This document shows positions 1-64,000 of a stretch of DNA of 64,000 nucleotides, piece after piece. Made by a program: the position numbers and the translations under genes. Source of the DNA: Shouchella patagoniensis (lineage in GTDB: Bacteria > Bacillota > Bacilli > Bacillales > Bacillaceae_D); NCBI RefSeq assembly GCF_002019705.1, contig NZ_KV917377.1, forward strand, positions 1,610,565-1,674,564, given 5' to 3'. The notes under the pieces are model-generated. The model did not search any database. It saw nothing but the letters and a program-made list of their open reading frames with translations, and was not told the DNA's origin. Numbering within the stretch: position 1 is the stretch's first letter; each line of letters starts with the position of its first letter.

Positions 1-855
1 TTCCTCTCTAGATGAAGATGTTTCTCTTGATAACGACGCTTCTGAAGACCAGAATGCAGATGAGCAAGATTCTGATTCCTCTCTAGATGAAGATGTTTCT
101 CTTGATAACGACGCTTCTGAAGACCAGAGTGCGGATGAGCAAGATTCTGATTCCTCTCTAGGTGAAGATGTTTCTCTTGATAACGACGCTTCTGAAAACC
201 AGGATGCAGATGAGCAAGATTCTGATTCCTCTCTAGATGAAGATGTTTCTCTTGATAACGACGCTTCTGAAGGCCAGGATGCAGATGAGCAAGATTCTGA
301 TTCCTCTCTAGATGAAGATGTGTCTCTTGATAATGCCGCTTCTGAAGACCAGGGTGCGGAGGAGCAAGATTCTGATTCCTCTCTAGAGGAAGATGTTTCT
401 CTTGATAAGGACGCTTCTGAAGACCAGGATGCAGATGAGCAAGATTCTGATTCCTCTCTAGATGAAGATGTTTCTCTTGATAACGACGCTTCTGAAGGCC
501 AGGATGCAGATGAGCAAGATTCTGATTCCTCTCTAGATGAAGATGTTTCTCTTGATAATGACGCTTCTGAAGACCAGGGTGTGGATGAGCAAGATTCTGA
601 TTCCTCTCTAGATGAAGATGTTTCTCTTGATGACGACGCTTCTGAAGACCAGGATGCAGATGAGCAAGATTCTGATTCCTCTCTAGATGAAGATGTTTCT
701 CTTGATGACGACGCTTCTGAAGACCAGGGTGCGGATGAGCAAGATTCTGATTCCTCTCTAGATGAAGATGTTTCTCTTGATAACGACGCTTCTGAAAACC
801 AGGGTGCGGATGAGCAAGATTCTGATTCCTCTCTAGGTGAAGATGTTTCTCTTGA
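1..855 (+). repeat. 75-bp direct tandem repeats, 11 full copies plus a partial copy
   Basis: Copies begin at 1, 76, 151, 226, 301, 376, 451, 526, 601, 676 and 751, with a partial copy at 826. Each starts TTCCTCTCTAGATGAAGATG or a close variant. The period is exactly 75 bp, so the reading frame is always kept. Variation is limited to a few point changes (for example GACCAG/AACCAG/GGCCAG and GATGAC/GATAAC), which suggests recent expansion or gene conversion. The array continues beyond the left edge. Confidence 0.95.
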
Positions 856-1105
856 TAACGAGAATTCTGTTGACAACAACTCATTGAATGAGAGTGCTGA
901 AGAAGACGAAAACTCGATTATCACCAAAGAAGAAATACAATTAGAGATAGAAGCAATCTTACTATCTAGTCCTGACCTAACGGCAACTCACCTAGAAGAA
1001 TTAGAAAAAGGAGATACAATAGAAATCGTGTCTAAAGACGGCAATTTCTACAAAGTGATTGTAAATGGTGTAGAAGGCTGGCTTTCTTCAGAGTCACTTT
1101 CATAA
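2..1105 (+). CDS. Acidic 25-residue tandem-repeat protein with C-terminal SH3-like domain (5' end outside window)
   Basis: The reading frame is open from the first bases of the window, so the protein starts upstream; 367 residues are visible. Eleven complete 25-residue repeats of the type SSLDEDVSLDNDASEDQ followed by ADEQDSD, plus part of a twelfth, are almost all Asp, Glu and Ser. After an acidic linker the last 60 residues (DLTATHLEELEKGDTIEIVS, then FYKVIVNGVEGWLSSESLS) look like a bacterial SH3 (SH3b) domain, a fold known for binding cell wall. I infer a secreted or wall-associated protein with a long negatively charged stalk; no signal peptide can be seen because the N-terminus is missing. 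A GTG inside the repeats at 320 is not a credible start, since the repeats continue upstream in frame. A shared terminator separates it from the convergent gtaB gene. Confidence 0.85.
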   Translation, partial: SSLDEDVSLDNDASEDQNADEQDSDSSLDEDVSLDNDASEDQSADEQDSDSSLGEDVSLDNDASENQDADEQDSDSSLDEDVSLDNDASEGQDADEQDSDSSLDEDVSLDNAASEDQGAEEQDSDSSLEEDVSLDKDASEDQDADEQDSDSSLDEDVSLDNDASEGQDADEQDSDSSLDEDVSLDNDASEDQGVDEQDSDSSLDEDVSLDDDASEDQDADEQDSDSSLDEDVSLDDDASEDQGADEQDSDSSLDEDVSLDNDASENQGADEQDSDSSLGEDVSLDNENSVDNNSLNESAEEDENSIITKEEIQLEIEAILLSSPDLTATHLEELEKGDTIEIVSKDGNFYKVIVNGVEGWLSSESLS

Positions 1106-1112
1106 AATAAGA

Positions 1113-1143
1113 AAAAAAGCTAAGCGATTGCTTAGCTTTTTTC
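1113..1143. terminator. Bidirectional rho-independent terminator
   Basis: GCTAAGC, loop GATT, GCTTAGC, flanked by an A-run on the left and a T-run on the right, so it can end both the repeat-protein gene and the convergent gtaB transcript. Confidence 0.85.
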
Positions 1144-1160
1144 TTTACTTATTTAATCTT

Positions 1161-2045
1161 TTATTTACGAACCATATCTTCAAGTTCAAGATACTCTTTC
1201 ATTTTTTCAATTAAAGCAGGTTTTAAATCTCCCCTTTGCATCGCAAATTCAAGTGTCGTTAAGACAAACCCTAGCTTCTCTCCAACATCATATCGTTTGC
1301 CCTCAAAATCATATGCAAAAACTTGTTGTTCTTCATTTAGCATTTGAATAGCATCTGTTAGCTGAATTTCACCACCAGCTCCTGTTTCTTGCTTCTCTAA
1401 ATGTTTGAAAATGGCAGGTGTCAGCAAATAGCGTCCCAGTATAGCCAAGTTAGAAGGTGCTTCCTCCACTCTTGGCTTTTCTACAAAGCGGCTCACGCCA
1501 TACAAACGACCTTCTTTTGTTGTGGGATCAATAATACCATATCGATTTGTTGTGTCATGCGGCACTTGTTGTACACCAATGATACTCGCTTCTTTCTCTT
1601 CGTATTGCTCAATTAGTTGCTTCAAACAAGGTTTATCATTTTGCACAATATCATCACCAAGCAGAACGGCAAAAGGTTCATCACCAATAAACTTGCGGGC
1701 ACACCAAACCGCGTGACCAAGACCTTTTGGCTCCTTCTGGCGGATGTAATGAATATCTACTTTCCCTGCTTTTTGAACGGCTTCTAACAATTCATATTTT
1801 TCTTTTTCGGCTAGGTTTTGCTCTAATTCAAACGCATGATCAAAATGATCTTCAATCGCACGTTTTCCTTTTCCAGTGACAATAATAATGTCCTCAATAC
1901 CTGATTCAATTGCTTCTTCGACAATATATTGAATTGTTGGTTTATCCACAATCGGCAACATTTCTTTTGGCATTGCTTTTGTAGCAGGTAAGAACCTTGT
2001 ACCCAGACCAGCAGCTGGAATAATCGCTTTTTTGACTGATTTCAT
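1161..2045 (-). CDS. gtaB: UTP--glucose-1-phosphate uridylyltransferase
   Basis: Makes UDP-glucose from UTP and glucose-1-phosphate in the cytosol, the donor for wall teichoic acid glucosylation, glycolipid anchors and, through TuaD, UDP-glucuronate. The 294 residues match the usual GtaB/GalU length. The nucleotide-binding start [20 protein letters not shown] is near residues 9-28, followed by [17 protein letters not shown], the LLGDD metal-binding segment near residue 130 and FVEKP near 188. It is the most downstream gene of the minus-strand wall polymer block, 85 bp after a glycosyltransferase gene, and ends at a shared bidirectional terminator. UDP-glucose also feeds the UDP-glucose dehydrogenase at 52043-53407. 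The RBS (GGAAGGA) is rather far, about 12 nt, from the ATG. Confidence 0.95.
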
Positions 2046-2130
2046 TATTCTTTATTATCCTTCCTTCTTATAAACTTTTTATTGAGTAGCTTATCTTCAT
2101 CGGATACAAATAGAGTCTTCTAGAGAAAAA

Positions 2131-3666
2131 TCAAGAAATTTTAACTCCGATATTGCCGTTAATTGTTTTATAGAGCTTTAATTGTTTTTCAGAATCTATT
2201 TCCACACGTAATTCTGCTTCATTATCTTTTTGGACAAGTGTTTTTTCATAATCATTATAGCCAAGTAGAAACTGGTAACCTGTTGCATCCAATTCACTTA
2301 ACTTCTCTAAGGGAATTGTCACATTTACCACATTTCCACTTTGGCTTAAATCCACTTTGAATCTATAGGTATCTATAGCCGATTCTCTGCTTTGTAATAT
2401 ACAGGACTCCACGTTGACTTCACTGTGGCTTAATACTTGTATTTCTAATTTAATCTCATTCGCTACGATGTCTTGTTTAAGAAGTTCTGCTTTAACTTCT
2501 ATTGGAAGTAAAAGCTTTGTTCCATCTTCAAGGTGAGCCTGTTTATATGATAAGCCATCCTTTGACAGATAAGATACTTCTCCGTTTTTCTTAGACCACT
2601 TAGCCAATAAAACTAGCTTTTCATATTCATGATTCATGGCAAAATGATAGTATTGTTTATTAATCGGCTTAATGATTGTCTCTTCAAACGAATACGAACG
2701 TTTTGCAGCAGTAAAAATTGAAATGACTTTATGAAATTTATCAAAATAAGCTTGTTTATTTTTGCTTTTCACAAAGTGATTTCGATCAAATAAACGAGTA
2801 ATACTGTCAAATTCAATAATGCGATTAACAATGTTTTTTTCTTTCTCTGGAGGTAGGTTTTTCTTTAACACATGCTTTAATACGGCTATATTTGTATCCA
2901 TTTTTTGCATAATATCGGTTTGTTTAACGAGCGAATCATTTTCATCTAAGCGGTTCAAATAATAGACTGGTTCCGTAGTAGTTGATACGGTGTCAGCTGC
3001 TATAATCACATCGATAAAAAACTGTTTATCCTCTGCAAATTTCATTTCAGGGAATGTGATATTATTATCCCTTATCAACTTTAAACGCACCATTCTCGAT
3101 CTTGGACCTAAGTGATAGAAGAAATGCTTAATCAAGTATGGAGATACATTTCTCCGTTCTCGACTCGATTCATATCGACCAATTACTTTTTCTGATTTAG
3201 AGTTTACTTCAATTGTTTTTCCGACGGCATAATTAGCGTTTGTTTCTTCCAACAAATCAAATAACGTTTTTATACCAGTTGGATACAACCAATCATCAGC
3301 ATCAAGAAAGAAAACATATTCGGAATTGGCCAAATGCACACCTAAATTTCTTGGGTGAGCAGGCGTACCTGTATTTTGTTCTAAAAAAACGCTCACAACA
3401 TTTTCATACATATTCGAGTACTTTTTCATTAGCTTTTTGCTTCCATCAGTCGAATGATCATCAACAAGTATGCAAGTAATATTATCTCGACCTAAGTTTT
3501 GTAAAAGTACTGAATCAACGGTCCGTTGAAGCCATTTTTCAGCATTATATACTGGTACTATGACCGTAACCGACGTATTACGATGTAACGCTTTTTCATT
3601 TATAATTTCGTACCCGATTTTATTTTTTATTGAGTCTTTTTTTGTTAGCAAATTTAAGAATCCCAT
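2131..3666 (-). CDS. GT2 family glycosyltransferase with long C-terminal region (TarS-like layout)
   Basis: An inverting GT-A enzyme, probably decorating a wall polymer. After a short N-terminal stretch comes SVTVIVPVYNAEKWLQRTVD, then ILVDDHSTDGS, PAHPRNLGVHLANSEYVFFL and the DADD metal-binding motif near residue 125. The 511 residues far exceed a bare GT2 domain; the extra 300 residues are a helical linker and a beta-rich tail, the layout known for the teichoic acid GlcNAc transferase TarS, though I cannot show homology of the tail. I place the start at the ATG at 3666 because GGAGGTAAC lies just before it; the frame can be extended 12 codons upstream without an RBS. It sits between gtaB and tagF-like genes. 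The acceptor is inferred from context only. Confidence 0.8.
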   Translation of the reverse strand: MGFLNLLTKKDSIKNKIGYEIINEKALHRNTSVTVIVPVYNAEKWLQRTVDSVLLQNLGRDNITCILVDDHSTDGSKKLMKKYSNMYENVVSVFLEQNTGTPAHPRNLGVHLANSEYVFFLDADDWLYPTGIKTLFDLLEETNANYAVGKTIEVNSKSEKVIGRYESSRERRNVSPYLIKHFFYHLGPRSRMVRLKLIRDNNITFPEMKFAEDKQFFIDVIIAADTVSTTTEPVYYLNRLDENDSLVKQTDIMQKMDTNIAVLKHVLKKNLPPEKEKNIVNRIIEFDSITRLFDRNHFVKSKNKQAYFDKFHKVISIFTAAKRSYSFEETIIKPINKQYYHFAMNHEYEKLVLLAKWSKKNGEVSYLSKDGLSYKQAHLEDGTKLLLPIEVKAELLKQDIVANEIKLEIQVLSHSEVNVESCILQSRESAIDTYRFKVDLSQSGNVVNVTIPLEKLSELDATGYQFLLGYNDYEKTLVQKDNEAELRVEIDSEKQLKLYKTINGNIGVKIS

Positions 3667-3802
3667 ACTGTTACCTCCAATAGAAATACACCTATAAGTC
3701 ACGCGTATATTACTTTCATTCTACTTCCCTTTTGGTATAAAAATAAACAGCATTTGCAGGATTTCATTAACTTTACTTAAATCTTTCATAATTACCCATT
3801 TA

Positions 3803-3861
3803 AACAATAAATACCCACACCGGAAGTTTACAATACAACTTTTGTGTGGGTATTTATTGTT
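3803..3861. terminator. 18-bp perfect inverted repeat, probable terminator
   Basis: AACAATAAATACCCACAC (3803-3820) is exactly complementary to 3844-3861, with a 23-nt loop. It lies between the minus-strand genes at 3974 and 2131. The flanks are AT-rich rather than a clean T-run, so termination is likely but not certain. The remaining intergenic bases (3667-3802 and 3862-3973) show nothing else that I recognise. Confidence 0.6.
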
Positions 3862-3973
3862 ATTTATTTTATTAGGTTCTGGCCATAATTAGCTCCAAAC
3901 ATGTCATATATAGAGCTTACTACACTTCATTCAATTACAGCTTTTGAAAGCACTCTATTATTCAGAGAATAAT

Positions 3974-6139
3974 TTATCTGTTACTTCTTATCACTTGATC
4001 AATAATTTTTCTTGAAGCTGTACCATCATCCAAATGGCAAAACTTTGTATAAAAATCATCTACCCGCTGTTTATAAGATTCTTTTATGGCTTCAATGTCT
4101 TGAATCGCTTTAATCACTTCATCTGATGTTCTTAGCAATGGTCCTGGTGCTTCTTGTTCAAAATCAATATAAAAACCACGTAAGTCATCTCGATAATTAT
4201 CCAAATCATACGTGTAAAAAATGATTGGTCTCTTCAAGTTAGCATAATCAAAGAAAACTGAAGAATAATCAGTAATAAGCAAGTCTGAAATCAAATACAG
4301 TTCTGAGATATCATCATAGTGTGATAGGTTATACACAAAGCCTTCCAACCCATCTACATTTAAATCATCTGCAATTAAATAATGCATACGAAGCAAAATT
4401 ACGTATTCATCACCTAATTTATTCCTCATATCAAATAAATCCAGCTTCACATCAAACTTATATTTACCCCGTTCAATAAATTCATCGTCTCTCCATGTAG
4501 GAGCATACAAAATTATTTTTTTATTTTTGGGTAAGCCAAGAGACACTTTCAACTTTTCTTGATACTCACTATTGTTCTTTGAAGGATTGTAAAATAAGTC
4601 ATTCCTCGGGTACCCAACATCAAGCATCTTTTTTTCAAAATGGAAGGCACGCTTAAATATCTCTGTAGAATAATCATTCGGTGAAACTAGATAATCCCAA
4701 TCTTGAGTTTCGTTATAAAAATTTTGTTTATAAGTTGCTGTAGAAGTACCCGGCATTTTCACTTCCTTCATATCTGCCGCTAATCTTTTTAAAGGAGTAC
4801 CATGCCAGGTTTGCAAATAAACAGTTTCTTTTCTTTTATCAAGTGTTTTTTCTTTTCTCGCATTCATAACCCAGAATTTAGATGTTGCTGCATAATAATA
4901 ATATTTTAAACTTAATCGCTTTACTTTTTTTGCTGGACCCGGAATGGTCTTATCAGAGGGCTCGGAAAAAGCCCATATATATTCAAATTCTTTACCTTTC
5001 TCATTATACATCTCTTCATATATTGCCCTTGGGCTACATGCATAAGATTTTCCACCGAAGCTTTCGAAGAGTACCCGATTTTTCCGTGTTTTTATTTTAC
5101 TGAATAAAGTGTTTGCTATCTGCTGGTTCAGCTTTTTTTTGTTTTTTAACCCTGCTTTCCAATTAGCTATATTGACTCTTTTGTTAAGCCATTGTTCTGT
5201 TTTAATTATATCACCACTCAAATGAGCTCTAATTTGTCGCAGTCCTAATCTTCCACTATTTTCAATATATTGGTCATCTACTTTTTCTAATTTCTGTTGA
5301 AGCTCTTCAAAATTAGCTTTAAATAAGTCTCTATTTTCTTCCTTTGCCCATTCCTTAAAATAAGTTCTTAAAAACCATTTCGTTATATATTCTTTTAACC
5401 AAAAGTCCGTTTCTTCTTTTAAATTAGCTTGCTGGTGAGAAATAAAATCAACCCATTCATTAAACTTATTCTTAAAAGGTTCTATACTTAAAGAGGGACG
5501 CTCAATTGGATCGTAACATTCTCCCTTAATATAGAGTGGAAACTTTAGATAAGTCACATTCTCTGCTCTTTTTAACGTATTAATCATAAAATCAAAATCT
5601 GTATAGTAGTGAAAATCGTCATTAAAAGTAAGTTGGTTCTCTTTTAAAAAAGCATTACTATACAACACACCAGCTACTGACATTCTTTTTAATGCCTTTT
5701 TTCTCTTTGTTTCTTTCCAATTAAATGTACTTGCATTATAAATCGTAATGGGTTTTACGCGGTTAGATTTTTGCATTCTAGTCATTAAAATAGGTGCATC
5801 ACTTAATTCCATTAAAGAAGCGATAAAAAGAAGGGAGTTGTTTACTAAATAATCATCACCGTCTAAAAAAAGAACATATTCACCATTAGCCTGTTTTAAA
5901 CCAAAGTTCCTTGCGTAAGCAACGCCTCGATTTTCTTCTAAAGCAATAACCTCTGCTCTAAGTGCCAATTGACTTTTTGTTTCCTTAATAAGCTCTAAGC
6001 TCTGATCAGTAGAACCATTATCTATAATAATAATCTCTTTATTTTCATAATCTTGATTGTTTAAAGATTCCAAACATCTCTTTATATAATCCTGTTTGTT
6101 ATAAACAGTTATAAGGATTGATATTTTTTGCATAATCAT
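3974..6139 (-). CDS. tagF: GT2 domain fused to CDP-glycerol glycerophosphotransferase (TagF type)
   Basis: Predicted to build the poly(glycerol phosphate) chain of wall teichoic acid from CDP-glycerol at the inner membrane face. Residues 1-220 form a GT2 domain (ISILITVYNKQDYIKRCLES, IIIDNGSTDQS, FLDGDDYL near 93-100). Residues about 350-700 form the polymerase domain, with LQTWHGTPLKRL near 445, SPNDYSTEIFKRAF near 488, LYAPTWRD near 546 and LLITDYSSVFFDY near 622, the conserved His and Asp regions of the TagB/TagF family. The 721-residue length is close to B. subtilis TagF. The frame opens at a GTG at 6145, but AGGAG overlaps it; the ATG at 6139, or less likely 6133, fits the RBS better. 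tagD, which supplies CDP-glycerol, lies immediately upstream. Confidence 0.88.
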   Translation of the reverse strand: MIMQKISILITVYNKQDYIKRCLESLNNQDYENKEIIIIDNGSTDQSLELIKETKSQLALRAEVIALEENRGVAYARNFGLKQANGEYVLFLDGDDYLVNNSLLFIASLMELSDAPILMTRMQKSNRVKPITIYNASTFNWKETKRKKALKRMSVAGVLYSNAFLKENQLTFNDDFHYYTDFDFMINTLKRAENVTYLKFPLYIKGECYDPIERPSLSIEPFKNKFNEWVDFISHQQANLKEETDFWLKEYITKWFLRTYFKEWAKEENRDLFKANFEELQQKLEKVDDQYIENSGRLGLRQIRAHLSGDIIKTEQWLNKRVNIANWKAGLKNKKKLNQQIANTLFSKIKTRKNRVLFESFGGKSYACSPRAIYEEMYNEKGKEFEYIWAFSEPSDKTIPGPAKKVKRLSLKYYYYAATSKFWVMNARKEKTLDKRKETVYLQTWHGTPLKRLAADMKEVKMPGTSTATYKQNFYNETQDWDYLVSPNDYSTEIFKRAFHFEKKMLDVGYPRNDLFYNPSKNNSEYQEKLKVSLGLPKNKKIILYAPTWRDDEFIERGKYKFDVKLDLFDMRNKLGDEYVILLRMHYLIADDLNVDGLEGFVYNLSHYDDISELYLISDLLITDYSSVFFDYANLKRPIIFYTYDLDNYRDDLRGFYIDFEQEAPGPLLRTSDEVIKAIQDIEAIKESYKQRVDDFYTKFCHLDDGTASRKIIDQVIRSNR

Positions 6140-6209
6140 CTTCACTCCTATTTGGCTATACAGAACATATTACGTTTAACATTTTCTCTATTTTCCTTAT
6201 TCCAAATAA

Positions 6210-6233
6210 AAACCAGCGTTTAAACGCTGGTTT
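6210..6233 (-). terminator. 24-bp palindrome after tagD
   Basis: AAACCAGCGTTT followed by its exact complement AAACGCTGGTTT, just beyond the tagD stop codon on the minus strand. The downstream run is T-rich but broken, so it may allow read-through into tagF. Confidence 0.6.
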
Positions 6234-6237
6234 ACAT

Positions 6238-6633
6238 TTATTGATTCGCCTCAAACAATTCTGTTTTGATCTTTGTCGTAGAAATTCCTTCTGTCCGAGG
6301 CAGATAAACCACATCACAGTATTCGGTTAGAAAATCAAATTTTCCATCCCAATCATCTCCCATAACAAACACATCAATACCATGCTTTTGTACGTCCTCA
6401 ACTTTTTGTTCCCAGTTGTCTTCAGCAATCACTTCGTCTACATAACGAATTGCTTCCAGAATCATTTTGCGGTTTTCAAAGCTGTGGTATGCTTCTTTTT
6501 CTTTTATTGCATTAAATTGATCTGATGAGATCGCCACGATTAAATAATCACCTAGATCTTTTGCCCTCTTTAATAAATTGATGTGTCCCCAGTGAAGTAA
6601 ATCAAACGTTCCATACGTAATTACCTTTTTCAA
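6238..6633 (-). CDS. tagD: Glycerol-3-phosphate cytidylyltransferase
   Basis: Forms CDP-glycerol from CTP and sn-glycerol-3-phosphate, the building block used by the neighbouring TagF- and TagB-type enzymes. The 131-residue protein has the cytidylyltransferase hallmarks: TYGTFDLLHWGHINLLKRAK with H14 and H17, and the C-terminal RTEGISTTKIK near 113-123. FVMGDDWDGKFD near 89-100 is also typical of TagD. The start ATG follows TTAGGAGGGAAATT. It lies between two CDP-glycerol-dependent transferase genes, which supports its role in teichoic acid synthesis. Confidence 0.97.
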   Translation of the reverse strand: MKKVITYGTFDLLHWGHINLLKRAKDLGDYLIVAISSDQFNAIKEKEAYHSFENRKMILEAIRYVDEVIAEDNWEQKVEDVQKHGIDVFVMGDDWDGKFDFLTEYCDVVYLPRTEGISTTKIKTELFEANQ

Positions 6634-6755
6634 CGAATTTCCCTCCTAATTTATTTACCATTTTCATCTATATTCAAGCGGTCTACTATAATTTTTCATC
6701 AGAGTCAGTATAGCATATTTCCATACGAATCATTTTGTAATTTCTTGGACATTTC

Positions 6756-7505
6756 TTAAAAACTACGTACCGTTATCACCAATCGTAGAGCTACTTTTAA
6801 TACCATAATTAAAAGGAAAATAACTATATATAGAGGTTGAATAAAGAAACCTGTAATGAATGTTCCTAATGTTAATAAGAACAGTACCAAAAAGAACCCT
6901 GGCAAACCAAGCAACACACCCGCTAGCTCAAAAACAAATGACTTTGTACGTATTTTATTTACTGGATCTCTTTCGTTTACCTGGTTTGCGTTTGTCAATT
7001 GGTAAGCAATCGGTACAAACAAAGCCATAATCACAAGTGTGATAACTAGATAAAGTACTCCAAGTTCGAGAGGGCTAAGCAATAACCTATCCCACAAGAC
7101 TAGTAACGCAAAGGGCATAGCCAAAAATACAGGCAATGTTGCTCCTTGAATGAGCAAATCAATAAAGTATCCTTTTTTAGATGTTTTACCTGTTAACCTT
7201 GCTACCTCACCGTCAACACAATCAAGCAAATAACCAATATTATAACAAAAGAAGGCAAGTATAAAAGAAATTGGTGTTGCTTGAAGCAGCCAAAAGCCAG
7301 AAAAAACAACGAATAAGGCACTCATCCAACTAATGCTATTCGGACTTAAGCGTAATTTCATGAATAAGATCGTAACAAAAATTGATAACCGTCGTAGTAC
7401 ATACCAAGACCACAAGTCTTCCTTTGAACTGTAGGCTTGAGATTTTTCACGTAATCGAGTAATCTCTTTCGTATCAAACCAAGTCGCAGCAAGTCGCTTC
7501 TCCAT
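6756..7505 (-). CDS. CDP-alcohol phosphotransferase family membrane protein with altered fourth Asp
   Basis: A polytopic protein of 249 residues with about six hydrophobic segments. Residues 95-120 carry most of the CDP-alcohol phosphotransferase signature: D95, D98-G99, A102-R103, G112 and D116 are in place, but the position of the last conserved Asp is Gln120 (DLLIQ). In this family the four acidic residues bind metal and the last is thought to act as catalytic base, so the activity is uncertain. Between tagD and a CDP-glycerol transferase, CDP-glycerol is the obvious candidate ligand, but that is inference. The start is the ATG at 7505, after the stop codon of the upstream gene; the frame runs 27 codons further back only by overlapping that gene. 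No clear terminator follows; tagD begins 122 bp downstream. Confidence 0.75.
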   Translation of the reverse strand: MEKRLAATWFDTKEITRLREKSQAYSSKEDLWSWYVLRRLSIFVTILFMKLRLSPNSISWMSALFVVFSGFWLLQATPISFILAFFCYNIGYLLDCVDGEVARLTGKTSKKGYFIDLLIQGATLPVFLAMPFALLVLWDRLLLSPLELGVLYLVITLVIMALFVPIAYQLTNANQVNERDPVNKIRTKSFVFELAGVLLGLPGFFLVLFLLTLGTFITGFFIQPLYIVIFLLIMVLKVALRLVITVRSF

Positions 7506-7507
7506 CT

Positions 7508-8695
7508 CTAGCGTACCACTCCTTTGCTCTCTCCAAATAACTCGTCCACAACTCGTTTCGTTGCTTGACCATCTTCTAATGAGCAAAATTGCGATGAGAA
7601 CGCAGAAAACGAATCGCCTTCAACTTGTTTCATTTCTTTTATTGCTTCAATTAATTCCGTTGTTGTTTTAACTACAGGACCTGGAGCCTGCTTCTCCAGT
7701 TGAAAATAAAAGCCTCTAATATCATCTCGATACTCATCTAAATCGTATGCAAAAAACAAAATTGGTCTATTTAAAATGGCATAATCAAAAAAGACAGATG
7801 AATAATCAGTAATCAATATATCGGAAATTAAGTAAAGCTCATTGATATCATAATAAGCAGATACATCTTTCACAAACTCGTTCTCTTCAATGGCGAGCTT
7901 ATCACTTATAAAAGAATGCATCCGCAATAGGAGCACATATTCATCCGAAAAAGCATGTTTAAACGCATCTATATCGAGTTGCATATTAAAATGATAAGAA
8001 CCAGGACCTTTGTTGTGATGATCCCTCCATGTTGGGGCGTAAAGCAATACCTTCTTCTCACTTGGAATATTAAATTTCCGCTTAATATTATTAATTGTCT
8101 CTTCATTATTACCTAATACAAGCATATCGTTTCTAGGGTATCCCGTCTCCAAAATGCGATTAGAATATTTAAATGCACGCTTAAAGATAGTTGTAGAATA
8201 CGAATTAGGTGAAATCAAATAATCCCAGTTCGACGCTTCTCTATGAAAGTTCTCTACGTATTTTTCTTTTGTTGTTCCAGGCATCCGTACTTCATCCATA
8301 TCAGAAACTAATTTTTTCAATGGGGTTCCATGCCAGGTCTGTACGTATGTTGTGTGTCTAGGCTTCTTAATCCAATTAGGCATCCTGCTATTCGTCACCC
8401 AATATGCTGATCTTGCCATTAATATAAACCATTTTACACTTAATCGTTCCACGTAAGGGATGCCATTTTCTTTGAATTTTGTTTGATGCTTTTTATTAAC
8501 ACTCCAAACAAGGTCATATTCGGCATAGTTCTCTCTCATGTACTCATAAATTGCCCTAGGGTTACAACTATATTGTTTTCCCGAAAAACTCTCAAACATA
8601 ACTAGTTTTTTTCGAACCGGTAATTTTGAAGCTAAAAAGAAGGCTGTTGCTGACATTTTCCGTACGACATTTATCTTTTTTAATCGTTTTATCAT
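7508..8695 (-). CDS. CDP-glycerol:glycerophosphate transferase (TagB/TagF family)
   Basis: A cytosolic-face enzyme that transfers glycerol phosphate from CDP-glycerol. It is a single-domain protein of 395 residues, the length of TagB-like primases, and lacks the GT2 domain of the neighbouring tagF product. It shares that protein's motifs: YSCNPRAIYEYM, VQTWHGTPLKKLVSDM, SPNSYSTTIFKRAF, LYAPTWRD, LLRMH and DILITDYSSVFFDYAILNRP. It could prime the chain (TagB role), extend it, or work on a different acceptor; sequence alone does not decide. The start is the ATG at 8695 with AAAGGGG about 12 nt upstream; a TTG at 8722 lacks an RBS. The next gene starts 3 bp after its stop, so both are probably translationally linked. 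Confidence 0.88.
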   Translation of the reverse strand: MIKRLKKINVVRKMSATAFFLASKLPVRKKLVMFESFSGKQYSCNPRAIYEYMRENYAEYDLVWSVNKKHQTKFKENGIPYVERLSVKWFILMARSAYWVTNSRMPNWIKKPRHTTYVQTWHGTPLKKLVSDMDEVRMPGTTKEKYVENFHREASNWDYLISPNSYSTTIFKRAFKYSNRILETGYPRNDMLVLGNNEETINNIKRKFNIPSEKKVLLYAPTWRDHHNKGPGSYHFNMQLDIDAFKHAFSDEYVLLLRMHSFISDKLAIEENEFVKDVSAYYDINELYLISDILITDYSSVFFDYAILNRPILFFAYDLDEYRDDIRGFYFQLEKQAPGPVVKTTTELIEAIKEMKQVEGDSFSAFSSQFCSLEDGQATKRVVDELFGESKGVVR

Positions 8696-8730
8696 TTCTA
8701 CAAGTAACCCCTTTGCAAACAAACAGACAT

Positions 8731-8758
8731 CCCCACATTACAGTAACTGTATGTGGGG
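8731..8758 (-). terminator. Hairpin between sugar transferase and CDP-glycerol transferase genes
   Basis: CCCCACAT...ACAGT pairs with ACTGTATGTGGGG with one bulged base. It follows the stop of the gene at 8771 by 12 bp. There is no good T-run, so it may attenuate rather than end transcription. Confidence 0.5.
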
Positions 8759-8770
8759 AAGGAATCTCTA

Positions 8771-10150
8771 TTAATGACTTTCCTGTTTCCGTGTAAGGTA
8801 GGAAACTTTTTTATTATTCTTCTTAGGCGCTTCTTCTCCTTCTGATTTTGCCTTATTAATGACAACAAGTATCGTTTGCATTAATATTGTACAATCCAAC
8901 CAAAAAGAATAGTTTCGAATATAATGAAGATCAAATTTCAACTTTTTATCTGCGTTTGTCGTATATTTCCCCATCACTTGTGCATAACCAGTAATACCAG
9001 GTTTAACTGCATGACGGTAATTAAACCATTTGTTTTCTCTTTGAAATTTCTCTGCGAAGAAATCCCTCTCTGGTCTAGGACCAACTAACGACATATCTCC
9101 TTTTAATACATTTAACAGCTGAGGCAATTCATCAATTCTAGTTTTACGGATGAAACGCCCCATTTTTGTAATTCTTGTATCACCTGACTTCGCTAATGTT
9201 GGTCCTGTTTTTGATTCAGCATCAATAACCATCGAGCGAAACTTTAATATGTTAAACGGTTGATGATTCTTACCAATGCGTTCTTGCTTAAAGAATACAG
9301 GTCCACGATCTTCTAACTTTATACCGATTGCAGCAATTAGCATAACAGGCATTGTAGCGATAAGCATGAGAATCGATGCAGCAATATCTACAACCCGCTT
9401 CACTAAAAGCTGAGTAAGCGTTAGCGTAAAAGGTTTTACTTGCATGACCATCGTATCATCCATGGTTGTAACAGAAGTATTCATTAATAGCATGTCATTT
9501 ACTTTTGGAACAACATAAACCAATTTCTTTTTTTTCATGGCATGGAACATTAATCGATCTTTTTTTTCTTCTTCAAGCTCTGATCCAAAAAAAACAACAT
9601 TGTATTGATTGATTTGTACTTTAAGCTGGGCTAAAGATTCGCGTTTGTTATACCACCTTACGTAGCTACTTTTTGATAAAAATGAGGCAAGACTATGTTC
9701 CATTTCTTCAAACTCTTTTTCCGTACCGATAAACATGACTTTCCCTTTGCGTGAAAGTTGACTGTACTTTGTATAAGCCGATTTCCACACAAATAGTAGT
9801 ACAAAAGCAATAAAATGAGCAGCTAACAAAACTGAGCGTGGCATCGCGAATTCTCGAAAGAAGAAAGAGACTGTCATTGTCAGCAACAAAATAAAAGTCA
9901 CTGAAATAGCAAGCTTCCTAATAATATCCCATATATCATATTGGATAAGACGATCTAATTCGTAAATCCCGAGAAACAACACGCTAATGACTAAAATCCA
10001 TGGCAATACCGATCCAAAAGCATCGTAGTTTTTTGGAGTCATCTGCTCTTGGAATATTAAGAATGCGAGACCGTAAGAAAGAATAATTATTAACAAATCG
10101 ACGATCATCGTTAAACCACGCGCCGTTCGATTTGGGATCATATTTGGCAT
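8771..10150 (-). CDS. Undecaprenyl-phosphate sugar phosphotransferase (WcaJ/CpsE-type)
   Basis: Starts a lipid-linked polysaccharide by moving a sugar-1-phosphate onto undecaprenyl phosphate. The N-terminal 130 residues hold four to five membrane segments, followed by a nucleotide-binding-like middle domain (KVMFIGTEKEFEEME near 140) and a further membrane hairpin. The C-terminal catalytic domain has KRVVDIAASILML, FFKQERIGKNHQPFNILKFR, the RKTRIDELPQLLNVLKGDMS block, SLVGPRPERDFF and KPGITGYAQVMGKY. The 459-residue length is normal. The start is the ATG at 10150 because AGGAG sits 8 nt before it; ATGs further upstream overlap that RBS. It could supply the first step missing from the teichuronic-like cluster at 50855-58903, which has no such enzyme, but this is inference. 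Confidence 0.88.
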   Translation of the reverse strand: MPNMIPNRTARGLTMIVDLLIIILSYGLAFLIFQEQMTPKNYDAFGSVLPWILVISVLFLGIYELDRLIQYDIWDIIRKLAISVTFILLLTMTVSFFFREFAMPRSVLLAAHFIAFVLLFVWKSAYTKYSQLSRKGKVMFIGTEKEFEEMEHSLASFLSKSSYVRWYNKRESLAQLKVQINQYNVVFFGSELEEEKKDRLMFHAMKKKKLVYVVPKVNDMLLMNTSVTTMDDTMVMQVKPFTLTLTQLLVKRVVDIAASILMLIATMPVMLIAAIGIKLEDRGPVFFKQERIGKNHQPFNILKFRSMVIDAESKTGPTLAKSGDTRITKMGRFIRKTRIDELPQLLNVLKGDMSLVGPRPERDFFAEKFQRENKWFNYRHAVKPGITGYAQVMGKYTTNADKKLKFDLHYIRNYSFWLDCTILMQTILVVINKAKSEGEEAPKKNNKKVSYLTRKQESH

Positions 10151-10285
10151 GAGCATGACTCCTAGTTTCATAGTGTTTCAATCTAACGATCATTTTATCA
10201 TAAGACTTAAAGAAAGTCTTTGAGTACCTTGAACTTAAGTGAAAAATTCACAGCTCTCTAAATTGTTACATCATTTTTCACAAAA

Positions 10286-10312
10286 AAAGCTCTTTCAAAA
10301 AGAAAGAGCTTT
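10286..10312 (-). terminator. Rho-independent terminator
   Basis: AAAGCTCTTTC, loop of five, GAAAGAGCTTT, followed on the minus strand by a run of T; it ends the ExoA-like gene transcript. Confidence 0.9.
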
Positions 10313-10325
10313 ACAAGTACTACTA

Positions 10326-11357
10326 TTATCCCCTCGCTTTCTTCCAATAAACTGCAGTGAAGAAAGCTTTAAACGAACCAAATCCTCGAAAAAAATGTAG
10401 TATGAAAAAAGTTAGCATACAAAGTGGCCAGTAACGGATCCCTTCCTTTTTGACATAACCAAATGAGGCTATTGCATTCAAAAGAGTGTATAAACCTACA
10501 GCTACGAATAAACAGATAGCCGCATAATTCGAAAACAGTGCAAATATAAGCAAGATGAGACCCATTACAAAAGCAAATAAAGGCGCCTTATGACGTGTTC
10601 CTAATGCTCCAGGCGTAATCCTGTTAGCGATAATGTTCCACATTCCATCCCCTAATGATTTATCAATTAATCCCTTAAGAGTAGGTCTTACAAAATAAGT
10701 TGAAGCGATTGTCGTTGAGAGAAAAAAAGTCTTACCGGCATCACGCATCCGCTTATGAAACTCTATGTCTTCATTTCTTTTTAATGTTTCGTCAAATAAA
10801 CCCACTTCATCAAACACTTCTCGCTTGTATGCTCCGTATGGAACTGTATCAACATATCCTTCCCAGTGCCTTCCCTCAAGAGTTCTAAATTTTGAATTCC
10901 CCACACCAAACGGGTGAGAGTATACATACTCATTTACTTTACCTTGCTTCCCCTCACCACGCGAATGAATAATCCCTCCGACGACATCTGCTTCAGGGTT
11001 TTCCTTTATAATCGTTGCATACTGTTCTAAAAAGTTATCAGGAATTGTTGTATGGCCATCAATCCGGAGGATATAATCACCAACTGCATGCTTTATGCCA
11101 AGGTTCCAACCAATTGGTAATGTCCTTCCTTGGTTTTCAAGCAACTGAACTTCCGTATATTTCTCACTATACATTTTAACAATGGATGCCGTTTTATCAG
11201 ACGATTGTCCATCAACAACAATTAATTCCATTGTAAAGCCTTGTTTTTTCTGATTTAGTAATTTATCAAGTAAACGTGTAATATAAGCTTCTTCATTTCT
11301 AATAACAAGCAATATGGTCAAATGGGGGTTTATTGCTTGCTTTACTTGTTCTTTCAT
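10326..11357 (-). CDS. GT2 glycosyltransferase, ExoA-like, with C-terminal membrane segments
   Basis: Predicted membrane-bound glycosyltransferase of an exopolysaccharide or wall polymer. The GT-A domain occupies residues 10-240: LTILLVIRNEEAYITRLLDK, ELIVVDGQSSDKT near 45, GDYILRIDGH with a DGH in place of DxD near 98, and the acceptor region LFDETLKRNEDIEFHKRMRD near 195. After residue 245 there are three to four hydrophobic helices. This layout matches succinoglycan ExoA-like proteins. AAAGGGG lies 8 nt before the ATG. It has its own terminator and faces the divergent gene at 11576, so it is probably transcribed alone. The sugar and acceptor are unknown. Confidence 0.82.
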   Translation of the reverse strand: MKEQVKQAINPHLTILLVIRNEEAYITRLLDKLLNQKKQGFTMELIVVDGQSSDKTASIVKMYSEKYTEVQLLENQGRTLPIGWNLGIKHAVGDYILRIDGHTTIPDNFLEQYATIIKENPEADVVGGIIHSRGEGKQGKVNEYVYSHPFGVGNSKFRTLEGRHWEGYVDTVPYGAYKREVFDEVGLFDETLKRNEDIEFHKRMRDAGKTFFLSTTIASTYFVRPTLKGLIDKSLGDGMWNIIANRITPGALGTRHKAPLFAFVMGLILLIFALFSNYAAICLFVAVGLYTLLNAIASFGYVKKEGIRYWPLCMLTFFILHFFRGFGSFKAFFTAVYWKKARG

Positions 11358-11575
11358 TCACTGATCCCCTTTTTATTTTAATACAGTTTAGAATGGTCTT
11401 CATACTACCCGAAAGCGACCGATAAGTAAATTAGAAATCGATTATTCAACTAAATGCCTCTAAATTATCTACATAATAGATAAAAAATAAAGAATTTTTC
11501 TCGTTTTCTCTTTCTATGTGTAAAAACGATAGCTATAATAGTATGTAGAATTTTGATGGAAGGGATGTCTTTTTT

Positions 11576-12355
11576 TTGAAAAAAACAATTTTCCCGTTGC
11601 TTGTCTGCCTTATGATAGCAGGTATTATACTTAGCAGCCTATATTATCAACAACAAATAGCTGGAATCGCGAAAGATTCTACTGAACCGAGAAGTGCATC
11701 TACTACTGCTAGTGAAAAAGAAGAGGGAATTGTAGATAACATTGAGGTCTATTCGGATGGATGGCTTGGTTCGCTCTTAAGTTCGGACCCTAATAAAGAA
11801 CACAAGGTTGTTTTTTTTGGATCTCATTCCCTAGTTAGTATGGAAGATGATCCAGGATGGCCAGAGATTACGATGGATAAAACAAATGACCGGCTTGCCC
11901 CGTTAACAATTAATCATGACGTCATTCTTATTGATAATGATACAAGTACCGAAGATTTGGACGATCATTGGATTAAACAAATTGTTGAAAAAGAACCAAC
12001 TATTATTATTGCAGAGTCATTAACTTTAAATGATAATAGTTCCGCAATTACCATTCAACCACAACAATCGGTTGATAATTTAAAAACGTTTTTTGATCAG
12101 CTCACTCTAGAATTACCATCAGTAGAAATTATTTTAGTTCCTACAAACCCAATTGGAGAAGCTAGCTTTTATCCATTACAAATTGACACTTTAAACGAAA
12201 ACGCGCAATCATTAGGCGTTGATTACTTTGACCATTGGGATGCATGGCCTGAAGACGTCCAAGCCCGTGAACCTTTTCTAAAAGAGGGACGGCCTAGTAA
12301 AGCTGGTCACGAGCTTTGGGCAGAAGCATTTCTTGAATTTTTTATCGATTCATAA
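11576..12355 (+). CDS. Membrane-anchored SGNH/GDSL-hydrolase-like protein
   Basis: An N-terminal hydrophobic segment (FPLLVCLMIAGIILSSLYYQ, residues 6-25) followed by a low-complexity linker anchors an extracytoplasmic domain. That domain resembles SGNH hydrolases: block I is KVVFFGSHSL near residue 83, an alpha/beta pattern follows (IIIAESLTL, EIILVPTNPIGE) and the C-terminal block is LKEGRPSKAGHELWAEAF. In active SGNH enzymes that block contains a catalytic Asp-x-x-His, normally DGxHPN; here the His position is missing, so it may be inactive or use another residue. The start is TTG with GGAAGGG about 11 nt upstream. It is divergent from the ExoA-like gene, which hints at a link to surface polysaccharide, for example as an acyl esterase or transferase. 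Confidence 0.6.
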   Translation: MKKTIFPLLVCLMIAGIILSSLYYQQQIAGIAKDSTEPRSASTTASEKEEGIVDNIEVYSDGWLGSLLSSDPNKEHKVVFFGSHSLVSMEDDPGWPEITMDKTNDRLAPLTINHDVILIDNDTSTEDLDDHWIKQIVEKEPTIIIAESLTLNDNSSAITIQPQQSVDNLKTFFDQLTLELPSVEIILVPTNPIGEASFYPLQIDTLNENAQSLGVDYFDHWDAWPEDVQAREPFLKEGRPSKAGHELWAEAFLEFFIDS

Positions 12356-12409
12356 GCTTACGTGATAGGTTTATTTCCTTTTCATTTCTCTATATTTCGT
12401 TATAATAGT

Positions 12410-12442
12410 GGACGTTCTGCTTTTAGTGGAACGCCTTTTTTT
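12410..12442 (+). terminator. Probable terminator after the SGNH-like gene
   Basis: GGACGTTC / GGAACGCC with a 10-nt loop, then seven T. A TATAAT at 12401-12406 with TTTTCA 16 bp upstream sits just before it, so an attenuated leader of the nrd operon is the alternative reading. Confidence 0.6.
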
Positions 12443-12465
12443 GTCGAAAAAACGTTTTACACTAG

Positions 12466-12548
12466 TTATCCACAACACTAGCCCTGCTAATACCTCTATT
12501 TTTGCATTTGTGCACAGGTTGGGGATAAAATCAATATATTGATTTTAT
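12466..12548 (+). promoter_or_regulatory. Upstream region of nrdIEF: DnaA-box-like sites and a 24-bp palindrome
   Basis: 12466-12474 is TTATCCACA, the exact DnaA box consensus. 12520-12528 reads TGGGGATAA, which on the opposite strand is TTATCCCCA, one base from that consensus. Between them TTGCAT (12502-12507) and TAAAAT (12526-12531) could be a promoter with 18-bp spacing. 12525-12548 is a perfect palindrome, ATAAAATCAATA plus its complement. No convincing NrdR box pair is visible. Confidence 0.45.
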
Positions 12549-12627
12549 GATGTTTATTAGCTACCATATGTGGTATTATTACTACATTGCTTTAAATTAC
12601 AGCAAACGAAACTGGAGTTGTGGCAAA

Positions 12628-13020
12628 ATGAAAATTGTGTTTGATTCCAGAACAGGGAATGTTAAACGGTTTGCTGCAAAGTTACCCTTTGACTGCGAAC
12701 AAATTAATGATTCCACCTACGTGGACGAGCCCTTTGTTCTAATAACGTATACAACAGGATTTGGGGACTTATCTCCAAAAACTCGAACATTTTTAGAAAA
12801 CAACTATGAATGGCTAAAAGGCGTAGCAGCAAGCGGTAACCGCATATGGGGAGACCGCTTTGCAAGAAGTGCCGATACAATCGCAAACACTTATAGTGTA
12901 CCCATTCTGCATAAATTTGAGCTTAGCGGAACGTCTAAAGACGTTGATGCATTTGCACAGGAGGTTTATTCCATTGACACAGTTAACACAAAATCAAGTG
13001 CCAAAGTGGGTTCAGCTTAA
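12628..13020 (+). CDS. nrdI: Class Ib ribonucleotide reductase flavodoxin-like protein NrdI
   Basis: NrdI supplies the oxidant that builds the dimanganese tyrosyl radical of NrdF. The 130-residue flavodoxin-like protein shows VFDSRTGNVKRFAAKL (FMN phosphate loop, residues 4-19), LITYTTGFGDLSPKTRTFLE near 42-61 and VAASGNRIWGDRFARSAD near 70-87, all typical of NrdI. I choose the ATG at 12628 because the protein then has the family length; the frame is open 27 codons further upstream. GGAG lies about 10 nt before it. Its 3' end overlaps nrdE by 47 bp in another frame, suggesting coupled translation. Confidence 0.95.
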   Translation: MKIVFDSRTGNVKRFAAKLPFDCEQINDSTYVDEPFVLITYTTGFGDLSPKTRTFLENNYEWLKGVAASGNRIWGDRFARSADTIANTYSVPILHKFELSGTSKDVDAFAQEVYSIDTVNTKSSAKVGSA

Positions 13021-15085
13021 TAATGAACTTATGATAACGAAAGACGGGAGTTACCAGTTTGACAAAGACAAAGAAGCTGTACATAGCTATTTTGTTGACC
13101 ATATTAATCAAAACACTGTTTTCTTCCATGATCTTGAAGAAAAAATGGACTACTTAATTGAAAACGACTATTACGAAGAAGAGCTACTTAATCTTTATAC
13201 AATGGATGAAATAAAAGAAGTGATGAATGTTGCTTATAATAAAAAATTTCGTTTCCCATCGTTTATGAGTGCATTTAAGTTTTATAACGACTATGCGCTT
13301 AAAACGAATGACAAAAGTAAAATTCTCGAACGTTATGAAGATCGAGTTGCAATTGTTGCTCTATTCTTTGGAAATGGTGATGTTGAAAAAGCAAAAAAAC
13401 TCGTGACAGCGATGATTTCTCAAGAATTTCAACCTGCCACACCAACATTCTTGAATGCCGGACGCAAACGTCGTGGTGAGCTCGTTTCTTGCTTCTTACT
13501 TGAAATTAATGATTCACTAAACGACATTAGTCGCGCTGTCGATATTTCCATGCAGCTATCTAAGCTTGGTGGTGGTGTCGCTTTAAACTTATCTAAACTT
13601 CGTGCTAAAGGTGAGGCAATAAAAGATGTAGCTAATGCAACAAAAGGCGTTGTTGGTGTTATGAAACTTCTAGATAATGCGTTCCGTTATGCTGATCAAA
13701 TGGGGCAACGTCAAGGTTCTGGTGCTGCATATTTAAATATATTCCATGCGGATGTGAATGATTTTCTTGACACCCGTAAAATATCTGCTGATGATGATGT
13801 TCGAGTTAAAACCTTATCAATCGGTGTTGTTATTCCAGATAAGTTTGTGGAGCTTATGCGGGAAGATAGAGATGCGTACTTATTTTACCCACACACGGTA
13901 TATAAAGCTTATGGACAACATCTCGATGAAATGAATATGGACGAAATGTACGATAAGTTGGTTGATGATCCACAAATTCGTAAAGAGAAAATTAACCCAC
14001 GCCGTTTATTCCAAAAACTAGCGATTCTTCGTTCTGAATCTGGATATCCGTATATTATGTTCGCTGACAATGTAAATAAGGCTCATGCTAATAACCATAT
14101 CAGTAACGTAAAATTCTCTAATCTATGCTCTGAAATACTTCAAGCATCTGAAGTATCAACTTATACCGATTATGACCAAGAAGACGAAGTCGGCTTAGAT
14201 ATTTCTTGTAACTTAGGATCCATCAATATTATGAATGTCATGAAAAACAAATCGCTTGAACAAACAGTCAGTATTGCAACTGATGCCTTAACACGTGTCT
14301 CTGAATCAACCAATATTACAAATGCACCAGCCGTGCGTCGAGGCAACCAAATGATGAAATCTATCGGACTTGGAGCAATGAATTTACATGGTTATTTAGC
14401 TGAACAACACCTTGCTTACGAGAGCGAACAAGCTCGTGATTTCGCTAACACCTTTTTTATGGCGATGAATTACTTTTCCATTAAGCGTTCTGCTGAAATT
14501 GCTCGCGACCGTGGTGAAACTTATTATGGTTATGAAGGTAGCACATACGCAAGCGGAGCTTACTTTGAACAGTATTTAGAGACGGACTTTACGCCTCAAT
14601 TCGAGAGTGTTCGATCTTTATTTGAAGGCATGTTTATTCCAACAAGAGAAGATTGGGCAATATTAAAAGATTTTGTTGCTGAACATGGCTTGTACCATAG
14701 TTATCGCCTTGCTATTGCCCCAACAGGATCCATTTCTTATGTACAGTCTGCAACAGCAAGTGTTATGCCTATTATGGAACGAATTGAAGAACGGACTTAT
14801 GGCAATTCAAAAACGTATTATCCAATGCCTGGACTTAATGAAAGAAACTGGTTCTTCTTTAAAGAAGCATACGACATGGACATGTTCAAAGTTGTTGATA
14901 TGATTGCCACAATTCAACAACATGTTGACCAAGGAATTAGTTTTACTTTGTTCCTAAAAGATACAATGACAACACGCGACTTGAATCGCATTGACCTATA
15001 TGCCCATCACAAAGGCATCAAAACGCTTTATTATGCACGCACAAAAGACACCGGCCAAGATAACTGCCTTTCTTGTGTAGTCTAA
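12974..15085 (+). CDS. nrdE: Class Ib ribonucleotide reductase large subunit
   Basis: Reduces ribonucleoside diphosphates to deoxy forms with NrdF. The 703 residues match B. subtilis NrdE closely in length and in blocks such as [40 protein letters not shown] (active-site Cys), [34 protein letters not shown] (second Cys and radical path), [19 protein letters not shown] and the C-terminal redox pair DNCLSCVV. The start is TTG at 12974: AGGAGG ends 9 nt before it and [12 protein letters not shown] then aligns with the known N-terminus. The longer frame from 12860 lies mostly inside nrdI. No intein or intron interrupts the gene. Confidence 0.97.
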
Positions 15086-15120
15086 GCGTTTCATTCGGAT
15101 TTCAAATAAGGAGAGTGCTT

Positions 15121-16125
15121 ATGACACACGTATATGACGCGGCCAATTGGTCCAAACATGAAGATGATTTTACACAAATGTTTTATAACCAAAATGTAAA
15201 ACAGTTTTGGCTTCCAGAGGAAGTTGCCTTAAATGGCGACCTCCTCACTTGGAAGTACCTTTCACCTGCTGAAAAAGACACGTACATGAAGGTGCTCGCT
15301 GGCCTAACTCTTCTTGATACAGAGCAAGGAAATACGGGCATGCCGATTGTTGCTGAACATGTTCAAGGGCACCAGCGCAAAGCCGTTTTAAATTTTATGG
15401 CGATGATGGAAAACGCTGTTCATGCAAAATCTTATTCAAATATTTTTATTACACTCGCTACAACAGAAGAAATTAATGATGTCTTTGATTGGGTTAAAGA
15501 AAACCCACGTCTTCAGAAAAAGGCTGATACAATCGTTTCAATTTATAAATCAATTAAATCTGGTGATGAAATCTCACTATTTAAAGCAATGGTCGCATCC
15601 GTCTATCTAGAGAGCTTCTTGTTCTACAGCGGCTTTTATTATCCGCTTTACTTTTACGGACAAGGCAAACTTATGCAAAGCGGTGAGATCATTAACTTAA
15701 TTCTTCGAGACGAAGCAATTCATGGAGTATACATTGGGTTGTTAGCACAAGAGATTTATAACAAACAAACTCCAGAAAAACAAAGTGAACTGCAAGAATA
15801 TGCTATTGATCTCTTAAAGAAACTTTATAAAAACGAATTGGCTTACACTGAAGAATTGTATGATCCGGTTGGACTTTCACATGATGTGAAGAAATTTATT
15901 CGCTACAATGCGAATAAAGCGCTAATGAACTTAGCCTTTGAACCATATTTTGAAGACGAAGAAATCAATCCAATTGTATTAAATGGCTTAAATACAAAAA
16001 CAAAATCCCATGACTTTTTCTCAATGAAAGGAAATGGCTATAAAAAAGCTACTGTTGAACCATTACGTGATGATGATTTCTTCTTTCCAACAGAAGAAGG
16101 TAAAGTGACTCAAGAGCAGATCTAA
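15121..16125 (+). CDS. nrdF: Class Ib ribonucleotide reductase small subunit
   Basis: Holds the dimetal-tyrosyl radical cofactor used by NrdE. Ligand candidates are all present in the 334-residue product: D66 (LLDTEQGN), E97 and H101 ([11 protein letters not shown], with radical Tyr105), E164 ([12 protein letters not shown]), E198 and H201 ([10 protein letters not shown]). The ATG at 15121 has AAGGAGAG 8 nt upstream and begins [17 protein letters not shown]. It follows nrdE by 35 bp, and the operon ends in a hairpin overlapping the stop codon. With NrdI present, a manganese cofactor is expected, of interest given the Mn-riboswitch-like element at 36257. Confidence 0.97.
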
Positions 16126-16146
16126 CATCTGCTCTTGCTTTTTTTA
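16111..16146 (+). terminator. Rho-independent terminator of nrdIEF
   Basis: CAAGAGCAGAT, loop CTAAC, ATCTGCTCTTG, then CTTTTTTT. The stem includes the last codons and stop of nrdF. Confidence 0.93.
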
Positions 16147-16262
16147 TGGACAGCACCAAGCAAAATTTAAAATCCTCTTGCTTTGCTTGTCTGTGTATAC
16201 GATAATGAACAGGTTAAGACAAGCGGAGAAAAACCGCTTTTTTCGACAGGGGGAAACAAACG

Positions 16263-16883
16263 TTGGGAAAAATGGATGAAATGATTGTCGTTGCGCCGCG
16301 AAAACATGTTTTTCATAATGAATCTCTTACTTTTCAAGGGGTAGTCAGCAGTCATGAACAAGTCGCAACCATTATGAATCGCATTAATCGCCATTTTAGT
16401 GAAATGCGCCGTGGCAACGCAGAGGAAGATATTGCCTTTAAACAGCCGATTCCATATGTCGTTATTCGTAGAGGTTCAGAAATCTATTCATATGAACGTT
16501 TAAAAGGCGGAGGTGAATCTCGTCTACATCAAAAACTCTCCATCGGTTTTGGTGGGCATATGAATGCAATTCTGTCGTCTAGCTTTTCTGAAATGCTTGA
16601 AGCCAATACACAGCGGGAACTACATGAAGAACTTTATTTTGATTCTACCAAGCAAAAATCTATGCAAACGATCGGTTTAATTAACGATGATGAAAATGAG
16701 GTCGGTCGTGTCCATATCGGTATTTTATCTGTTCTTAACTTAGAAGATGATGCAGAAGTATCCGTGAAGGAAACAAACCAACTGGCAGGCCGCTGGATGA
16801 CATTAGATGAATTAACTAAACCAGAAGCCTATGATCGCTTAGAAACATGGTCTCAATTCGTGGTTGATATATTTAAAAAATAA
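16263..16883 (+). CDS. Nudix-family predicted phosphohydrolase
   Basis: A 206-residue soluble protein. Residues 94-123 contain a Nudix box: GGHMNA, then a Glu, seven residues and RELHEEL, the metal- and diphosphate-binding element. The N-terminal half (EMIVVAPRKHVFH, GVVSSHEQVATIM, PYVVIRRGSEIYSYERLKGG) resembles the group of Bacillus proteins annotated as MutT-like predicted phosphoesterases (COG4112). The substrate is unknown. The start is TTG at 16263 with AGGGGG 9 nt upstream; an ATG three codons later is possible. It is alone between the nrd terminator and a terminator shared with convergent pncA. Confidence 0.78.
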   Translation: MGKMDEMIVVAPRKHVFHNESLTFQGVVSSHEQVATIMNRINRHFSEMRRGNAEEDIAFKQPIPYVVIRRGSEIYSYERLKGGGESRLHQKLSIGFGGHMNAILSSSFSEMLEANTQRELHEELYFDSTKQKSMQTIGLINDDENEVGRVHIGILSVLNLEDDAEVSVKETNQLAGRWMTLDELTKPEAYDRLETWSQFVVDIFKK

Positions 16884-16901
16884 AATTTGTTCATGCTAAA
16901 G

Positions 16902-16933
16902 AAAGAGGGAACCTAAGAAAAAGGTCCCTCTTT
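16902..16933. terminator. Bidirectional terminator between Nudix gene and pncA
   Basis: AAAGAGGGA-ACCT pairs with AGGTCCCTCTTT with one bulged A; A- and T-runs on both sides. Confidence 0.88.
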
Positions 16934-16936
16934 TTC

Positions 16937-17482
16937 TTATATAATTTGTGCCCCCAATGCATTTTCAAAATGACGTAAGGCCCATTCATGTCCACTTTTA
17001 TCGAAGCTTGCGACAGCATCCTTATATATAGTAAGTTTGTACCCTAACGAGTAAGCATACACAGCTGTATGCAGCACACATATATCAGTTACATCTCCAA
17101 CAAGGTGAATGTCTGTTACTCCTCTTTCCCGCAACAACAAGTCCAAGTTTGTTCCTACAAATGCTGAGTACCTCGTTTTATCAAGCCATATGACATGATC
17201 TTCGTTTTTGATCATTTCATAATGTTCTTTTACTTTTCCATAAAGCTCCCTCCCTTTTGTGTTACGTATATTATGAGGTGGGTATAAAACTGTCTCTGGA
17301 TGATGTTTATTTCCCTCTTCATGAACATCTACTGCATAAACAATTAAGTCTTGATTCTGATGAAATTGATGCACTCGCTCCAATAAAGGAATTTCTATCA
17401 TTTGTCCTGGTTTTCCCACTGATAAAGCTCCATCACTAGCAATAAAATCATTTGTATAATCAATGACCAGCAAAGCTTTCAT
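16937..17482 (-). CDS. pncA: Nicotinamidase
   Basis: Hydrolyses nicotinamide to nicotinate in the NAD salvage pathway. The 181-residue product has the cysteine hydrolase triad: D8 (LLVIDYTNDFIASDG), K102 (LDKTRYSAFVGT) and C135 (GDVTDICVLHTAV). Metal ligands D52, H54 and H70 lie in VDVHEEGNKHHPET and YPPHNI. The sequence tracks B. subtilis PncA throughout, including LLRERGV and AVASFDKSGHEWAL. I use the ATG at 17482; a GTG three codons upstream overlaps the AAGGTG ribosome site. Monocistronic. Confidence 0.93.
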   Translation of the reverse strand: MKALLVIDYTNDFIASDGALSVGKPGQMIEIPLLERVHQFHQNQDLIVYAVDVHEEGNKHHPETVLYPPHNIRNTKGRELYGKVKEHYEMIKNEDHVIWLDKTRYSAFVGTNLDLLLRERGVTDIHLVGDVTDICVLHTAVYAYSLGYKLTIYKDAVASFDKSGHEWALRHFENALGAQII

Positions 17483-17583
17483 ACCACTCACACCTTCCTT
17501 TTTAACAATTGTACCTTAAAAGTGTACATCCCTCTCTATTTTTGATACGTTTTTACAGAATACATCGATTAGGAGGGATTTAC

Positions 17584-17778
17584 ATGAAGACTGTTCAAGA
17601 ACTTGAAGCTCAATTGGCTGAATTAAAAAGCGATTTCATCCGCATTCAAGGTGACGTAGAGAAAATTGAAACCACCGGTGGTAATGTTGCATTAGCCGTA
17701 AAACAGCTTACTGCTCTTGAAAATGAAATTGCAGAAGTCCGAACCCAATTACGAGAAGCTTTAAAAAAGGATAACTAG
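17584..17778 (+). CDS. Small coiled-coil protein, SE1832-like
   Basis: A 64-residue, mostly helical protein: two heptad-rich stretches (TVQELEAQLAELKSDFIRIQ and QLTALENEIAEVRTQLREAL) separated by a TTGGNV turn, suggesting a helical hairpin. I recognise the pattern of the short Firmicutes family named SE1832, which has no established function. The start is ATG with AGGAGG 7 nt upstream; a longer open frame from 17509 has no RBS. Followed by its own terminator. Confidence 0.75.
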   Translation: MKTVQELEAQLAELKSDFIRIQGDVEKIETTGGNVALAVKQLTALENEIAEVRTQLREALKKDN

Positions 17779-17792
17779 TTTTTTATTCACAT

Positions 17793-17829
17793 GCCTATCT
17801 TTTCTACTACCGAGATAGGCACATTTTTT
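17793..17829 (+). terminator. Rho-independent terminator
   Basis: GCCTATCT, 12-nt loop, AGATAGGC, then ACATTTTTT. Confidence 0.88.
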
Positions 17830-17944
17830 CTCTAAATTGCATTCAATAAAACTTTTAATTAAACGTAACTCTGGAGTTGTGTATTGCCCTTTTCTTGCAT
17901 ATCTATTTACAAGTATGCAAAGTCAAAGAAAGGGGTTATTTACT

Positions 17945-19237
17945 ATGCAAATTCATGTTGTACAGCCAGAGGAAACGCTCCAAGGTATTTCCCAGGCATA
18001 CAGCACATCAGCACAATCGATTATAGAAGCAAATGAATTAGACGCGCCAGATCAACTCGTCATTGGTCAAACACTCGTTATCCCTATTTATGGACGCTAT
18101 TACTTTGTTCAACCAGGTGACTCTCTCTCTCTCATTGCCAATCGCTATGGCATTCCTGCCCTAGAACTTGCCCGCATTAATGGTATTCCATTAAATCAAA
18201 CGTTATATCCAGGTTTTCGTCTTTATTTGCCTCCAGGGCAACTAATGGAGATTGAGACAAACGCTTATATTGAACCCATGGGTGAGACGGTCAGTCAAGA
18301 ACTTCTCTCAAGTGCACAAAATGTAGCCTCATACTTAACTTACCTTGCTCCATTTAGCTATCAAATAAACAGAGATGGTAGCATAGCTCAAGTACCACTT
18401 GACAGCATACCAGATATTGCCGATCAAACTGGAGCTTCTTTAATGATGGTTATAACGAATTTAGAAGAAGGTGCTTTTAGCGGAGAACTAGGGCAAACCG
18501 TTTTAGAAAACGATAAATTGCAAAACGCACTTCTAGATTCAATTATCGCGGAAGCCAATCGGGTTGGGCGTTTCTCGGATGTACATTTTGATTTTGAGTT
18601 TCTCCCTCCTACCATGCGAGAACCTTATAATCAGTTTCTTGAGAAAGCAGTAGGTCGTTTGCACGAGCAAGGATTACTTGTTTCAACAGCACTTGCCCCT
18701 AAAACAAGTTCGAGCCAAGAAGGACAATGGTATGAGGCACATGATTATGGTGCGCATGGAGCTATTGTCGACTTTGTTGTACTTATGACTTATGAATGGG
18801 GTTATTCTGGTGGACCACCTCTTGCAGTATCACCCATTGGTCCTGTAACCGAAGTAGTTGTCTACGCCTTAACAGAAATACCTGCTGAAAAAATCATGCT
18901 TGGGCAAAACCTCTATGGATATGATTGGACGTTACCTTTTACTCCTGAAGGCGATTATGCTCGAGCGCTAAGCCCTCAACAAGCAATTTCTGTCGCACGA
19001 GAAAACAACGTGACAATTCAATATAGTGAGCAATCTCAGGCTCCATTTTTCTTTTATACAGATACTAATGGTGCAGAACATGAAGTTTGGTTTGAAGATG
19101 GCCGATCAATCCAAGCTAAGTTTGACTTAATCAAGCGCTATCGACTGCGAGGCATCAGCTATTGGAAGCTAGGACTTTCCTTCCCTCAGAATTGGTTATT
19201 ACTTGCTGATCAATTTGAAATAAGAAAGCGTAGTTAA
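17945..19237 (+). CDS. sleL: Spore cortex-lytic/germination N-acetylglucosaminidase (LysM + GH18)
   Basis: Cleaves cortex peptidoglycan or its fragments during germination. Two LysM modules lie at residues 2-47 (IHVVQPEETLQGISQAYSTS) and 50-95 (YFVQPGDSLSLIANRYGIP). The rest is a GH18 domain with the catalytic stretch DVHFDFEFLPPTM near 215, STALAPKTSS, IVDFVVLMTYEWGYSGGPP and GISYWKLGLSFPQNW. At 430 residues it matches B. subtilis SleL (YaaH, about 427) throughout. There is no signal peptide, as usual for this spore coat protein. The ATG at 17945 has AAAGGGG upstream. It implies that the organism forms endospores. Confidence 0.93.
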   Translation: MQIHVVQPEETLQGISQAYSTSAQSIIEANELDAPDQLVIGQTLVIPIYGRYYFVQPGDSLSLIANRYGIPALELARINGIPLNQTLYPGFRLYLPPGQLMEIETNAYIEPMGETVSQELLSSAQNVASYLTYLAPFSYQINRDGSIAQVPLDSIPDIADQTGASLMMVITNLEEGAFSGELGQTVLENDKLQNALLDSIIAEANRVGRFSDVHFDFEFLPPTMREPYNQFLEKAVGRLHEQGLLVSTALAPKTSSSQEGQWYEAHDYGAHGAIVDFVVLMTYEWGYSGGPPLAVSPIGPVTEVVVYALTEIPAEKIMLGQNLYGYDWTLPFTPEGDYARALSPQQAISVARENNVTIQYSEQSQAPFFFYTDTNGAEHEVWFEDGRSIQAKFDLIKRYRLRGISYWKLGLSFPQNWLLLADQFEIRKRS

Positions 19238-19244
19238 GATGTCC

Positions 19245-19274
19245 ACTCGTTGGGTTATTCCAGCGAGTTTTTGT
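19245..19274 (+). terminator. Rho-independent terminator of sleL
   Basis: ACTCGTTGG, loop GTTATT, CCAGCGAGT (one G-U pair), then TTTTGTTT. Confidence 0.88.
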
Positions 19275-19395
19275 TTATTTATGTAGTAAAAAGTGAATAT
19301 AATATACATAATTTAATTTCTACTTGATTTTCAGCTTTAGCGACTTCCTTTGTTATTATAGCGATACCAAAATTATAGATAAGAAGGTGTTTAGT

Positions 19396-20151
19396 ATGAA
19401 ACAAGAAATGATCATTATTACTGGTGCAGCATCTGGAATTGGTCGCGCAACTGCAATTGCGTTTGCTAAACAAGGTAAATCTTTGGCATTAATTGATCAA
19501 AATAAAGGAAATTTAAAAGAAATACAAGCTGAATTTGGCGAAAAACTTATCTCAATTTATGAAGGAGACGTCTCTAATCCAGAGCAAATGAAAGAGATCT
19601 TTACTAACATCGCCATGTCAACAAAAACTGTTACCACTCTTTTTGCTAATGCAGGAATTAATGGCATATTTACATCAATTGAAGCGTTTGAACCAGAAGA
19701 TTGGGATAAAACCATGTCCATTAATTTAAAAGGCACATTTTTAAGTGTAAAATATGCCATTCCACTTATGAAAGAAAATGGTGGAAGCATTGTGATTACA
19801 AGCTCAGTTAATGGTACCCGTGTTTTTTCGAATGTTGGAATGGCCGCATATAGTTCGTCGAAAGCAGCAGTTGCTGCTTTCGGCAAGATGGCTGCACTTG
19901 AACTTTCTAATTATGGCATTCGGGTTAATGTTATATGTCCCGGAGCCATTCAAACAAATATCGGAGAACGTACACATAAACATGAAACAGAGCTGAAATC
20001 ACTAGAGTTTAAAAAAGAAACAGACCGCTCTCCCACACCACCTGGTACGCCGGAACAAGTAGCGGATATGGTTACCTTCTTAACCTCTGATAAAGCAAAG
20101 CATATAAGTGGAACTGAAATCGTTATTGATGGCGCTCAAACACTCCTATAA
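19396..20151 (+). CDS. Short-chain dehydrogenase/reductase
   Basis: A classical SDR oxidoreductase of 252 residues. The dinucleotide-binding motif is TGAASGIGRATA (residues 9-20), then D-rich strand ends (ALIDQN, YEGDVSN), LFANAGING, and the catalytic Ser in IVITSSVNG with Tyr and Lys in YSSSKAAVAAF. After the active site come VNVICPGAIQTNIG and the C-terminal SGTEIVIDGAQTLL, as in glucose-1-dehydrogenase-type SDRs. ATG at 19396 has AAGGTG 7 nt upstream. The substrate cannot be told. It stands alone, with a terminator on each side. Confidence 0.88.
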   Translation: MKQEMIIITGAASGIGRATAIAFAKQGKSLALIDQNKGNLKEIQAEFGEKLISIYEGDVSNPEQMKEIFTNIAMSTKTVTTLFANAGINGIFTSIEAFEPEDWDKTMSINLKGTFLSVKYAIPLMKENGGSIVITSSVNGTRVFSNVGMAAYSSSKAAVAAFGKMAALELSNYGIRVNVICPGAIQTNIGERTHKHETELKSLEFKKETDRSPTPPGTPEQVADMVTFLTSDKAKHISGTEIVIDGAQTLL

Positions 20152-20170
20152 AAATTCGTGTTCTAAATTA

Positions 20171-20203
20171 GCTAGCAGTCACATTTGGCTTGTTAGCTTT
20201 TTT
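20171..20203 (+). terminator. Terminator of the SDR gene
   Basis: GCTAGCA and TGTTAGC (one G-U pair) with a 13-nt loop, followed by six T. Confidence 0.75.
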
Positions 20204-20255
20204 ATATTCGATTTCTTTGTTTCATTTAAAACTTATCGTTTACATGATTACACTC

Positions 20256-20299
20256 ATTAAAACAATAAAAATAGCCTCAACCACATTTAGGTTAAAGCT
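20256..20299 (-). terminator. Terminator of the 40-residue membrane protein gene
   Basis: On the minus strand AGCTTTAACC, loop TAAATGT, GGTTGAGGCT pair fully when G-U pairs are allowed, then ATTTTTATTGTTTT. Pairing by G-U works only in the minus-strand RNA, which fixes its direction. Confidence 0.75.
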
Positions 20300-20420
20300 A
20301 CACGGAAAAGAAAATCCAGTAGATAAGGGCTACAATTCCCATCCAGATTGGCAAACTCAGTAAAGTGCCCCACAGCACTCCAATCATAAAGCGCCCGTCT
20401 TGCATCACTTGATCCCTCAT
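20298..20420 (-). CDS. 40-residue single-span membrane protein
   Basis: A short gene below usual ORF cut-offs. It encodes a polar start (MRDQVMQDGRFM) and then one long hydrophobic segment (IGVLWGTLLSLPIWMGIVAL continuing to IYWIFFSV). The support is a strong ribosome site, AAAGGAGG 7 nt before the ATG, and a strand-specific terminator that begins at the stop codon. It sits in the gap between the SDR gene and the sugar transporter operon. I know no assigned function; its size fits small regulatory or sporulation membrane proteins, which is only a suggestion. Confidence 0.7.
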   Translation of the reverse strand: MRDQVMQDGRFMIGVLWGTLLSLPIWMGIVALIYWIFFSV

Positions 20421-20534
20421 TTGCACTCCTCCTTTTATTAGCATTTTAAACAAAAAGGAGGTTAATTATTCCTACATCTTTTAGCAACTCTTTTATATTA
20501 TGGAGAATTCATGTAGTGAGTTCGAAAAACATAC

Positions 20535-20565
20535 AAAAAAAGCGCTCATATATGAGCGCTTTTTT
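20535..20565. terminator. Terminator at the end of the sugar ABC operon
   Basis: AAAAAAAGCGCTCATA and its complement TATGAGCGCTTTTTT; the hairpin contains the stop codon of the gene at 20546. Confidence 0.9.
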
Positions 20566-21241
20566 GAAGGGCATTGTCCGTTCTCCCTTCCATTATAAGT
20601 TCAGAACGGCTAACTACCCCGCTCGTCATTCGATTAAAGAATAATGCTGCTATTCCTGGCAATAACAACGCATTCCCAACAATTGTTACTGTAAGAAGTG
20701 CAGCAAACAGTGCTAGTTGGATAAAGCAACCCATTGTATAAAGTGGATTGGCCAGAAGTAACTTTACACTCGTTATCATCGCTTTTGGTAGAGTTAACTG
20801 GTGTTTTATAATGAGTGGCACTGTATACAGCTGACTAAGTGCAATCATCCCTGCAAAATACGTTTGGAAACAAGCAATTGCGAAAGCAAACCATGTTCCT
20901 TCAACCGACCAATGCCACCAAGAAGCAATTAAGATTAGAACAAAAGCTCCAAAAACACAAGCAATCCCTACACCCTGAAAATAATGTCGCTTTACTCCTT
21001 TTAAGAATTCAAGTATTAATGGGCTTTTTTTATTCGTGAGCATTGACTCTACACAAACAGACGCGCCGAAAAAAACAGGTCCTCCAACTACAAGCATATA
21101 AACGATCGCTAACTGCCATGGTAAAAATAAGACAAAAGGTATTAATGAAATAGAAACGAACAAGCTTATCGCAATAATGGAGACAATGTAATGATACATA
21201 TCTTTTGCTGTTACTCGAAGGATCGATGTTACAGAAAACAT
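20546..21241 (-). CDS. Polytopic membrane protein of unknown function in sugar ABC operon
   Basis: 231 residues with about five to six hydrophobic helices (for example IVSIIAISLFVSISLIPFVL, IAIVYMLVVGG-like and LALFAALLTVTIVGNALLLP). The start codon follows the stop of the ABC ATPase gene by 4 bp with GGGTGAGT as RBS, so it is the last gene of the importer operon. Membrane proteins at this position in Bacillus sugar operons are often of the YesL/DUF624 group, but I do not see a clear match to that family and leave the function open. The soluble tail ends EGRTDNALQKSAHI. Confidence 0.7.
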   Translation of the reverse strand: MFSVTSILRVTAKDMYHYIVSIIAISLFVSISLIPFVLFLPWQLAIVYMLVVGGPVFFGASVCVESMLTNKKSPLILEFLKGVKRHYFQGVGIACVFGAFVLILIASWWHWSVEGTWFAFAIACFQTYFAGMIALSQLYTVPLIIKHQLTLPKAMITSVKLLLANPLYTMGCFIQLALFAALLTVTIVGNALLLPGIAALFFNRMTSGVVSRSELIMEGRTDNALQKSAHI

Positions 21242-21245
21242 ATAC

Positions 21246-22340
21246 TCACCCTATCCGTTGCTCGGTTTTTTTATTAAAAAGATGCATTTTCTCCATTTGA
21301 AAGGATACACGGACATTTTCACCAGGACGCACAAAGGATTCACCTGATATTTTCGCAATAATATCACTTTCATTTACAGAGAAATAAAGCAAGTTTTCTG
21401 CACCTAGATGTTCAAATACCTTAATATTTACATCAAGATCTCCTTCTTCTCCTAAAGAAAGTTTAATATGTTCAGGACGAATTCCAAAGATAACTTCTTC
21501 TCCAATATAACCCTCGGTCATTTTTTTAATTTCTTTAGGAATTGGCCAGAGCCTATCACCAATAAGTATTTCATTAGCGGAAGCAACCTTAGCCGGAAGA
21601 AAATTCATTGCTGGTGAACCAATAAAGCCCGCTACAAATATGTTAGCTGGTTTGGCATACAGCTCTTGCGGCGAAGCAATTTGCTGAATTTCACCTTTGT
21701 TCATAACCACAATCCGCTGTCCTAGTGTCATTGCTTCCACTTGATCGTGTGTAACGTAAACAATTGTTGCACCAAGACGCTGATGAAGTTCTGCCAATTC
21801 GATTCGCATTTGAACACGTAATTTCGCATCTAGGTTCGATAAAGGTTCATCAAAAAGAAATACTTTCGGATCCCGAACAATCGCTCGCCCTACTGCCACG
21901 CGTTGACGTTGTCCTCCTGATAATTCACGCGGCTTTCTTTCTAATAATTCATCCAATCCTAAAATTTTTGTGGCATACTCGACTTTGTCGTCAATCAAAG
22001 TCTTTTCGGTTTTCATGTTTTTTAAACCAAAACTCAAATTTTGTTTAATCGACATATGGGGGTATAATGCATAATCTTGGAACACCATTGCAATATCTCT
22101 GTCTTTTGGATGGACATGATTCACAAGTTGATCATCAATATAAATATTTCCTTCAGTTTGTTTTTCAAGCCCAGCAATCATTCGTAAAGAGGTTGTTTTC
22201 CCACAACCAGAAGGACCTACAAAAACAAGAAACTCTTTATCTTTGATTTCAAAATTAGCTTTATTTACGGCCGTAAAAGCCCCGCCCTTTTTTCCATCAA
22301 AAAAAGTTTTAGTAATTTGATCAAAAACGATTGTAGCCAT
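21246..22340 (-). CDS. Sugar ABC importer ATPase, MsmX/UgpC type
   Basis: Energises the permease pair encoded upstream. The 364 residues have Walker A GPSGCGKTTSL (42-52), Q-loop MVFQDYALYPHM, signature LSGGQRQRVAVGRAI, Walker B VFLFDEPLSNLDAKLR and switch His in YVTHDQVEAM. The C-terminal 130 residues (PAMNFLPAKV, EEVIFGIRPEHIKLS, SFVRPGENVRVSFQ) are the regulatory beta-domain of the MalK/MsmX group. Many Bacillus importers share one MsmX; this one has a dedicated ATPase in the operon. ATG preceded by ATAGGTG, 7 bp after the permease gene. Confidence 0.93.
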   Translation of the reverse strand: MATIVFDQITKTFFDGKKGGAFTAVNKANFEIKDKEFLVFVGPSGCGKTTSLRMIAGLEKQTEGNIYIDDQLVNHVHPKDRDIAMVFQDYALYPHMSIKQNLSFGLKNMKTEKTLIDDKVEYATKILGLDELLERKPRELSGGQRQRVAVGRAIVRDPKVFLFDEPLSNLDAKLRVQMRIELAELHQRLGATIVYVTHDQVEAMTLGQRIVVMNKGEIQQIASPQELYAKPANIFVAGFIGSPAMNFLPAKVASANEILIGDRLWPIPKEIKKMTEGYIGEEVIFGIRPEHIKLSLGEEGDLDVNIKVFEHLGAENLLYFSVNESDIIAKISGESFVRPGENVRVSFQMEKMHLFNKKTEQRIG

Positions 22341-22347
22341 TTTTCAC

Positions 22348-23223
22348 CTATCCTTTCACAGCCCCAATGGTAATGCCTTGCAAGAAGTATTTTTGCAAAG
22401 AGAAAAACAAAATAAACATTGGCAGTGCTGCCACAACTGATCCAGCCATCATAGCTCCAAAATCAGTTGACTCTGCAAATTTAAAACTGGCCAGCCCAAT
22501 TTGTATCGTCCTCATGGAACTTGTTTGCGTTACTAAAAACGGCCAGAAAAATTCATTCCACGTAGCAACAAATGTAAAGATTGCCAAGACAGCAAGGCCA
22601 GGCTTCGAAATAGGCAATATGATCTTATAAAAGATACGCCATTCACTACATCCATCTATTCGAGCTGCTTGAATAAGTGTCGACGGTAACGTGGACATGT
22701 ATTGCTTCATTAAAAATATATTCCCCACAGTTGCAAACATCGGCAACATGATTGCCGTGTACGTATTACCCAATTGAAATGTATTAACCACAATAATATA
22801 TACCGGAATTAAAGTTACTTGTGCAGGAATCATCATTGTTCCTAATAACATCCAAAAAATCATATTCCGACCAGGGAACCTTAGTTTAGCAAATGCATAC
22901 CCTGCCAAAGAACAAAAAAGAACGTTCGTGAACGTTAAAACGGAAGATACGAATAAACTATTGCCTAGCCAGCGCATCGCATCTGTTTCAGTAAAAAAAC
23001 GAATATAAGTCGCAAGCGTAGGTCGTTTTGGAAACCATTCTGGAGAAAAAGACGCTGTTGCAGCTGTATCTTTAAACGACATAACAAACATCCAGTAAAG
23101 TGGTATTAGCGTTATAACAATCCAAAAAAATAAAATAAGGTAACTAATGATTCGGGCAGCCGCCTTTTTCCGTTCTGGACGACGGTTTAAAGGGGTTTCA
23201 TGGTTAATTGCTGGTTGGCTCAT
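22348..23223 (-). CDS. Sugar ABC importer permease, MalG/inner type
   Basis: 291 residues, six membrane helices. The coupling loop to the ATPase is the EAA-like stretch near residues 185-205 (STLIQAARIDGCSEWRIFYK followed by IILPISKPGLA). The start MSQPAINHETPLNRRPERKK is cytosolic, and WVITLIPLYWMFVMSFKD-like segments follow, typical of the carbohydrate uptake CUT1 family. It follows the MalF-type partner by 20 bp. Substrate inferred from the operon: an N-acetylglucosamine-containing sugar or muropeptide fragment. Confidence 0.92.
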   Translation of the reverse strand: MSQPAINHETPLNRRPERKKAAARIISYLILFFWIVITLIPLYWMFVMSFKDTAATASFSPEWFPKRPTLATYIRFFTETDAMRWLGNSLFVSSVLTFTNVLFCSLAGYAFAKLRFPGRNMIFWMLLGTMMIPAQVTLIPVYIIVVNTFQLGNTYTAIMLPMFATVGNIFLMKQYMSTLPSTLIQAARIDGCSEWRIFYKIILPISKPGLAVLAIFTFVATWNEFFWPFLVTQTSSMRTIQIGLASFKFAESTDFGAMMAGSVVAALPMFILFFSLQKYFLQGITIGAVKG

Positions 23224-23243
23224 TCTGTTTTGCCCCCCATATT

Positions 23244-24152
23244 CTAAAATTCTACGTCACTAGACATCAATTTAAATTGAAAGATTGAAGCCAAAATAAT
23301 AACAATTCCAAGCGCAAACGACTCTGCTGCTGCAAGCCCAAATTGATAATATTCGAATGCATGTACATAAATTAAATAGGCAATCGTTGTTGTAGCAAAG
23401 TTTGGCCCACCTTGAGTCATTAAATAGATACTCATAAATACTTGAAATGAACCGATTATACCCATTACTAATAAATACAACGTTGTAGGTTTCAAGAGTG
23501 GAATTGTAATATTCCGAAACTGGGACCACGAACTGGCGTGATCAATATCAGCTGCTTCATAGAGTGAACGTGGTATGCCCCCCAGTGCTGCCAAATATAA
23601 AATAATTCCAGCACCATGTCCTGTCAGCCAGCTCATCAATATCAGTGCAAATAGTGCCGTGCTGCTACTTCCAAGCCACATTTGATTATCGATTCCGATA
23701 TAATTTAAAATCATATTTAAAAGCCCCATGTTTGTCGGATCATAGATCCAAAACCATACAAGCGCCATCGTAACACCTGAAGCTACGGTAGGTAAGTATA
23801 GAGATGCTTTAAAAAATGTCTGCATCTTTTTACCTCGTGGGAAGATAAGTACAGCTAAGACGAGAGTAATGGCAACACTTACTGGCACTGTCGCAACTGT
23901 GAAAATGAACGTATTTCGCATAGATCGCCAGAATATTTCATCGTTTAACATCTGCTTATAATTATCTAAACCGATAAAGGTTGAACCCATCACATGGTAA
24001 TTTTGAAAGCTCATTATGAACGCATAAATAACCGGAATAAATGTAAACAACAGAAACACAAGTATCGGCACTGTGATAAACACATAGCACCAACCATAAT
24101 CACGAAAAAATAAGTTTATTTTCGACGGCTGGACTTGAGCCTTTCTTTCCAT
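23244..24152 (-). CDS. Sugar ABC importer permease, MalF type
   Basis: 302 residues with six membrane helices and a periplasm-facing first loop. GCYVF-like start (YGWCYVFITVPILVFLLFTF) leads into FIPVIYAFIMSFQNYHVMGS; the EAA loop is near residues 190-215 (LGGIPRSLYEAADIDHASSW, RNITIPLLKPTTLY). CUT1-family partner of the next gene. AAGGAG precedes the ATG. A 9-bp stem-loop separates it from the binding-protein gene, an arrangement usually linked to higher expression of the binding protein. Confidence 0.92.
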   Translation of the reverse strand: MERKAQVQPSKINLFFRDYGWCYVFITVPILVFLLFTFIPVIYAFIMSFQNYHVMGSTFIGLDNYKQMLNDEIFWRSMRNTFIFTVATVPVSVAITLVLAVLIFPRGKKMQTFFKASLYLPTVASGVTMALVWFWIYDPTNMGLLNMILNYIGIDNQMWLGSSSTALFALILMSWLTGHGAGIILYLAALGGIPRSLYEAADIDHASSWSQFRNITIPLLKPTTLYLLVMGIIGSFQVFMSIYLMTQGGPNFATTTIAYLIYVHAFEYYQFGLAAAESFALGIVIILASIFQFKLMSSDVEF

Positions 24153-24177
24153 CTGGATGCACTCCTTTACTTTGAGA

Positions 24178-24203
24178 TAGAAGAGGAGGCCTCCCCTCTT
24201 CTA
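24178..24203 (-). other. Intercistronic stem-loop after the binding-protein gene
   Basis: TAGAAGAGG pairs with CCTCTTCTA around an AGGCCTCC loop. There is no T-run, so it more likely stabilises the 3' end of the binding-protein message or causes partial termination. Confidence 0.6.
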
Positions 24204-24225
24204 TTCATCATAATTGTCTACAGTA

Positions 24226-25596
24226 TTAAGGTTTAAACTGCCCAGACTCCGCCTCAGTTTTAAACTTGTCGAGTGCTTCTTGAGGCGTCAATTCTCCGCT
24301 AATTAGCCCTTGAAATGTAGGTACAACAACTTGAGTCTTAAACATGTCATCTTTTGCAGCTAATTCACTATTAATTGTGTTTGGAGGGAGTACATTTCCA
24401 GCCAGACGTTGAGCAGCCAATTCATTCTCTTCCGACAATGGTAAATCATAATCATTTGCTGCTTGCGCATGAACAATCGGCAACGCAAGTGCAGATGAAG
24501 TCATTCCAATTGCATCTGAACCGGCTAGATGTTCAAGTACTTTTACGCTATTAGCAACATGTTCATCTGTGGCATTACGTTGAGTAAAGAGCAAATACCC
24601 TTCAGACCCACCTTGTGCAACCTCTTCCGCTCCTTCATTATGCGGAATTGGTAAAATAACGAACTCCAGCTCTTCACCTTCAGTTTCACCATTTCTAATT
24701 TCTTCATTACGCGTTTCTACCATTGGTTCTGAGTAGGGAATTGCTCTACCAAAGAACAGTGCTTGATAGTTATAAAACATTTCTTGGCGTTTCGTCGCAT
24801 CAATCGCTGCGGTTTCAGAAGGCATGATACCATCATCGCGAAGCTTCACAATAAACTCCATCGCTTCTAGTATCTTTTCATCATCCCATTCGATTCCCTC
24901 TTCCGTCATTCGATAAGGAATGCCGTTGTTTCTTGCAAGGTGGTCTAGTAATTCTTCATCAACACCTTGGAAGACAAACCCATATTGTGGTTCTCCATTA
25001 TTGTTTTCTTGCTCGCCAATTGAAGCAAGCTCGTAAAATTCATCCCACGTCCAACCTTCCGATTGGATTTTTTTATAATCAACACCATATTCCTCTAACA
25101 GAGCTTTATTTCCACCCCAAACATGTAGATACTGATAAAGTGGTAACCCATAAAGTGAACCTTCTAATCTCATATGATCAAGAGCAATATCATCATAATC
25201 GCTTAAATTGATGTTAAGTTTATCGTCAATATCTACTAATAATTGTGTTTCTTTATATTTTCCAAGAGGACGTCCGAAATAAAGATCCGGAGGAGTTCCA
25301 GTATTTAATGCAATATCAAACTTTTGTAATCCTTCTGCCCACGATAAAATTTCATACTCCACTTTAATAGTAGGATTCTCATCTTCGAATTCTGCGATAG
25401 ACTCCTGAAGCTCACCTTCATAGTCCCCATGTACAGGGTACGTCCACACCGTGACGACATCTTGTTCTTCAGAACCACTATTACCATTTCCACCTGAACT
25501 CTGTTGCGAGCCACCGTCACTATCTCCGCCACCACAAGCTGCTAAAGTAAAGATCATTGCACCAGTTGTCGCAGAATATAGAAGCCATTTCTTCAT
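24226..25596 (-). CDS. Sugar-binding lipoprotein of ABC importer
   Basis: Extracellular solute-binding protein, family 1. The signal peptide MKKWLLYSATTGAMIFTLAAC ends in a lipobox with C21, then a Gly/Ser-rich linker and a 410-residue binding domain: VVTVWTYPVHGDYEGELQES, FEDENPTIKVEYEILSW, TGTPPDLYFGRP, and late aromatic residues typical of sugar sites. It shares the operon with a NagZ-like enzyme upstream and two permeases downstream. AAGGGGG precedes the ATG. Ligand proposed, not shown: a GlcNAc- or MurNAc-containing oligosaccharide. Confidence 0.92.
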   Translation of the reverse strand: MKKWLLYSATTGAMIFTLAACGGGDSDGGSQQSSGGNGNSGSEEQDVVTVWTYPVHGDYEGELQESIAEFEDENPTIKVEYEILSWAEGLQKFDIALNTGTPPDLYFGRPLGKYKETQLLVDIDDKLNINLSDYDDIALDHMRLEGSLYGLPLYQYLHVWGGNKALLEEYGVDYKKIQSEGWTWDEFYELASIGEQENNNGEPQYGFVFQGVDEELLDHLARNNGIPYRMTEEGIEWDDEKILEAMEFIVKLRDDGIMPSETAAIDATKRQEMFYNYQALFFGRAIPYSEPMVETRNEEIRNGETEGEELEFVILPIPHNEGAEEVAQGGSEGYLLFTQRNATDEHVANSVKVLEHLAGSDAIGMTSSALALPIVHAQAANDYDLPLSEENELAAQRLAGNVLPPNTINSELAAKDDMFKTQVVVPTFQGLISGELTPQEALDKFKTEAESGQFKP

Positions 25597-25641
25597 TTCT
25601 TATTTCCCCCTTAAACGATAATATATATTGCCATGCCGTAT

Positions 25642-27216
25642 CTAAATGCCAACACCACCTCCCTCACGATGCGTAGTAACTGGGAAGTCCCCGTAAGCTT
25701 CAGCCTTTTCATATAAGAAATTAAATGCGGCCTTAATAGCAGACTCTGTATGTTCATATGTAGAAACATATGTAAGGTTTTTCGGAATAAATCCGTAATC
25801 ATATGGATTTTGAGTTCCTATTACAATTGGTTCGTGACCTTGCCTCACTAATTCTTTTATAAACACTTGTTGAAACGATCCCTCTTCTATTGATCTAGAT
25901 GCCATTATAATTTGCTCATACGATGCAGCAATAGCGAGGTAATGATCTAATAATTCGCCCTTATTAATGGGTACGAATTCTGCAAGTTGTGAATCGAGGA
26001 CGGCTTCAATTGGCCTTTCATTTTTTCGTGGATCTTCTGCTAAACTTTGCTTTGATTTTTCCGGATAAAAGACAAGCACTGGTTTAGACTCGTCTAACCT
26101 TCTGTCTCCAATTGCCGTAATTCCCTTCTCGTAAATAGCTGCAGCTCTTCCCTTATTTTCAAGCGATCCAACTTTATCAATATCTTTCACTTGTGGAAGT
26201 TGAGCCCATGACAGGTAGCGGTCTTTCATCTGAATTACACGCTTGTAGGAGTCTTCTAACCGATCATCTAAAGACTGGTCCTTACTAATTTCCTTTGTAA
26301 ATACATCAACGGTCTCTTGTTGTCGTTCGAATCGATGAGAAACCATTAATAAATCGACTCCGGCTTGAAATGCTTGTAATGCACCTTGTGCAGTACCAAC
26401 TGTTCCAGCAATCGCATCCATTTCAAGACAATCGGTCACGACTACACCATCAAATCCTAATGTTTCACGTAACAAGTCTTTAATAACTTGTTTTGACAAT
26501 GTTGCGGGTAACGTTGAATTAGACTCGAATGCGGGAAAAACAACATGAGCGCTCATGATCATATCTGCTCCGGCTTTCATACAAGCTTGAAATGGTACAA
26601 GCTCTACCTCAAATAAACGTTTCCTCGAATGGGTGATAATCGGCAATGCATGATGCGAATCCACATTCGTATCTCCGTGACCTGGAAAGTGTTTTAGCGT
26701 CGTCATTACACCTTCGCTTTGCATTCCTTTCATCATTGCTTGAGAAAAAGACGCTACTTTTTCTGGGTCTTCTCCAAAGGAACGCACGCCAATTACTGGA
26801 TTCTCTGGATTATTGTTAACATCAACAACAGGAGCTAAATTCCAATTCACACCTAGGGCTCTCATTTCTTTCGCAGTTAGTTTCCCAACTTCATTTGCAT
26901 ATAGAGGCTCACTTGTAGCACCAAGCAACATCGCCCCTGGGAGCGTTGTTGTATCATCACCTAGTCTCCTAACTGCTCCATTCTCCTGGTCTATACATAT
27001 GGCAAGTGGCCTTTCGTGACCTGCCTCTTTTGCTAGTTGCTGCAATTGTGTGGTTAGTTCAAATAACTGCTTTTTATTTTTAATATTCCGACTAAAAAGG
27101 ATGATATTTCCGATGAAATGCTCTTGAATCATTTGCTTAATACCTGGAGTGACAGTTGTTCCATTAAAACCAAAAACAAATAATTGTCCTAACTTTCTTC
27201 GTTGCCTTTCCTCCAT
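25642..27216 (-). CDS. nagZ: Beta-N-acetylhexosaminidase, GH3 (NagZ-like)
   Basis: Removes terminal beta-linked GlcNAc. The 524 residues contain the GH3 barrel with the NagZ-type acid/base pair in KHFPGHGDTNVDSHHALP (D186 and H188) and nucleophile D262 in VVVTDCLEMDAI; CIDQENGAVRRLGD near 75 is also diagnostic. A second domain (residues 400-524) resembles the C-terminal domain of two-domain Gram-positive NagZ. There is no signal peptide, so unlike secreted B. subtilis NagZ it probably acts in the cytosol on sugars brought in by the importer encoded downstream. The start at 27216 has GAGAGGG upstream; a 32-codon upstream extension has no RBS. First gene of the operon. Confidence 0.9.
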   Translation of the reverse strand: MEERQRRKLGQLFVFGFNGTTVTPGIKQMIQEHFIGNIILFSRNIKNKKQLFELTTQLQQLAKEAGHERPLAICIDQENGAVRRLGDDTTTLPGAMLLGATSEPLYANEVGKLTAKEMRALGVNWNLAPVVDVNNNPENPVIGVRSFGEDPEKVASFSQAMMKGMQSEGVMTTLKHFPGHGDTNVDSHHALPIITHSRKRLFEVELVPFQACMKAGADMIMSAHVVFPAFESNSTLPATLSKQVIKDLLRETLGFDGVVVTDCLEMDAIAGTVGTAQGALQAFQAGVDLLMVSHRFERQQETVDVFTKEISKDQSLDDRLEDSYKRVIQMKDRYLSWAQLPQVKDIDKVGSLENKGRAAAIYEKGITAIGDRRLDESKPVLVFYPEKSKQSLAEDPRKNERPIEAVLDSQLAEFVPINKGELLDHYLAIAASYEQIIMASRSIEEGSFQQVFIKELVRQGHEPIVIGTQNPYDYGFIPKNLTYVSTYEHTESAIKAAFNFLYEKAEAYGDFPVTTHREGGGVGI

Positions 27217-27354
27217 AACGATTCCCTCTCCCTTAATATAACTGAATAATGTGTAATAAAAGTCTATTCCTTGTCCTTTAACTCCATTCCATCTACTATC
27301 TAAAACCACCAATTTTTCTAACAGAAATTCAGTAAGAATAAAAAAGCCGATTAA

Positions 27355-27368
27355 ATAAAGCGCTTTCT
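27355..27368. promoter_or_regulatory. Weak catabolite-response-element-like site upstream of nagZ operon
   Basis: AAAGCGCTTT inside ATAAAGCGCTTTCT matches 8 of 11 fixed positions of the cre consensus. It is about 140 bp from the nagZ start, plausible for CcpA control of a sugar operon. Confidence 0.35.
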
Positions 27369-27482
27369 AAATGAAATGATGCATGAAGAGTTCTCAAAAC
27401 AAATAATACGTATGCTACAAATACATAATGTCATAACAAATATACCAGATGATTAAAACATTGAACAGTATTTTTTGAAAAT

Positions 27483-27519
27483 AAAAAACTGTCCCTAAAA
27501 ACAGAATGACAGTTTTTTT
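27483..27519. terminator. Terminator-like hairpin in the nagZ/NYN intergenic region
   Basis: AAAAAACTGTC and GACAGTTTTTT form an 11-bp stem with a 14-nt loop, usable on either strand. The 27217-27754 gap holds this, the next hairpin and the weak cre site; small frames there overlap the hairpins and have no RBS. Confidence 0.65.
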
Positions 27520-27595
27520 GACAATATATTTTTTTCGAGGTTTAAATTCTGCAGATTTGGGAATCAGATAAATAATAGAGAAAAGAAGGCATATA

Positions 27596-27624
27596 AAAAG
27601 AGACAAGGTATGTCCTTGCCTCTC
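27596..27624 (-). terminator. Terminator downstream of the NYN-domain gene
   Basis: On the minus strand GAGGCAAGG, loop ACATA, CCTTGTCTC, then TTTTTATAT. One G-U pair and the T-run fix the direction. Confidence 0.8.
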
Positions 27625-27754
27625 ATAACGAATTTGTCTAACGCATTAATGTTTTAGCGAATAATAACGAATCATTTGTCTACCACTATAATATGAGAGA
27701 CTTATCTACAAGTCAACCCTTAAGATTCGACAAACATTCCTCTATTTCTCTAAA

Positions 27755-28597
27755 TTACGCTCTAGATAAGGGTGCAATCCAATTGCGCCCTTGTTCTGTT
27801 AACGCCAGACTTGGTTTGACATCTCCGTTTTTTAGTTCTTTATTCTCAGATCCAATTAGCTTCTCCACTTTCAATAAATCAATTAGTTCACTAGCAGAAT
27901 TTGCCGGAATACCAAATTTAATAGAAAATTGGTTTCTAAGCCATGGAGCTCCTAAATACAATTCATTTTCAGAGCCAAATCGATTTTCCCATTCGTCGAT
28001 AAACCGAAGTGCATCAATTTTATAAGATTCCAGATGATATTCTTTTATTTCTAGTTGTAAGAACTCTCGCAAATCTTCGCTATAATGAGAGTAATTGGTA
28101 ATATCGGTATGCTTTGGAGCTGCTTCTGAAAGATAATATAGTTCTACTCGTTTTCCTTTATACATTAACCTACTCATAATAGGAACCATATCACTGTCAG
28201 CAGTAACAAATACATAACAAGAAATGTTCTCATCTTTATAAGTACTCTCAATTGCATCAATACATAACTCAATGTCAGATGAATTTTTTCGTGAATCGCC
28301 TTCTTTATCATTTGAATATACATGGCGAATCTGAACGCGCTGTTTTTGCAAATCTGTTAAACTGGAGCGAATACGTTGAAAATCAGCATAAGCACGGAAT
28401 GTTCTTACTTGGTTTTGTCCGTATCTGTCCCACAAACAATTAAACAAATTCTTTTCTTCTGTCTCGTGGTTTGGATTATGATTATAACGGTTCATTAATG
28501 TCCAATAAACATTATCATAGTCAACAAAAATCGCTACATTACTATGCTCTTTTGTTCTAAATGCATTTGTTCGATCTTCTCTCTGAACTCTGCTCAT
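27755..28597 (-). CDS. NYN-domain (PIN-like) putative ribonuclease
   Basis: 280 residues. The N-terminal NYN domain has the acidic metal-binding set: VAIFVDYDNVYWTL (D27, D29), a DSRKNSSDIELCIDAIEST stretch and YVFVTADSDMVPIMSRL. NYN domains (LabA/DUF88-like, COG1432) share the PIN nuclease fold. The C-terminal 100 residues (IDALRFIDEWENRF, IPANSASELIDLLKVEKLIG) look like a winged-helix module that could bind nucleic acid. The ATG at 28597 lacks a clear RBS, but the stop of a short upstream frame overlaps it as ATGA, suggesting coupled translation. Its RNA target is unknown. Confidence 0.82.
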   Translation of the reverse strand: MSRVQREDRTNAFRTKEHSNVAIFVDYDNVYWTLMNRYNHNPNHETEEKNLFNCLWDRYGQNQVRTFRAYADFQRIRSSLTDLQKQRVQIRHVYSNDKEGDSRKNSSDIELCIDAIESTYKDENISCYVFVTADSDMVPIMSRLMYKGKRVELYYLSEAAPKHTDITNYSHYSEDLREFLQLEIKEYHLESYKIDALRFIDEWENRFGSENELYLGAPWLRNQFSIKFGIPANSASELIDLLKVEKLIGSENKELKNGDVKPSLALTEQGRNWIAPLSRA

Positions 28598-28704
28598 TCT
28601 TTCAGCTGTTTTTTAACGATTGCTCGTTGCCCTCCCAAAACAGCCTCCCTCCTATTCATTCCCATGAGAGCGATGTCTTGTCGTCCATTATCGTGTTGTC
28701 GCAT
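28594..28704 (-). CDS. Short upstream ORF coupled to the NYN gene
   Basis: The frame MRQHDNGRQDIALMGMNR plus 18 further residues ends in TGA overlapping the NYN start codon (ATGA). The 5' start is not fixed: ATGs at codons 1, 14 and 16 lack a good RBS, whereas a TTG at codon 23 has AGGAGG 9 nt upstream and would give only 14 residues. It is either a tiny leader gene or the translational feeder of the NYN protein, which has no RBS of its own. No family recognised. Confidence 0.4.
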   Translation of the reverse strand: MRQHDNGRQDIALMGMNRREAVLGGQRAIVKKQLKE

Positions 28705-28735
28705 CAGTGAAGATAGTACTCTTAGTGTACGACAA

Positions 28736-28765
28736 TTTATACCCCTTGCCTACGAAATTTTACAA
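28736..28765 (-). promoter_or_regulatory. Candidate promoter for the NYN gene pair
   Basis: Minus strand TTGTAA (28760-28765), 18-bp spacer, TATAAA (28736-28741), about 35 bp upstream of the short ORF. Confidence 0.45.
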
Positions 28766-28889
28766 AAACAAGGTTGGGCAAATTCAGTAGTAGTAAGATT
28801 CCCGCTTTTTAATTAGTTAAAACCTCTTCATGTAAATATATGATTTTCCCGTTGTTTTCATTCGAATAAACTAGTTGTCAAAATACTTG

Positions 28890-28956
28890 TTGACAAACAA
28901 GTGTATGAACCATATAGTACATACATATAGACTGTATGAATCGCATAATACATACA
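28890..28956 (+). promoter_or_regulatory. Sigma-A promoter with two matching 24-bp operators
   Basis: TTGACA (28890-28895), 17 bp, TATAGT (28913-28918) is a near-consensus promoter. TGTATGAACCATATAGTACATACA (shown in two parts: TGTATGAACCAT and ATAGTACATACA, 28902-28925) covers the -10 box. A second copy, TGTATGAATCGC-ATAATACATACA (28933-28956), lies 31 bp on, about three helical turns. Each copy has dyad arms TGTATG/CATACA. The GntR-family regulator encoded in the operon (30989) is the obvious binder. Confidence 0.8.
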
Positions 28957-28972
28957 CAGATGGAGGGATCGA

Positions 28973-29791
28973 ATGTCTTTTATCAAATTGCTTCACTTTG
29001 AAATGAAACGCATTTGGAAGGCTTATGTTTTATTAGTTTTGCTTGTAACCGTAATGCAATTGGTCTCTATTTGGATAGCTTCTCGCAATAGAGTAGCTAA
29101 CTTAGAAGCGTCTGCCAAACAACAAGGGTTAACCCTTGATCAACTCGGTCGAGATTATTCCTTTGATGGCGCTGAATTGTTTAATTCATTACCGATTATT
29201 GGTTCCATTATGTTATCGATCGCTGTACTACTTATCTATATGTTGCTAATTTGGTATCGAGATTGGTTTGGTAAAAACACAGTTATTTATCGCCTTCTCA
29301 TGCTACCAACAAACAGAGCCTCACTTTATTTTGCTAAGTTAATAACGATATTCTCCCTTGTACTTGGATTGCTCTCACTTCAAATTCTTTTAATAATTGC
29401 AGGAGTCTCTATAGCAACGTCCATTATTCCTACGAACTTTTTTTATCATTCTCTCTCTGTAACTTCTGTCATTCAATACGGAGGACCTTTTAGTATTTTT
29501 CTCCCATCAACCCCATTATTTTTTGTCCTTGTATATGGGCTTGGTTTCACTTTTTTAAGCGTTGTCTTTACAGCAATTTTATTAGAACGTAGCTTTCGAA
29601 TAAAAGGGTTGGTGTTTGGCGCGATGTACTTAGCGTTCATATTTACGGTGTTTATAAGTATTCTAGAAATGAGTTCAACCTATTTCTTTTTCTCTGAAAC
29701 ACTTTTAGTTATAGCAGCGACCGGTGTTATCATCCTTGTTTTGTCCATTTGGTTAAGTATTTATTTCTTACAGAAGAAGGTGACAGTATAA
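28973..29791 (+). CDS. ABC-2-type permease (first paralogue)
   Basis: 272 residues, six membrane helices, no ATPase domain. After an amphipathic start (MSFIKLLHFEMKRIWKAYVL) and an extracytoplasmic loop comes LIWYRDWFGKNTVIYRLLML followed by YFAKL, and LLERSFRIKGLVFG near residue 203. Both blocks recur in the permease at 32048, so the two are duplicates. GGAGGG precedes the ATG. It is the first gene behind the operator-bearing promoter, and the next gene starts inside its stop codon (TAATG). The transported substrate is unknown; YtrA-controlled systems of this type respond to cell-wall antibiotics in B. subtilis. Confidence 0.85.
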   Translation: MSFIKLLHFEMKRIWKAYVLLVLLVTVMQLVSIWIASRNRVANLEASAKQQGLTLDQLGRDYSFDGAELFNSLPIIGSIMLSIAVLLIYMLLIWYRDWFGKNTVIYRLLMLPTNRASLYFAKLITIFSLVLGLLSLQILLIIAGVSIATSIIPTNFFYHSLSVTSVIQYGGPFSIFLPSTPLFFVLVYGLGFTFLSVVFTAILLERSFRIKGLVFGAMYLAFIFTVFISILEMSSTYFFFSETLLVIAATGVIILVLSIWLSIYFLQKKVTV

Positions 29792-30969
29792 TGATCTTCA
29801 AACGATACGGTTTCCTATTCGCTTTTTTCGCTACTTTGTCTGTCATTATCTCCTTATTTTATGTTCACCTAGGGACAGAAACAAAGCTTGAAAAAGAGCC
29901 TTTTGAGTGGACTACAATAAATGGAAACAGCAGTTATTTAAATGACTTATATTTTTCTGGATCAATACAACAATATAACTCTCTGGCTAACTCTTACTTA
30001 TTCGAAGCCCCGGGTGGCACGATTCAATACAGTGATCCACTTTCGATTTTAGAACGGTACGATTCGACAGGACAACCCGAGCTTGATCGAATTATATTTA
30101 AAAACCGCTCATTATTTCGGGGTATTCACAATTCGCAACAGCTCGTTGCTGAAGATGAAAACTTTATAGCCGTTGTTCATGAGGAATATGATCCTATTAC
30201 CCGCTCAAATCAAACGGTCGTAACAAGTTTTTCTGCAGATAACAATAAAAAAAGCAGTCTACAGATAAAGAGCCCAAATGATGTGGATTACAGTTGGTTT
30301 GGAGAAGGATACATAAAGAATGATACATTGTTCTTTACCGCATCTCTTTCTTCTCACTTCTATAACGAACAGAATGATATTCATGAAACTGAAGAAAGAT
30401 CTGTCTATTACGCTGTCGACTTGAAAACGAATACGGTCACCGAAACGGTATTTCTTGATGACTTGTTGCTAGATGATTCTTCATCAGCAACAATAAGCTC
30501 AATTGATTTATTTTCTTTGCACGACACAGCCGTAGTAACGATAACAAATGAGGCGGATGCAGTTATTCATTACGCCACCATTGACCTTGAAAATGCGACA
30601 ATCACAACACTGGATTACGAGTCACAACGACCTTTTCAAATCGCTGAAAATGAACAGGCTCTGCAATTTATTTCATATGATACTGAAACGATTACCTTAT
30701 ATGAATGGGAAAAACAAACACCAGAACAACTTGAGCTTGTAGCAACTTTTCCTTCACCAATTCAATTTGCAGATGATTCTATTCAGCTTTTTCACGTCAA
30801 CGAACAATTGCTCTATATTCTTGCTAATAAAGAAACAGCTATTGATTCAGAAGTAAGATATACACTTTATACCGTTGGTCTTAATGATGAAGAAATACTC
30901 TATACAGGGGAAATGAGACCATCGCAAGAAAATGTCCACTTCTCATTCCAAGTTTTAAAGAGCATGTAG
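29791..30969 (+). CDS. Membrane-anchored extracytoplasmic protein of the GntR-ABC operon (first paralogue)
   Basis: 392 residues with one N-terminal hydrophobic segment (YGFLFAFFATLSVIISLFYV) and a large outside domain rich in beta strands with repeated patterns such as YYAVDLKTNTVTE, YATIDLENATITTLDY and TLYTVGLNDEEILYTG, like blades of a beta-propeller. There is no lipobox. The product at 32882 has the same layout and local similarity (LDRIIFKNRSLFRGIHNSQQ against LDELSADHRAFFRGKRHEHS). I know no named family. Position directly after a permease suggests a partner or sensor domain of the exporter. AAGGTGA lies 7 nt before the ATG at 29791; a longer frame from 29749 lies inside the permease. 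Confidence 0.8.
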   Translation: MIFKRYGFLFAFFATLSVIISLFYVHLGTETKLEKEPFEWTTINGNSSYLNDLYFSGSIQQYNSLANSYLFEAPGGTIQYSDPLSILERYDSTGQPELDRIIFKNRSLFRGIHNSQQLVAEDENFIAVVHEEYDPITRSNQTVVTSFSADNNKKSSLQIKSPNDVDYSWFGEGYIKNDTLFFTASLSSHFYNEQNDIHETEERSVYYAVDLKTNTVTETVFLDDLLLDDSSSATISSIDLFSLHDTAVVTITNEADAVIHYATIDLENATITTLDYESQRPFQIAENEQALQFISYDTETITLYEWEKQTPEQLELVATFPSPIQFADDSIQLFHVNEQLLYILANKETAIDSEVRYTLYTVGLNDEEILYTGEMRPSQENVHFSFQVLKSM

Positions 30970-30988
30970 ACGAGAAGGGAGCAACACG

Positions 30989-31360
30989 ATGAAAATTCAG
31001 TTTAATAACCGTGAGCCTGTTTATATACAAGTGATTCGATACTTTAAAGAACAAATTGCAACTGGTCAACTTATCGCCGGAGAGGAAATTCCCTCCCGGC
31101 GCGAACTTGGCGCTCTTTTAAAAATTAACCCTAACACTGCACAAAGAGCTTATAAAGAAATGGAGGAGGCATTGTTGATCCATACTGAACGAAACAAACC
31201 AAGCCGTATCACATTTGATCAAGATATACTCGACGCGATTCGATCCGAACTTATTCATGAGTCTATTGATACATTTGTGCAGTCCATTCGTAGTATCAAC
31301 GTTCCACTAGATGAGGTCATTGACTTGATGAAACAGCGTTACAATAAGGAGGATAATTAA
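30989..31360 (+). CDS. GntR-family repressor, YtrA subfamily
   Basis: 123 residues: a winged-helix DNA-binding domain (PVYIQVIRYFKEQIATGQLI, PSRRELGALLKINPNTAQRA, YKEMEEALLI) and a short helical dimerisation tail of about 50 residues, the YtrA pattern, too short for a metabolite-binding domain. It very likely represses its own operon through the two TGTATG-N12-CATACA sites at 28902-28956. Position in the middle of the operon, between the first permease/ectodomain pair and the ATPase, is unusual, since ytrA-type genes are normally first. GAAGGGAG precedes the ATG. Confidence 0.9.
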   Translation: MKIQFNNREPVYIQVIRYFKEQIATGQLIAGEEIPSRRELGALLKINPNTAQRAYKEMEEALLIHTERNKPSRITFDQDILDAIRSELIHESIDTFVQSIRSINVPLDEVIDLMKQRYNKEDN

Positions 31361-31361
31361 T

Positions 31362-32051
31362 ATGATTAAAGTAAAAGGCGTCTCAAAAAAGTATGGTCGG
31401 AAAAAAGTACTCCACGATGTATCTTTTACAGCTCTCCCTGGAGAAATTACGTGTTTAATAGGAATTAACGGTGTTGGTAAAACCACAATCTTAAAAATCA
31501 TTACGAACTTAACTCCTAAGAGTGGGGGAACAATTACAATTGATGGAGAACCTCTTAAACCAAAAAGTTATGAGTTAATTACGTTTATTCCTGACGCCAT
31601 TCCTATGCCACCTTCAATGACGATTAATGATGCTATTATCTTTATGGATGATTTCTATAAGAGTTGGAATAATGAACGAGCAGAAGAACTTTTACTATTT
31701 TTTAAATTAGATCGCAGGACTAAAATTGGCGATTTATCAAAAGGGAACACCGCAAAGGTAAATTTACTTCTCGGACTCTCCTTGGACGTGCGCTATATCC
31801 TAATGGATGAACCCTTTTCCGGCATTGACATTTTTAGTAGAGAGCAAATTACTAATTTATTTTCAAGCGGATTCTTAGAAGATCGTGGTGTCCTAATAAC
31901 AACTCATGAAATTAAAGACATTGAACACTTAATTGACAAAGCGGTTTTTCTAGATGAAGGGGTCATACTGAAGGAATTTAAAACAGAGGATATGCGGCTT
32001 CAAGAAGGGAAATCGATAGAAGACGTTATGCGTGAGGTGTATCAGCCTTGA
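31362..32051 (+). CDS. ABC transporter ATPase of the GntR operon (YtrB-like)
   Basis: 229 residues. Walker A is IGINGVGKTTIL near 33-44, Walker B YILMDEPFSGID near 142-153, switch His in LITTHEIKDIEHL. The signature reads DLSKGNTAKVNLLLGLSLD, that is LSKGN in place of LSGGQ, as in other YtrB-like ATPases. The gene starts 1 bp after the repressor stop with AAGGAGG, and its stop overlaps the next start (TTGA). As the only ATPase in the operon, it probably serves both permeases, perhaps as a heteromeric pair. Confidence 0.9.
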   Translation: MIKVKGVSKKYGRKKVLHDVSFTALPGEITCLIGINGVGKTTILKIITNLTPKSGGTITIDGEPLKPKSYELITFIPDAIPMPPSMTINDAIIFMDDFYKSWNNERAEELLLFFKLDRRTKIGDLSKGNTAKVNLLLGLSLDVRYILMDEPFSGIDIFSREQITNLFSSGFLEDRGVLITTHEIKDIEHLIDKAVFLDEGVILKEFKTEDMRLQEGKSIEDVMREVYQP

Positions 32052-32863
32052 ACTACCTTAAACTAACACACTTTGAATTGAGACGTGTTATGCCTTTTTT
32101 CCTTAGCGCTATTGGTCTATTTGCTTTAATTCAATTTACGCTCGTTTTTTTCTATCAACGTCGTCTTTATAAATTTCTTTCAGAGGAATTACGAAGTGGC
32201 GGGACGATTGAGACCTTTGCTCTCGATTGGGGACCCATCTCACTTTTTTCACTAGCCAACACTTCCCCCTTTTATATAGGTTCGTTTTTGCTTATTTTCG
32301 CAACAACTATTGGGTATTCCCTATTTATTTGGTATAGAGATTGGTTTGGGAAACACCTATTTATTTATCGACTTTTGCTTATGCCGGTTCATCGAATGAC
32401 CATTTACTCTGCTAAATTCAGTGCCATCGTGGTGATGCTGCTTGCACTTGTTGCTTCGCAGCTTGTATTTATTCCACTTCAGACGCAGTTACTAACTATG
32501 AATTTACCAAATCAATTAATTGAACCTGCTTCTTTTTCTCTTTTATATTCAGCAAATTGGTTATTTGGTCCCGCATTTTCTATGGAGGTTCAAGCAAGTC
32601 TCACAATTTCCCTGCTTGCGCTTTTATTATTTTCACTTTTTCTAATCGTTTTGTTAGAACGCTCCTTTCGTTTAAAAGGGATTTTTATTGCTATTGCTTA
32701 TTTAGCTACGGTTGGTGGGATTTCTATTGCATTACTTTTGTTTTTGAATCGCTTTTTATACCTCTCAGAGCTTTATGTTGTAACCCTAATTCTTTGCTTG
32801 CTCTTTAGTGCACTCGCAATCGTTCTATCTTTTTATTTACTCGTAAAAAAAATTACTGTATAG
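32048..32863 (+). CDS. ABC-2-type permease (second paralogue)
   Basis: 271 residues, six membrane helices, clear duplicate of the product of 28973: MNYLKLTHFELRRVMPFFLS, LFIWYRDWFGKHLFIYRLLL followed by YSAKF, and LLERSFRLKGIFIA, ending LLVKKITV against LQKKVTV. The start is a TTG overlapping the ATPase stop codon, with GAGGTG about 8 nt upstream. The outside loop between helices one and two differs most between the copies, so they may recognise different partners. Confidence 0.85.
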   Translation: MNYLKLTHFELRRVMPFFLSAIGLFALIQFTLVFFYQRRLYKFLSEELRSGGTIETFALDWGPISLFSLANTSPFYIGSFLLIFATTIGYSLFIWYRDWFGKHLFIYRLLLMPVHRMTIYSAKFSAIVVMLLALVASQLVFIPLQTQLLTMNLPNQLIEPASFSLLYSANWLFGPAFSMEVQASLTISLLALLLFSLFLIVLLERSFRLKGIFIAIAYLATVGGISIALLLFLNRFLYLSELYVVTLILCLLFSALAIVLSFYLLVKKITV

Positions 32864-32881
32864 GAAGGGGCCTAGGAAGCA

Positions 32882-34045
32882 ATGAGACGTTTTTTGTATA
32901 GTTTTTCACTCATCTTCTTTCTCTTTATTGTTTTTACTTGGCATGCGATTACCGCTATGACTCAAGACTCTATGGAAGAGCCCCCATACGTTTATGTCAC
33001 TTTAGCTGGCTCAACAAGTGTTTTTGAAAATCTAACGATTGAAGGTTATGCTCATCAACAAGGATCTAGCGAACCCTTTTATTTATTCAATGAGAAGGAC
33101 CAATTCTTATCTGGTCTGAGGAAATTGGATACATTTTCAGATCCGGTATTAGATGAATTATCGGCTGATCACCGTGCTTTTTTTCGAGGAAAACGGCATG
33201 AACACTCATTTTATATCGATGATACATTTATTGTATCTGCCAATTTACCAAACTCTTTTACTTATGGTACCAAAACAAATGATCTTTCTGTTAGCTGGCT
33301 TGAACGAGAAACAGGAAAGACACTTTCCTTTACTACACCCATCGATTTCGACCATTATTATTCCTTTATCGTCGACATGCAGATGAGAGGAGATACATTG
33401 CTTCTCCTCGTAGAACAAAGTACACGATCTAGTACTGAACTTGTTTTATATGAAATTAATAATTCAACACATTCCTTAACAGATCAGCAAATTCTTTATA
33501 CTCTTCCAAATAATGATGATAAATATATTACTATTATTAGTGACAGCTTTTATTTTAGCCCTTCCTCCTATGCAGCTTGGTCTGTTTATGGTTGGGAGAC
33601 GGATACAAATGAGCTTAATTTTTATTCCTATGATTCTACTGAAACGAAAACGCTTGATCTTGGATCGAAAATAAAAGAAGGGGCGAACTCTTCTTTTAGC
33701 GCATTTCAAGATGGTGAGCAAGTTATCTTTATCGAACATCTATATGATAAAAAAGTTGCGAATGTACGGTATTTAATGATTGATCTTAGGGAAGGAAAAG
33801 CATCTGATATGCACGAAACCCTTCTGAGAAATGAAGATATAATAACAGTAAAACAAGCGAACGGTTTTCTCTATTTCATCACTGCTGTTAACAACTTGAG
33901 CAACGAATTAGCCAAGATAACTGTGATCGATCCCGTTACGAATGAAGAAATTCATGAAGGAGTCATACAATACACCGATGGTAGCTTTCGTACCGGTCAT
34001 TATTCTTTTGATTTCTATGACACACAAAATGACAACCAGAAATAA
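32882..34045 (+). CDS. Membrane-anchored extracytoplasmic protein of the GntR-ABC operon (second paralogue)
   Basis: 387 residues with an N-terminal hydrophobic segment (FLYSFSLIFFLFIVFTWHAI) and a beta-rich outside domain of similar size and pattern to the product of 29791, at low identity. Motifs such as VSWLERETGKTLSF, LVLYEINNSTHSL and YLMIDLREGKAS repeat a strand-turn-strand theme that suggests a propeller. GAAGGGG precedes the ATG. It ends the operon; the terminator overlaps its last codons. No known family recognised. Confidence 0.78.
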   Translation: MRRFLYSFSLIFFLFIVFTWHAITAMTQDSMEEPPYVYVTLAGSTSVFENLTIEGYAHQQGSSEPFYLFNEKDQFLSGLRKLDTFSDPVLDELSADHRAFFRGKRHEHSFYIDDTFIVSANLPNSFTYGTKTNDLSVSWLERETGKTLSFTTPIDFDHYYSFIVDMQMRGDTLLLLVEQSTRSSTELVLYEINNSTHSLTDQQILYTLPNNDDKYITIISDSFYFSPSSYAAWSVYGWETDTNELNFYSYDSTETKTLDLGSKIKEGANSSFSAFQDGEQVIFIEHLYDKKVANVRYLMIDLREGKASDMHETLLRNEDIITVKQANGFLYFITAVNNLSNELAKITVIDPVTNEEIHEGVIQYTDGSFRTGHYSFDFYDTQNDNQK

Positions 34046-34064
34046 AGGCTGTCATTTTGTCTTT
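34025..34064 (+). terminator. Terminator of the GntR-ABC operon
   Basis: CAAAATGACA and TGTCATTTTG form a 10-bp stem, then TCTTTT. It also lies just beyond the end of the convergent MBL gene. Confidence 0.8.
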
Positions 34065-34074
34065 TATGAAAAAT

Positions 34075-34806
34075 TCACTCTTGAGTAGAAATAAGGAAAT
34101 CTGTTGCAACTTGAAAACCTCTCGCTCTTGCTTCAGCTAAATCAAATCCATTATCCAAATGCATACAACACACAGTTGTGCGTGCATCATTAGGAACCAC
34201 TTCTGTTAATTCTCTCAACGACATGTGTACATTACCTGGGTAATCAGCCCAAGATGTATCTTGAAAAAAAAGATCGTATTCATTGTTTATTAACTTTCGC
34301 AAAATTGCTTGCGGAATCAGATTGGCATCTCCGCTATAGTACATGTACTCATTTTTTGATTTAAATTCATAACCATAACAATTCAACTGATCTGCGTGAC
34401 TTACACAAACTGGCGTGACGTCATAAGGACCAAATTTTCCACCTTCACCAATCTCTAACCAGTTGACTTGTTGATCTTCGACGCCCATTTTTCTCATTAA
34501 TGACTTTGCCTCTACTAAAACATCTTTCGGTGCAAGTACTGTGAGTTTTGCCTTAAACGTTGGTACCATCTTGAAATAAGAATAAAAAATTAAATCTCCT
34601 AATGAACCGATATGGTCAGGATGGAGATGAGTTATTAATACAGATATTTGAGTGACTTTATTAAGAACTTGATAGTCAACTAACCGATGGAATGTTGCAC
34701 TCCCACAATCAATCATAAACAACTCATTATCCGCTTTAAAAAAAGCTCCATTATTCCCTAAATCTGTATGAAAAGCACTACCGCAGCCAATAAACGTAAG
34801 CATCAT
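34075..34806 (-). CDS. MBL-fold metallo-hydrolase
   Basis: 243 residues with the metallo-beta-lactamase fold: LTFIGCGSAFHTDLGNNGAF at the start, the zinc motif THLHPDHIGSLGDL near 59-72 (H60, H62, D64, H65), a His in SHADQ, and D in YYSGDANLIP near 160. A late His occurs in CCMHLDNG. The layout resembles RNase Z/AtsA-like small MBL proteins. Two adjacent ATGs (34806 and 34803) both fit AAGGGAG; the first is used. Substrate unknown. It is convergent with the GntR-ABC operon and divergent from an Rrf2 gene. Confidence 0.85.
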   Translation of the reverse strand: MMLTFIGCGSAFHTDLGNNGAFFKADNELFMIDCGSATFHRLVDYQVLNKVTQISVLITHLHPDHIGSLGDLIFYSYFKMVPTFKAKLTVLAPKDVLVEAKSLMRKMGVEDQQVNWLEIGEGGKFGPYDVTPVCVSHADQLNCYGYEFKSKNEYMYYSGDANLIPQAILRKLINNEYDLFFQDTSWADYPGNVHMSLRELTEVVPNDARTTVCCMHLDNGFDLAEARARGFQVATDFLISTQE

Positions 34807-34940
34807 TCAAAACTCCCTTCTTCAAAAGCAACTTACTTATTAGTAATTTAACATATTTTCATAGAGGTAAAACCATTTGCTTTTCTAAACGTGTTCATCT
34901 TATAGTAAATTAAGAGAACTTATTGTAGGGGAGAGATTAA

Positions 34941-35444
34941 ATGAAAATAAAAAGCGGGGTAGAGCAAGCAGTTTGTATTCTCGTTATTCTTGCTACTCAA
35001 TCTGACAAACAACATGTCAAAAGTGAGACCATTTCTACAAGACTACATGTTTCTCCTTCATATTTAAAAAAAGTCATGCGAAAACTTGTTATTAGCCGCT
35101 TAATTACAAGTGTCCCTGGAAACAGTGGTGGATTTTCTCTTGCTCGATCTCCAAATTCGATTACAATGCTTGATATACTTGATGCAATCGAAAGCGATAA
35201 ACCTTTTTTACAAACTGAAGGGTTGATCCAAAGGGTATTTCCAGAAACAACAGCAGCGGAAGCAGGGTCCGAAAGACTTGAAAGAATTTTTTTAAAAGCC
35301 GAGAAATCTTACCGCTCTTCCCTTCAGGAAACGACACTGGCCGAAGCCATACATCAAACATTAAATCGCGAAACAATTGAACTGGTTAACTGGAACCATT
35401 CCCTTGGATCTCCTGATATTGAAGAATTAAAAGAAAAAAAATAG
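34941..35444 (+). CDS. Rrf2-family transcriptional regulator
   Basis: 167 residues. The winged-helix N-terminus has VEQAVCILVILATQS, ISTRLHVSPSYLKKVMRKLV and NSGGFSLARSPNSITMLDIL, the Rrf2 pattern. The three-cysteine cluster that binds Fe-S in IscR and NsrR is absent, so it belongs with YwnA/CymR-like members that sense otherwise or through partners. The C-terminal part is longer than usual and helical. GGGGAGAG precedes the ATG. Divergent from the MBL gene by 135 bp, which might be its target. Confidence 0.85.
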   Translation: MKIKSGVEQAVCILVILATQSDKQHVKSETISTRLHVSPSYLKKVMRKLVISRLITSVPGNSGGFSLARSPNSITMLDILDAIESDKPFLQTEGLIQRVFPETTAAEAGSERLERIFLKAEKSYRSSLQETTLAEAIHQTLNRETIELVNWNHSLGSPDIEELKEKK

Positions 35445-35475
35445 AGCACGCTTGTCATAGCTGCTCTATTTTTTT
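35436..35475. terminator. Bidirectional terminator between Rrf2 and kinase-like genes
   Basis: AAAAAATAGAGCA pairs with TGCTCTATTTTTT around a 13-nt loop; T-runs on both strands; it overlaps both stop regions. Confidence 0.88.
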
Positions 35476-36083
35476 ATAGATTGGTATATTTTAGCTACCA
35501 CATTCATTAGCCATCTTGGAACTTTCTTAGGAAAGTAGAAACGATGATAGTGAGTAAGATACCCCTTTTTTAAATCATCCCATTGGGAACAATCTTTCCT
35601 CTGTGAAAAACGTGCAATGTCAATGATGTGCACTTTATTATCCTTAGTTACTAGTAGATTATGCAGATGAACGTCTGATGGATTTAAGCCCTTATTTCTT
35701 GCTGCATTTAAAGCCTCATTTACTTGATTCACATGATTTTCTGTTAATCTCACGCCTTCAATTAAGCATTGGTAAAATGTCTTTCCCTCAATATAATCCA
35801 TAACTATATAGTTTTTACCACTCATATAAACAGAAGGGTAATAAGGTATTCCCTTTACTTTTTTATAATTCCGTGCTTCATCTTGAGCAATATGTTCAAA
35901 TGGAGGATAAAACACTTTTATCGCCATATTCACATCTTTTATTTTAAAAACATAAGCGCTTCTGCCTTTACCAATAAGCACTAATTCTTCAGGAACGTTT
36001 ACCAGGTTTGTTTTTCCACCCTTATTTTCAAAAACAATCTCTGTGACAAATTCGGTGTAGTCTTCTTTTAATTCCACAATCAT
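35466..36083 (-). CDS. Small protein-kinase-like protein (YrzF-like)
   Basis: 205 residues with a reduced kinase fold: glycine loop LIGKGRSAYVFKI (36-48), Lys56 in MAIKVFYPP, a Glu in QDEARNYKKV, hinge YIVMDYIEGKTF, catalytic loop NPSDVHLHNLLV (D137, N142) and metal-binding D155 in IIDIARF. It resembles the small serine/threonine or RIO-like kinases annotated as YrzF in Bacillus; the loop reads DVHLHN rather than HRDLKxxN. Its ATG overlaps the stop of the 41-residue gene upstream (ATGA), so the two are translationally coupled and both lie behind the Mn-riboswitch-like leader. Target unknown. Confidence 0.78.
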   Translation of the reverse strand: MIVELKEDYTEFVTEIVFENKGGKTNLVNVPEELVLIGKGRSAYVFKIKDVNMAIKVFYPPFEHIAQDEARNYKKVKGIPYYPSVYMSGKNYIVMDYIEGKTFYQCLIEGVRLTENHVNQVNEALNAARNKGLNPSDVHLHNLLVTKDNKVHIIDIARFSQRKDCSQWDDLKKGYLTHYHRFYFPKKVPRWLMNVVAKIYQSIKK

Positions 36084-36205
36084 CTCTTCTTCTGTTGCTT
36101 TCGTTTGACCAGTTCTTTTTTCACAAATGGAACAACATGTTTTTGGGCTTGTTTTAGACCTTCACGTATTGCTTTTGATTTCATTAATTTTGTTAACTTT
36201 GACAC
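36080..36205 (-). CDS. 41-residue basic protein coupled to the kinase-like gene
   Basis: Starts at a GTG with AAAGGAGG 8 nt upstream; the longer frame to 36292 runs back into the terminator hairpin and is not credible. The product, MSKLTKLMKSKAIREGLKQA and 21 more residues ending VKKELVKRKQQKKR, has about 15 Lys/Arg and could form an amphipathic helix. The stop overlaps the next start by ATGA. It is the first gene after the riboswitch terminator, 46 bp downstream. I recognise no family; a nucleic-acid, membrane or kinase partner are all possible. Confidence 0.72.
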   Translation of the reverse strand: MSKLTKLMKSKAIREGLKQAQKHVVPFVKKELVKRKQQKKR

Positions 36206-36248
36206 ACAGATTTCCTCCTTTTTCTCAGGTAACTGCGGCAAAAGCTCG

Positions 36249-36289
36249 AAAAAAAACGAGACCTTTGCCCAGTTTGGACAAAGGTCTCG
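36249..36289 (-). terminator. Riboswitch expression platform terminator
   Basis: CGAGACCTTTG, 11-nt loop, CAAAGGTCTCG, then eight T on the minus strand. The 5' arm overlaps the aptamer's closing stem, so the two structures are mutually exclusive. Confidence 0.92.
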
Positions 36290-36378
36290 CAAGCAGCAAA
36301 GATTTGCTGCCAGCAGTGCCGAGGATTTCTCCTGTAATGACGACAGCTGCTTTTATGCTACTCCCCTTTGGGACGTTG
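36257..36378 (-). promoter_or_regulatory. yybP-ykoY (Mn2+) riboswitch candidate
   Basis: On the minus strand the leader reads CCCAAAGGGGAGTAGC near the 5' side and GCGAGACCTTTG at the 3' side, both hallmark segments of the yybP-ykoY element; CAAAGG and CCTTTG form stem P1. Between them lie GTCGTCATTACAGGA with an AGGA-GAAA-TCCT hairpin, CGGCACTGCTGGC (GCAG/CTGC pairing), and a GCAGCAA/TTGCTGC hairpin. The 3' arm of P1 is also the 5' arm of a perfect terminator, the standard on-switch layout where Mn2+ binding prevents termination. I cannot run a covariance search, but the match in order and spacing is strong. Confidence 0.85.
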
Positions 36379-36393
36379 CTTTAATTAATTTTC

Positions 36394-36422
36394 ACTATAA
36401 GCTATTGGATATAAGTATTCAA
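36394..36422 (-). promoter_or_regulatory. Sigma-A promoter of the riboswitch transcript
   Basis: Minus strand TTGAAT (36417-36422), 17 bp, TATAGT (36394-36399). Transcription would start near 36387, a few bases before the aptamer. The rest of the 36423-36638 gap holds no further feature that I can name; AACGATCGTT at 36488 is a short palindrome. Confidence 0.7.
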
Positions 36423-36638
36423 TACAATCCACTCTTTCACACAGACTCTTTACATTGCATTTACAATGTTTGAAATATGTAGGACTTAACGATCGTTCGT
36501 GAATCACAATCATACTGAATGTTTAACAGTATTAATCAACGTATATTTTACTAAGCAATTGCTCATTCACTTCGGAATGTTCAGCTTCTCACCTCTATGC
36601 TAAACTAGATTTACTACCGCAAAAGGGAGACGTGCTAT

Positions 36639-37475
36639 TTGTTTACTCGCAAAACGATCATTATAAGTACTGCTTTTTTTGCCGCTGCTATCGTCTTTTT
36701 TTATGCTCAAAATAATTGGCTTGTTCAAACATCTTACACAGTTGAGTCTGCAAATATCCCGCCAGAATTTAATGATTTTACAATTATTCAACTGTCTGAC
36801 CTTCATAGCAAAGAATTCGGTGAATCTAACCATCGACTTTTATCTTCCGTTCAAGCTAAAGAGCCTGATGCTGTGTTTGTAACAGGAGATTTAATTGATT
36901 CCTATACTCCAAACAATGGAGAAGGCGTCTTTTTGATGGAACAACTTGTCAACATAGCTCCAGTATACTATGTAACCGGAAACCATGAATGGCGCTTAGG
37001 CATTGTCGAAGAACTACAAGAGAAGTTAGAATCGATTGGTGTTGAAGTATTACGTAATCAAGCAACTACAATCTTCAAAGATGATGCAGCAATCGAACTA
37101 ATTGGCATCGATGATCCTGACAGTAATCAAGATTATGCACCAGTTGAGTTTACAACAGCAGCCTTAAACACAGTTCAATTCGATAAAGAACAGTATCAAA
37201 TTCTTTTATCTCACCGACCAGAGACGTTCTCTGCATATAAAGAAGCAAAAATAGATTTAGTATTTACAGGACATGCACACGGCGGCCAAATTCGATTGCC
37301 CCTTATCGGAGGAATCTTGTCTCCAGGTCAAGGGCTTTTCCCGGAATTTTCTGAAGGACTTCATGATGCGGAATATACCACAATGATTGTCAGCCGTGGA
37401 CTCGGAAATAGCTTATTCCCACTTCGTCTTTTTAACCGTCCCGAAGTGATTGAATTAACACTAAAGTCTATTTAA
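36639..37475 (+). CDS. Membrane-anchored metallophosphoesterase (YkuE/YaeI-like)
   Basis: 278 residues. One N-terminal hydrophobic segment (IIISTAFFAAAIVFFYAQNN) is followed by a calcineurin-like phosphoesterase domain with all metal motifs: QLSDLHSKEFG, VTGDLID, VTGNHEWR, LLSHRPE and FTGHAHGGQIRLP. YaeI- and YkuE-type enzymes act at the membrane on lipid or wall substrates. The start is TTG at 36639 with AAAGGGAG 9 nt upstream. The histidine kinase gene follows after 16 bp, so the three genes to 39535 probably form one operon. Confidence 0.88.
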   Translation: MFTRKTIIISTAFFAAAIVFFYAQNNWLVQTSYTVESANIPPEFNDFTIIQLSDLHSKEFGESNHRLLSSVQAKEPDAVFVTGDLIDSYTPNNGEGVFLMEQLVNIAPVYYVTGNHEWRLGIVEELQEKLESIGVEVLRNQATTIFKDDAAIELIGIDDPDSNQDYAPVEFTTAALNTVQFDKEQYQILLSHRPETFSAYKEAKIDLVFTGHAHGGQIRLPLIGGILSPGQGLFPEFSEGLHDAEYTTMIVSRGLGNSLFPLRLFNRPEVIELTLKSI

Positions 37476-37491
37476 AAAAGGAGACTAATTC

Positions 37492-38907
37492 ATGGGTAGA
37501 TTAGGAACGATTAAGACTATTTCTAAAACGCTAAATGTGGAAACGGACCTTTCTACTATGCTACAGCTAGTCCTCGAATCTCTTTTAGATGAAACAGACT
37601 TTTCAAGTGGCTGGATTTTTTTAATTGACCGTAGCGGCATGCACCATCTTTATGCTCATGCTGGACTCCCCCCAGCACTAGCACGTGATGATTGCGCTCC
37701 ATTAAAAGCAGGAGGTTGTTGGTGTAAAACAGATTTTCTTCACGGAAAGCTAAACAGCGCTGTAAATATGTTACGGTGTCAACGATTGGAGCGAGCCGAG
37801 GAACGAAACTGGGGGAAGACAACAGGCATCACCCATCATGCAACGATCCCCATTTATGCTGGAGAAGAGGCGCTTGGGATATTGAATATAGCCCACCCAA
37901 GGAAAACATATTTTGCAAATGAAGAATTAGAGCTCTTGGAATTAGTCGCTCTTCAAATTGGTACTGCAATTAAACGTGTAGAACTTGTCAAAAAAGAATA
38001 TGATCGAGCTCACCTTTATAGTCAACTTGGGTTATTTTTACAAGAGCTCCATCATACAACTAAACGTTCAAAAGAAGATTTGCTTCACCTTATACATACA
38101 TTTTTTCCTTTCACTCAATTTGTTCTGTCTATCTCTGATACTCTTCCTAATGGTGTTGCCGGAGAAACCTATCTACGCCTCACTCCTAGCCGAGAAGTGA
38201 CAGACATACAAGCTGAAATTACCAATCATATCGCTGCACACCTTGCTCTTTCCTTCGAAAGAGACAGAATAGAAGCTGCCACAAAAGAACTCACTGAAAT
38301 GAATGAACGGCAGCGCTTATCACGTGAACTTCATGATTCAGTCAATCAACTATTGTTTTCTGTCAATATGACGATTGGTGGACTAACCCTCCGGACAAAA
38401 GAACATACAACAAAAGAAAGACTTGAAGAAACAAGCGTTCTAGTAAACGCTGCATTAAATGAGTTGAAAGCTATTATTCGCGGGTATCGTGGGGAGGACC
38501 TTGATAACGGACTTTTTTATGCAATTACGCAATATACTCACTTAATTAAACTAAACGCAAAAGTTGAAATAATTGAACCGTTAGAACTCCCTTCAAAAAT
38601 AGAAGGAGCACTTTACCGTATCGCCCAAGAAGCATTAAACAATTGCAAAAAACATGCACAGTCTGATTCAGTTCATATTTCATTGAACTATCAAGAGAAA
38701 ACACTCTGTTTAACGATCTGTGATAATGGAGTTGGATTTAATGAAAATAAACCAAATTATTCGTTTGGTTTATCATCAATTTATAAAAGGGCAGACGAAC
38801 TTGGTGGTGTTGCCACACTTAAGTCTAAACCCGGTAAAGGTACACAATGGAGCATTACAATCCCATATGATCGGAGTGTCATTCATAATGAAACTGGTAA
38901 TAGCTGA
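37492..38907 (+). CDS. GAF-domain sensor histidine kinase (NarL/DegS-type)
   Basis: 471 residues, no membrane segment, so a cytosolic sensor. A GAF domain (about 15-165) contains a run of cysteines: DDCAPLKAGGCWCKTDF and VNMLRCQRL, then GEEALGILNIAHP. The HisKA_3 phosphoacceptor is SRELHDSVNQLLFSVNMTIG with His near 280. The ATPase domain shows LYRIAQEALNNCKKHA (N box), ICDNGVGF and FGLSSIYKRADELGG, PGKGTQWSI. The clustered cysteines could bind a metal, heme or Fe-S cluster, but that is inference. AAAGGAG precedes the ATG. Overlaps its response regulator gene by 20 bp. Confidence 0.9.
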   Translation: MGRLGTIKTISKTLNVETDLSTMLQLVLESLLDETDFSSGWIFLIDRSGMHHLYAHAGLPPALARDDCAPLKAGGCWCKTDFLHGKLNSAVNMLRCQRLERAEERNWGKTTGITHHATIPIYAGEEALGILNIAHPRKTYFANEELELLELVALQIGTAIKRVELVKKEYDRAHLYSQLGLFLQELHHTTKRSKEDLLHLIHTFFPFTQFVLSISDTLPNGVAGETYLRLTPSREVTDIQAEITNHIAAHLALSFERDRIEAATKELTEMNERQRLSRELHDSVNQLLFSVNMTIGGLTLRTKEHTTKERLEETSVLVNAALNELKAIIRGYRGEDLDNGLFYAITQYTHLIKLNAKVEIIEPLELPSKIEGALYRIAQEALNNCKKHAQSDSVHISLNYQEKTLCLTICDNGVGFNENKPNYSFGLSSIYKRADELGGVATLKSKPGKGTQWSITIPYDRSVIHNETGNS

Positions 38908-39535
38908 TGATCATCACATAGTCAGAAAAGGACTTGTTTATTTTCTTGAGTCTCACCCAGATATACAGATCCTCGCTGAAGCAGATAACGGGGAAGATGC
39001 TATTCAAGCTTATAAAAAACATAAACCTGATCTATTATTAATGGATATTGAAATGCCGAAAATGAACGGAATTGAAGCAACAAAAAAAATACTCGTTTCT
39101 TATCCTAACGCAAAGGTATTTATCTTGACGAGTTATTCTGAAAAGGATGTTGTTATCCCAGCTCTTGTCGCTGGTGCTTGTGGCTATCAATTGAAAGATG
39201 CAGACCCATCTCTTCTCGTTCATACGTTAAAAGCAGCTCTTAGTGGTGAAACACCATTAGATCAAAGAATTATGAAACATGTTCTTTCACATATGGCAAA
39301 CCCTTCGAACGAGCAAGAGAAAAGACTAGCACGTATAACAGAGCGAGAACTCGATGTTCTAAAAGAAATTAGCACTGGTAAAAGCAACAAGGAAATCGCA
39401 TCAGCTTTGTTTATCACTGAAAAAACGGTCAAAACCCACGTTTCCAACTTGCTAAATAAACTTGAACTAAATGACCGTACTCAAGCAGCATTATTCGCAA
39501 TCCAAACTGGGATCGCAAAACCTGCTATTTTTTGA
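38888..39535 (+). CDS. NarL/LuxR-type response regulator
   Basis: 215 residues: receiver domain with MKLVIADDHHIVRKGLVYFL, phospho-Asp in LLMDIEMPKMNGIEA near residue 54, FILTSYSEKD and YQLKDADPSLL, then a LuxR-type helix-turn-helix (TERELDVLKEISTGKSNKEI, TEKTVKTHVSNLLNKL). Start at ATG 38888 inside the kinase gene; GGAG is 11 nt upstream. Partner of the GAF kinase. The 3' end overlaps the convergent VOC gene by 45 bp. Confidence 0.93.
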   Translation: MKLVIADDHHIVRKGLVYFLESHPDIQILAEADNGEDAIQAYKKHKPDLLLMDIEMPKMNGIEATKKILVSYPNAKVFILTSYSEKDVVIPALVAGACGYQLKDADPSLLVHTLKAALSGETPLDQRIMKHVLSHMANPSNEQEKRLARITERELDVLKEISTGKSNKEIASALFITEKTVKTHVSNLLNKLELNDRTQAALFAIQTGIAKPAIF

Positions 39536-39877
39536 TGTCATCACTAATTCAATTTCATTTCCTTTATTATCAGCAAAATAAAAAGACCTTTCATTCTCTT
39601 TAAGTAAGACTGTCTCTACCAGTTCAAACTCATATTGGAAGAGACAGTCAATATAGGAAGATGCATTAGTTTCAGACACGGAAATAGCCAGATGGATCGG
39701 CTGGGTACTAACCGGTCCGTTGACAAGTTCTACAATTACCTCACCTTTCCGTAAAAAAAATAGTTTTTCTTTTTCTATAGTGAGCCCAGTAACCATTTGA
39801 AAACCCCATTTGATGACATATTCACGCCATGCTTCTTCTAGAGAAGAAACATGTATTCCAATATGGTGGATTTTCAT
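39491..39877 (-). CDS. VOC (glyoxalase-like) superfamily protein
   Basis: 128 residues with the paired beta-alpha-beta-beta-beta fold: MKIHHIGIHVSSLEEAWREY with metal-binding-type His4/His5, then PIHLAISVSETNASSYIDCL and FYFADNKGNEIELVM with late Glu. It resembles glyoxalase/bleomycin-resistance proteins; the substrate is unknown. The start overlaps the stop of the QueA-like gene (ATGA), so it is translated with it. The tail SKNSRFCDPSLDCE lies in the region overlapping the response regulator gene. Confidence 0.8.
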   Translation of the reverse strand: MKIHHIGIHVSSLEEAWREYVIKWGFQMVTGLTIEKEKLFFLRKGEVIVELVNGPVSTQPIHLAISVSETNASSYIDCLFQYEFELVETVLLKENERSFYFADNKGNEIELVMTSKNSRFCDPSLDCE

Positions 39878-40860
39878 CTAACACTCTCTTTCATAATGAG
39901 ATTCATATCACCAAATTCATGCCATAGATAGCTTCTTTCAATTGCTTCTTTATAAACGGAATGAACGGCATCTTTTCCAATAAACGCTTCCAACATACGC
40001 ATATGACTTGCCTCTTCTTCGTGAAACCCCGTTAGCATGCCATCAACGACAGTTAATTGATAAGCTTCTTTTATATATAGATTTGTTTCTTTATTACAAG
40101 CTACCACTACACCTTTTTCACTCGCTGATTCTAACGCTCTGACAACCGTTGTTCCAACCGCAATTACCTGACGACCTGCTGCTTTTGCGTGATTTATAAG
40201 CTGTGCTTGTTTAGCGTTAATTACATATGGCTCTGGATGAAGAGATGGTGTCGGCCATTTGTCTTTCCCATAATAACTTAACCCTGCATGGAGTGTAATA
40301 AAAACAAGCTCAACACCTGCTTTTTTTAATTCATTGAGCAACCGCCAAGTAAATGCTCTTCCTGCAGAGGGCATTTCCACAGATCCTGGTTGACTAGCAT
40401 ATACCGTTTGATAATCGGATAGTGGCCAATTAGCCGCTGAATGTTCGTAGCGTACAACATCTCCTTGTAAATAAAGATTGTTTAACATGCTCGTATTCCT
40501 TGTAGTGAACTGTATTCGTTTTAAGGGCTTCTCTGAACCATCGCCAATGACTCTAGCTGACACTCCCGTTTCAAAGATTAAATCACCTGAAAAAGCTTCT
40601 GGTAGTAGAGCATCCCATAGGTGATGAGTTAGTTGACGGGATAAACGTACTTCAATTCCCTCAACTGTTTTTATTACAGCTGGTATTGTGCGACTATTAT
40701 TAAAAACAAGAACGTCACCAACTTGAAAATAAGAGCAAAGATTACGAAATACATCATGGTATATTTCGTTTTTACTATACGTCAGTAAGCGTACATCTTC
40801 TCTTGATTTCCCAAAGCGTTCAATTGGAGTATCTGCATTTAATAAAGGAGGCACTTCCAT
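39874..40860 (-). CDS. Divergent QueA-like (SAM:tRNA ribosyltransferase-isomerase) family protein
   Basis: 328 residues. The fold-level motifs of QueA are recognisable: GDVLVFNNSRTIPAVI, YQTVYASQPGSVEMPSAGRA then FTWRLL, FITLHAGLSYYG, VIAVGTTVVRALES, and YKEAIERSYLWHEFGDMNLI. Key segments differ from authentic QueA: GLHFT is GRAFT, the H-x-MHxE stretch is SLHPEPY, and TNFHLPxST is TGFHEEEASH. So it is likely a paralogue with another substrate rather than the queuosine enzyme, and no tgt, ruvB or queG gene is nearby. It is coupled to an SDR gene (stop/start overlap) and a VOC gene. ATG at 40860 preceded by AAAGGGGGGAG. Confidence 0.75.
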   Translation of the reverse strand: MEVPPLLNADTPIERFGKSREDVRLLTYSKNEIYHDVFRNLCSYFQVGDVLVFNNSRTIPAVIKTVEGIEVRLSRQLTHHLWDALLPEAFSGDLIFETGVSARVIGDGSEKPLKRIQFTTRNTSMLNNLYLQGDVVRYEHSAANWPLSDYQTVYASQPGSVEMPSAGRAFTWRLLNELKKAGVELVFITLHAGLSYYGKDKWPTPSLHPEPYVINAKQAQLINHAKAAGRQVIAVGTTVVRALESASEKGVVVACNKETNLYIKEAYQLTVVDGMLTGFHEEEASHMRMLEAFIGKDAVHSVYKEAIERSYLWHEFGDMNLIMKESVR

Positions 40861-41576
40861 CAATTCTCCCCCCTTTGTTGATAGACAATAGCCTCTTCTC
40901 GACTTCCATTTATAGCACTTGTTTCAAGTAAAAAATCAAATACGTCTAATCGCTGGACCGGCGCATCTAGCTCATAATCACAATCTGGTACTGCTAAATT
41001 ATGCATCTCAGTGTCCATTTCTCCTGGATCAACAAGATGAAATCGAACTCCAGTATCCGCACACTCATTAGCCCATGTCTGTACAAGACCTTCAACAGCA
41101 AATTTCGAAATGCCATACGCACCCCAACCTGAAAAACCAGTTTGACCAGCCTCTGATGTTAATGTAATGACAATACCTTCACCTTCCATAAGCATTCCTG
41201 GTAGGACTTGCTTTGTCACTAAATATGGAATGAGTGTATTCGTCAAAAGCACTTCTTTAAATACTTCGTTTGGATAATCCAGTAATAGTTCTGGACCAGG
41301 TCCAAAAATAGATGCATTATTAATTAAAACATCTACTTTTCTATAGATAGAAAATACAACTCCTACAAAACGTTCAACATCATCTGAATTTGACATATCT
41401 CCAGCAAGTGCAACGACATGATTCCCTGTCTTTTCTAGCTCTCTTTTTAAAGCAGTTAGATCACTGTCCGTCCTTGCTGTAATAGCTAAATCGTACCCCT
41501 TTTTTGCATAATGCCAGGCAAGCGCCCTTCCTAATCCTTTTGTTGCGCCTATAATCATCATTACTTTCTTTTTCAT
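40860..41576 (-). CDS. Short-chain dehydrogenase/reductase
   Basis: 238 residues. NAD(P)-binding motif MIIGATKGLGRALAWHYAKK near 6-25, GDMSNSDDVERF, VLINNASIFGPG, catalytic Ser in IVITLTSEAGQ and YxxxK in WGAYGISKFAVEGL; then RFHLVDPGEMDTEM. The basic residues after the glycine motif (TARTDSDL) favour NADP. Start at ATG 41576 with GGAGG 9 nt upstream; the frame runs 31 codons further without an RBS. First gene of an operon with the QueA-like and VOC genes. Confidence 0.88.
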   Translation of the reverse strand: MKKKVMMIIGATKGLGRALAWHYAKKGYDLAITARTDSDLTALKRELEKTGNHVVALAGDMSNSDDVERFVGVVFSIYRKVDVLINNASIFGPGPELLLDYPNEVFKEVLLTNTLIPYLVTKQVLPGMLMEGEGIVITLTSEAGQTGFSGWGAYGISKFAVEGLVQTWANECADTGVRFHLVDPGEMDTEMHNLAVPDCDYELDAPVQRLDVFDFLLETSAINGSREEAIVYQQRGEN

Positions 41577-41730
41577 GTCCTTTTTCCTCCAATACTTATT
41601 TCTATCCTTTATGATAAGTAAAACCATAAGTATTGGCTTCAAACGTACGAGGTGTGTTGATCTACACATTTAGATGGAATCGAATACATCGATAGTATGG
41701 GGACATATACCATACAAAAAGGCATACCAC

Positions 41731-41889
41731 TCAACCATACCTAGCTCTTGCTTCTAGAAGTGCCTTATTCGCATCTTCTTTTTCACTAATCAAATGAGAC
41801 CTAACTCTACGCGTTTATAAAGTTCAGCAACCATTCCTTCACTACATTGTCCGTCATGCACGAGTTCAATATCCTCTTTTGCATATTAA
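41731..41889 (-). pseudogene. Degraded coding remnant with frameshift
   Basis: One minus-strand frame reads YAKEDIELVHDGQCSEGMVA then ELYKRVELGLI and hits TGA; the next frame continues plausibly as ISEKEDANKALLEARARYG and a stop. No start codon or RBS precedes it; a TAA lies directly upstream. This looks like the C-terminal end of a lost gene. The family is not recognised. The rest of the 41577-41987 gap holds only the following terminator. Confidence 0.4.
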
Positions 41890-41950
41890 ATTAACTAGGA
41901 TGAAGATGGCGCTTGCTCCACTGCACAATTTAAAGTTGTTCCAAACTTCT

Positions 41951-41982
41951 AAAGAAAAACCTCCTGAAGTCCTCAGGAGGTT
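41951..41982 (-). terminator. Terminator of the DJ-1/PfpI gene
   Basis: AACCTCCTGA, 5-nt loop, TCAGGAGGTT; on the minus strand followed by TTTCTTT. Confidence 0.88.
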
Positions 41983-41987
41983 AGATT

Positions 41988-42650
41988 TTATAATGCTGCT
42001 ATAAATTGTTTTGCTGTTTCAATTGATGACTGTGGATTTTGACCTGTCACCAGCTTTCCATCTGCATACACATTTTCTTCCCAGTTTCCTTTACTAACAA
42101 AGATTGCTCCTTCTTTACGCAAACGTGTTTCAAGGAGAAACGGCATTTGATTTACAAGTTCTACGTCTTCTTCTTCTGTATTCGTAAATGCAGTTACCTT
42201 TCGATTCGCTACAAGAAACTCTCCATCTTCTAGTAATACACCAGTTAAAGCAGCTGGTCCATGACAGACCGCACCGATCCCCTTATTAGCACCAGCAAAA
42301 TCACGTAGCAGTTGCTGTAATTCTTGGTTATCAGCTAAATCAAACATTGCCCCATGCCCACCTGGCATAAAGATTCCATCGTAATGAACAGATTGAAGTT
42401 CAGTAAGTGGAATTGTACGTTTTAGTAGCTCTGCTAATTCATACCATTTTTCAGGAATATTACCATTTTCTAAACTAGCTTCATCAATTGGCGATTCTCC
42501 ACCTTTAGGACTTGCTACTGTCACTTGGTAACCTGCTTTTATCAATTCTTCGTAGGGCTCAGTGAATTCGGACAGCCAAATACCAGCAACGTGTCCATTA
42601 TCCATTTCTTTACCATTTGTTACAACCATTAATATATGTTTTTCAGCCAT
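41988..42650 (-). CDS. DJ-1/PfpI (class I glutamine amidotransferase-like) protein
   Basis: 220 residues, close to Hsp31-like and HchA-like glyoxalase III/deglycase proteins of Bacillus. The nucleophile elbow is GAVCHGPAALTGVLL with Cys near 129, preceded by GIFMPGGHGAMFDLADNQEL; Glu in WLSEFTEPYEEL near 28 completes the usual Glu-Cys-His set. KVTAFTNTEEEDVEL and ADGKLVTGQNPQSS are family blocks. It probably deals with methylglyoxal or damaged proteins. AAGGAGAG precedes the ATG. Single gene with its own terminator. Confidence 0.88.
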   Translation of the reverse strand: MAEKHILMVVTNGKEMDNGHVAGIWLSEFTEPYEELIKAGYQVTVASPKGGESPIDEASLENGNIPEKWYELAELLKRTIPLTELQSVHYDGIFMPGGHGAMFDLADNQELQQLLRDFAGANKGIGAVCHGPAALTGVLLEDGEFLVANRKVTAFTNTEEEDVELVNQMPFLLETRLRKEGAIFVSKGNWEENVYADGKLVTGQNPQSSIETAKQFIAAL

Positions 42651-42722
42651 TTTATCTCTCTCCTTACATGATTATTAACATTCATTCATACCAATGTGTT
42701 CCCCTCATTCATGATGTTAAAC

Positions 42723-42764
42723 AAAAAACGACTTATAGGAATAAATTTCCACAAGTCGTTTTTT
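42723..42764. terminator. Terminator of the HAD phosphatase gene
   Basis: AAAAAACGACTT and AAGTCGTTTTTT flanking an 18-nt loop; works for the minus-strand gene upstream and in the other direction. Confidence 0.88.
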
Positions 42765-42768
42765 AATA

Positions 42769-43581
42769 TCATTTTTTTAACACGTACTCTCTAATCGCAT
42801 GGGCTACACCATCTTGATTATTTGACAACGTTTCTACATCAGCAACTGCTTTTAATTCTGGTATCGCATTTGCCATCGCTACACCACAGCCTGCATACGT
42901 AATCATCGATAAGTCATTGCCATTATCACCAATGCACATCACTTCATTTTGACGAATACCAAGTTTCTCTGCAAGATGTTTAACCGCATTACCTTTGCTC
43001 ACTTCTGGATGAAGGATTTCATAAAAAAACGGTGCGCTTTTTACCATTGTATACCGTTCACGATAAGACGCTGGGATTTTTGCAATTGTTTGTTCGAGTT
43101 TACCTGGCTCGTCAATAAACATTACTTTTGGAATTTCTATTCCAGCATTGACCTGCTCCAAAGCGCAATAACTTAACGGAACTTGGGTAACGTATGATTC
43201 ATAAACAGTGTACGGGCTAATATCCTTATTTGCTGTGTAAAGTCGCTCTGCGTCAAAGAAATGCATGGGAGAATCTAACTCTTCTGCAAGCGCAGCTAGC
43301 TCTTGTAAATCACTGTGAGCCAACGCTAAAGAAACGACTGCTTTATTAGAGAAACTATCTTGGACGAGTGCGCCATTATATGCAATCACATAATCGCCTT
43401 CTTGATTTAATTCGAGGTCTGTTAAGTAACGTGTAACTCCTCCAAGAGGCCTTCCCGTACAAAGAACGATCGTCACTCCGATCGCTTTTGCCTCTATTAA
43501 TGCACGTTTCACTTCTTCAGTCACCTGATGCTGGTCATTTAATAACGTTCCATCCATATCAATTGCGATTAATTTATACAT
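42769..43581 (-). CDS. Cof-type HAD-superfamily phosphatase
   Basis: 270 residues. HAD motif I is IAIDMDGTLLND with D9 and D11, motif II VLCTGRPLGG near 40, motif III Lys in EVSKGNAVKHLAEKLG near 200, motif IV MCIGDNGNDLSMI. The C2-type cap between motifs II and III assigns it to the Cof/YidA group, sugar-phosphate phosphatases of broad specificity. ATG at 43581 has CGGAG 8 nt upstream; a GTG three codons earlier overlaps it. Lies 43 bp downstream of the prs-like gene on the same strand. Confidence 0.9.
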   Translation of the reverse strand: MYKLIAIDMDGTLLNDQHQVTEEVKRALIEAKAIGVTIVLCTGRPLGGVTRYLTDLELNQEGDYVIAYNGALVQDSFSNKAVVSLALAHSDLQELAALAEELDSPMHFFDAERLYTANKDISPYTVYESYVTQVPLSYCALEQVNAGIEIPKVMFIDEPGKLEQTIAKIPASYRERYTMVKSAPFFYEILHPEVSKGNAVKHLAEKLGIRQNEVMCIGDNGNDLSMITYAGCGVAMANAIPELKAVADVETLSNNQDGVAHAIREYVLKK

Positions 43582-43624
43582 CTTTTCCACTCCGCTCTTA
43601 CTCTCTATTTATCTTTTCATTAAC

Positions 43625-44575
43625 CTATTGGAACAGTGTGCTTACAGATTTTTCGCGATGCACGCGGTAAATTGCTTCAGCTAATAATTCACCAATTGAA
43701 AGAACTTTCATGTTTGAAAGCTTTTTTGCGTCCGTCAATTCAATTGTGTTTGTAACCACGACTTCTTCTATAGGGGCAATTTCTAACCTTTCAACTGCTG
43801 GTCCAGTTAAAACTGGGTGTGTACAACATGCATAAACCGTATTGGCACCATACTCCACTAATGCATGTGCAGCAATCGTTACCGTTGCAGCTGTATCAAT
43901 CAAGTCATCGATGATAATAGCGTCTAACCCTTCTACCTCACCAACGATGTTTACCGCTTGTGGAATTCCTGGCTCTGGATGTCTTTTATCAATAAATGCG
44001 ATTGGAGCATCTAAATATTCAGCTAAACGTCGGGCTCGACCTAGCCCGGATGTATTCGGAGCAATAATGACTGGCTTTTTTAAGTTCTTTGCTTGAAAAT
44101 ACCTTGCTAAAATAGGGATTCCTTGTAAAGGGTCTAAAGGAATATCAAAAAAACCTTGAATCTGCGGTGAGTGAAGGTCTACTGTCAAGATTCGATCAGC
44201 CCCAGATGTTTCAAGTAAATTAGCTATCAGTTTAGCTGCAATTGGCTCTCTAGAGCGGGCTTTGCGATCCTGTCTGGCATATCCAAAATAAGGGATAACA
44301 ACATTAATTGTTCTGGCTGATGCGCGTTTTAACGCATCAATCATTATGAGCAGTTCCATTACATGTTCATTTCCAGGTTGACCCGTAGATTGGACGATAA
44401 AGATATCGGCGCCTCGAACACTCTCTTCAATATTGATTTGGACTTCTCCATCACTAAAACGTTTTACTGAACTTTTTCCAACCTCACAACCAAGTATTGA
44501 AGCCACTTCTTTCGTTAATAATGGGTTTGAACGCACCGTAAATAACTTAAACTTATCATTTAATATATAACCCAA
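43625..44575 (-). CDS. prs: Ribose-phosphate pyrophosphokinase, divergent paralogue
   Basis: Predicted to make PRPP from ribose-5-phosphate and ATP. 316 residues, with [56 protein letters not shown] (catalytic His near 130), [14 protein letters not shown] (PRPP loop) and [17 protein letters not shown]. Unlike the standard enzyme, the flexible-loop region reads [17 protein letters not shown] rather than SPDHGGVTRARKLA, and DPLQGIPIL replaces DHLMGVPIL. The usual glmU-prs context is absent, so this is probably a second copy. The TTG at 44575 is the best start: GGAGG ends 8 nt before it, while the ATG at 44590 lies within that RBS. Confidence 0.82.
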
Positions 44576-44800
44576 ATCAATCACCTCCATATCAGTTACA
44601 TACCATTTATCTTATTTAATTTTAGCTTACTTTCTACTACACCACAAATAGCAGGACATCCATCTTTTTTTATTCTCCTAAGGATACCTACTTTTGTTTT
44701 ATTTTGCTTTCTACAAACGTAAACAGAAACTTTTCACATCCTTCTCTTACTTACATTTACTTCATACGTGTACATTGACTTCTTTATAAATTTTTATGAG

Positions 44801-44838
44801 AAAAAAGCTCCATTCCATCTTTGGAATGGAGCTTTTTC
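44801..44838. terminator. Terminator after the Gfo/Idh/MocA gene
   Basis: AAAAAGCTCCATTCCA pairs with TGGAATGGAGCTTTTT around a 4-nt loop; long perfect stem, runs of A and T on both sides. Confidence 0.92.
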
Positions 44839-44841
44839 AAT

Positions 44842-45936
44842 TCAAAAACCCCTAGTGGTCATTGTAAGTGGGAAGGCATCTGGTTGATGACACGTGCTTT
44901 GCATTTTGTAATGACACTCGTCTTCCGATGATTGTAAAATACCATGCATCGCTTCCAACACATGATAAGCAAGATCGCCACTCGCTCTATGTTTACGCTT
45001 GTCACTTATCGCTTGAGCCATATCAAGTACACCTAATCCCCTGCTATTTTCTTGGAAGCCATACACCAGCGGAACTTCTTGAAAAGTCATTTCACCTTGT
45101 CGTTTAATGTAAATAGGTCCACCAAAAGTATTAGGGTCTGGCACAATTAGGGAGCCGGTTGTTCCGTGAACTTCCATATTAGGTGTATTAGATCCCCAAA
45201 CATCAAAGCTTGTTACAAGAGTTGCGATCACTCCATTTTCAAAATCAAGTAAACTTGAAAGATGAGTTGGTGTCTCTACCTCAATCATCTCTCCAAACTT
45301 AGGAACAGAAGTGATCATCCTTTCTTTAAATGCTTTTCCAGTTGATGATGTCAGTCGCTTAATCGGACCAAATAATGAAATTAAAGCAGTTATATAGTAG
45401 GGACCCATATCAAACATAGGCCCTGCTCCTACTTTATAAAAAAAATCTGGATTAGGATGCCAGCTTTCTGGACCATGACCCATCATAAATCCATTAGCAG
45501 AAACTGGTTGGCCAATCCAGCCATCGTCAATTAACTTGCGGCAAGTTTGCAAACCTCCGCCAAGAAATGTATCAGGAGCGGCTCCAAGTAACACCCCTTT
45601 TTCATTTGCAATTGTCTGTAACTCATCTGCTTCTGTTAAAGTTAATGCCAGCGGCTTTTCACCATAAGAATGTTTCCCTGATTCAAGCGCACGTTTATGT
45701 ACAACGTAATGAGCTGATGGAACCGTTAAATTAATAACAATTTCAATATCTTTATTGTTAAAAAAGTCGTCCATCGTTTGCGCTTCCACACCTCTATATT
45801 TTTCAGCTTGCTTCACCGCTTGAGCAAAATTTAAATCTGTGCACGCAATCACTTGAATTGCGTCAAACCGTTCATTTAATTGAAAATAGATGTCGCTAAT
45901 ATTCCCACACCCGACAATACCTGCTTTTACTGCCAT
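44842..45936 (-). CDS. Gfo/Idh/MocA-family oxidoreductase
   Basis: 364 residues: Rossmann domain AGIVGCGNISDIYFQLNERF (4-23), DLNFAQAVKQAEKYRG, VINLTVPSAHYVVHKRALES, and the family motif GKHSYGEKPLALTLTEADEL with Lys near 95. The C-terminal beta-sheet domain includes FFYKVGAGPMFDMGPYYITA and SFDVWGSNTPNMEVHGTTGS. An NAD(P)-dependent sugar or inositol dehydrogenase is expected. Start ATG at 45936 has AAAGGGGAG. A good cre site lies 32 bp upstream of the start, so carbon catabolite control is likely, fitting sugar use. Confidence 0.9.
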   Translation of the reverse strand: MAVKAGIVGCGNISDIYFQLNERFDAIQVIACTDLNFAQAVKQAEKYRGVEAQTMDDFFNNKDIEIVINLTVPSAHYVVHKRALESGKHSYGEKPLALTLTEADELQTIANEKGVLLGAAPDTFLGGGLQTCRKLIDDGWIGQPVSANGFMMGHGPESWHPNPDFFYKVGAGPMFDMGPYYITALISLFGPIKRLTSSTGKAFKERMITSVPKFGEMIEVETPTHLSSLLDFENGVIATLVTSFDVWGSNTPNMEVHGTTGSLIVPDPNTFGGPIYIKRQGEMTFQEVPLVYGFQENSRGLGVLDMAQAISDKRKHRASGDLAYHVLEAMHGILQSSEDECHYKMQSTCHQPDAFPLTMTTRGF

Positions 45937-45967
45937 AAGTCTCTCCCCTTTCCACAATCCTCCTTCA

Positions 45968-45981
45968 TTATAGCGCTTACA
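45968..45981 (-). promoter_or_regulatory. Catabolite response element (CcpA site)
   Basis: TGTAAGCGCTATAA on the minus strand matches 10 of 11 fixed positions of the cre consensus TGWAANCGNTNWCA, just upstream of the Gfo/Idh/MocA gene. Confidence 0.65.
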
Positions 45982-46136
45982 CTTTTATGCGTAAACCATA
46001 CCTTCAAGACACTCCTCGTGTATTTTTCCGCTTATAAATCATTATTTATAAGGGCTTCTACGTCCAATTAATAAAAATCTCTATTTTTCTACTAGCATCT
46101 AATTAAGAACTAGTGTAAGGATTCTCATTTAGCCTT

Positions 46137-47126
46137 TTATGCTTTTACTATCTCATCGATTAACTTTAATTCCTCTTTACTAAAGGTCATCTGTTGCAAA
46201 GCTCTTACATTCTCTTCAATTTGATTAATATTGCTTGCCCCAATCAATGCCGATGTCACTTTCTCTTCTCGAAGTACCCAAGCTAAACTCATTTGAGCTA
46301 ACGATTGATTACGTTCAGCAGCAATTTCATTTAATTGATTTAGTTTAGTGATAAGTGTTTCATTAATATCTTCTTTAGACAAGCTAGTCCCTTTACTAGC
46401 CCTTGATCCTTGCGGAACTCCTTGTAAATATTTTGTTGTTAATAAGCCCTGGGCAAGTGGTATAAAAGCAATTGATCCTACACCATTCTTGTGTAAAACA
46501 TTTTGAAGATCATCTTCAATCCAGCGATTAAGCATTGAATAAGAGGGTTGATGGATAAAAAGTGGTGTTCCTAATTTATCAAGTATTTTCACAGCCTCTG
46601 CAGTCTGTTTTGCATCATAACTAGACACACCGACATAAAGTGCTTTACCTTGACGAACGAGTAAATCAAGCGCTTGCATCGTCTCTTCAAGAGGAGTGTC
46701 TGGATCTGGGCGATGATGGTAAAATACATCTACATAATCAAGCCCCATCCGTTTCAAACTTTGATCTAAGCTAGAAACAAGGTATTTTTTCGAGCCCCAA
46801 TCTCCGTACGGTCCCTCCCACATACGGTAACCTGCTTTACTAGAGATAATAAGCTCATCTCTATAAGGTGCTAAATCCGTACGCAACATTTCTCCAAAAA
46901 ACTGCTCTGCAGAGCCTGGAGGTGGACCGTAATTATTTGCTAAATCAAAATGAGTGATCCCTAAATCGAACGCCTTTCTTATCATGTCACGACCGTTCTT
47001 ATACGTATCAACCTCACCAAAGTTATGCCATAATCCAAACGAAATAGCCGGTAACTTCACTCCTGAATTTCCCGCACGCCTATATAACATCGCATCATAC
47101 CGTGTATCAGCAGCTTGATAGCTCAT
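46137..47126 (-). CDS. Aldo/keto reductase (YghZ-like, AKR14 type)
   Basis: 329 residues: LYRRAGNSGVKLPAISFGLW, GITHFDLANNYGPPPGSAEQ (catalytic Asp and Tyr), LIISSKAGYRMWEGPYGDWG (Lys), YVDVFYHHRPDPDTPLEETM (His) and ALIGASNINQIEENV. The GPYGDWGSKKYL segment is specific for the E. coli YghZ group, which reduces L-glyceraldehyde-3-phosphate and methylglyoxal. ATG at 47126 with AAGAGG 7 nt upstream; an upstream frame to 47159 has no RBS. A cre-like site overlaps its promoter region, matching the neighbouring Gfo/Idh/MocA gene, with which it may form a co-controlled sugar pathway. Confidence 0.9.
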   Translation of the reverse strand: MSYQAADTRYDAMLYRRAGNSGVKLPAISFGLWHNFGEVDTYKNGRDMIRKAFDLGITHFDLANNYGPPPGSAEQFFGEMLRTDLAPYRDELIISSKAGYRMWEGPYGDWGSKKYLVSSLDQSLKRMGLDYVDVFYHHRPDPDTPLEETMQALDLLVRQGKALYVGVSSYDAKQTAEAVKILDKLGTPLFIHQPSYSMLNRWIEDDLQNVLHKNGVGSIAFIPLAQGLLTTKYLQGVPQGSRASKGTSLSKEDINETLITKLNQLNEIAAERNQSLAQMSLAWVLREEKVTSALIGASNINQIEENVRALQQMTFSKEELKLIDEIVKA

Positions 47127-47159
47127 TATAAAACCTCTTTTCTCATATAATTCCTTCAT

Positions 47160-47173
47160 TGTAAGCGTTTTAT
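47160..47173 (+). promoter_or_regulatory. Catabolite-response-element-like site
   Basis: TGTAAGCGTTTTAT matches 9 of 11 fixed cre positions. It lies between the divergent aldo/keto reductase and SCP2 genes. Confidence 0.5.
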
Positions 47174-47180
47174 TTTGTTC

Positions 47181-47226
47181 TTTCCACTTTTACGTTTATA
47201 CGTTATAATGAATGAATAATCATTCA
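47181..47226 (+). promoter_or_regulatory. Promoter with a perfect FadR-type operator
   Basis: TTTCCA (47181-47186), 17 bp, TATAAT (47204-47209). TGAATGAATAATCATTCA (47209-47226) follows directly and fits the published B. subtilis FadR (YsiA) consensus TGAATGA-M-TA-N-TCATTCA at every fixed position. It would block transcription initiation of the SCP2 gene until long-chain acyl-CoA is present. Confidence 0.8.
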
Positions 47227-47246
47227 TAAAAGGGAGTCGACAACAA

Positions 47247-47576
47247 ATGACGACAGAAGAAAAGTTAAAAGCCATTGCTGAAAAGATGAACAAAAATCCT
47301 GATAAGATTGCTACCCTCCAACGAGCCTATCAATTCCATTTAAAATCGAATGCCCGTTTTGGTGTTACCTTTAAGTCAGGCACAGTCACAATCGAGATGG
47401 ACCCGCCTGTAAATGAGGAAGCTTGTATCTTAAAATTGAGTGAACCTAATTTGCAGAAACTATTAGACGGAAATTGGAATCCAACTGTCGCTTATATGAC
47501 TGGCCAACTTAAAATTGATGGAGAAGTTCGCCATGCTTTAAAGCTCCATGAGATCGTCAAACACTACACTGCTTGA
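47247..47576 (+). CDS. SCP2 sterol-carrier-like lipid-binding protein
   Basis: 109 residues: an SCP2-type alpha/beta domain with ATLQRAYQFHLKSNARFGVT, TFKSGTVTIEMDPPVNEEAC, LKLSEPNLQKLLDGNWNPTV and YMTGQLKIDGEVRHALKL; the last block is highly typical. SCP2 domains bind fatty acyl chains or acyl-CoA. The FadR-type operator on its promoter links it to fatty acid breakdown. RBS GGGAG 10 nt before the ATG. Single gene with a terminator overlapping the next convergent gene. Confidence 0.88.
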   Translation: MTTEEKLKAIAEKMNKNPDKIATLQRAYQFHLKSNARFGVTFKSGTVTIEMDPPVNEEACILKLSEPNLQKLLDGNWNPTVAYMTGQLKIDGEVRHALKLHEIVKHYTA

Positions 47577-47581
47577 CTTAT

Positions 47582-47607
47582 GTGAGCCCTATTAGGCTCA
47601 CTTTTTT
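47582..47607 (+). terminator. Terminator of the SCP2 gene
   Basis: GTGAGCC, loop CTATTA, GGCTCAC, then six T. Confidence 0.9.
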
Positions 47608-48143
47608 ATCGCATCGATAATTAATGAAGCAAAAACAATCGATTCTCCTTGATTTCTTGGATCATATCTTTTTGAACGGAATATGATTCCATCTTCACCA
47701 TTCCAATTATTCTCATGAAAAACGCCAGTTTCATCATGATATTCAAGTAAATCTACCAAGAAACCTGCTTCAGAAAACATTGCCTTAAGCGAATGATAGG
47801 TAAACAAAACCTTGTGGCCTGCGCAAATATGATTCACTGGCCCTGGTCCTCCTACTTGAACTACATGCTGATAGGCTTTATTTGGAAAAAAACCATCAGG
47901 AACTGCACAACGAATGTACCCTCCTTTTTTTAAATAGCGATAACATTCTTTTGCTGCGGTAAGTCCTTCTTTATAGCTTAAATGTTCCCAAACATGTTCT
48001 GCCAAAATAGCATCAAGTGATTCGAGTATAAATCGCTTTTCCCATTTTTCACTTTTTAACAAACTAAGTTCTGCTTCTTCAGTATGAAGCCACCCTGGAT
48101 TATTGTTATAACGGCCTGCGCCAATAACAATTCTGTTCTTCAC
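47598..48143 (-). CDS. SAM-dependent methyltransferase-like protein
   Basis: 181 residues resembling the COG4627 group: NRIVIGAGRYNNNPGWLHTE (glycine-poor nucleotide loop), DAILAEHVWEHLSYKEGLTA (the EHVWEH motif of methyltransferase-11-like proteins), CYRYLKKGGYIRCAVPDGFF, LFTYHSLKAMFSEAGFLVDL. The start is GTG at 48143 with GGAGG 9 nt upstream; the longer frame from 48200 lacks an RBS. The substrate is unknown; relatives often sit in polysaccharide or glycan gene sets. Confidence 0.78.
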   Translation of the reverse strand: MKNRIVIGAGRYNNNPGWLHTEEAELSLLKSEKWEKRFILESLDAILAEHVWEHLSYKEGLTAAKECYRYLKKGGYIRCAVPDGFFPNKAYQHVVQVGGPGPVNHICAGHKVLFTYHSLKAMFSEAGFLVDLLEYHDETGVFHENNWNGEDGIIFRSKRYDPRNQGESIVFASLIIDAIKK

Positions 48144-48220
48144 TTTATCAAGCCTCCAAACGAAAAGTATTTGGATACAATACATCAAATGTGAATTCAC
48201 CCTGCCCTTATTTTAATACA

Positions 48221-48255
48221 AAAAAACCAGCTCGTGGTTTTTGAGCTGGTTTTTT
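48221..48255. terminator. Terminator of the CsbD gene
   Basis: AAAAAACCAGCT and AGCTGGTTTTTT with an 11-nt loop; overlaps the csbD stop codon. Confidence 0.9.
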
Positions 48256-48437
48256 TAGTCATTTGCTTTATTTTTTGCGTCGCCTTTTGCATCCTGAGCT
48301 TCGCCTTTAATCTTATCTTTTTTACCGTCAGCTTGGATTTTTCTGTTATTTGTTGCGTCGCCGACTGTATCTTTAATTGCACCCTTGGCTTTGTTACCTG
48401 CACCTTTAATTTTGTCTTCTGCTCCGTTGTTACTCAT
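48255..48437 (-). CDS. CsbD-family stress protein
   Basis: 60 residues, nearly all hydrophilic, with the family repeat pattern EDKIKGAGNKAKGAIKDTVG, NRKIQADGKKDKIKGEAQDA and KGDAKN. CsbD is a sigma-B general stress protein of unknown mechanism in B. subtilis. AAAAGGAGG precedes the ATG. A weak sigma-B-like promoter lies upstream. Confidence 0.92.
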   Translation of the reverse strand: MSNNGAEDKIKGAGNKAKGAIKDTVGDATNNRKIQADGKKDKIKGEAQDAKGDAKNKAND

Positions 48438-48469
48438 AAAAACGCCTCCTTTTTCTTCTTACTTTTTAT

Positions 48470-48495
48470 ATAGACGTTTTTCGTTTTCTTTAAAC
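48470..48495 (-). promoter_or_regulatory. Possible sigma-B promoter of csbD
   Basis: Minus strand GTTTAA (48490-48495), 14 bp, GTCTAT (48470-48475). The -35 is exact; the -10 matches GGGTAT at four of six positions. Confidence 0.4.
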
Positions 48496-48499
48496 ATTT

Positions 48500-49465
48500 T
48501 TATTCAAACGGATACTTAATTCCCCATTGATTCCGTACATCATCCATTAAAGTCATCACATCTTTAGAAAGATTCATATGCGTTTTGCTATCAAAGAGAA
48601 TAGCTTTCTCCATTGTTTGTATTTCGTAATTTAGTGCTTTATCCGAAGCTCCTGCCTCTACTGTTTCCGTTCTTCCATCATAGTAGGTAATCATTGCCTT
48701 CTTAGCACGAGGGAAATCATCGACTGTTATAAAAGCATTCTCACAAGCAACGATCCCTCTTTTAGGCATTTTTGCTCGCATAGATAATGTAATCGTAGCA
48801 ATTTCCTCTACCTTATTTTTTAGTAGTATACCTGATTGCTCATCTACGCCTGTAAGAAAAGGTTTAACTGTTGTTAGCACTTCAGTCGGCTGACTTGATA
48901 AGAAAAAGCGAACAAACGAGAGAGCATAAGTACCAATATCTAAAATAGCTCCCCCGGCAAGCTCCTTATTAAAAAATCGATTTTCCGGGTCATCTTCTTT
49001 TCTGCTTCCAAACGTAACATTAATTGTTTTTAGTTGACCTAACTTACCAGACTGCACCTTGTCCAAAAGCTTTGCGTAAAGAGGCATATGATAGATCGTC
49101 ATCGCTTCCATCAGTACACAGTTTTTTTCATAAGCAAGGTTAATCAATTCTTGTAACTGCTTTCCGTTTACCGTAATAGCCTTTTCACATAAGACGTGTT
49201 TTCCTTCTTCTAAGCTTTTTCTGATGTACTCATAATGGTTAGAATGCGGAGTTGCAATATAAACAGCATCAATGTTCTCATCACACAACATTGCTTCATA
49301 TCCGCCAAACACATGCTCAACACCGTGCTCCATTGCAAACATTTTTGCTTTTTCATAAGTTCTTGAACCTACTGCATAAATGGTTCCATGCTCTTCAAGA
49401 AGAGCTTTTGCAAAATCTGAAGCAATTGCTCCAGGGCCGAGTATTGCCCAATTTAAATTTGTCAT
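48500..49465 (-). CDS. Gfo/Idh/MocA-family oxidoreductase (second)
   Basis: 321 residues: NWAILGPGAIASDFAKALLE, VGSRTYEKAKMFA, DAVYIATPHSNHYEYIRKSL, GKHVLCEKAITVNGKQLQEL (Lys of the EKP-like motif; here EKA), LMEAMTIYHMPLYAKL and GGAILDIGTYALSFVRFFL. It groups with dihydrodiol-dehydrogenase-like members rather than with the paralogue at 44842. AGGTGGAGG precedes the ATG. Monocistronic. Substrate unknown. Confidence 0.9.
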   Translation of the reverse strand: MTNLNWAILGPGAIASDFAKALLEEHGTIYAVGSRTYEKAKMFAMEHGVEHVFGGYEAMLCDENIDAVYIATPHSNHYEYIRKSLEEGKHVLCEKAITVNGKQLQELINLAYEKNCVLMEAMTIYHMPLYAKLLDKVQSGKLGQLKTINVTFGSRKEDDPENRFFNKELAGGAILDIGTYALSFVRFFLSSQPTEVLTTVKPFLTGVDEQSGILLKNKVEEIATITLSMRAKMPKRGIVACENAFITVDDFPRAKKAMITYYDGRTETVEAGASDKALNYEIQTMEKAILFDSKTHMNLSKDVMTLMDDVRNQWGIKYPFE

Positions 49466-49575
49466 TTTATTCCTCCACCTTTTCTAACTATCATAAAGCA
49501 AATATACTATCTACCTATCCTTTTAGTAACTATCAAAGTTTAAATGATTCTGTTCAACATTGTAAACTACCTTAT

Positions 49576-49627
49576 AAAAAAACAACACAACCCACGTCAT
49601 TAAATTCTAGGGTTGTGTTGTTTTTTT
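49576..49627. terminator. Long bidirectional terminator
   Basis: AACAACACAACCC pairs with GGGTTGTGTTGTT, extended by A/T runs to about 17 bp, with a 16-nt loop. It ends the tagO transcript on the minus strand. Confidence 0.92.
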
Positions 49628-49639
49628 ATGTTCGTGCAT

Positions 49640-50731
49640 TTACTTTTCTTTAACCACAACTCTTGAATTAATCCATTTTCGAATTGTGTTTAATAATGGT
49701 TGACGTTTATCGCCAATTAGACCAATGAATTCTGCAAATACTTGGGAGAGCATGGCAATAATAAATAAAATGAGTAACGATAGCCATAAGCTGGTCATTG
49801 ACATTGCCACAGCACAAATGGCAAATAACAGGCTCACACCATAAATGGTTAAAACGGCTTGTCTATGCCCATAACCTTTATTAAGCAAACAATGATGTAA
49901 ATGACCTTTGTCTGGCGAGCCGACACTTTGTCGATTCAACTTACGACGAATAATGGCAAATGATGTATCCAAGATCGGAACTCCTAAAATAAGCAATGGA
50001 ACAATTAAGCTAACGATCGTCACACTTTTGAAAAACCCCATTGTTGAAAGTACAGCAATCATATAGCCGAGAAAAAGAGAACCAGTGTCTCCCATAAATA
50101 TTTTAGCCGGATGAAAATTGTAAATTAAAAAACCTCCTGTACTTCCAATTAACGTTACTCCAAAAGCAAAAACCAAGCCATACGCTGCAGGGTTTCCAGC
50201 TGCAAGAACGAGCATAGTAGCTAATGCAATAATGCTGACACCTGTAGCTAACCCGTCTAGTCCGTCAATTAAATTAATCGAATTCATAATGGCAATAATC
50301 CAGATGACCGTGGCAATACTACTTAGTATGCCAAGATCTACCTTCTCTCCAAATGGAATTGAAATAAAATCAATTGAAAGTCCAGAACTAACAACAATAA
50401 CTGCAGATAAGAGTTGAAACATTAATTTATGCTTTGCTTTTAACGCAAACCGATCATCTAACAATCCAATAAGGATAATTGGAATCGCTCCACCTATAAT
50501 AAATAAAGTCGTTTTCAGGTCAGAATAAAGATGCTCTGTAACAAAAAGTAGACCAGCTCCCGTTCCAATGATAAACGCAACTCCTCCAATGCGAGGCATC
50601 ATTCGATCGTGCACTTTGCGTTCGTTTGGTTTATCAACAAATCCAAATCGGTGAGCCATTGTTATAACAAGAGGTGTAATAACAATAGTCGCAATGAAAC
50701 TGACGATACAAGCTACAACTAAAGAGTCCAT
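49640..50731 (-). CDS. tagO: Undecaprenyl-phosphate N-acetylglucosaminyl-1-phosphate transferase
   Basis: First membrane step of wall teichoic acid: attaches GlcNAc-1-phosphate to undecaprenyl phosphate. 363 residues with about ten membrane helices. Cytosolic motifs of the MraY/WecA/TagO family: DKPNERKVHDRMMPRIGGVA near 36-55, GLLDDRF near 88, NSINLIDGLDGLATGVS near 150, KIFMGDTGSLFLGY near 210 and the His-rich GHLHHCLLNKGYGHRQAV near 274. CGAGGAAA precedes the ATG. It is the last gene of the block that includes the teichuronic-like set. Confidence 0.95.
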   Translation of the reverse strand: MDSLVVACIVSFIATIVITPLVITMAHRFGFVDKPNERKVHDRMMPRIGGVAFIIGTGAGLLFVTEHLYSDLKTTLFIIGGAIPIILIGLLDDRFALKAKHKLMFQLLSAVIVVSSGLSIDFISIPFGEKVDLGILSSIATVIWIIAIMNSINLIDGLDGLATGVSIIALATMLVLAAGNPAAYGLVFAFGVTLIGSTGGFLIYNFHPAKIFMGDTGSLFLGYMIAVLSTMGFFKSVTIVSLIVPLLILGVPILDTSFAIIRRKLNRQSVGSPDKGHLHHCLLNKGYGHRQAVLTIYGVSLLFAICAVAMSMTSLWLSLLILFIIAMLSQVFAEFIGLIGDKRQPLLNTIRKWINSRVVVKEK

Positions 50732-50854
50732 TTTAATTTCCTCGCTTTTGCTATTCCAAGTTTTTATTTATTCTTCAGTCAGAATAGCAAAATCTATCGA
50801 AAAAAAGGGACAATTTACATGTTCTTCATTAACCCTTTAAGAGCTTTAACTAAT

Positions 50855-51607
50855 TTATAATTTCTTTACGCCATTCCATGCATAACTAAAAAAAACACAG
50901 CATGATTTAAACCATGGTAACCCTTCATGTTTTCGATAGATCTCCCAGTTCCGTTGTGCTGCCTTCCACTTATTACTTGATATTGAATGACCAACCTTCC
51001 GATAAGCTGCTAATTCCTCATTTAAACCATGAGCAATATAACCTTTTTTGAGAATAGATAACCATAGCATAAAGTCTTGCCTGGTCCTTATTGTAGGCAT
51101 TTGTAGTCTTCCTAATGCATCTTGATTTAACATGACCGTCAAACAACCAATAATTGTATTTGACAACAATTGTTCATACGTAATACTGTTTGGGGCTTGA
51201 ATCACTTTGGACCTTTCTTTCCCGCTTTCTTTTATTATCCGATAGCTAGTAAAGGAAAAAACATACCGATTTTCCTCCATAAAACTCACTTGACGCATTA
51301 ACTTTTCTGGTTTCCACAAATCATCGCCATCTAAAAAAGCTACATATTTTCCTTGAGCCTGTTTTAAACCAACATTCCTCGCGACAGCCGCGCCACTGTT
51401 TGTATGTAAGTGATGTAGATAAATTCTCTTATCTTTTTGTTTAAAACGCTCTGCTATTTTGTCACTATTGTCACTTGAGGCATCATTTATAAGCAATAAT
51501 TCCCAGTTTCCGTAGGTTTGGTCCAGTACAGATTGAATCGTCTGTTCCAAAAACAATTCACAGTTATAAACTGGAGTAATAATAGAAACTAACGGTTCAT
51601 TTTTCAT
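50855..51607 (-). CDS. tuaG: GT2 glycosyltransferase, TuaG-like
   Basis: 250 residues, the length of TuaG. One GT-A domain: LVSIITPVYNCELFLEQTIQ, LLLINDASSDNSDKIAERF, NSGAAVARNVGLKQAQGKYV, FLDGDDLWKPEKL (DGDD metal site near 92-96), and TRQDFMLWLSILKKGY. No membrane helix. It follows the small gene at 51597 with an 11-bp overlap and lies in the same order as tuaD-tuaE-tuaF-tuaG of B. subtilis read in reverse. The sugar added is not shown. Confidence 0.75.
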   Translation of the reverse strand: MKNEPLVSIITPVYNCELFLEQTIQSVLDQTYGNWELLLINDASSDNSDKIAERFKQKDKRIYLHHLHTNSGAAVARNVGLKQAQGKYVAFLDGDDLWKPEKLMRQVSFMEENRYVFSFTSYRIIKESGKERSKVIQAPNSITYEQLLSNTIIGCLTVMLNQDALGRLQMPTIRTRQDFMLWLSILKKGYIAHGLNEELAAYRKVGHSISSNKWKAAQRNWEIYRKHEGLPWFKSCCVFFSYAWNGVKKL

Positions 51608-51989
51608 TTACAATTGACACCTCTTTTATATGTTCAATTTTCCAATGTTTCTCATTTTTTTTATAGTAAACTTCAGTTCCTTGCCAATTTAACGTCACTT
51701 CGCTTCCATTCTCTTCAGCCACAGTTGGCTCGAGTTCCGTATTAATTTTTGAAAACAATAAAAGATCTTTTTCGCTTATACTCTGCTCAAAGTGAAAATC
51801 CAACCATCCTTCCTCACCTTGTTCCAAAGCAAATTCAGCCGCTTTATGATTCAGTTGGATTTCTATAAAAGCTGTTTCGTCGATTGTCTCTGTTTTTTCT
51901 TTATAAGGGTTAGCCTCCTCTTCATTAAGGAAGAAAAAACCACTTAAAAATAGGATTACAATCCCTCCAATAAACAAGTTACGTAGCAA
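51597..51989 (-). CDS. Small membrane-anchored protein in the tuaF position
   Basis: 130 residues. An N-terminal membrane segment (LFIGGIVILFLSGFFFLNEE) and an acidic outside domain (ETIDETAFIEIQLNHKAAEF, EEGWLDFHFEQSISEKDLLL, EVTLNWQGTEVYYKKNEKHW). It takes the place of tuaF between tuaD and a tuaG-like gene, but is much shorter than TuaF (about 226) and I do not see Wzz-like motifs. AAAGGAGGGG is upstream of the ATG. Function unknown; perhaps a chain-length or assembly factor. Confidence 0.65.
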   Translation of the reverse strand: MLRNLFIGGIVILFLSGFFFLNEEEANPYKEKTETIDETAFIEIQLNHKAAEFALEQGEEGWLDFHFEQSISEKDLLLFSKINTELEPTVAEENGSEVTLNWQGTEVYYKKNEKHWKIEHIKEVSIVNEK

Positions 51990-52015
51990 TAAATCCCCTC
52001 CTTTTTGCTTGTCCG

Positions 52016-52044
52016 ATTAAAAAAGGAGCAACATAAGCTCCTTT
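52016..52044 (-). terminator. Terminator-like hairpin after tuaD
   Basis: AAAGGAGC, loop TTATGTT (minus strand), GCTCCTTT, then TTAAT. It overlaps the tuaD stop, so genes downstream may be expressed by read-through. Confidence 0.7.
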
Positions 52045-53407
52045 AGTGCGCTGATGAATGGACGTCTAATGAAAAGTTCTCCCATTTTTTTAACGCTTTT
52101 AAACGCCCATCCACTTTTTGACGCCCAACCGGATCGTAATAGAACCCTGCCCCTTCCATCTCCTTCGGCTCAAATAAATTTCTTCCGTCAACGACCACCG
52201 GTTGATGCATCAACTCCCTTAACTTAATAAGGTTCATCTCCTTAAATTCATCCCAATCGGTTAATATAAGTACCGCATCTGCTCCGATGACCGCCTCTTG
52301 CCAGGAATTTGCAAGTTTGAGTTCCGGCAAATGATGTTTCGCTTGTTCAGACGCTACTGGATCAAAAGCAATTACTTCAATTTTTTCTTTTTGTAACGAT
52401 TCAACAAGATCAAGCGCTGGCGCTGCCCGCATATCATCGGTATTTGGTTTAAAAGCTAAGCCTAAAATTGCCACTTGCTTCTTATTTAATGACTCGCCTA
52501 AAGCCATTTTCACTTTGTTAAAGAGATGACCACGTTGTTGCTTATTTACTTTCTCCACAGCCGGGATGATTTGCATATCATATCCTGCTTGTTTTCCAAC
52601 ACGGATAAACGCTTGAGTATCTTTAGGAAAGCAAGACCCTCCATACCCTGCGCCTGCTTGTAAAAAGGATGGCCCAATCCGAGGATCTAACCCCATCACC
52701 TTTGCTAAGGCTGACACATCAGCACCAACTTTTTCACATACATTTGCAACCTCGTTAATAAAACTTATTTTTGTTGCTAAGAAGGCATTGGCGGCATATT
52801 TTGCGGTTTCCGCAGTTTCCAAGTTTGTGACAACGATTGACGTATTGAGGGAGGCATGTAATTCTCTTAGAATCTGTTCTGCATGAGCATCCTCCACTCC
52901 AAACACAGCTCTTTCCATATGGAGCGTATCGTTAATTGCGCTTCCTTCCCTAAGGAACTCTGGGCAAGAAGCAATTGAAAACAATTCATGACCGCAAATT
53001 TCAGCTATCCATTGTTTTATTTGTTTATTTGTTCCAACTGGAACGGTACTTTTTGTAATAATGACCATGCCTGGTCGTATATGTTCACCAATTTCTTTCG
53101 CTACTTGTTGAATAAATGTCAAATTTGCTGAACCATCTTCATTGGCAGGCGTACCGACTGCAATAATAATTGCGTCAGCCTTGCTAATTCCAACTGACAG
53201 ATGTTCAGTAAAGCAAAGTCTTCCCTCACCCATGTTCTTTTTCATTAGTTCTTCTAAATTTGGCTCATAAATTGGAACTTTGCCATTTTGCAATTGCTTA
53301 ACTTTTGCTTTATCTTGATCAACACAATGTACGTGATGACCTAGTTCACTAAAACAAACACCTGACACGAGTCCAACATAGCCTGTTCCAATTACACTTA
53401 CATTCAT
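52043..53407 (-). CDS. tuaD: UDP-glucose 6-dehydrogenase
   Basis: Oxidises UDP-glucose (from GtaB) to UDP-glucuronate, the precursor of teichuronic acid. 454 residues: VSVIGTGYVGLVSGVCFSEL (NAD motif), IIIAVGTPANEDGSANL, ITKSTVPVGTNKQI, SCPEFLREGSAINDTL, GAGYGGSCFPKDTQAF with the catalytic Cys, and LGLAFKPNTDDMRAAPAL. The ATG overlaps the stop of the polymerase gene (ATGA), with AAGGTG upstream, so translation is coupled. Confidence 0.95.
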   Translation of the reverse strand: MNVSVIGTGYVGLVSGVCFSELGHHVHCVDQDKAKVKQLQNGKVPIYEPNLEELMKKNMGEGRLCFTEHLSVGISKADAIIIAVGTPANEDGSANLTFIQQVAKEIGEHIRPGMVIITKSTVPVGTNKQIKQWIAEICGHELFSIASCPEFLREGSAINDTLHMERAVFGVEDAHAEQILRELHASLNTSIVVTNLETAETAKYAANAFLATKISFINEVANVCEKVGADVSALAKVMGLDPRIGPSFLQAGAGYGGSCFPKDTQAFIRVGKQAGYDMQIIPAVEKVNKQQRGHLFNKVKMALGESLNKKQVAILGLAFKPNTDDMRAAPALDLVESLQKEKIEVIAFDPVASEQAKHHLPELKLANSWQEAVIGADAVLILTDWDEFKEMNLIKLRELMHQPVVVDGRNLFEPKEMEGAGFYYDPVGRQKVDGRLKALKKWENFSLDVHSSAH

Positions 53408-54789
53408 GTTGTCACCTTCTTTTTATATGATGATGAAGCTCTTCTATCGGATAACGTTATATTTCGTTTCGCAAGCTCTGTTAAACCAATAACGATGAGC
53501 ACAATTATCCAAAAACGCGGAGACGCAAAGTCGGATCGATACATATTAGTAAGTCCTAAATGAATCCATAAAAGTAGCGCGATACTATTGTATAAATGCC
53601 CTTTACGTTTTCTCCATAAATAAACAAAAACCCCAATAAATACACATATAAAAACAAGTCCTCCAAAAACACCATGTTCAAATAGTAAGTCGATGAAAGC
53701 ATTATTTGACGTCCCGCTAACGGCACCTTGGTGACTTAAATATTTGGTTCGAGCTAGAAAATCATAGCTACCTGGTCCAAAGCCAAATAATGCATTAATT
53801 GATGAATAGTCAAATAACCATACAAAAGGAAAAACAAGCATGTACAAGCGACTGTGGTGCATGACATCAAATAAACTGTCTAAACGGCCAATAATTGGCA
53901 TAAACAAGGCTGTAATCAATTGAGGAAAAATTAGTACTGTTATCATTCCTAAAATCAAAATTGATATGATTGCGTACAAACCAACTTTTTTCGGAATAAT
54001 TCCCCGTGCAAATAAGAGGATTGTTGCAGAAAAGACGATAACTGCAAGATTGACATACCCGCTAACTGAGAAAGATAGCAGTAAAACAAGGACAGCAGGA
54101 ATGGCATACAAGGAGTATGCCTTTTTCGACAAAAGCATTCCGCCAATAATAAGTCCATCAATTAAAAACGGAACTAAAAAACTCGGTTCATCTGTAAAAG
54201 AGGTCAATCGAAAATTAATAAGCACATCTTCACTAACACTATGCACGAAAGCCCGAGTTTCGAACCCCGGCATTGGATAGCCAATTGTGAAATGAAGGAA
54301 TTGCCAAACACCCCCTGCCACCAATACGCTTAGACCAACAAAATAGCCTTGCGTAAGAGAGTAAGTAACTTTACGCACATCTTTTTGAATAAAGAAAAGG
54401 ATCAAGAGTGAAAGCGTTGCAAACATTCCAATGTTAATCAAACGATTCAACAGTGAATGTTGGAAGTAAGCAACATATTCGACTGACTGTACAACTGTTA
54501 ACGCGTAAATCGACGCAGCAATCGACAGAAATGCTGGTAGCGCAATTGCCAAAATCATGGAAATCCCAATTCGATTAAGTGCTTTAAATGAGGTTTCTTC
54601 TCTTTGCATGATCCAAGCTACTGCGAATATGCACACCGAGACCATCGTAAGTAAAACGGACATCGGGACTGCTAAAAGATGTTGGAATACGGATGATACA
54701 GCAATTGGTGCCAAAGCAGCATAGGTACCCATTACAGTAAAAACAAAAATTTTGGGTCGCAGTGTTACTGAATAAGGGATTGATTGCAT
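53404..54789 (-). CDS. tuaE: O-antigen ligase/polymerase-like membrane protein (TuaE-like)
   Basis: 461 residues with about twelve membrane helices and one large outside loop between helices near residues 290-370 (LDSLFDVMHHSRLYMLVFPF, GFGPGSYDFLARTKYLSHQG, SNNAFIDLLFEHGVFGGLVF), the pattern of Wzy/WaaL-type polymerases. Directly upstream of and overlapping tuaD, as in B. subtilis tuaDE in the other order. Likely polymerises lipid-linked repeat units outside the membrane. AAAGGAC precedes the ATG. Confidence 0.82.
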   Translation of the reverse strand: MQSIPYSVTLRPKIFVFTVMGTYAALAPIAVSSVFQHLLAVPMSVLLTMVSVCIFAVAWIMQREETSFKALNRIGISMILAIALPAFLSIAASIYALTVVQSVEYVAYFQHSLLNRLINIGMFATLSLLILFFIQKDVRKVTYSLTQGYFVGLSVLVAGGVWQFLHFTIGYPMPGFETRAFVHSVSEDVLINFRLTSFTDEPSFLVPFLIDGLIIGGMLLSKKAYSLYAIPAVLVLLLSFSVSGYVNLAVIVFSATILLFARGIIPKKVGLYAIISILILGMITVLIFPQLITALFMPIIGRLDSLFDVMHHSRLYMLVFPFVWLFDYSSINALFGFGPGSYDFLARTKYLSHQGAVSGTSNNAFIDLLFEHGVFGGLVFICVFIGVFVYLWRKRKGHLYNSIALLLWIHLGLTNMYRSDFASPRFWIIVLIVIGLTELAKRNITLSDRRASSSYKKKVTT

Positions 54790-55056
54790 ATGTATAAAGT
54801 CCTTTCAGAGGGAACTGAGGTCATCGTATCACGCAGATAATTACCTTTTATAAAGGGGAAGTAAAGAATTAATTAAGTTTAACTTCACATATTTGCCGTT
54901 CGTAAAGCTCTTTTTTAGTAAAAAACGAATTGTATCAAGGCATACCCTCACTTAGTTTGTCCGGATTCCATCTTTACAATCCGTTTTGAGTACACTACCG
55001 TTCTATGATTAATCAGACTATACTAAGGTTAAACTGTTGATGGAGGTTGAACATGC

Positions 55057-55395
55057 ATGAGGAAAGTAGTTTTTTTGTTCTTACTAGTACTTCTTGTTGG
55101 TTGTGGCAACAAGACTCTGACTATTCGCAGTACGCTAGAGGGGGATAGCTACCTACGAAACAATATTGCCGTACTCTCGCAAGAACAATTTTCATCTCTC
55201 TTGAGCGATGACACTGTAGTAGAGAACACCGCTTATACAAAACTTAAAGAAACACTTGAAAAACATAAAGATACACGCTATTTGCTTGCAGAAAACAGGA
55301 TTTATCGCTACTCCATTGAAAATGAACTACTATATGTAGCAGATTGGACTGAAGAAAACAACGTACATAAGCTTGACTCGATTTCATTCCCATAA
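55057..55395 (+). CDS. Small lipoprotein of unknown function
   Basis: 112 residues. A signal peptide MRKVVFLFLLVLLVGC with lipobox Cys16, then a mature domain (LTIRSTLEGDSYLRNNIAVL, AYTKLKETLEKHKDTRYLLA, YSIENELLYVADWTEE). It lies on the plus strand inside a minus-strand polysaccharide block, separating the polymerase from the GT4 gene. GGAGG is about 10 nt before the ATG. No known family recognised. Confidence 0.75.
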   Translation: MRKVVFLFLLVLLVGCGNKTLTIRSTLEGDSYLRNNIAVLSQEQFSSLLSDDTVVENTAYTKLKETLEKHKDTRYLLAENRIYRYSIENELLYVADWTEENNVHKLDSISFP

Positions 55396-55402
55396 ACTAC
55401 CA

Positions 55403-55433
55403 AAAAACACGCCTATAGAACAGGCGTGTTTTT
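55403..55433. terminator. Bidirectional terminator between lipoprotein and GT4 genes
   Basis: AAAAACACGCCT, 7-nt loop, AGGCGTGTTTTT; it overlaps the end of the GT4 gene. Confidence 0.9.
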
Positions 55434-56507
55434 AATCAATTTTTCATACTTATCCGCACATGCGATGACCGAATATTCAGCGGCACGGTTTGTAAGCTTT
55501 TTAGCGTTCATCGGTTTAAGTAAAGCAATCTCCATCCCCTTAGCCAATTCTTTCGCATCTCCAACAGGTACGAGTTGACCATAAAGACCATCTCCAAGTA
55601 TCTCACTTGGACCACTTGGACAATCCGTTGAGACAACAGGTGTACCCGCAGCTAATGCTTCAACAATGACATTCCCAAATCCTTCATAGATAGAGGACAG
55701 CACAAATACATCTGCTTGTTTTATATAAGCATAAGGATTTGATTGAAATCCGATAAAGTCAACAAACGCCCCAATCCCCTTGGTAAATACTAATTGTTCC
55801 AGCGCCTTTCTTTCTTCACCATCTCCTACAATAATTAAACGCGTTTTGGGGTCCCGATTATGTACATATGCAAAAGCTTCAATCAACGTTGGGTAATCTT
55901 TTTGTTCATGCAATCGTCCAACTGTAATAAAGACTTTTGACTGTTTTTCTTCAAAAAAAGTGTGTTCTACAAAATCTTTCATTTGCCACTTTAGTTCATC
56001 TGTTACTACTGGATTATAAATAATATGTACCTTTTCTAAGTTTGCAATGTTTTCAATATCCTTTGCAACTCCCATTGACACGCCTACAACTTCATCAGCA
56101 AAGCGATATGTTCGAGCAACCCATTTTTTAATTTTTTTTGAAGATTGATGGCGTTTTGCCTGTTCACTTAAGTGAACGCGGCTTGAAACAATTAATTTTC
56201 CTTTATACATACTTATTTTTTTTGCGATAATTACAATGACGTTTATATAATCTTTTGCTGAACAAACGACATCAGGCTTTGCTTCTCGAAGATAGGAAAT
56301 TAAGGCAGGCAATGCTGTTTTTACTTTCCTTTTCGCTAGATCAACGACTCGAACTCCTTTAGGTATTTCAATCGCATGCTCCCCTTTATTATTCATAACA
56401 ACTATATCTACTACGTATCCACGCTTAACAAAAGCGTCGGCTAGATGAAGTGTCATCCGCTCCACTCCTCCCGCTTCAAAGGAGTACAATACAAATGTTA
56501 GCTTAAT
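55413..56507 (-). CDS. GT4-family glycosyltransferase (TuaC/TuaH-like position), probable ATT start
   Basis: Retaining GT-B enzyme. The body has SFEAGGVERMTLHLADAFVK, VDLAKRKVKTALPALISYL, then ITVGRLHEQKDYPTLIEAFA, IIVGDGEERKALEQL, VDFIGFQSNPYAYIKQADVF and LSSIYEGFGNVIVEALAAGT with the nucleotide-sugar-binding E-x7-E. The first ATG/GTG/TTG in frame is a TTG at 56489, which has no RBS and would remove the first beta strand. In-frame codons just before it read KLTFV, the expected strand, and an ATT at 56507 lies 7 nt after GCGAGGG. So translation probably starts at ATT, giving 364 residues. Confidence 0.8.
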   Translation of the reverse strand: MKLTFVLYSFEAGGVERMTLHLADAFVKRGYVVDIVVMNNKGEHAIEIPKGVRVVDLAKRKVKTALPALISYLREAKPDVVCSAKDYINVIVIIAKKISMYKGKLIVSSRVHLSEQAKRHQSSKKIKKWVARTYRFADEVVGVSMGVAKDIENIANLEKVHIIYNPVVTDELKWQMKDFVEHTFFEEKQSKVFITVGRLHEQKDYPTLIEAFAYVHNRDPKTRLIIVGDGEERKALEQLVFTKGIGAFVDFIGFQSNPYAYIKQADVFVLSSIYEGFGNVIVEALAAGTPVVSTDCPSGPSEILGDGLYGQLVPVGDAKELAKGMEIALLKPMNAKKLTNRAAEYSVIACADKYEKLIKNTPVL

Positions 56508-56558
56508 TTTAAATCCCTCGCCTTCTTCACTGCATCTGTATGGTTTTTAAAGAATGAA

Positions 56559-57350
56559 TTATTTCTCGTTATGAACGATCAATTCTTTCACTGCTTTTGA
56601 GTAGCAGGAAGCCGGATTCTTAATATAACGAGATTTTTTTAAAAATAATGCTGTTAATAAAACAAAGCCAATTGGCGTATTATACATTGTTTTAAATAGA
56701 GGTCCTTTGCTAATCAATTGGCTCTCTGTCAATCTTGACTCCTGAGATGGTTTTTCATGATAAACAATTACTTTTGGAAAATAAGTGAGCTGGTTTCCAT
56801 TTGAAACAAAATGATGTAAAAATAAATTCTCTTCTCCACTTGGATACTTACCGCCAAGTCCAAACGATTCATGAAAGCGTAACGATGAAATGGCTTCTGT
56901 TTTAAAAAAGAGCTCGATTGAAGATTTACGAAATAGCATCCTTCCACTCACATCTCTTACTAACTGTTTAGAGTATGTTTTATAACTTTCTTCTTTAAAA
57001 GGATCAAAGATTTGAAAGCAACAACCTTCATTTTTTTCTTCCACCATTTTTTTATGAACATACGCAACTGTGTCACTTGGATACCAACAATCATCATCGG
57101 AAAAAGTCACTAAATCACCTTTTATAAAAGGCCATGCTTCGTTTCTTGCTTTTGATAAACCTTTCACATCCATTTTGACATGAGTAAACGTTATAGAAGT
57201 AGTTGCTAGCCAGCTTTCTACACATTCATGGTTCTCTTGTGATACAACAACCAGATCAAAGGTTGGATTAGTTTGGTTCTCTAAACTCCTAAGCATTCGC
57301 TTAAAAGCTTCTTCACGACGACCTAACGTGGGGATAACAAACGTTAACAC
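56559..57350 (-). CDS. GT2-family glycosyltransferase
   Basis: 263 residues, GT-A fold: MLTFVIPTLGRREEAFKRML, FDLVVVSQENHECVESW, KGLSKARNEAWPFIKGDLVT, FSDDDCWYPSDTV (DDD metal site near 88-90) and FGLGGKYPSGEENLFLHHFV as acceptor loop with EE. A short hydrophobic stretch near 227-240 may touch the membrane. The start is GTG with AAGGTG 7 nt upstream. Lies between the flippase and GT4 genes. Confidence 0.82.
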   Translation of the reverse strand: MLTFVIPTLGRREEAFKRMLRSLENQTNPTFDLVVVSQENHECVESWLATTSITFTHVKMDVKGLSKARNEAWPFIKGDLVTFSDDDCWYPSDTVAYVHKKMVEEKNEGCCFQIFDPFKEESYKTYSKQLVRDVSGRMLFRKSSIELFFKTEAISSLRFHESFGLGGKYPSGEENLFLHHFVSNGNQLTYFPKVIVYHEKPSQESRLTESQLISKGPLFKTMYNTPIGFVLLTALFLKKSRYIKNPASCYSKAVKELIVHNEK

Positions 57351-57463
57351 AAGACATCACCTTTCATTTTAACAAATATTGTTTCATACGCCACACAAGA
57401 TGTTGGTAAATACTGAGATGTTATAGACTTCCTACGCTTATTTGCTTTGCCTCAATGGCAATT

Positions 57464-58903
57464 TCATTTACATTTCTCCTTATTCCCGCTTCGTTTTAAG
57501 AGCATAAGAAGTTGTTCATAATGGAATAAGCCATATACGAACCCATAACTACTTATTCCAACCAATACTTGTATAAGAAAAGAACTGAGTCCTTCCCCTC
57601 CTAGAAAGGGCCAAATCGTAGTTGCCATCACTGCTGTTGCACACAAAATCTTTACAAACTCTTTAAATGGAAATGGCAGTCTCGTCATTTGTTTATGGAC
57701 GATGAACCAACTCAACGCAATCGACAACGCATATGCAACAACTGTTGCTAACGCAGCTCCTTCCAACCCATACACAGGAATAAGCACAATTGTCAGCACA
57801 ACATTCGCGACAGCAGCAACAACGACCGGAACAATTTGCAATTTTGTTTGCTTCGTTAAATGAAAAAGAATATCAATTCCATAAAGCTTAAATCCTTTTA
57901 ACAGGGCTCCAACAGCAATATAGGGAATTAATGTAACCGCTGTATCACGAAAGGGTTCTCCTAAAAACAAGTATGCGACAGATTCCCTTGTTAAAATTAA
58001 ACCTACAAGCATTGGCATTCCAATTGCTAAAAGCATTCCGGTATTTGCTTTCACTTGTTTATGTGCAGCGATTTCACCATGTTCTTCTAAAGCTTTTACT
58101 GCAAGAGGAAAAGCAGCTAAATTGACAATCAACATCAACGTAAAAATGGATTGCTCTGTTAAATCATACGTAATTGCATACATTCCCGTTGACTCTACTC
58201 CGAGCATACTACTAATAATAATTCGATCCGATTGATGAATGATCATACCAAGGAGCATCGTTATTGTAAGTGGCAGTCCATAAGAAGCAAATTGTTTTAG
58301 CAAAGGCTTACTGATTTTTGAGCGGTTCAATTTAAACCCCCACCGCTTGACGAATAACGGAGCAACTGAGAAGGCTAATCCTAAAATTAAACCAACCAAC
58401 AGCCCGATTTCCGCAAAACCTGCAGCAATAAAGGAAACAGCGAGCACAAGACCTAACACCGCACGTGCAAATGCGACCCTCCCGTAACGAAGTGGATTAA
58501 GCTCTGCACGCAATAAAGATAAATTTAATTGATACCAGGATTGCCCCCATGTTAAAAACAAAGTCAATACAAGCAATGGCCAAGGAAGCCAGTTACTAAC
58601 AAGAAAAAAAACAGTAGCTAAAGCAAGACTCACACTCATCAAACCGACGAATGATGCTTTAACAGTCATATAAAAAACATCTTTCTGAACATCATTCTTG
58701 TTAAGACGTAACACACTGACTTTTAGCCATTCAAATAAAACTGCGTTTACCATCGCTGCCACAGCAAAAACAAGGGCATATCTCCCATACTCTTCTGGTG
58801 ATAACAACCTAGAATAAACAGCAATTCCTAAAAAACCTATCATTGCCGGCACACCGTGCGATAGTAAATAGGCAAATGCATGTCTTGTTAGCACATACTT
58901 CAC
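57464..58903 (-). CDS. tuaB: Polysaccharide flippase (Wzx/TuaB-like)
   Basis: 479 residues with 13-14 membrane helices and few soluble loops, typical of the MOP/PST family that flips lipid-linked sugar units: HAFAYLLSHGVPAMIGFLGI, YSRLLSPEEYGRYALVFAVA at the start, SYGLPLTITMLLGMIIHQSD then RIIISSMLGVESTGMYAITY in the middle. First gene of the block; the downstream glycosyltransferases and polymerase would make and use its substrate. The start is GTG; the RBS is weak (AAAAGG close to the codon). Confidence 0.85.
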   Translation of the reverse strand: MKYVLTRHAFAYLLSHGVPAMIGFLGIAVYSRLLSPEEYGRYALVFAVAAMVNAVLFEWLKVSVLRLNKNDVQKDVFYMTVKASFVGLMSVSLALATVFFLVSNWLPWPLLVLTLFLTWGQSWYQLNLSLLRAELNPLRYGRVAFARAVLGLVLAVSFIAAGFAEIGLLVGLILGLAFSVAPLFVKRWGFKLNRSKISKPLLKQFASYGLPLTITMLLGMIIHQSDRIIISSMLGVESTGMYAITYDLTEQSIFTLMLIVNLAAFPLAVKALEEHGEIAAHKQVKANTGMLLAIGMPMLVGLILTRESVAYLFLGEPFRDTAVTLIPYIAVGALLKGFKLYGIDILFHLTKQTKLQIVPVVVAAVANVVLTIVLIPVYGLEGAALATVVAYALSIALSWFIVHKQMTRLPFPFKEFVKILCATAVMATTIWPFLGGEGLSSFLIQVLVGISSYGFVYGLFHYEQLLMLLKRSGNKEKCK

Positions 58904-58980
58904 AACCTTTTCTCATCTTCCTATAAAATTATTGTTTTTACTTAGTATGGACAGTCTGATTGTAGCAAAGACATTCAAAA

Positions 58981-59009
58981 ATGAAAAAAGCGCCCTATTT
59001 ACATAGGAC
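58981..59009 (-). terminator. Minus-strand terminator downstream of the SufR-like gene
   Basis: Minus strand GCGTCCTAT, GTAA, ATAGGGCGC (one G-U pair), then TTTTTTCATTTTT. The stretch 59010-59186 shows nothing else. Confidence 0.75.
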
Positions 59010-59186
59010 GCAAAAGTTTTACAGTATTTACATTGTTTTCACTTGCTCTTTTCTTTTTTCGTTCATACACTATCTGCCGTAAACATTTCCAGAATACAAA
59101 AAAGAATTGAGAGTAAAGCGACATACCTAATGAATGCGTAAACTACTTATCGGTTTGATCATCTTTTATCTAGCATCCTGTACGTC

Positions 59187-59201
59187 GCACGATTATCGTG
59201 C
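59187..59201. other. 15-bp palindrome after the SufR-like gene
   Basis: GCACGAT-T-ATCGTGC, four bases beyond the stop. No T-run; it may be an mRNA 3' stabiliser. Confidence 0.4.
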
Positions 59202-59205
59202 TAGT

Positions 59206-59853
59206 CTAGCTAAATCTTTTCATCTCTTCTTCTGTAAATGACATGATAAATCTACAGTGGCTATCTCCGTCAGATTGGCATGTGACACGATCAACTTGCT
59301 CTGTTCCAAGTACGTTTTTAAACATTGCTGTTTCACATGTACAAGCTGCTTTATACTGTTTTGCTACTTCGAAGACTGGACAGTTATGCTCAATTAATTC
59401 AAAAGTATTTTCATTAGTCTGCTTCACATCTGCCATATATCCTTTTTCATTTTGAATGGTAGCAAGTTCTTCCATTTTATCTACTGCCGATTTTCCTACT
59501 AATCGTTTATAATAATTCTCCGTCAAACGATGTTCTCTTTTTTTAAATAAGTATCTAACCGACTCATCTCCATGTAAATCTTGAATATCATTTAAAAAAT
59601 CAACTGTCATGCCTTCATAATTCTTTGGAAAAAGACGTTCCCCTTTTACAGAAACAGAAAACAATTGTACCGGTCTACCCATTTCTTGCTTTTCTTCCCG
59701 ATAGTTTATAAAACCATCCTTTAGAAGCAAATTAACCTGTTTTCTCACAGCGATGTGTGTAAGGTTAAGTTCTTTGGCAAGCTGACTGACACTCAGCTCT
59801 ACTTGTTTTTTGAGTAATTCGAGGATTTTATCTTTTGATGATTGCTTTAACAT
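59206..59853 (-). CDS. HTH regulator with cysteine-rich C-terminus (SufR-like)
   Basis: 215 residues. Winged helix at the N-terminus: KDKILELLKKQVELSVSQLA, LNLTHIAVRKQVNLLLKDGF, MGRPVQLFSVSVKGERLFP. The C-terminal domain has five cysteines: C158 (EHNCPVFEVA), C171 and C173 (AACTCET), C192 and C200 (VTCQSDGDSHCRF), similar to SufR-type regulators that bind a [4Fe-4S] cluster. It is divergent from sodA-yuzB-ferredoxin, with a dyad in the shared promoter, so I infer control of these oxidative-stress genes by Fe-S status. A target other than sodA cannot be excluded. Confidence 0.8.
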   Translation of the reverse strand: MLKQSSKDKILELLKKQVELSVSQLAKELNLTHIAVRKQVNLLLKDGFINYREEKQEMGRPVQLFSVSVKGERLFPKNYEGMTVDFLNDIQDLHGDESVRYLFKKREHRLTENYYKRLVGKSAVDKMEELATIQNEKGYMADVKQTNENTFELIEHNCPVFEVAKQYKAACTCETAMFKNVLGTEQVDRVTCQSDGDSHCRFIMSFTEEEMKRFS

Positions 59854-60003
59854 TCTTAAACCCTCACTTCATGGTTAGTTATTGAAGATAGTTTACTACA
59901 AAGTATAAAAAAAGGAAAAAGATTTTAAGAACCTCCAAAAAAAAACTATTAAATATAAGCAAATCACTTGCACATAGAAAAATATATAAGGTATGATAAC
60001 AAC

Positions 60004-60026
60004 ATACTTTTTATACATAAAAGTAT
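60004..60026. promoter_or_regulatory. Inverted repeat in the sodA promoter region
   Basis: ATACTTTT, TATACAT, AAAAGTAT: two 8-bp arms with a 7-bp spacer, about 35 bp upstream of sodA. A related AAAGTATA occurs at 59898, near the divergent regulator start. Candidate operator of the SufR-like protein. Confidence 0.45.
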
Positions 60027-60060
60027 ACAAAGTACATACTAATCTTTTGGAGGGAATAAC

Positions 60061-60678
60061 ATGGCACATAAACTACCAGAACTAGGTTTTTCATTTGATG
60101 CGCTAGAACCAACGATTGACAAAACAACAATGGAAATTCATCATGGAAAACATCATCAAACGTATGTAACAAACTTGAATAATGTATTAGAGAGTGAAGT
60201 AAGTTTACAAAATGAAACACTGATTGATTTACTCAAAAAGATTGACGCTCTTCCGGAAGCAATTCAAACTGCCGTGCGCAATAACGGAGGTGGACATTTA
60301 AACCACACGTTATTCTGGGAAATTATCGCACCCGCAACCGGGGAAAACGAACCTAACTCTGCACTAAAAGCCGCGATTGATGATACTTTCGGTAGCTTTG
60401 ACTCCTTTAAAGAAACATTTACCAGAGCTGCTACAACTCGCTTTGGTTCTGGTTGGGCTTGGCTCGTCGTAAACGCTAACAAAGAATTAGAAGTATACAG
60501 CACACCGAACCAAGATAATCCAATCATGGACGGGAAGCACGCTATTCTTGGTCTGGATGTTTGGGAACACGCATATTATTTAAATTACCAAAACCGTCGC
60601 CCTGAATACATTGAAAATTTCTTTTCAATTATTAATTGGCAGGTAGTTTCTAAAAAGTATGAACTGGCGATTGGCTAA
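60061..60678 (+). CDS. sodA: Superoxide dismutase, Mn type
   Basis: Converts superoxide to oxygen and peroxide in the cytosol. 205 residues with the metal ligands H27 ([13 protein letters not shown]), H82 ([13 protein letters not shown]), D166 and H170 ([18 protein letters not shown]). The spacing and the [11 protein letters not shown] segment fit manganese enzymes. TTGGAGGG precedes the ATG. First gene of a likely operon with yuzB and ferredoxin, divergent from the SufR-like gene. Confidence 0.96.
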
Positions 60679-60753
60679 TAGAATACATTTTTGGGGAGCA
60701 GGTCTATAAAGCTCCCTTTTATCTTGCCAAATACAACATGGAAGGTGGATTGC

Positions 60754-61002
60754 ATGGGCATTATTGTCGTGGAAATTTGTGAAAGTAGCCTTATTAATGA
60801 GGTAGACGTTGAATCTATACTTGAAGTTGAATACCCCGAGGTAGCTGTTATTATGAATGAGTGTATGTCCTTTTGCGGCATGTGTGCAGTGCGCCCTTAC
60901 GCGATTGTAAATGGCAAAAAGATATTTGGACAAACAGCTAAAGAATGTATAGCAAAAATACAAGACCGCATTGAATTAGAGCTTGCCCTATACCAAATTT
61001 AA
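60754..61002 (+). CDS. yuzB: DUF1450 protein, YuzB-like
   Basis: 82 residues. It starts MGIIVVEICESSLINEVDVE and carries NECMSFCGMCAVRPYAIVNG, a four-cysteine block (with Cys9) characteristic of the YuzB/DUF1450 family, which is thought to be thioredoxin-like or metal binding, function unknown. The ATG at 60754 has GGAAGGTGG upstream; the open frame extends back 21 codons without RBS. Placement between sodA and a ferredoxin gene suggests a redox or Fe-S role. Confidence 0.85.
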   Translation: MGIIVVEICESSLINEVDVESILEVEYPEVAVIMNECMSFCGMCAVRPYAIVNGKKIFGQTAKECIAKIQDRIELELALYQI

Positions 61003-61032
61003 AGCATAAAAAGAAAAGCGGAGATGAATTAA

Positions 61033-61272
61033 ATGGCATTTGTAGTTTTAAGTCCGTGCATCGGTGAAAAAGCAGGAGAATGTGTTGATGTCTGTCCTGT
61101 TGATTGTATAGAAGAAGGGGAAGACCAATATTTCATTAATCCAGACATTTGCATCGACTGTGGAGCGTGCCAAGGCGTTTGTCCTGTAGATGCAATTGTT
61201 GAGGAATATGAAATGCACGAGGCAGATGCACCATACTTGAAAAAAGCAGAAACTTTTTTTGGAATTGAATAA
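61033..61272 (+). CDS. 7Fe-type ferredoxin
   Basis: 79 residues. Cysteines at 9, 17, 21 and 25 (SPCIGEKAGECVDVCPVDC) and 40, 43, 46, 50 (CIDCGACQGVCPVDA). The C-x7-C-x3-CP spacing of the first set is that of seven-iron ferredoxins: C9, C17 and C50 for a [3Fe-4S], C21, C40, C43 and C46 for a [4Fe-4S] cluster, with C25 free. Electron carrier. GGAGATG precedes the ATG. The operon ends in a terminator 15 bp on. Confidence 0.92.
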   Translation: MAFVVLSPCIGEKAGECVDVCPVDCIEEGEDQYFINPDICIDCGACQGVCPVDAIVEEYEMHEADAPYLKKAETFFGIE

Positions 61273-61287
61273 GAACATGAGAAACTT

Positions 61288-61315
61288 GAGAAGCTTAAAC
61301 GCTTCTCCTTTTTTT
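61288..61315 (+). terminator. Terminator of sodA-yuzB-ferredoxin
   Basis: GAGAAGC, loop TTAAAC, GCTTCTC, then CTTTTTTT. Confidence 0.92.
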
Positions 61316-61375
61316 GCTATTTTTCTGCTGGTTGAGGTAAGATAAAACAAGCTTATTTTTGAAACGAGTGAGTAT

Positions 61376-63139
61376 ATGTTTGAACTTATGCTCTTAATGT
61401 TAGAGCGTCTCGGCCTGATCGTCATGCTTGCTTTTATTGCCACAAGACTGCGCTTTTTCCGTAATATGGTCTTTTCCACAAGCTTAACAAGCAAACATAA
61501 ATTAACCGCGGTTTTGTTTTTTGGTATTTTTGGGATCATTGGAACGTATTCTGGCGTCACATTCCAATCAGAGTCGCTTATATTTCAAAGAATTACATTC
61601 GGTATTCCAGAAGATGCAGCGATTGCTAATTTTCGCGTCATTGGCATTGTCTTAGCCGGATTATTTGGGGGCTATAAAGTTGGCCTCGGCGCGGGGCTTA
61701 TAGCAGGTGTTCACCGAATTATGTTAGGGGGGTTCACGGCTTTTTCATGCGGAATTGCAACCATTATCGCAGGCGTAATAGCTGCACATTATCGCTCAAG
61801 AAACCCCCAAGCTATTAGTCAACCTATGCACATCTTCCTACTTGGCGCACTTGCAGAAACGGTACAGATGGGTTTAATTGCCCTTCTAGCATCTCCAACA
61901 ACTGCGGCTATTTCCCTTGTTCAAACCATTGGAATACCTATGATTATTGCAAATGGAATTGGCTGTGCACTCTTCTTACTCATTATACAGAGTGTAACAA
62001 AAGAAGAACAAAAAGCCGGTGCCTTACAAGCCCAAAAAAGCTTACGTATCGCAGAACAAACTTTAGCTCATTTCAAACATGGTTTAACAAACAAATCCGC
62101 CGGTGAAGTCTGTCAGATCTTATATAAAGAGTTAAATGCATGTGCAGTCGCTATGACAAACAAACATACGATTCTTGCACACATGGGTGTTGCTGCAGAT
62201 CATCATAAAGCGAATATGGCGATACAAACGAAACTAACAACAGAAGTGATGGAACAAAAACAAATGATTATTGCAGGAGATAATGAGATTCACTGTAAAG
62301 AATCAAACTGCCCTTTAGGCGCAGCAGTAATTGCTCCATTAATTATCCGGACAGAAGTTGTGGGGACTCTTAAGTTCTATTACCATTCAAAAAAAGAGAT
62401 AACTGAACTAGAGACGGAATTGCTATCAGGGTTGACTAACCTACTCAGTAGTCAACTTGAATTAGCCGAAGCAGACCGTGCCTACCAACTTGCAAAAGAG
62501 GCTGAAGTTAATGCACTCCAAGCACAAATTAGCCCTCATTTTTTGTTTAATACATTAAATACGGCAATTTCACTTATTCGTATTGATCCAATGAAAGCAC
62601 GTACGATGCTCCACTCTCTTTCTCAATTTTTAAGACAAAATGTTTCTGCAACGACAATGAAACTACACCCTCTCTCTGAAGAGCTAAATCATATTAAAGC
62701 TTATTTATCAATTGAAGAAGTTCGCTTTGAAGATCGTCTAACAGTTATATACAATATCGATGAGCATGTACTTAAAGTGGCGATTCCACCACTCACTTTA
62801 CAGCCATTAGTAGAGAATGCGATGAAACACGGCTTTAAAAACAAACGTTCCGATTGTAGAATTTGCATTTCCGTGCGAGAAGAACAAGACTCTGTACTTC
62901 TATCTGTTGAAGATAACGGCGAAGGATTTGATCCAATAAAACTAAGTAAAGCGGGTAATGAACCACTTGCTACTACGACAGGAACAGGGATTGGCCTCTA
63001 TAATAGCAATAAACGCTTACAACTAAAGTTTGGCCGTTCAGCTTCTCTCATTTTTTCGTCCAACCGCAATGAAGGAACAACCGTACGTTTTTATATACCA
63101 AAACAAACTAGAAAGGATAACCAACAGGATGAATCATAA
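61376..63139 (+). CDS. lytS: LytS-family sensor histidine kinase
   Basis: 587 residues. The N-terminal 200 residues are the 5TM-LYT receptor (GTYSGVTFQSE, AIANFRVIGIVLAGLFGGYK, LGAGLIAGVHRIMLGGFTAF), followed by a GAF-like domain (LNACAVAMTNKHTILAHMGV, CPLGAAVIAPL). The kinase core has QISPHFLFNTLNTAISLIR with His near 388, PPLTLQPLVENAMKHGFKNK, VEDNGEGFD and GTGIGLYNSNKRL. LytS controls lrgAB/pftAB-type genes and senses pyruvate or membrane state in relatives. Overlaps lytT by 11 bp. Confidence 0.95.
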   Translation: MFELMLLMLERLGLIVMLAFIATRLRFFRNMVFSTSLTSKHKLTAVLFFGIFGIIGTYSGVTFQSESLIFQRITFGIPEDAAIANFRVIGIVLAGLFGGYKVGLGAGLIAGVHRIMLGGFTAFSCGIATIIAGVIAAHYRSRNPQAISQPMHIFLLGALAETVQMGLIALLASPTTAAISLVQTIGIPMIIANGIGCALFLLIIQSVTKEEQKAGALQAQKSLRIAEQTLAHFKHGLTNKSAGEVCQILYKELNACAVAMTNKHTILAHMGVAADHHKANMAIQTKLTTEVMEQKQMIIAGDNEIHCKESNCPLGAAVIAPLIIRTEVVGTLKFYYHSKKEITELETELLSGLTNLLSSQLELAEADRAYQLAKEAEVNALQAQISPHFLFNTLNTAISLIRIDPMKARTMLHSLSQFLRQNVSATTMKLHPLSEELNHIKAYLSIEEVRFEDRLTVIYNIDEHVLKVAIPPLTLQPLVENAMKHGFKNKRSDCRICISVREEQDSVLLSVEDNGEGFDPIKLSKAGNEPLATTTGTGIGLYNSNKRLQLKFGRSASLIFSSNRNEGTTVRFYIPKQTRKDNQQDES

Positions 63140-63863
63140 ATCAATCCGCACTTTCGTCGCTGATGATGAAAAATACAGCCGAGAAGAATTGCTTTACTTG
63201 CTTCGTTTTTTCCCACAAATCGACGTCATTGGCGAAGCCCAGTCCGGTCAAGAGACAGTTGCTAAAATCATGGAATTACAACCTGATCTTCTGTTTTTAG
63301 ATATTGAAATGCCCGAGATGAATGGAACTGATGTAGCATCAATGGTGAAGCAAATGAAAAAACCTCCATTAATTGTATTCGCAACTGCTTATCCTCAATT
63401 CGCAGTTGAAGCATTTCAATTACAAGCAAAAGGCTATTTGATAAAACCAATAGATGAAACACGTTTAGCTGAAACAATTGCTCAAGTTGAAGAAGCATTG
63501 TGCCGTGCTACCAATGATGAATTAGCAAAGCCCTTAGCAAAGTTGGCAGTTGAAGGAAGTGATTCCATTCACTTTTTAGAACCAGAAACAATTGCCTATG
63601 TCTACCGTGATGATAAAAGTTCAAAAGTGATTACTCATACAAGTGCATATGAAACAAGATTACCTCTCAAAGAACTTGAAATACGATTATCACCCTATTC
63701 ATTTTTTAGAGTGCATAAAAGCTACTTAGTAAATACATCACTTATTACTGAAATGAACGCTTGGTTTAATGGTGCGTATCAACTTTCTTTAAAAGGAATT
63801 AGGGAACAGATCCCAGTCAGCCGCAATTATGTTAAACCACTTCGTGCAAAAATCGAACTTTAA
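63129..63863 (+). CDS. lytT: LytT/LytR-family response regulator
   Basis: 244 residues: receiver domain (IRTFVADDEKYSREELLYLL, phospho-Asp in LLFLDIEMPEMNGTDV near 56, ATAYPQFAVEAF, GYLIKPID) and a LytTR DNA-binding domain (IAYVYRDDKSSKVITHTSAY, LPLKELEIRLSPYSFFRVHK, SYLVNTSLI, IPVSRNYVKPLRAKIEL). The ATG at 63129 lies inside the end of lytS, with AAAGGA upstream. Acts with LytS; the likely target is the gene just past the window edge. Confidence 0.95.
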   Translation: MNHKSIRTFVADDEKYSREELLYLLRFFPQIDVIGEAQSGQETVAKIMELQPDLLFLDIEMPEMNGTDVASMVKQMKKPPLIVFATAYPQFAVEAFQLQAKGYLIKPIDETRLAETIAQVEEALCRATNDELAKPLAKLAVEGSDSIHFLEPETIAYVYRDDKSSKVITHTSAYETRLPLKELEIRLSPYSFFRVHKSYLVNTSLITEMNAWFNGAYQLSLKGIREQIPVSRNYVKPLRAKIEL

Positions 63864-63894
63864 GAGCCATTTCACATCTTGGCTCTTTTTTTTC
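63863..63894 (+). terminator. Terminator of lytST
   Basis: AAGAGCCA, 10-nt loop, TGGCTCTT, then a run of T. Confidence 0.9.
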
Positions 63895-63965
63895 GCATCT
63901 CATACCCTAATTTCGACATCTTAATACAAATACCAACACAAACAAAAACTATTTTTGTACACTTG

Positions 63966-63984
63966 TATTATGAAAACGCATTCA
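63966..63984 (+). promoter_or_regulatory. -10 box and catabolite response element before the next gene
   Basis: TATTAT (63966-63971) abuts TGAAAACGCATTCA (63971-63984), which matches 10 of 11 fixed positions of the cre consensus. GAGGGGG at the very end of the window would be the RBS of a gene beyond it. Confidence 0.6.
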
Positions 63985-64000
63985 CCATGATGCGAGGGGG

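Follow-up and report, generated by a model that had tools for sequence, protein, structure and literature searches.

A minimal, RIO-like protein-kinase-like gene is a recurrent member of the manganese-riboswitch regulon of the Bacillaceae, sharing a transcript with TerC in some genera, and gives a well-known riboswitch class a new kind of output, a kinase. The initial annotation had described a single case, within the 64,000-nucleotide stretch of DNA analysed here (the window), and had proposed that a tiny basic protein and a kinase are induced there by high Mn2+. Our analysis supports this interpretation, and we consider it probable that the locus is a Mn2+-induced two-gene operon whose riboswitch, in the ON state, yields a basic protein and a RIO-like kinase of the manganese response. 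The locus as originally described, with its switch, terminator, small open reading frame (ORF) and kinase-like gene, was confirmed, and comprises the following parts:

36394..36422, minus strand: promoter-like site of the sigma-A type, TTGAAT-17-TATAGT (consensus scan)
36277..36374, minus strand: Mn2+ (yybP-ykoY) riboswitch aptamer (RF00080, model R2, covariation)
36370-36365 pairing with 36284-36279, minus strand: closing helix P1 of the aptamer
36256..36290, minus strand: intrinsic terminator with 16 pairs, a loop of 3 and a T tract; the expression platform, in ON-switch geometry
36220-36214, minus strand: Shine-Dalgarno sequence AAGGAGG of the small ORF
36080..36205, minus strand: ORF of the 41-aa basic protein, with a GTG start at 36205 (homologs in kinase operons)
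35466..36083, minus strand: 205-aa RIO-like minimal protein-kinase-like gene (Pfam, invariant residues, AlphaFold2/Foldseek)

Read along the minus strand, the promoter-like site is followed by the aptamer, the terminator, the Shine-Dalgarno sequence, the 41-codon ORF and the 205-codon ORF, with the two ORFs overlapping in the sequence ATGA. All sequence motifs named by the initial annotation lie on this strand where it had placed them, and the two genes that it had called, a GTG-started basic mini-protein and an ATGA-coupled kinase-like gene, were both borne out at the locus by the ORFs, the Shine-Dalgarno sequence and Pfam. The manganese-dependent enzymes that it had mentioned as lying nearby are likewise present in the window, with nrdI, nrdE, nrdF and a Fe/Mn superoxide dismutase gene located ~20-24 kb from the locus. 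For its promoter, a site was found by consensus scan, and in the nearest relatives the hexamers and their spacing resemble TTGAAT-17-TATAGT when compared by eye, but the hexamers TTGAAT/TATAGT by themselves are at chance level, being about equally frequent in the shuffle control (mean 0.8).

Just above the promoter we noted a motif, GTAAAGA-TCTGTGTGAAA (36427-36453, minus strand), which by eye recurs in several Shouchella and Alkalicoccobacillus loci and is perhaps an activator site providing a second input; the longer motif has a single genome match at up to 3 mismatches. A PhoP-like box in this region was rejected, as the TGTAAA-N5-TGTAAA repeat occurs in just 4 of 20 upstream regions (the window and L035-L037).

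The initial annotation had assigned the aptamer to the yybP-ykoY class and had named the Rfam covariance model as the check on this assignment. By the letter of that test the element fails, with 30.6 bits against the gathering score of 45 bits for RF00080 (release 15), and at curated cut-offs Rfam returns zero matches in the 64-kb window. At a relaxed threshold, however, the element is the clear top RF00080 match of the window (local E 1.5e-6), and genome-wide it is the second of two matches (E 2.5e-6), the first being a 48-bit Mn switch that precedes a gene called TerC by Pfam. The Rfam match depends on search filters, since the same element, as locus L003, was unlisted at E 0.1 in a 12-locus Rfam scan; at this E-value RF00080 lists 10 of the 17 loci of the kinase's own type (L004-L020). 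Switches linked to TerC also fall under the cut-off (34.1 bits in L022 and 28.2 bits in L025), and the Rfam model therefore serves this Bacillaceae group poorly. Given that L003, L022 and L025 are all missed at 45 bits, default annotation probably undercounts the Mn-riboswitch regulon of the Bacillaceae.

Membership in the aptamer family was established with a model (R2) built from 24 sites (23 distinct) located before TerC (16) or Na/Ca-exchanger (8) genes, with zero kinase sites among them. R2 accepts the element clearly: it is the sole match in the 64-kb window at E up to 10, scoring 56.5 bits, and one of two convincing matches genome-wide (E 1.7e-9), behind which the best score drops to 17.5 bits. 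The core columns AGGGGAGUAGC, CGUCA and AGACC are invariant across 41 sequences, and in both alignments AGGGGAGTAGC, CGTCA and AGACC show little or no variation. Across 41 related sites, 97.8% of the cells in the helices are paired and 12 of 24 pairs have both sides changed, giving a covariation score of 0.306 versus 0.146 when shuffled, a value reached by 0 of 500 shuffles; the helix structure came from the same 41-site alignment and was for this reason favoured in the slid control. The RF00080 match, the R2 scores and the covariation together rule out a chance resemblance. The element shares with the RF00080 class its conserved core, P1, covarying helices and a terminator in ON geometry as in Bacillales ykoY, and differs from it in scoring under the Rfam cut-off and in having a small protein and a kinase as its output in place of an exporter or TerC.

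Compared with shuffled versions, the fold of the 153-base leader is better by 7.2 SD, and none of the shuffles (0/200) equals it. The initial annotation had described the terminator as mutually exclusive with the aptamer, and this proved correct: the 5' arm of the terminator contains CCUUUG, the 3' arm of P1, so that the two structures exclude each other. In computed folding the free leader reaches -65.0 kcal/mol, compared with -57.5 kcal/mol when P1 is forced, and the ligand-free leader favours the terminator state. Since P1 competes with this favoured state, a ligand holding P1 would prevent termination. The riboswitch class suggests Mn2+ as the ligand and ON as the direction, and for ykoY of Halalkalibacterium halodurans, whose switch likewise has a terminator, a published study gives ON control by Mn2+ as the prediction (PMC10898510). 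A rise in cytosolic Mn2+ would then lead the yybP-ykoY aptamer to bind the ion and hold its closing helix; with CCUUUG locked in P1, terminator formation would not begin, and transcription would continue into the genes of the 41-aa basic protein and of the kinase.

Judging from sequence and predicted structure, the second gene most probably encodes a minimal protein kinase that is active. Pfam places it above the RIO1 cut-off (28.5 bits; cut-off 22) and under that of Pkinase (25 bits; cut-off 31.7), and among 65 members of the kinase family, Pkinase is matched by 54, ABC1 by 24 and RIO1 by 19 (RIO1 at E 0.01). Residues K56, E69, D137, N142 and D155, together with the glycines of the glycine loop, are invariant in 65/65 sequences, and it is this conservation of catalytic residues that leads us to predict activity; the K/E/D/N/D set is common to protein kinases in general and is not RIO-specific. 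An AlphaFold2 model of the protein (pLDDT 92.4, pTM 0.87) has mostly protein kinases among its best Foldseek matches, the top three being structures of RIO2 from A. fulgidus (PDB 1zar, 1zao and 1tqi; E 5.4e-8 to 1.4e-7), two of which, 1zar and 1zao, were solved with Mn2+. The catalytic D and N and the metal-binding D of RIO2 are present in the window kinase, at an identity of 16-20% and a TM score of ~0.5. RIO2 kinases carry an N-terminal domain, and the window kinase, of just 205 aa, has no domain of this type.

Members of the family match Pkinase, ABC1, APH and WaaY, so that a small-molecule substrate is conceivable, and we considered a version of the operon, otherwise as described, in which the kinase acts on a small molecule or on an envelope lipid or sugar instead of a protein, in the manner of APH-, WaaY- or Kdo-kinase-like enzymes. 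The weak APH (9/65) and WaaY (4/65) matches among the members would fit such a substrate, as would the catalytic loop, which reads D-x-H-x-x-N without HRD, and the envelope-like nature of other Mn-switch genes (BacA/UppP-like and undecaprenyl-phosphate translocase-like). We regard this version as rather unlikely, given that Pkinase is by count the commonest Pfam match, that the window protein itself exceeds the RIO1 cut-off, and that the structural neighbours are mostly protein kinases.

Conservation of the arrangement in relatives, which the initial annotation had left to be searched for, is strong. A model (R1) built from 41 sites, many of which are kinase sites, detected 93 switches over 41 family genomes, with at least one in each genome and two in that of the window. 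Among the 35 kinase hits in these genomes, 24 have a same-strand switch no more than 1.5 kb upstream; kinases of the window's own type (E up to 1.1e-58) have one in 18 of 18 cases, and the 11 hits without a switch all lie outside this type. We then define as named relatives the best 80 of 541 kinase relatives from a scan of genome contigs. In this set R1 finds a strong switch upstream of the kinase at 63 of 80 loci, 33 of the 80 containing a sequence used in R1; R2, none of whose sequences occurs in any of the 80, also finds a switch upstream in 63 of 80, always on the strand of the kinase. Across the order, a switch is listed upstream of at least 23 of 85 kinase hits. A shared neighbourhood was rejected as the cause of this linkage: the flanking genes differ, and those of the window recur within ~4 kb at only 2-4 of the best 80 of 541 relatives (Rrf2 at 4, metallophosphoesterase at 2, metallo-beta-lactamase at 3 and histidine kinase at 4), indicating that the switch-kinase link is not simply an inherited neighbourhood.

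A clear switch is missing at 17 of the 80 loci, and the kinase therefore seems to do without switch control in some species. The window kinase and YrzF of B. subtilis are probably of the same family, a likeness drawn from what we take to be a similar size and a gene position near ruvA; in the Bacillus altitudinis group (L106 and L113), homologs lie near ruvA/ruvB without a switch, unlike the window kinase. YrzF is listed with PrkC, PrkD and YabT as a Hanks-type kinase (PMC12747378). The switch-less loci would fit a housekeeping YrzF-type kinase over which a mobile switch has gained control at other loci, with manganese control being incidental. Such an origin appears improbable, as the switch is kept at 63 of the best 80 of 541 loci despite changing neighbours, and the genes between switch and kinase vary (none recognised, a small ORF, FbpB-like with Spo0M-like, DUF6376, or TerC), from which it follows that the link survives rearrangement.

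Several loci in these sets carry unusual switch arrangements. Two have weak Mn riboswitches before the kinase that are apparently decaying (L062:3822-3907, 21.3 bits; L063:3839-3922, 26.4 bits), and by eye the core of the L063 switch looks lost with its terminator hairpin kept. The other 15 of the best 80 of 541 have no convincing switch, including L064 and L089, for which only ~300 and ~975 bases are available upstream. In Sutcliffiella halmapala a second Mn riboswitch lies ~1.1 kb behind the kinase (L059:5725-5825), and in a further genome two matches ~415 bases apart on one strand may form a tandem (G059:C3:427024-427120 and 427535-427631). A plasmid search with the kinase returned 8 records, every one at <60% identity.

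We searched the 63 switch-kinase operons among the best 80 of 541 relatives for seven intervening genes (E up to 0.05). None of the seven lies between switch and kinase in 22 of these operons, and in 20 the small basic ORF is there alone; a DUF6376 lipoprotein gene intervenes in 9, of which 7 also have a small basic ORF, and an FbpB-like basic ORF with a Spo0M-like gene in 7. TerC lies between switch and kinase in 5 of the 63 by this lax search, mostly with further genes, and L049, L068, L085 and L086 are clear cases of a kinase behind TerC under one switch. In the family set, too, TerC precedes the kinase at four loci (L021, L022, L025 and L026; 68-70% identity), where the switch is 1.2-1.5 kb upstream of the kinase.

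The small protein of the window, with 41 residues and a net charge of +13, is unnamed by Pfam and NCBIfam. Its homologs occur in 17 of the 41 family genomes (E 4.6e-19 to 3.9e-6), always in the kinase operon, with another gene between small ORF and kinase in G018; one extra weak match was found in G002 (E 0.097). Of the 13 genomes of the genus that were searched, 12 have the kinase, and all 12 have the small ORF beside it. The protein or a shorter relative occurs in 27 of the 63 switch-kinase operons of named relatives (among the best 80 of 541), and it is also present in Geomicrobium, Oceanobacillus, Gracilibacillus, Alkalicoccobacillus and Halalkalibacter. When the window is compared with its nearest relative, 13 codons of the ORF differ, 6 of them synonymously, and in 9 of 9 ungapped comparisons changes are more numerous at third than at second codon positions, a substitution pattern by which the ORF looks like a real gene.

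The order of the genes and their coupling suggest that the small protein is most likely a partner of the kinase: encoded just before it and joined by ATGA, it could serve as an activator, adaptor or tether. It is missing from many switch-kinase operons and is therefore not generally needed by the kinase. An amphipathic helix was considered and rejected, as the helical moment of four members does not stand out clearly from that of shuffled sequences (171, 60, 356 and 1121 of 2000 have a moment as high), and we accordingly claim no membrane role. MntS is a small protein of the E. coli manganese regulon that is switched off by manganese. Likened by description only, the two have in common that they are tiny proteins in a manganese regulon, and they differ in that the small ORF of the window is expected to be switched on by the metal.

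Within the Mn2+-induced operon that we favour, the kinase would most likely phosphorylate one or a few manganese-response proteins. Because it shares transcripts with TerC in other genera, the process that it may most plausibly tune is metalation and efflux of the TerC/MeeY type. A broader proposal, which we advance tentatively and hold to be somewhat less likely than its negation, is that the Bacillaceae possess a conserved manganese-triggered phosphorylation branch, into which RIO-like and, in Halalkalibacter-group genomes, Hanks-type kinases were recruited with a common layout of riboswitch, basic peptide and kinase, in which Mn2+ would elicit protein phosphorylation alongside TerC, and in which the peptide, often present, would be the partner of the kinase. 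Through the recurrent link to a Mn switch, a signal can be predicted for a class of bacterial kinases that has been little studied, and Mn2+ becomes a condition under which phosphorylation may be sought. Manganese homeostasis may thereby gain a signalling arm, and the link suggests that phosphorylation has been overlooked in the manganese response of relatives of Bacillus. The literature consulted presents Mn2+ riboswitches as regulators of exporters and TerC proteins. Full-text searches, in the titles and abstract openings of the matches listed, gave no published link from yybP-ykoY to a kinase, the founding 2015 papers being outside their scope.

The Mn-riboswitch regulon of the family also extends past exporters (L145-L212). 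We collected 69 family switch sites without the kinase (68 fetched, the 69th being L001) and called the genes behind them with a simple script, which called no gene behind the switch in L185. Clustered and named by the Pfam match of one member each, the proteins behind these switches include TerC (34 proteins) and Na/Ca exchangers (21 proteins), with further clusters of undecaprenyl-phosphate translocase-like, Spo0M, AI-2E transporter, DUF1232, CNNM, BacA/UppP-like and DUF6376 proteins and of small basic ORFs. The Na/Ca-exchanger cluster, and a pneumococcal yybP-ykoY switch reported to bind Ca2+ too (PMC9495176), could suggest that the aptamer is a relative of yybP-ykoY adapted to a different cation such as Ca2+, with the operon belonging to a different metal response, which we consider the least probable reading of all, as the core columns vary little or not at all in the two alignments, the second switch of the window's genome precedes TerC, and TerC and the kinase are cotranscribed elsewhere.

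Among these sites, two genomes of the Halalkalibacter group have a Mn2+ riboswitch followed by a 57-aa basic ORF rich in Tyr, Ser and Lys and then by a full Hanks-type kinase, 259 aa long in one genome and 262 aa in the other (L153:242-1203, plus strand; L160:2943-3910, minus strand). This kinase differs from that of the window and stands in the same arrangement, and in G015, a third genome, a copy lies in two pieces.
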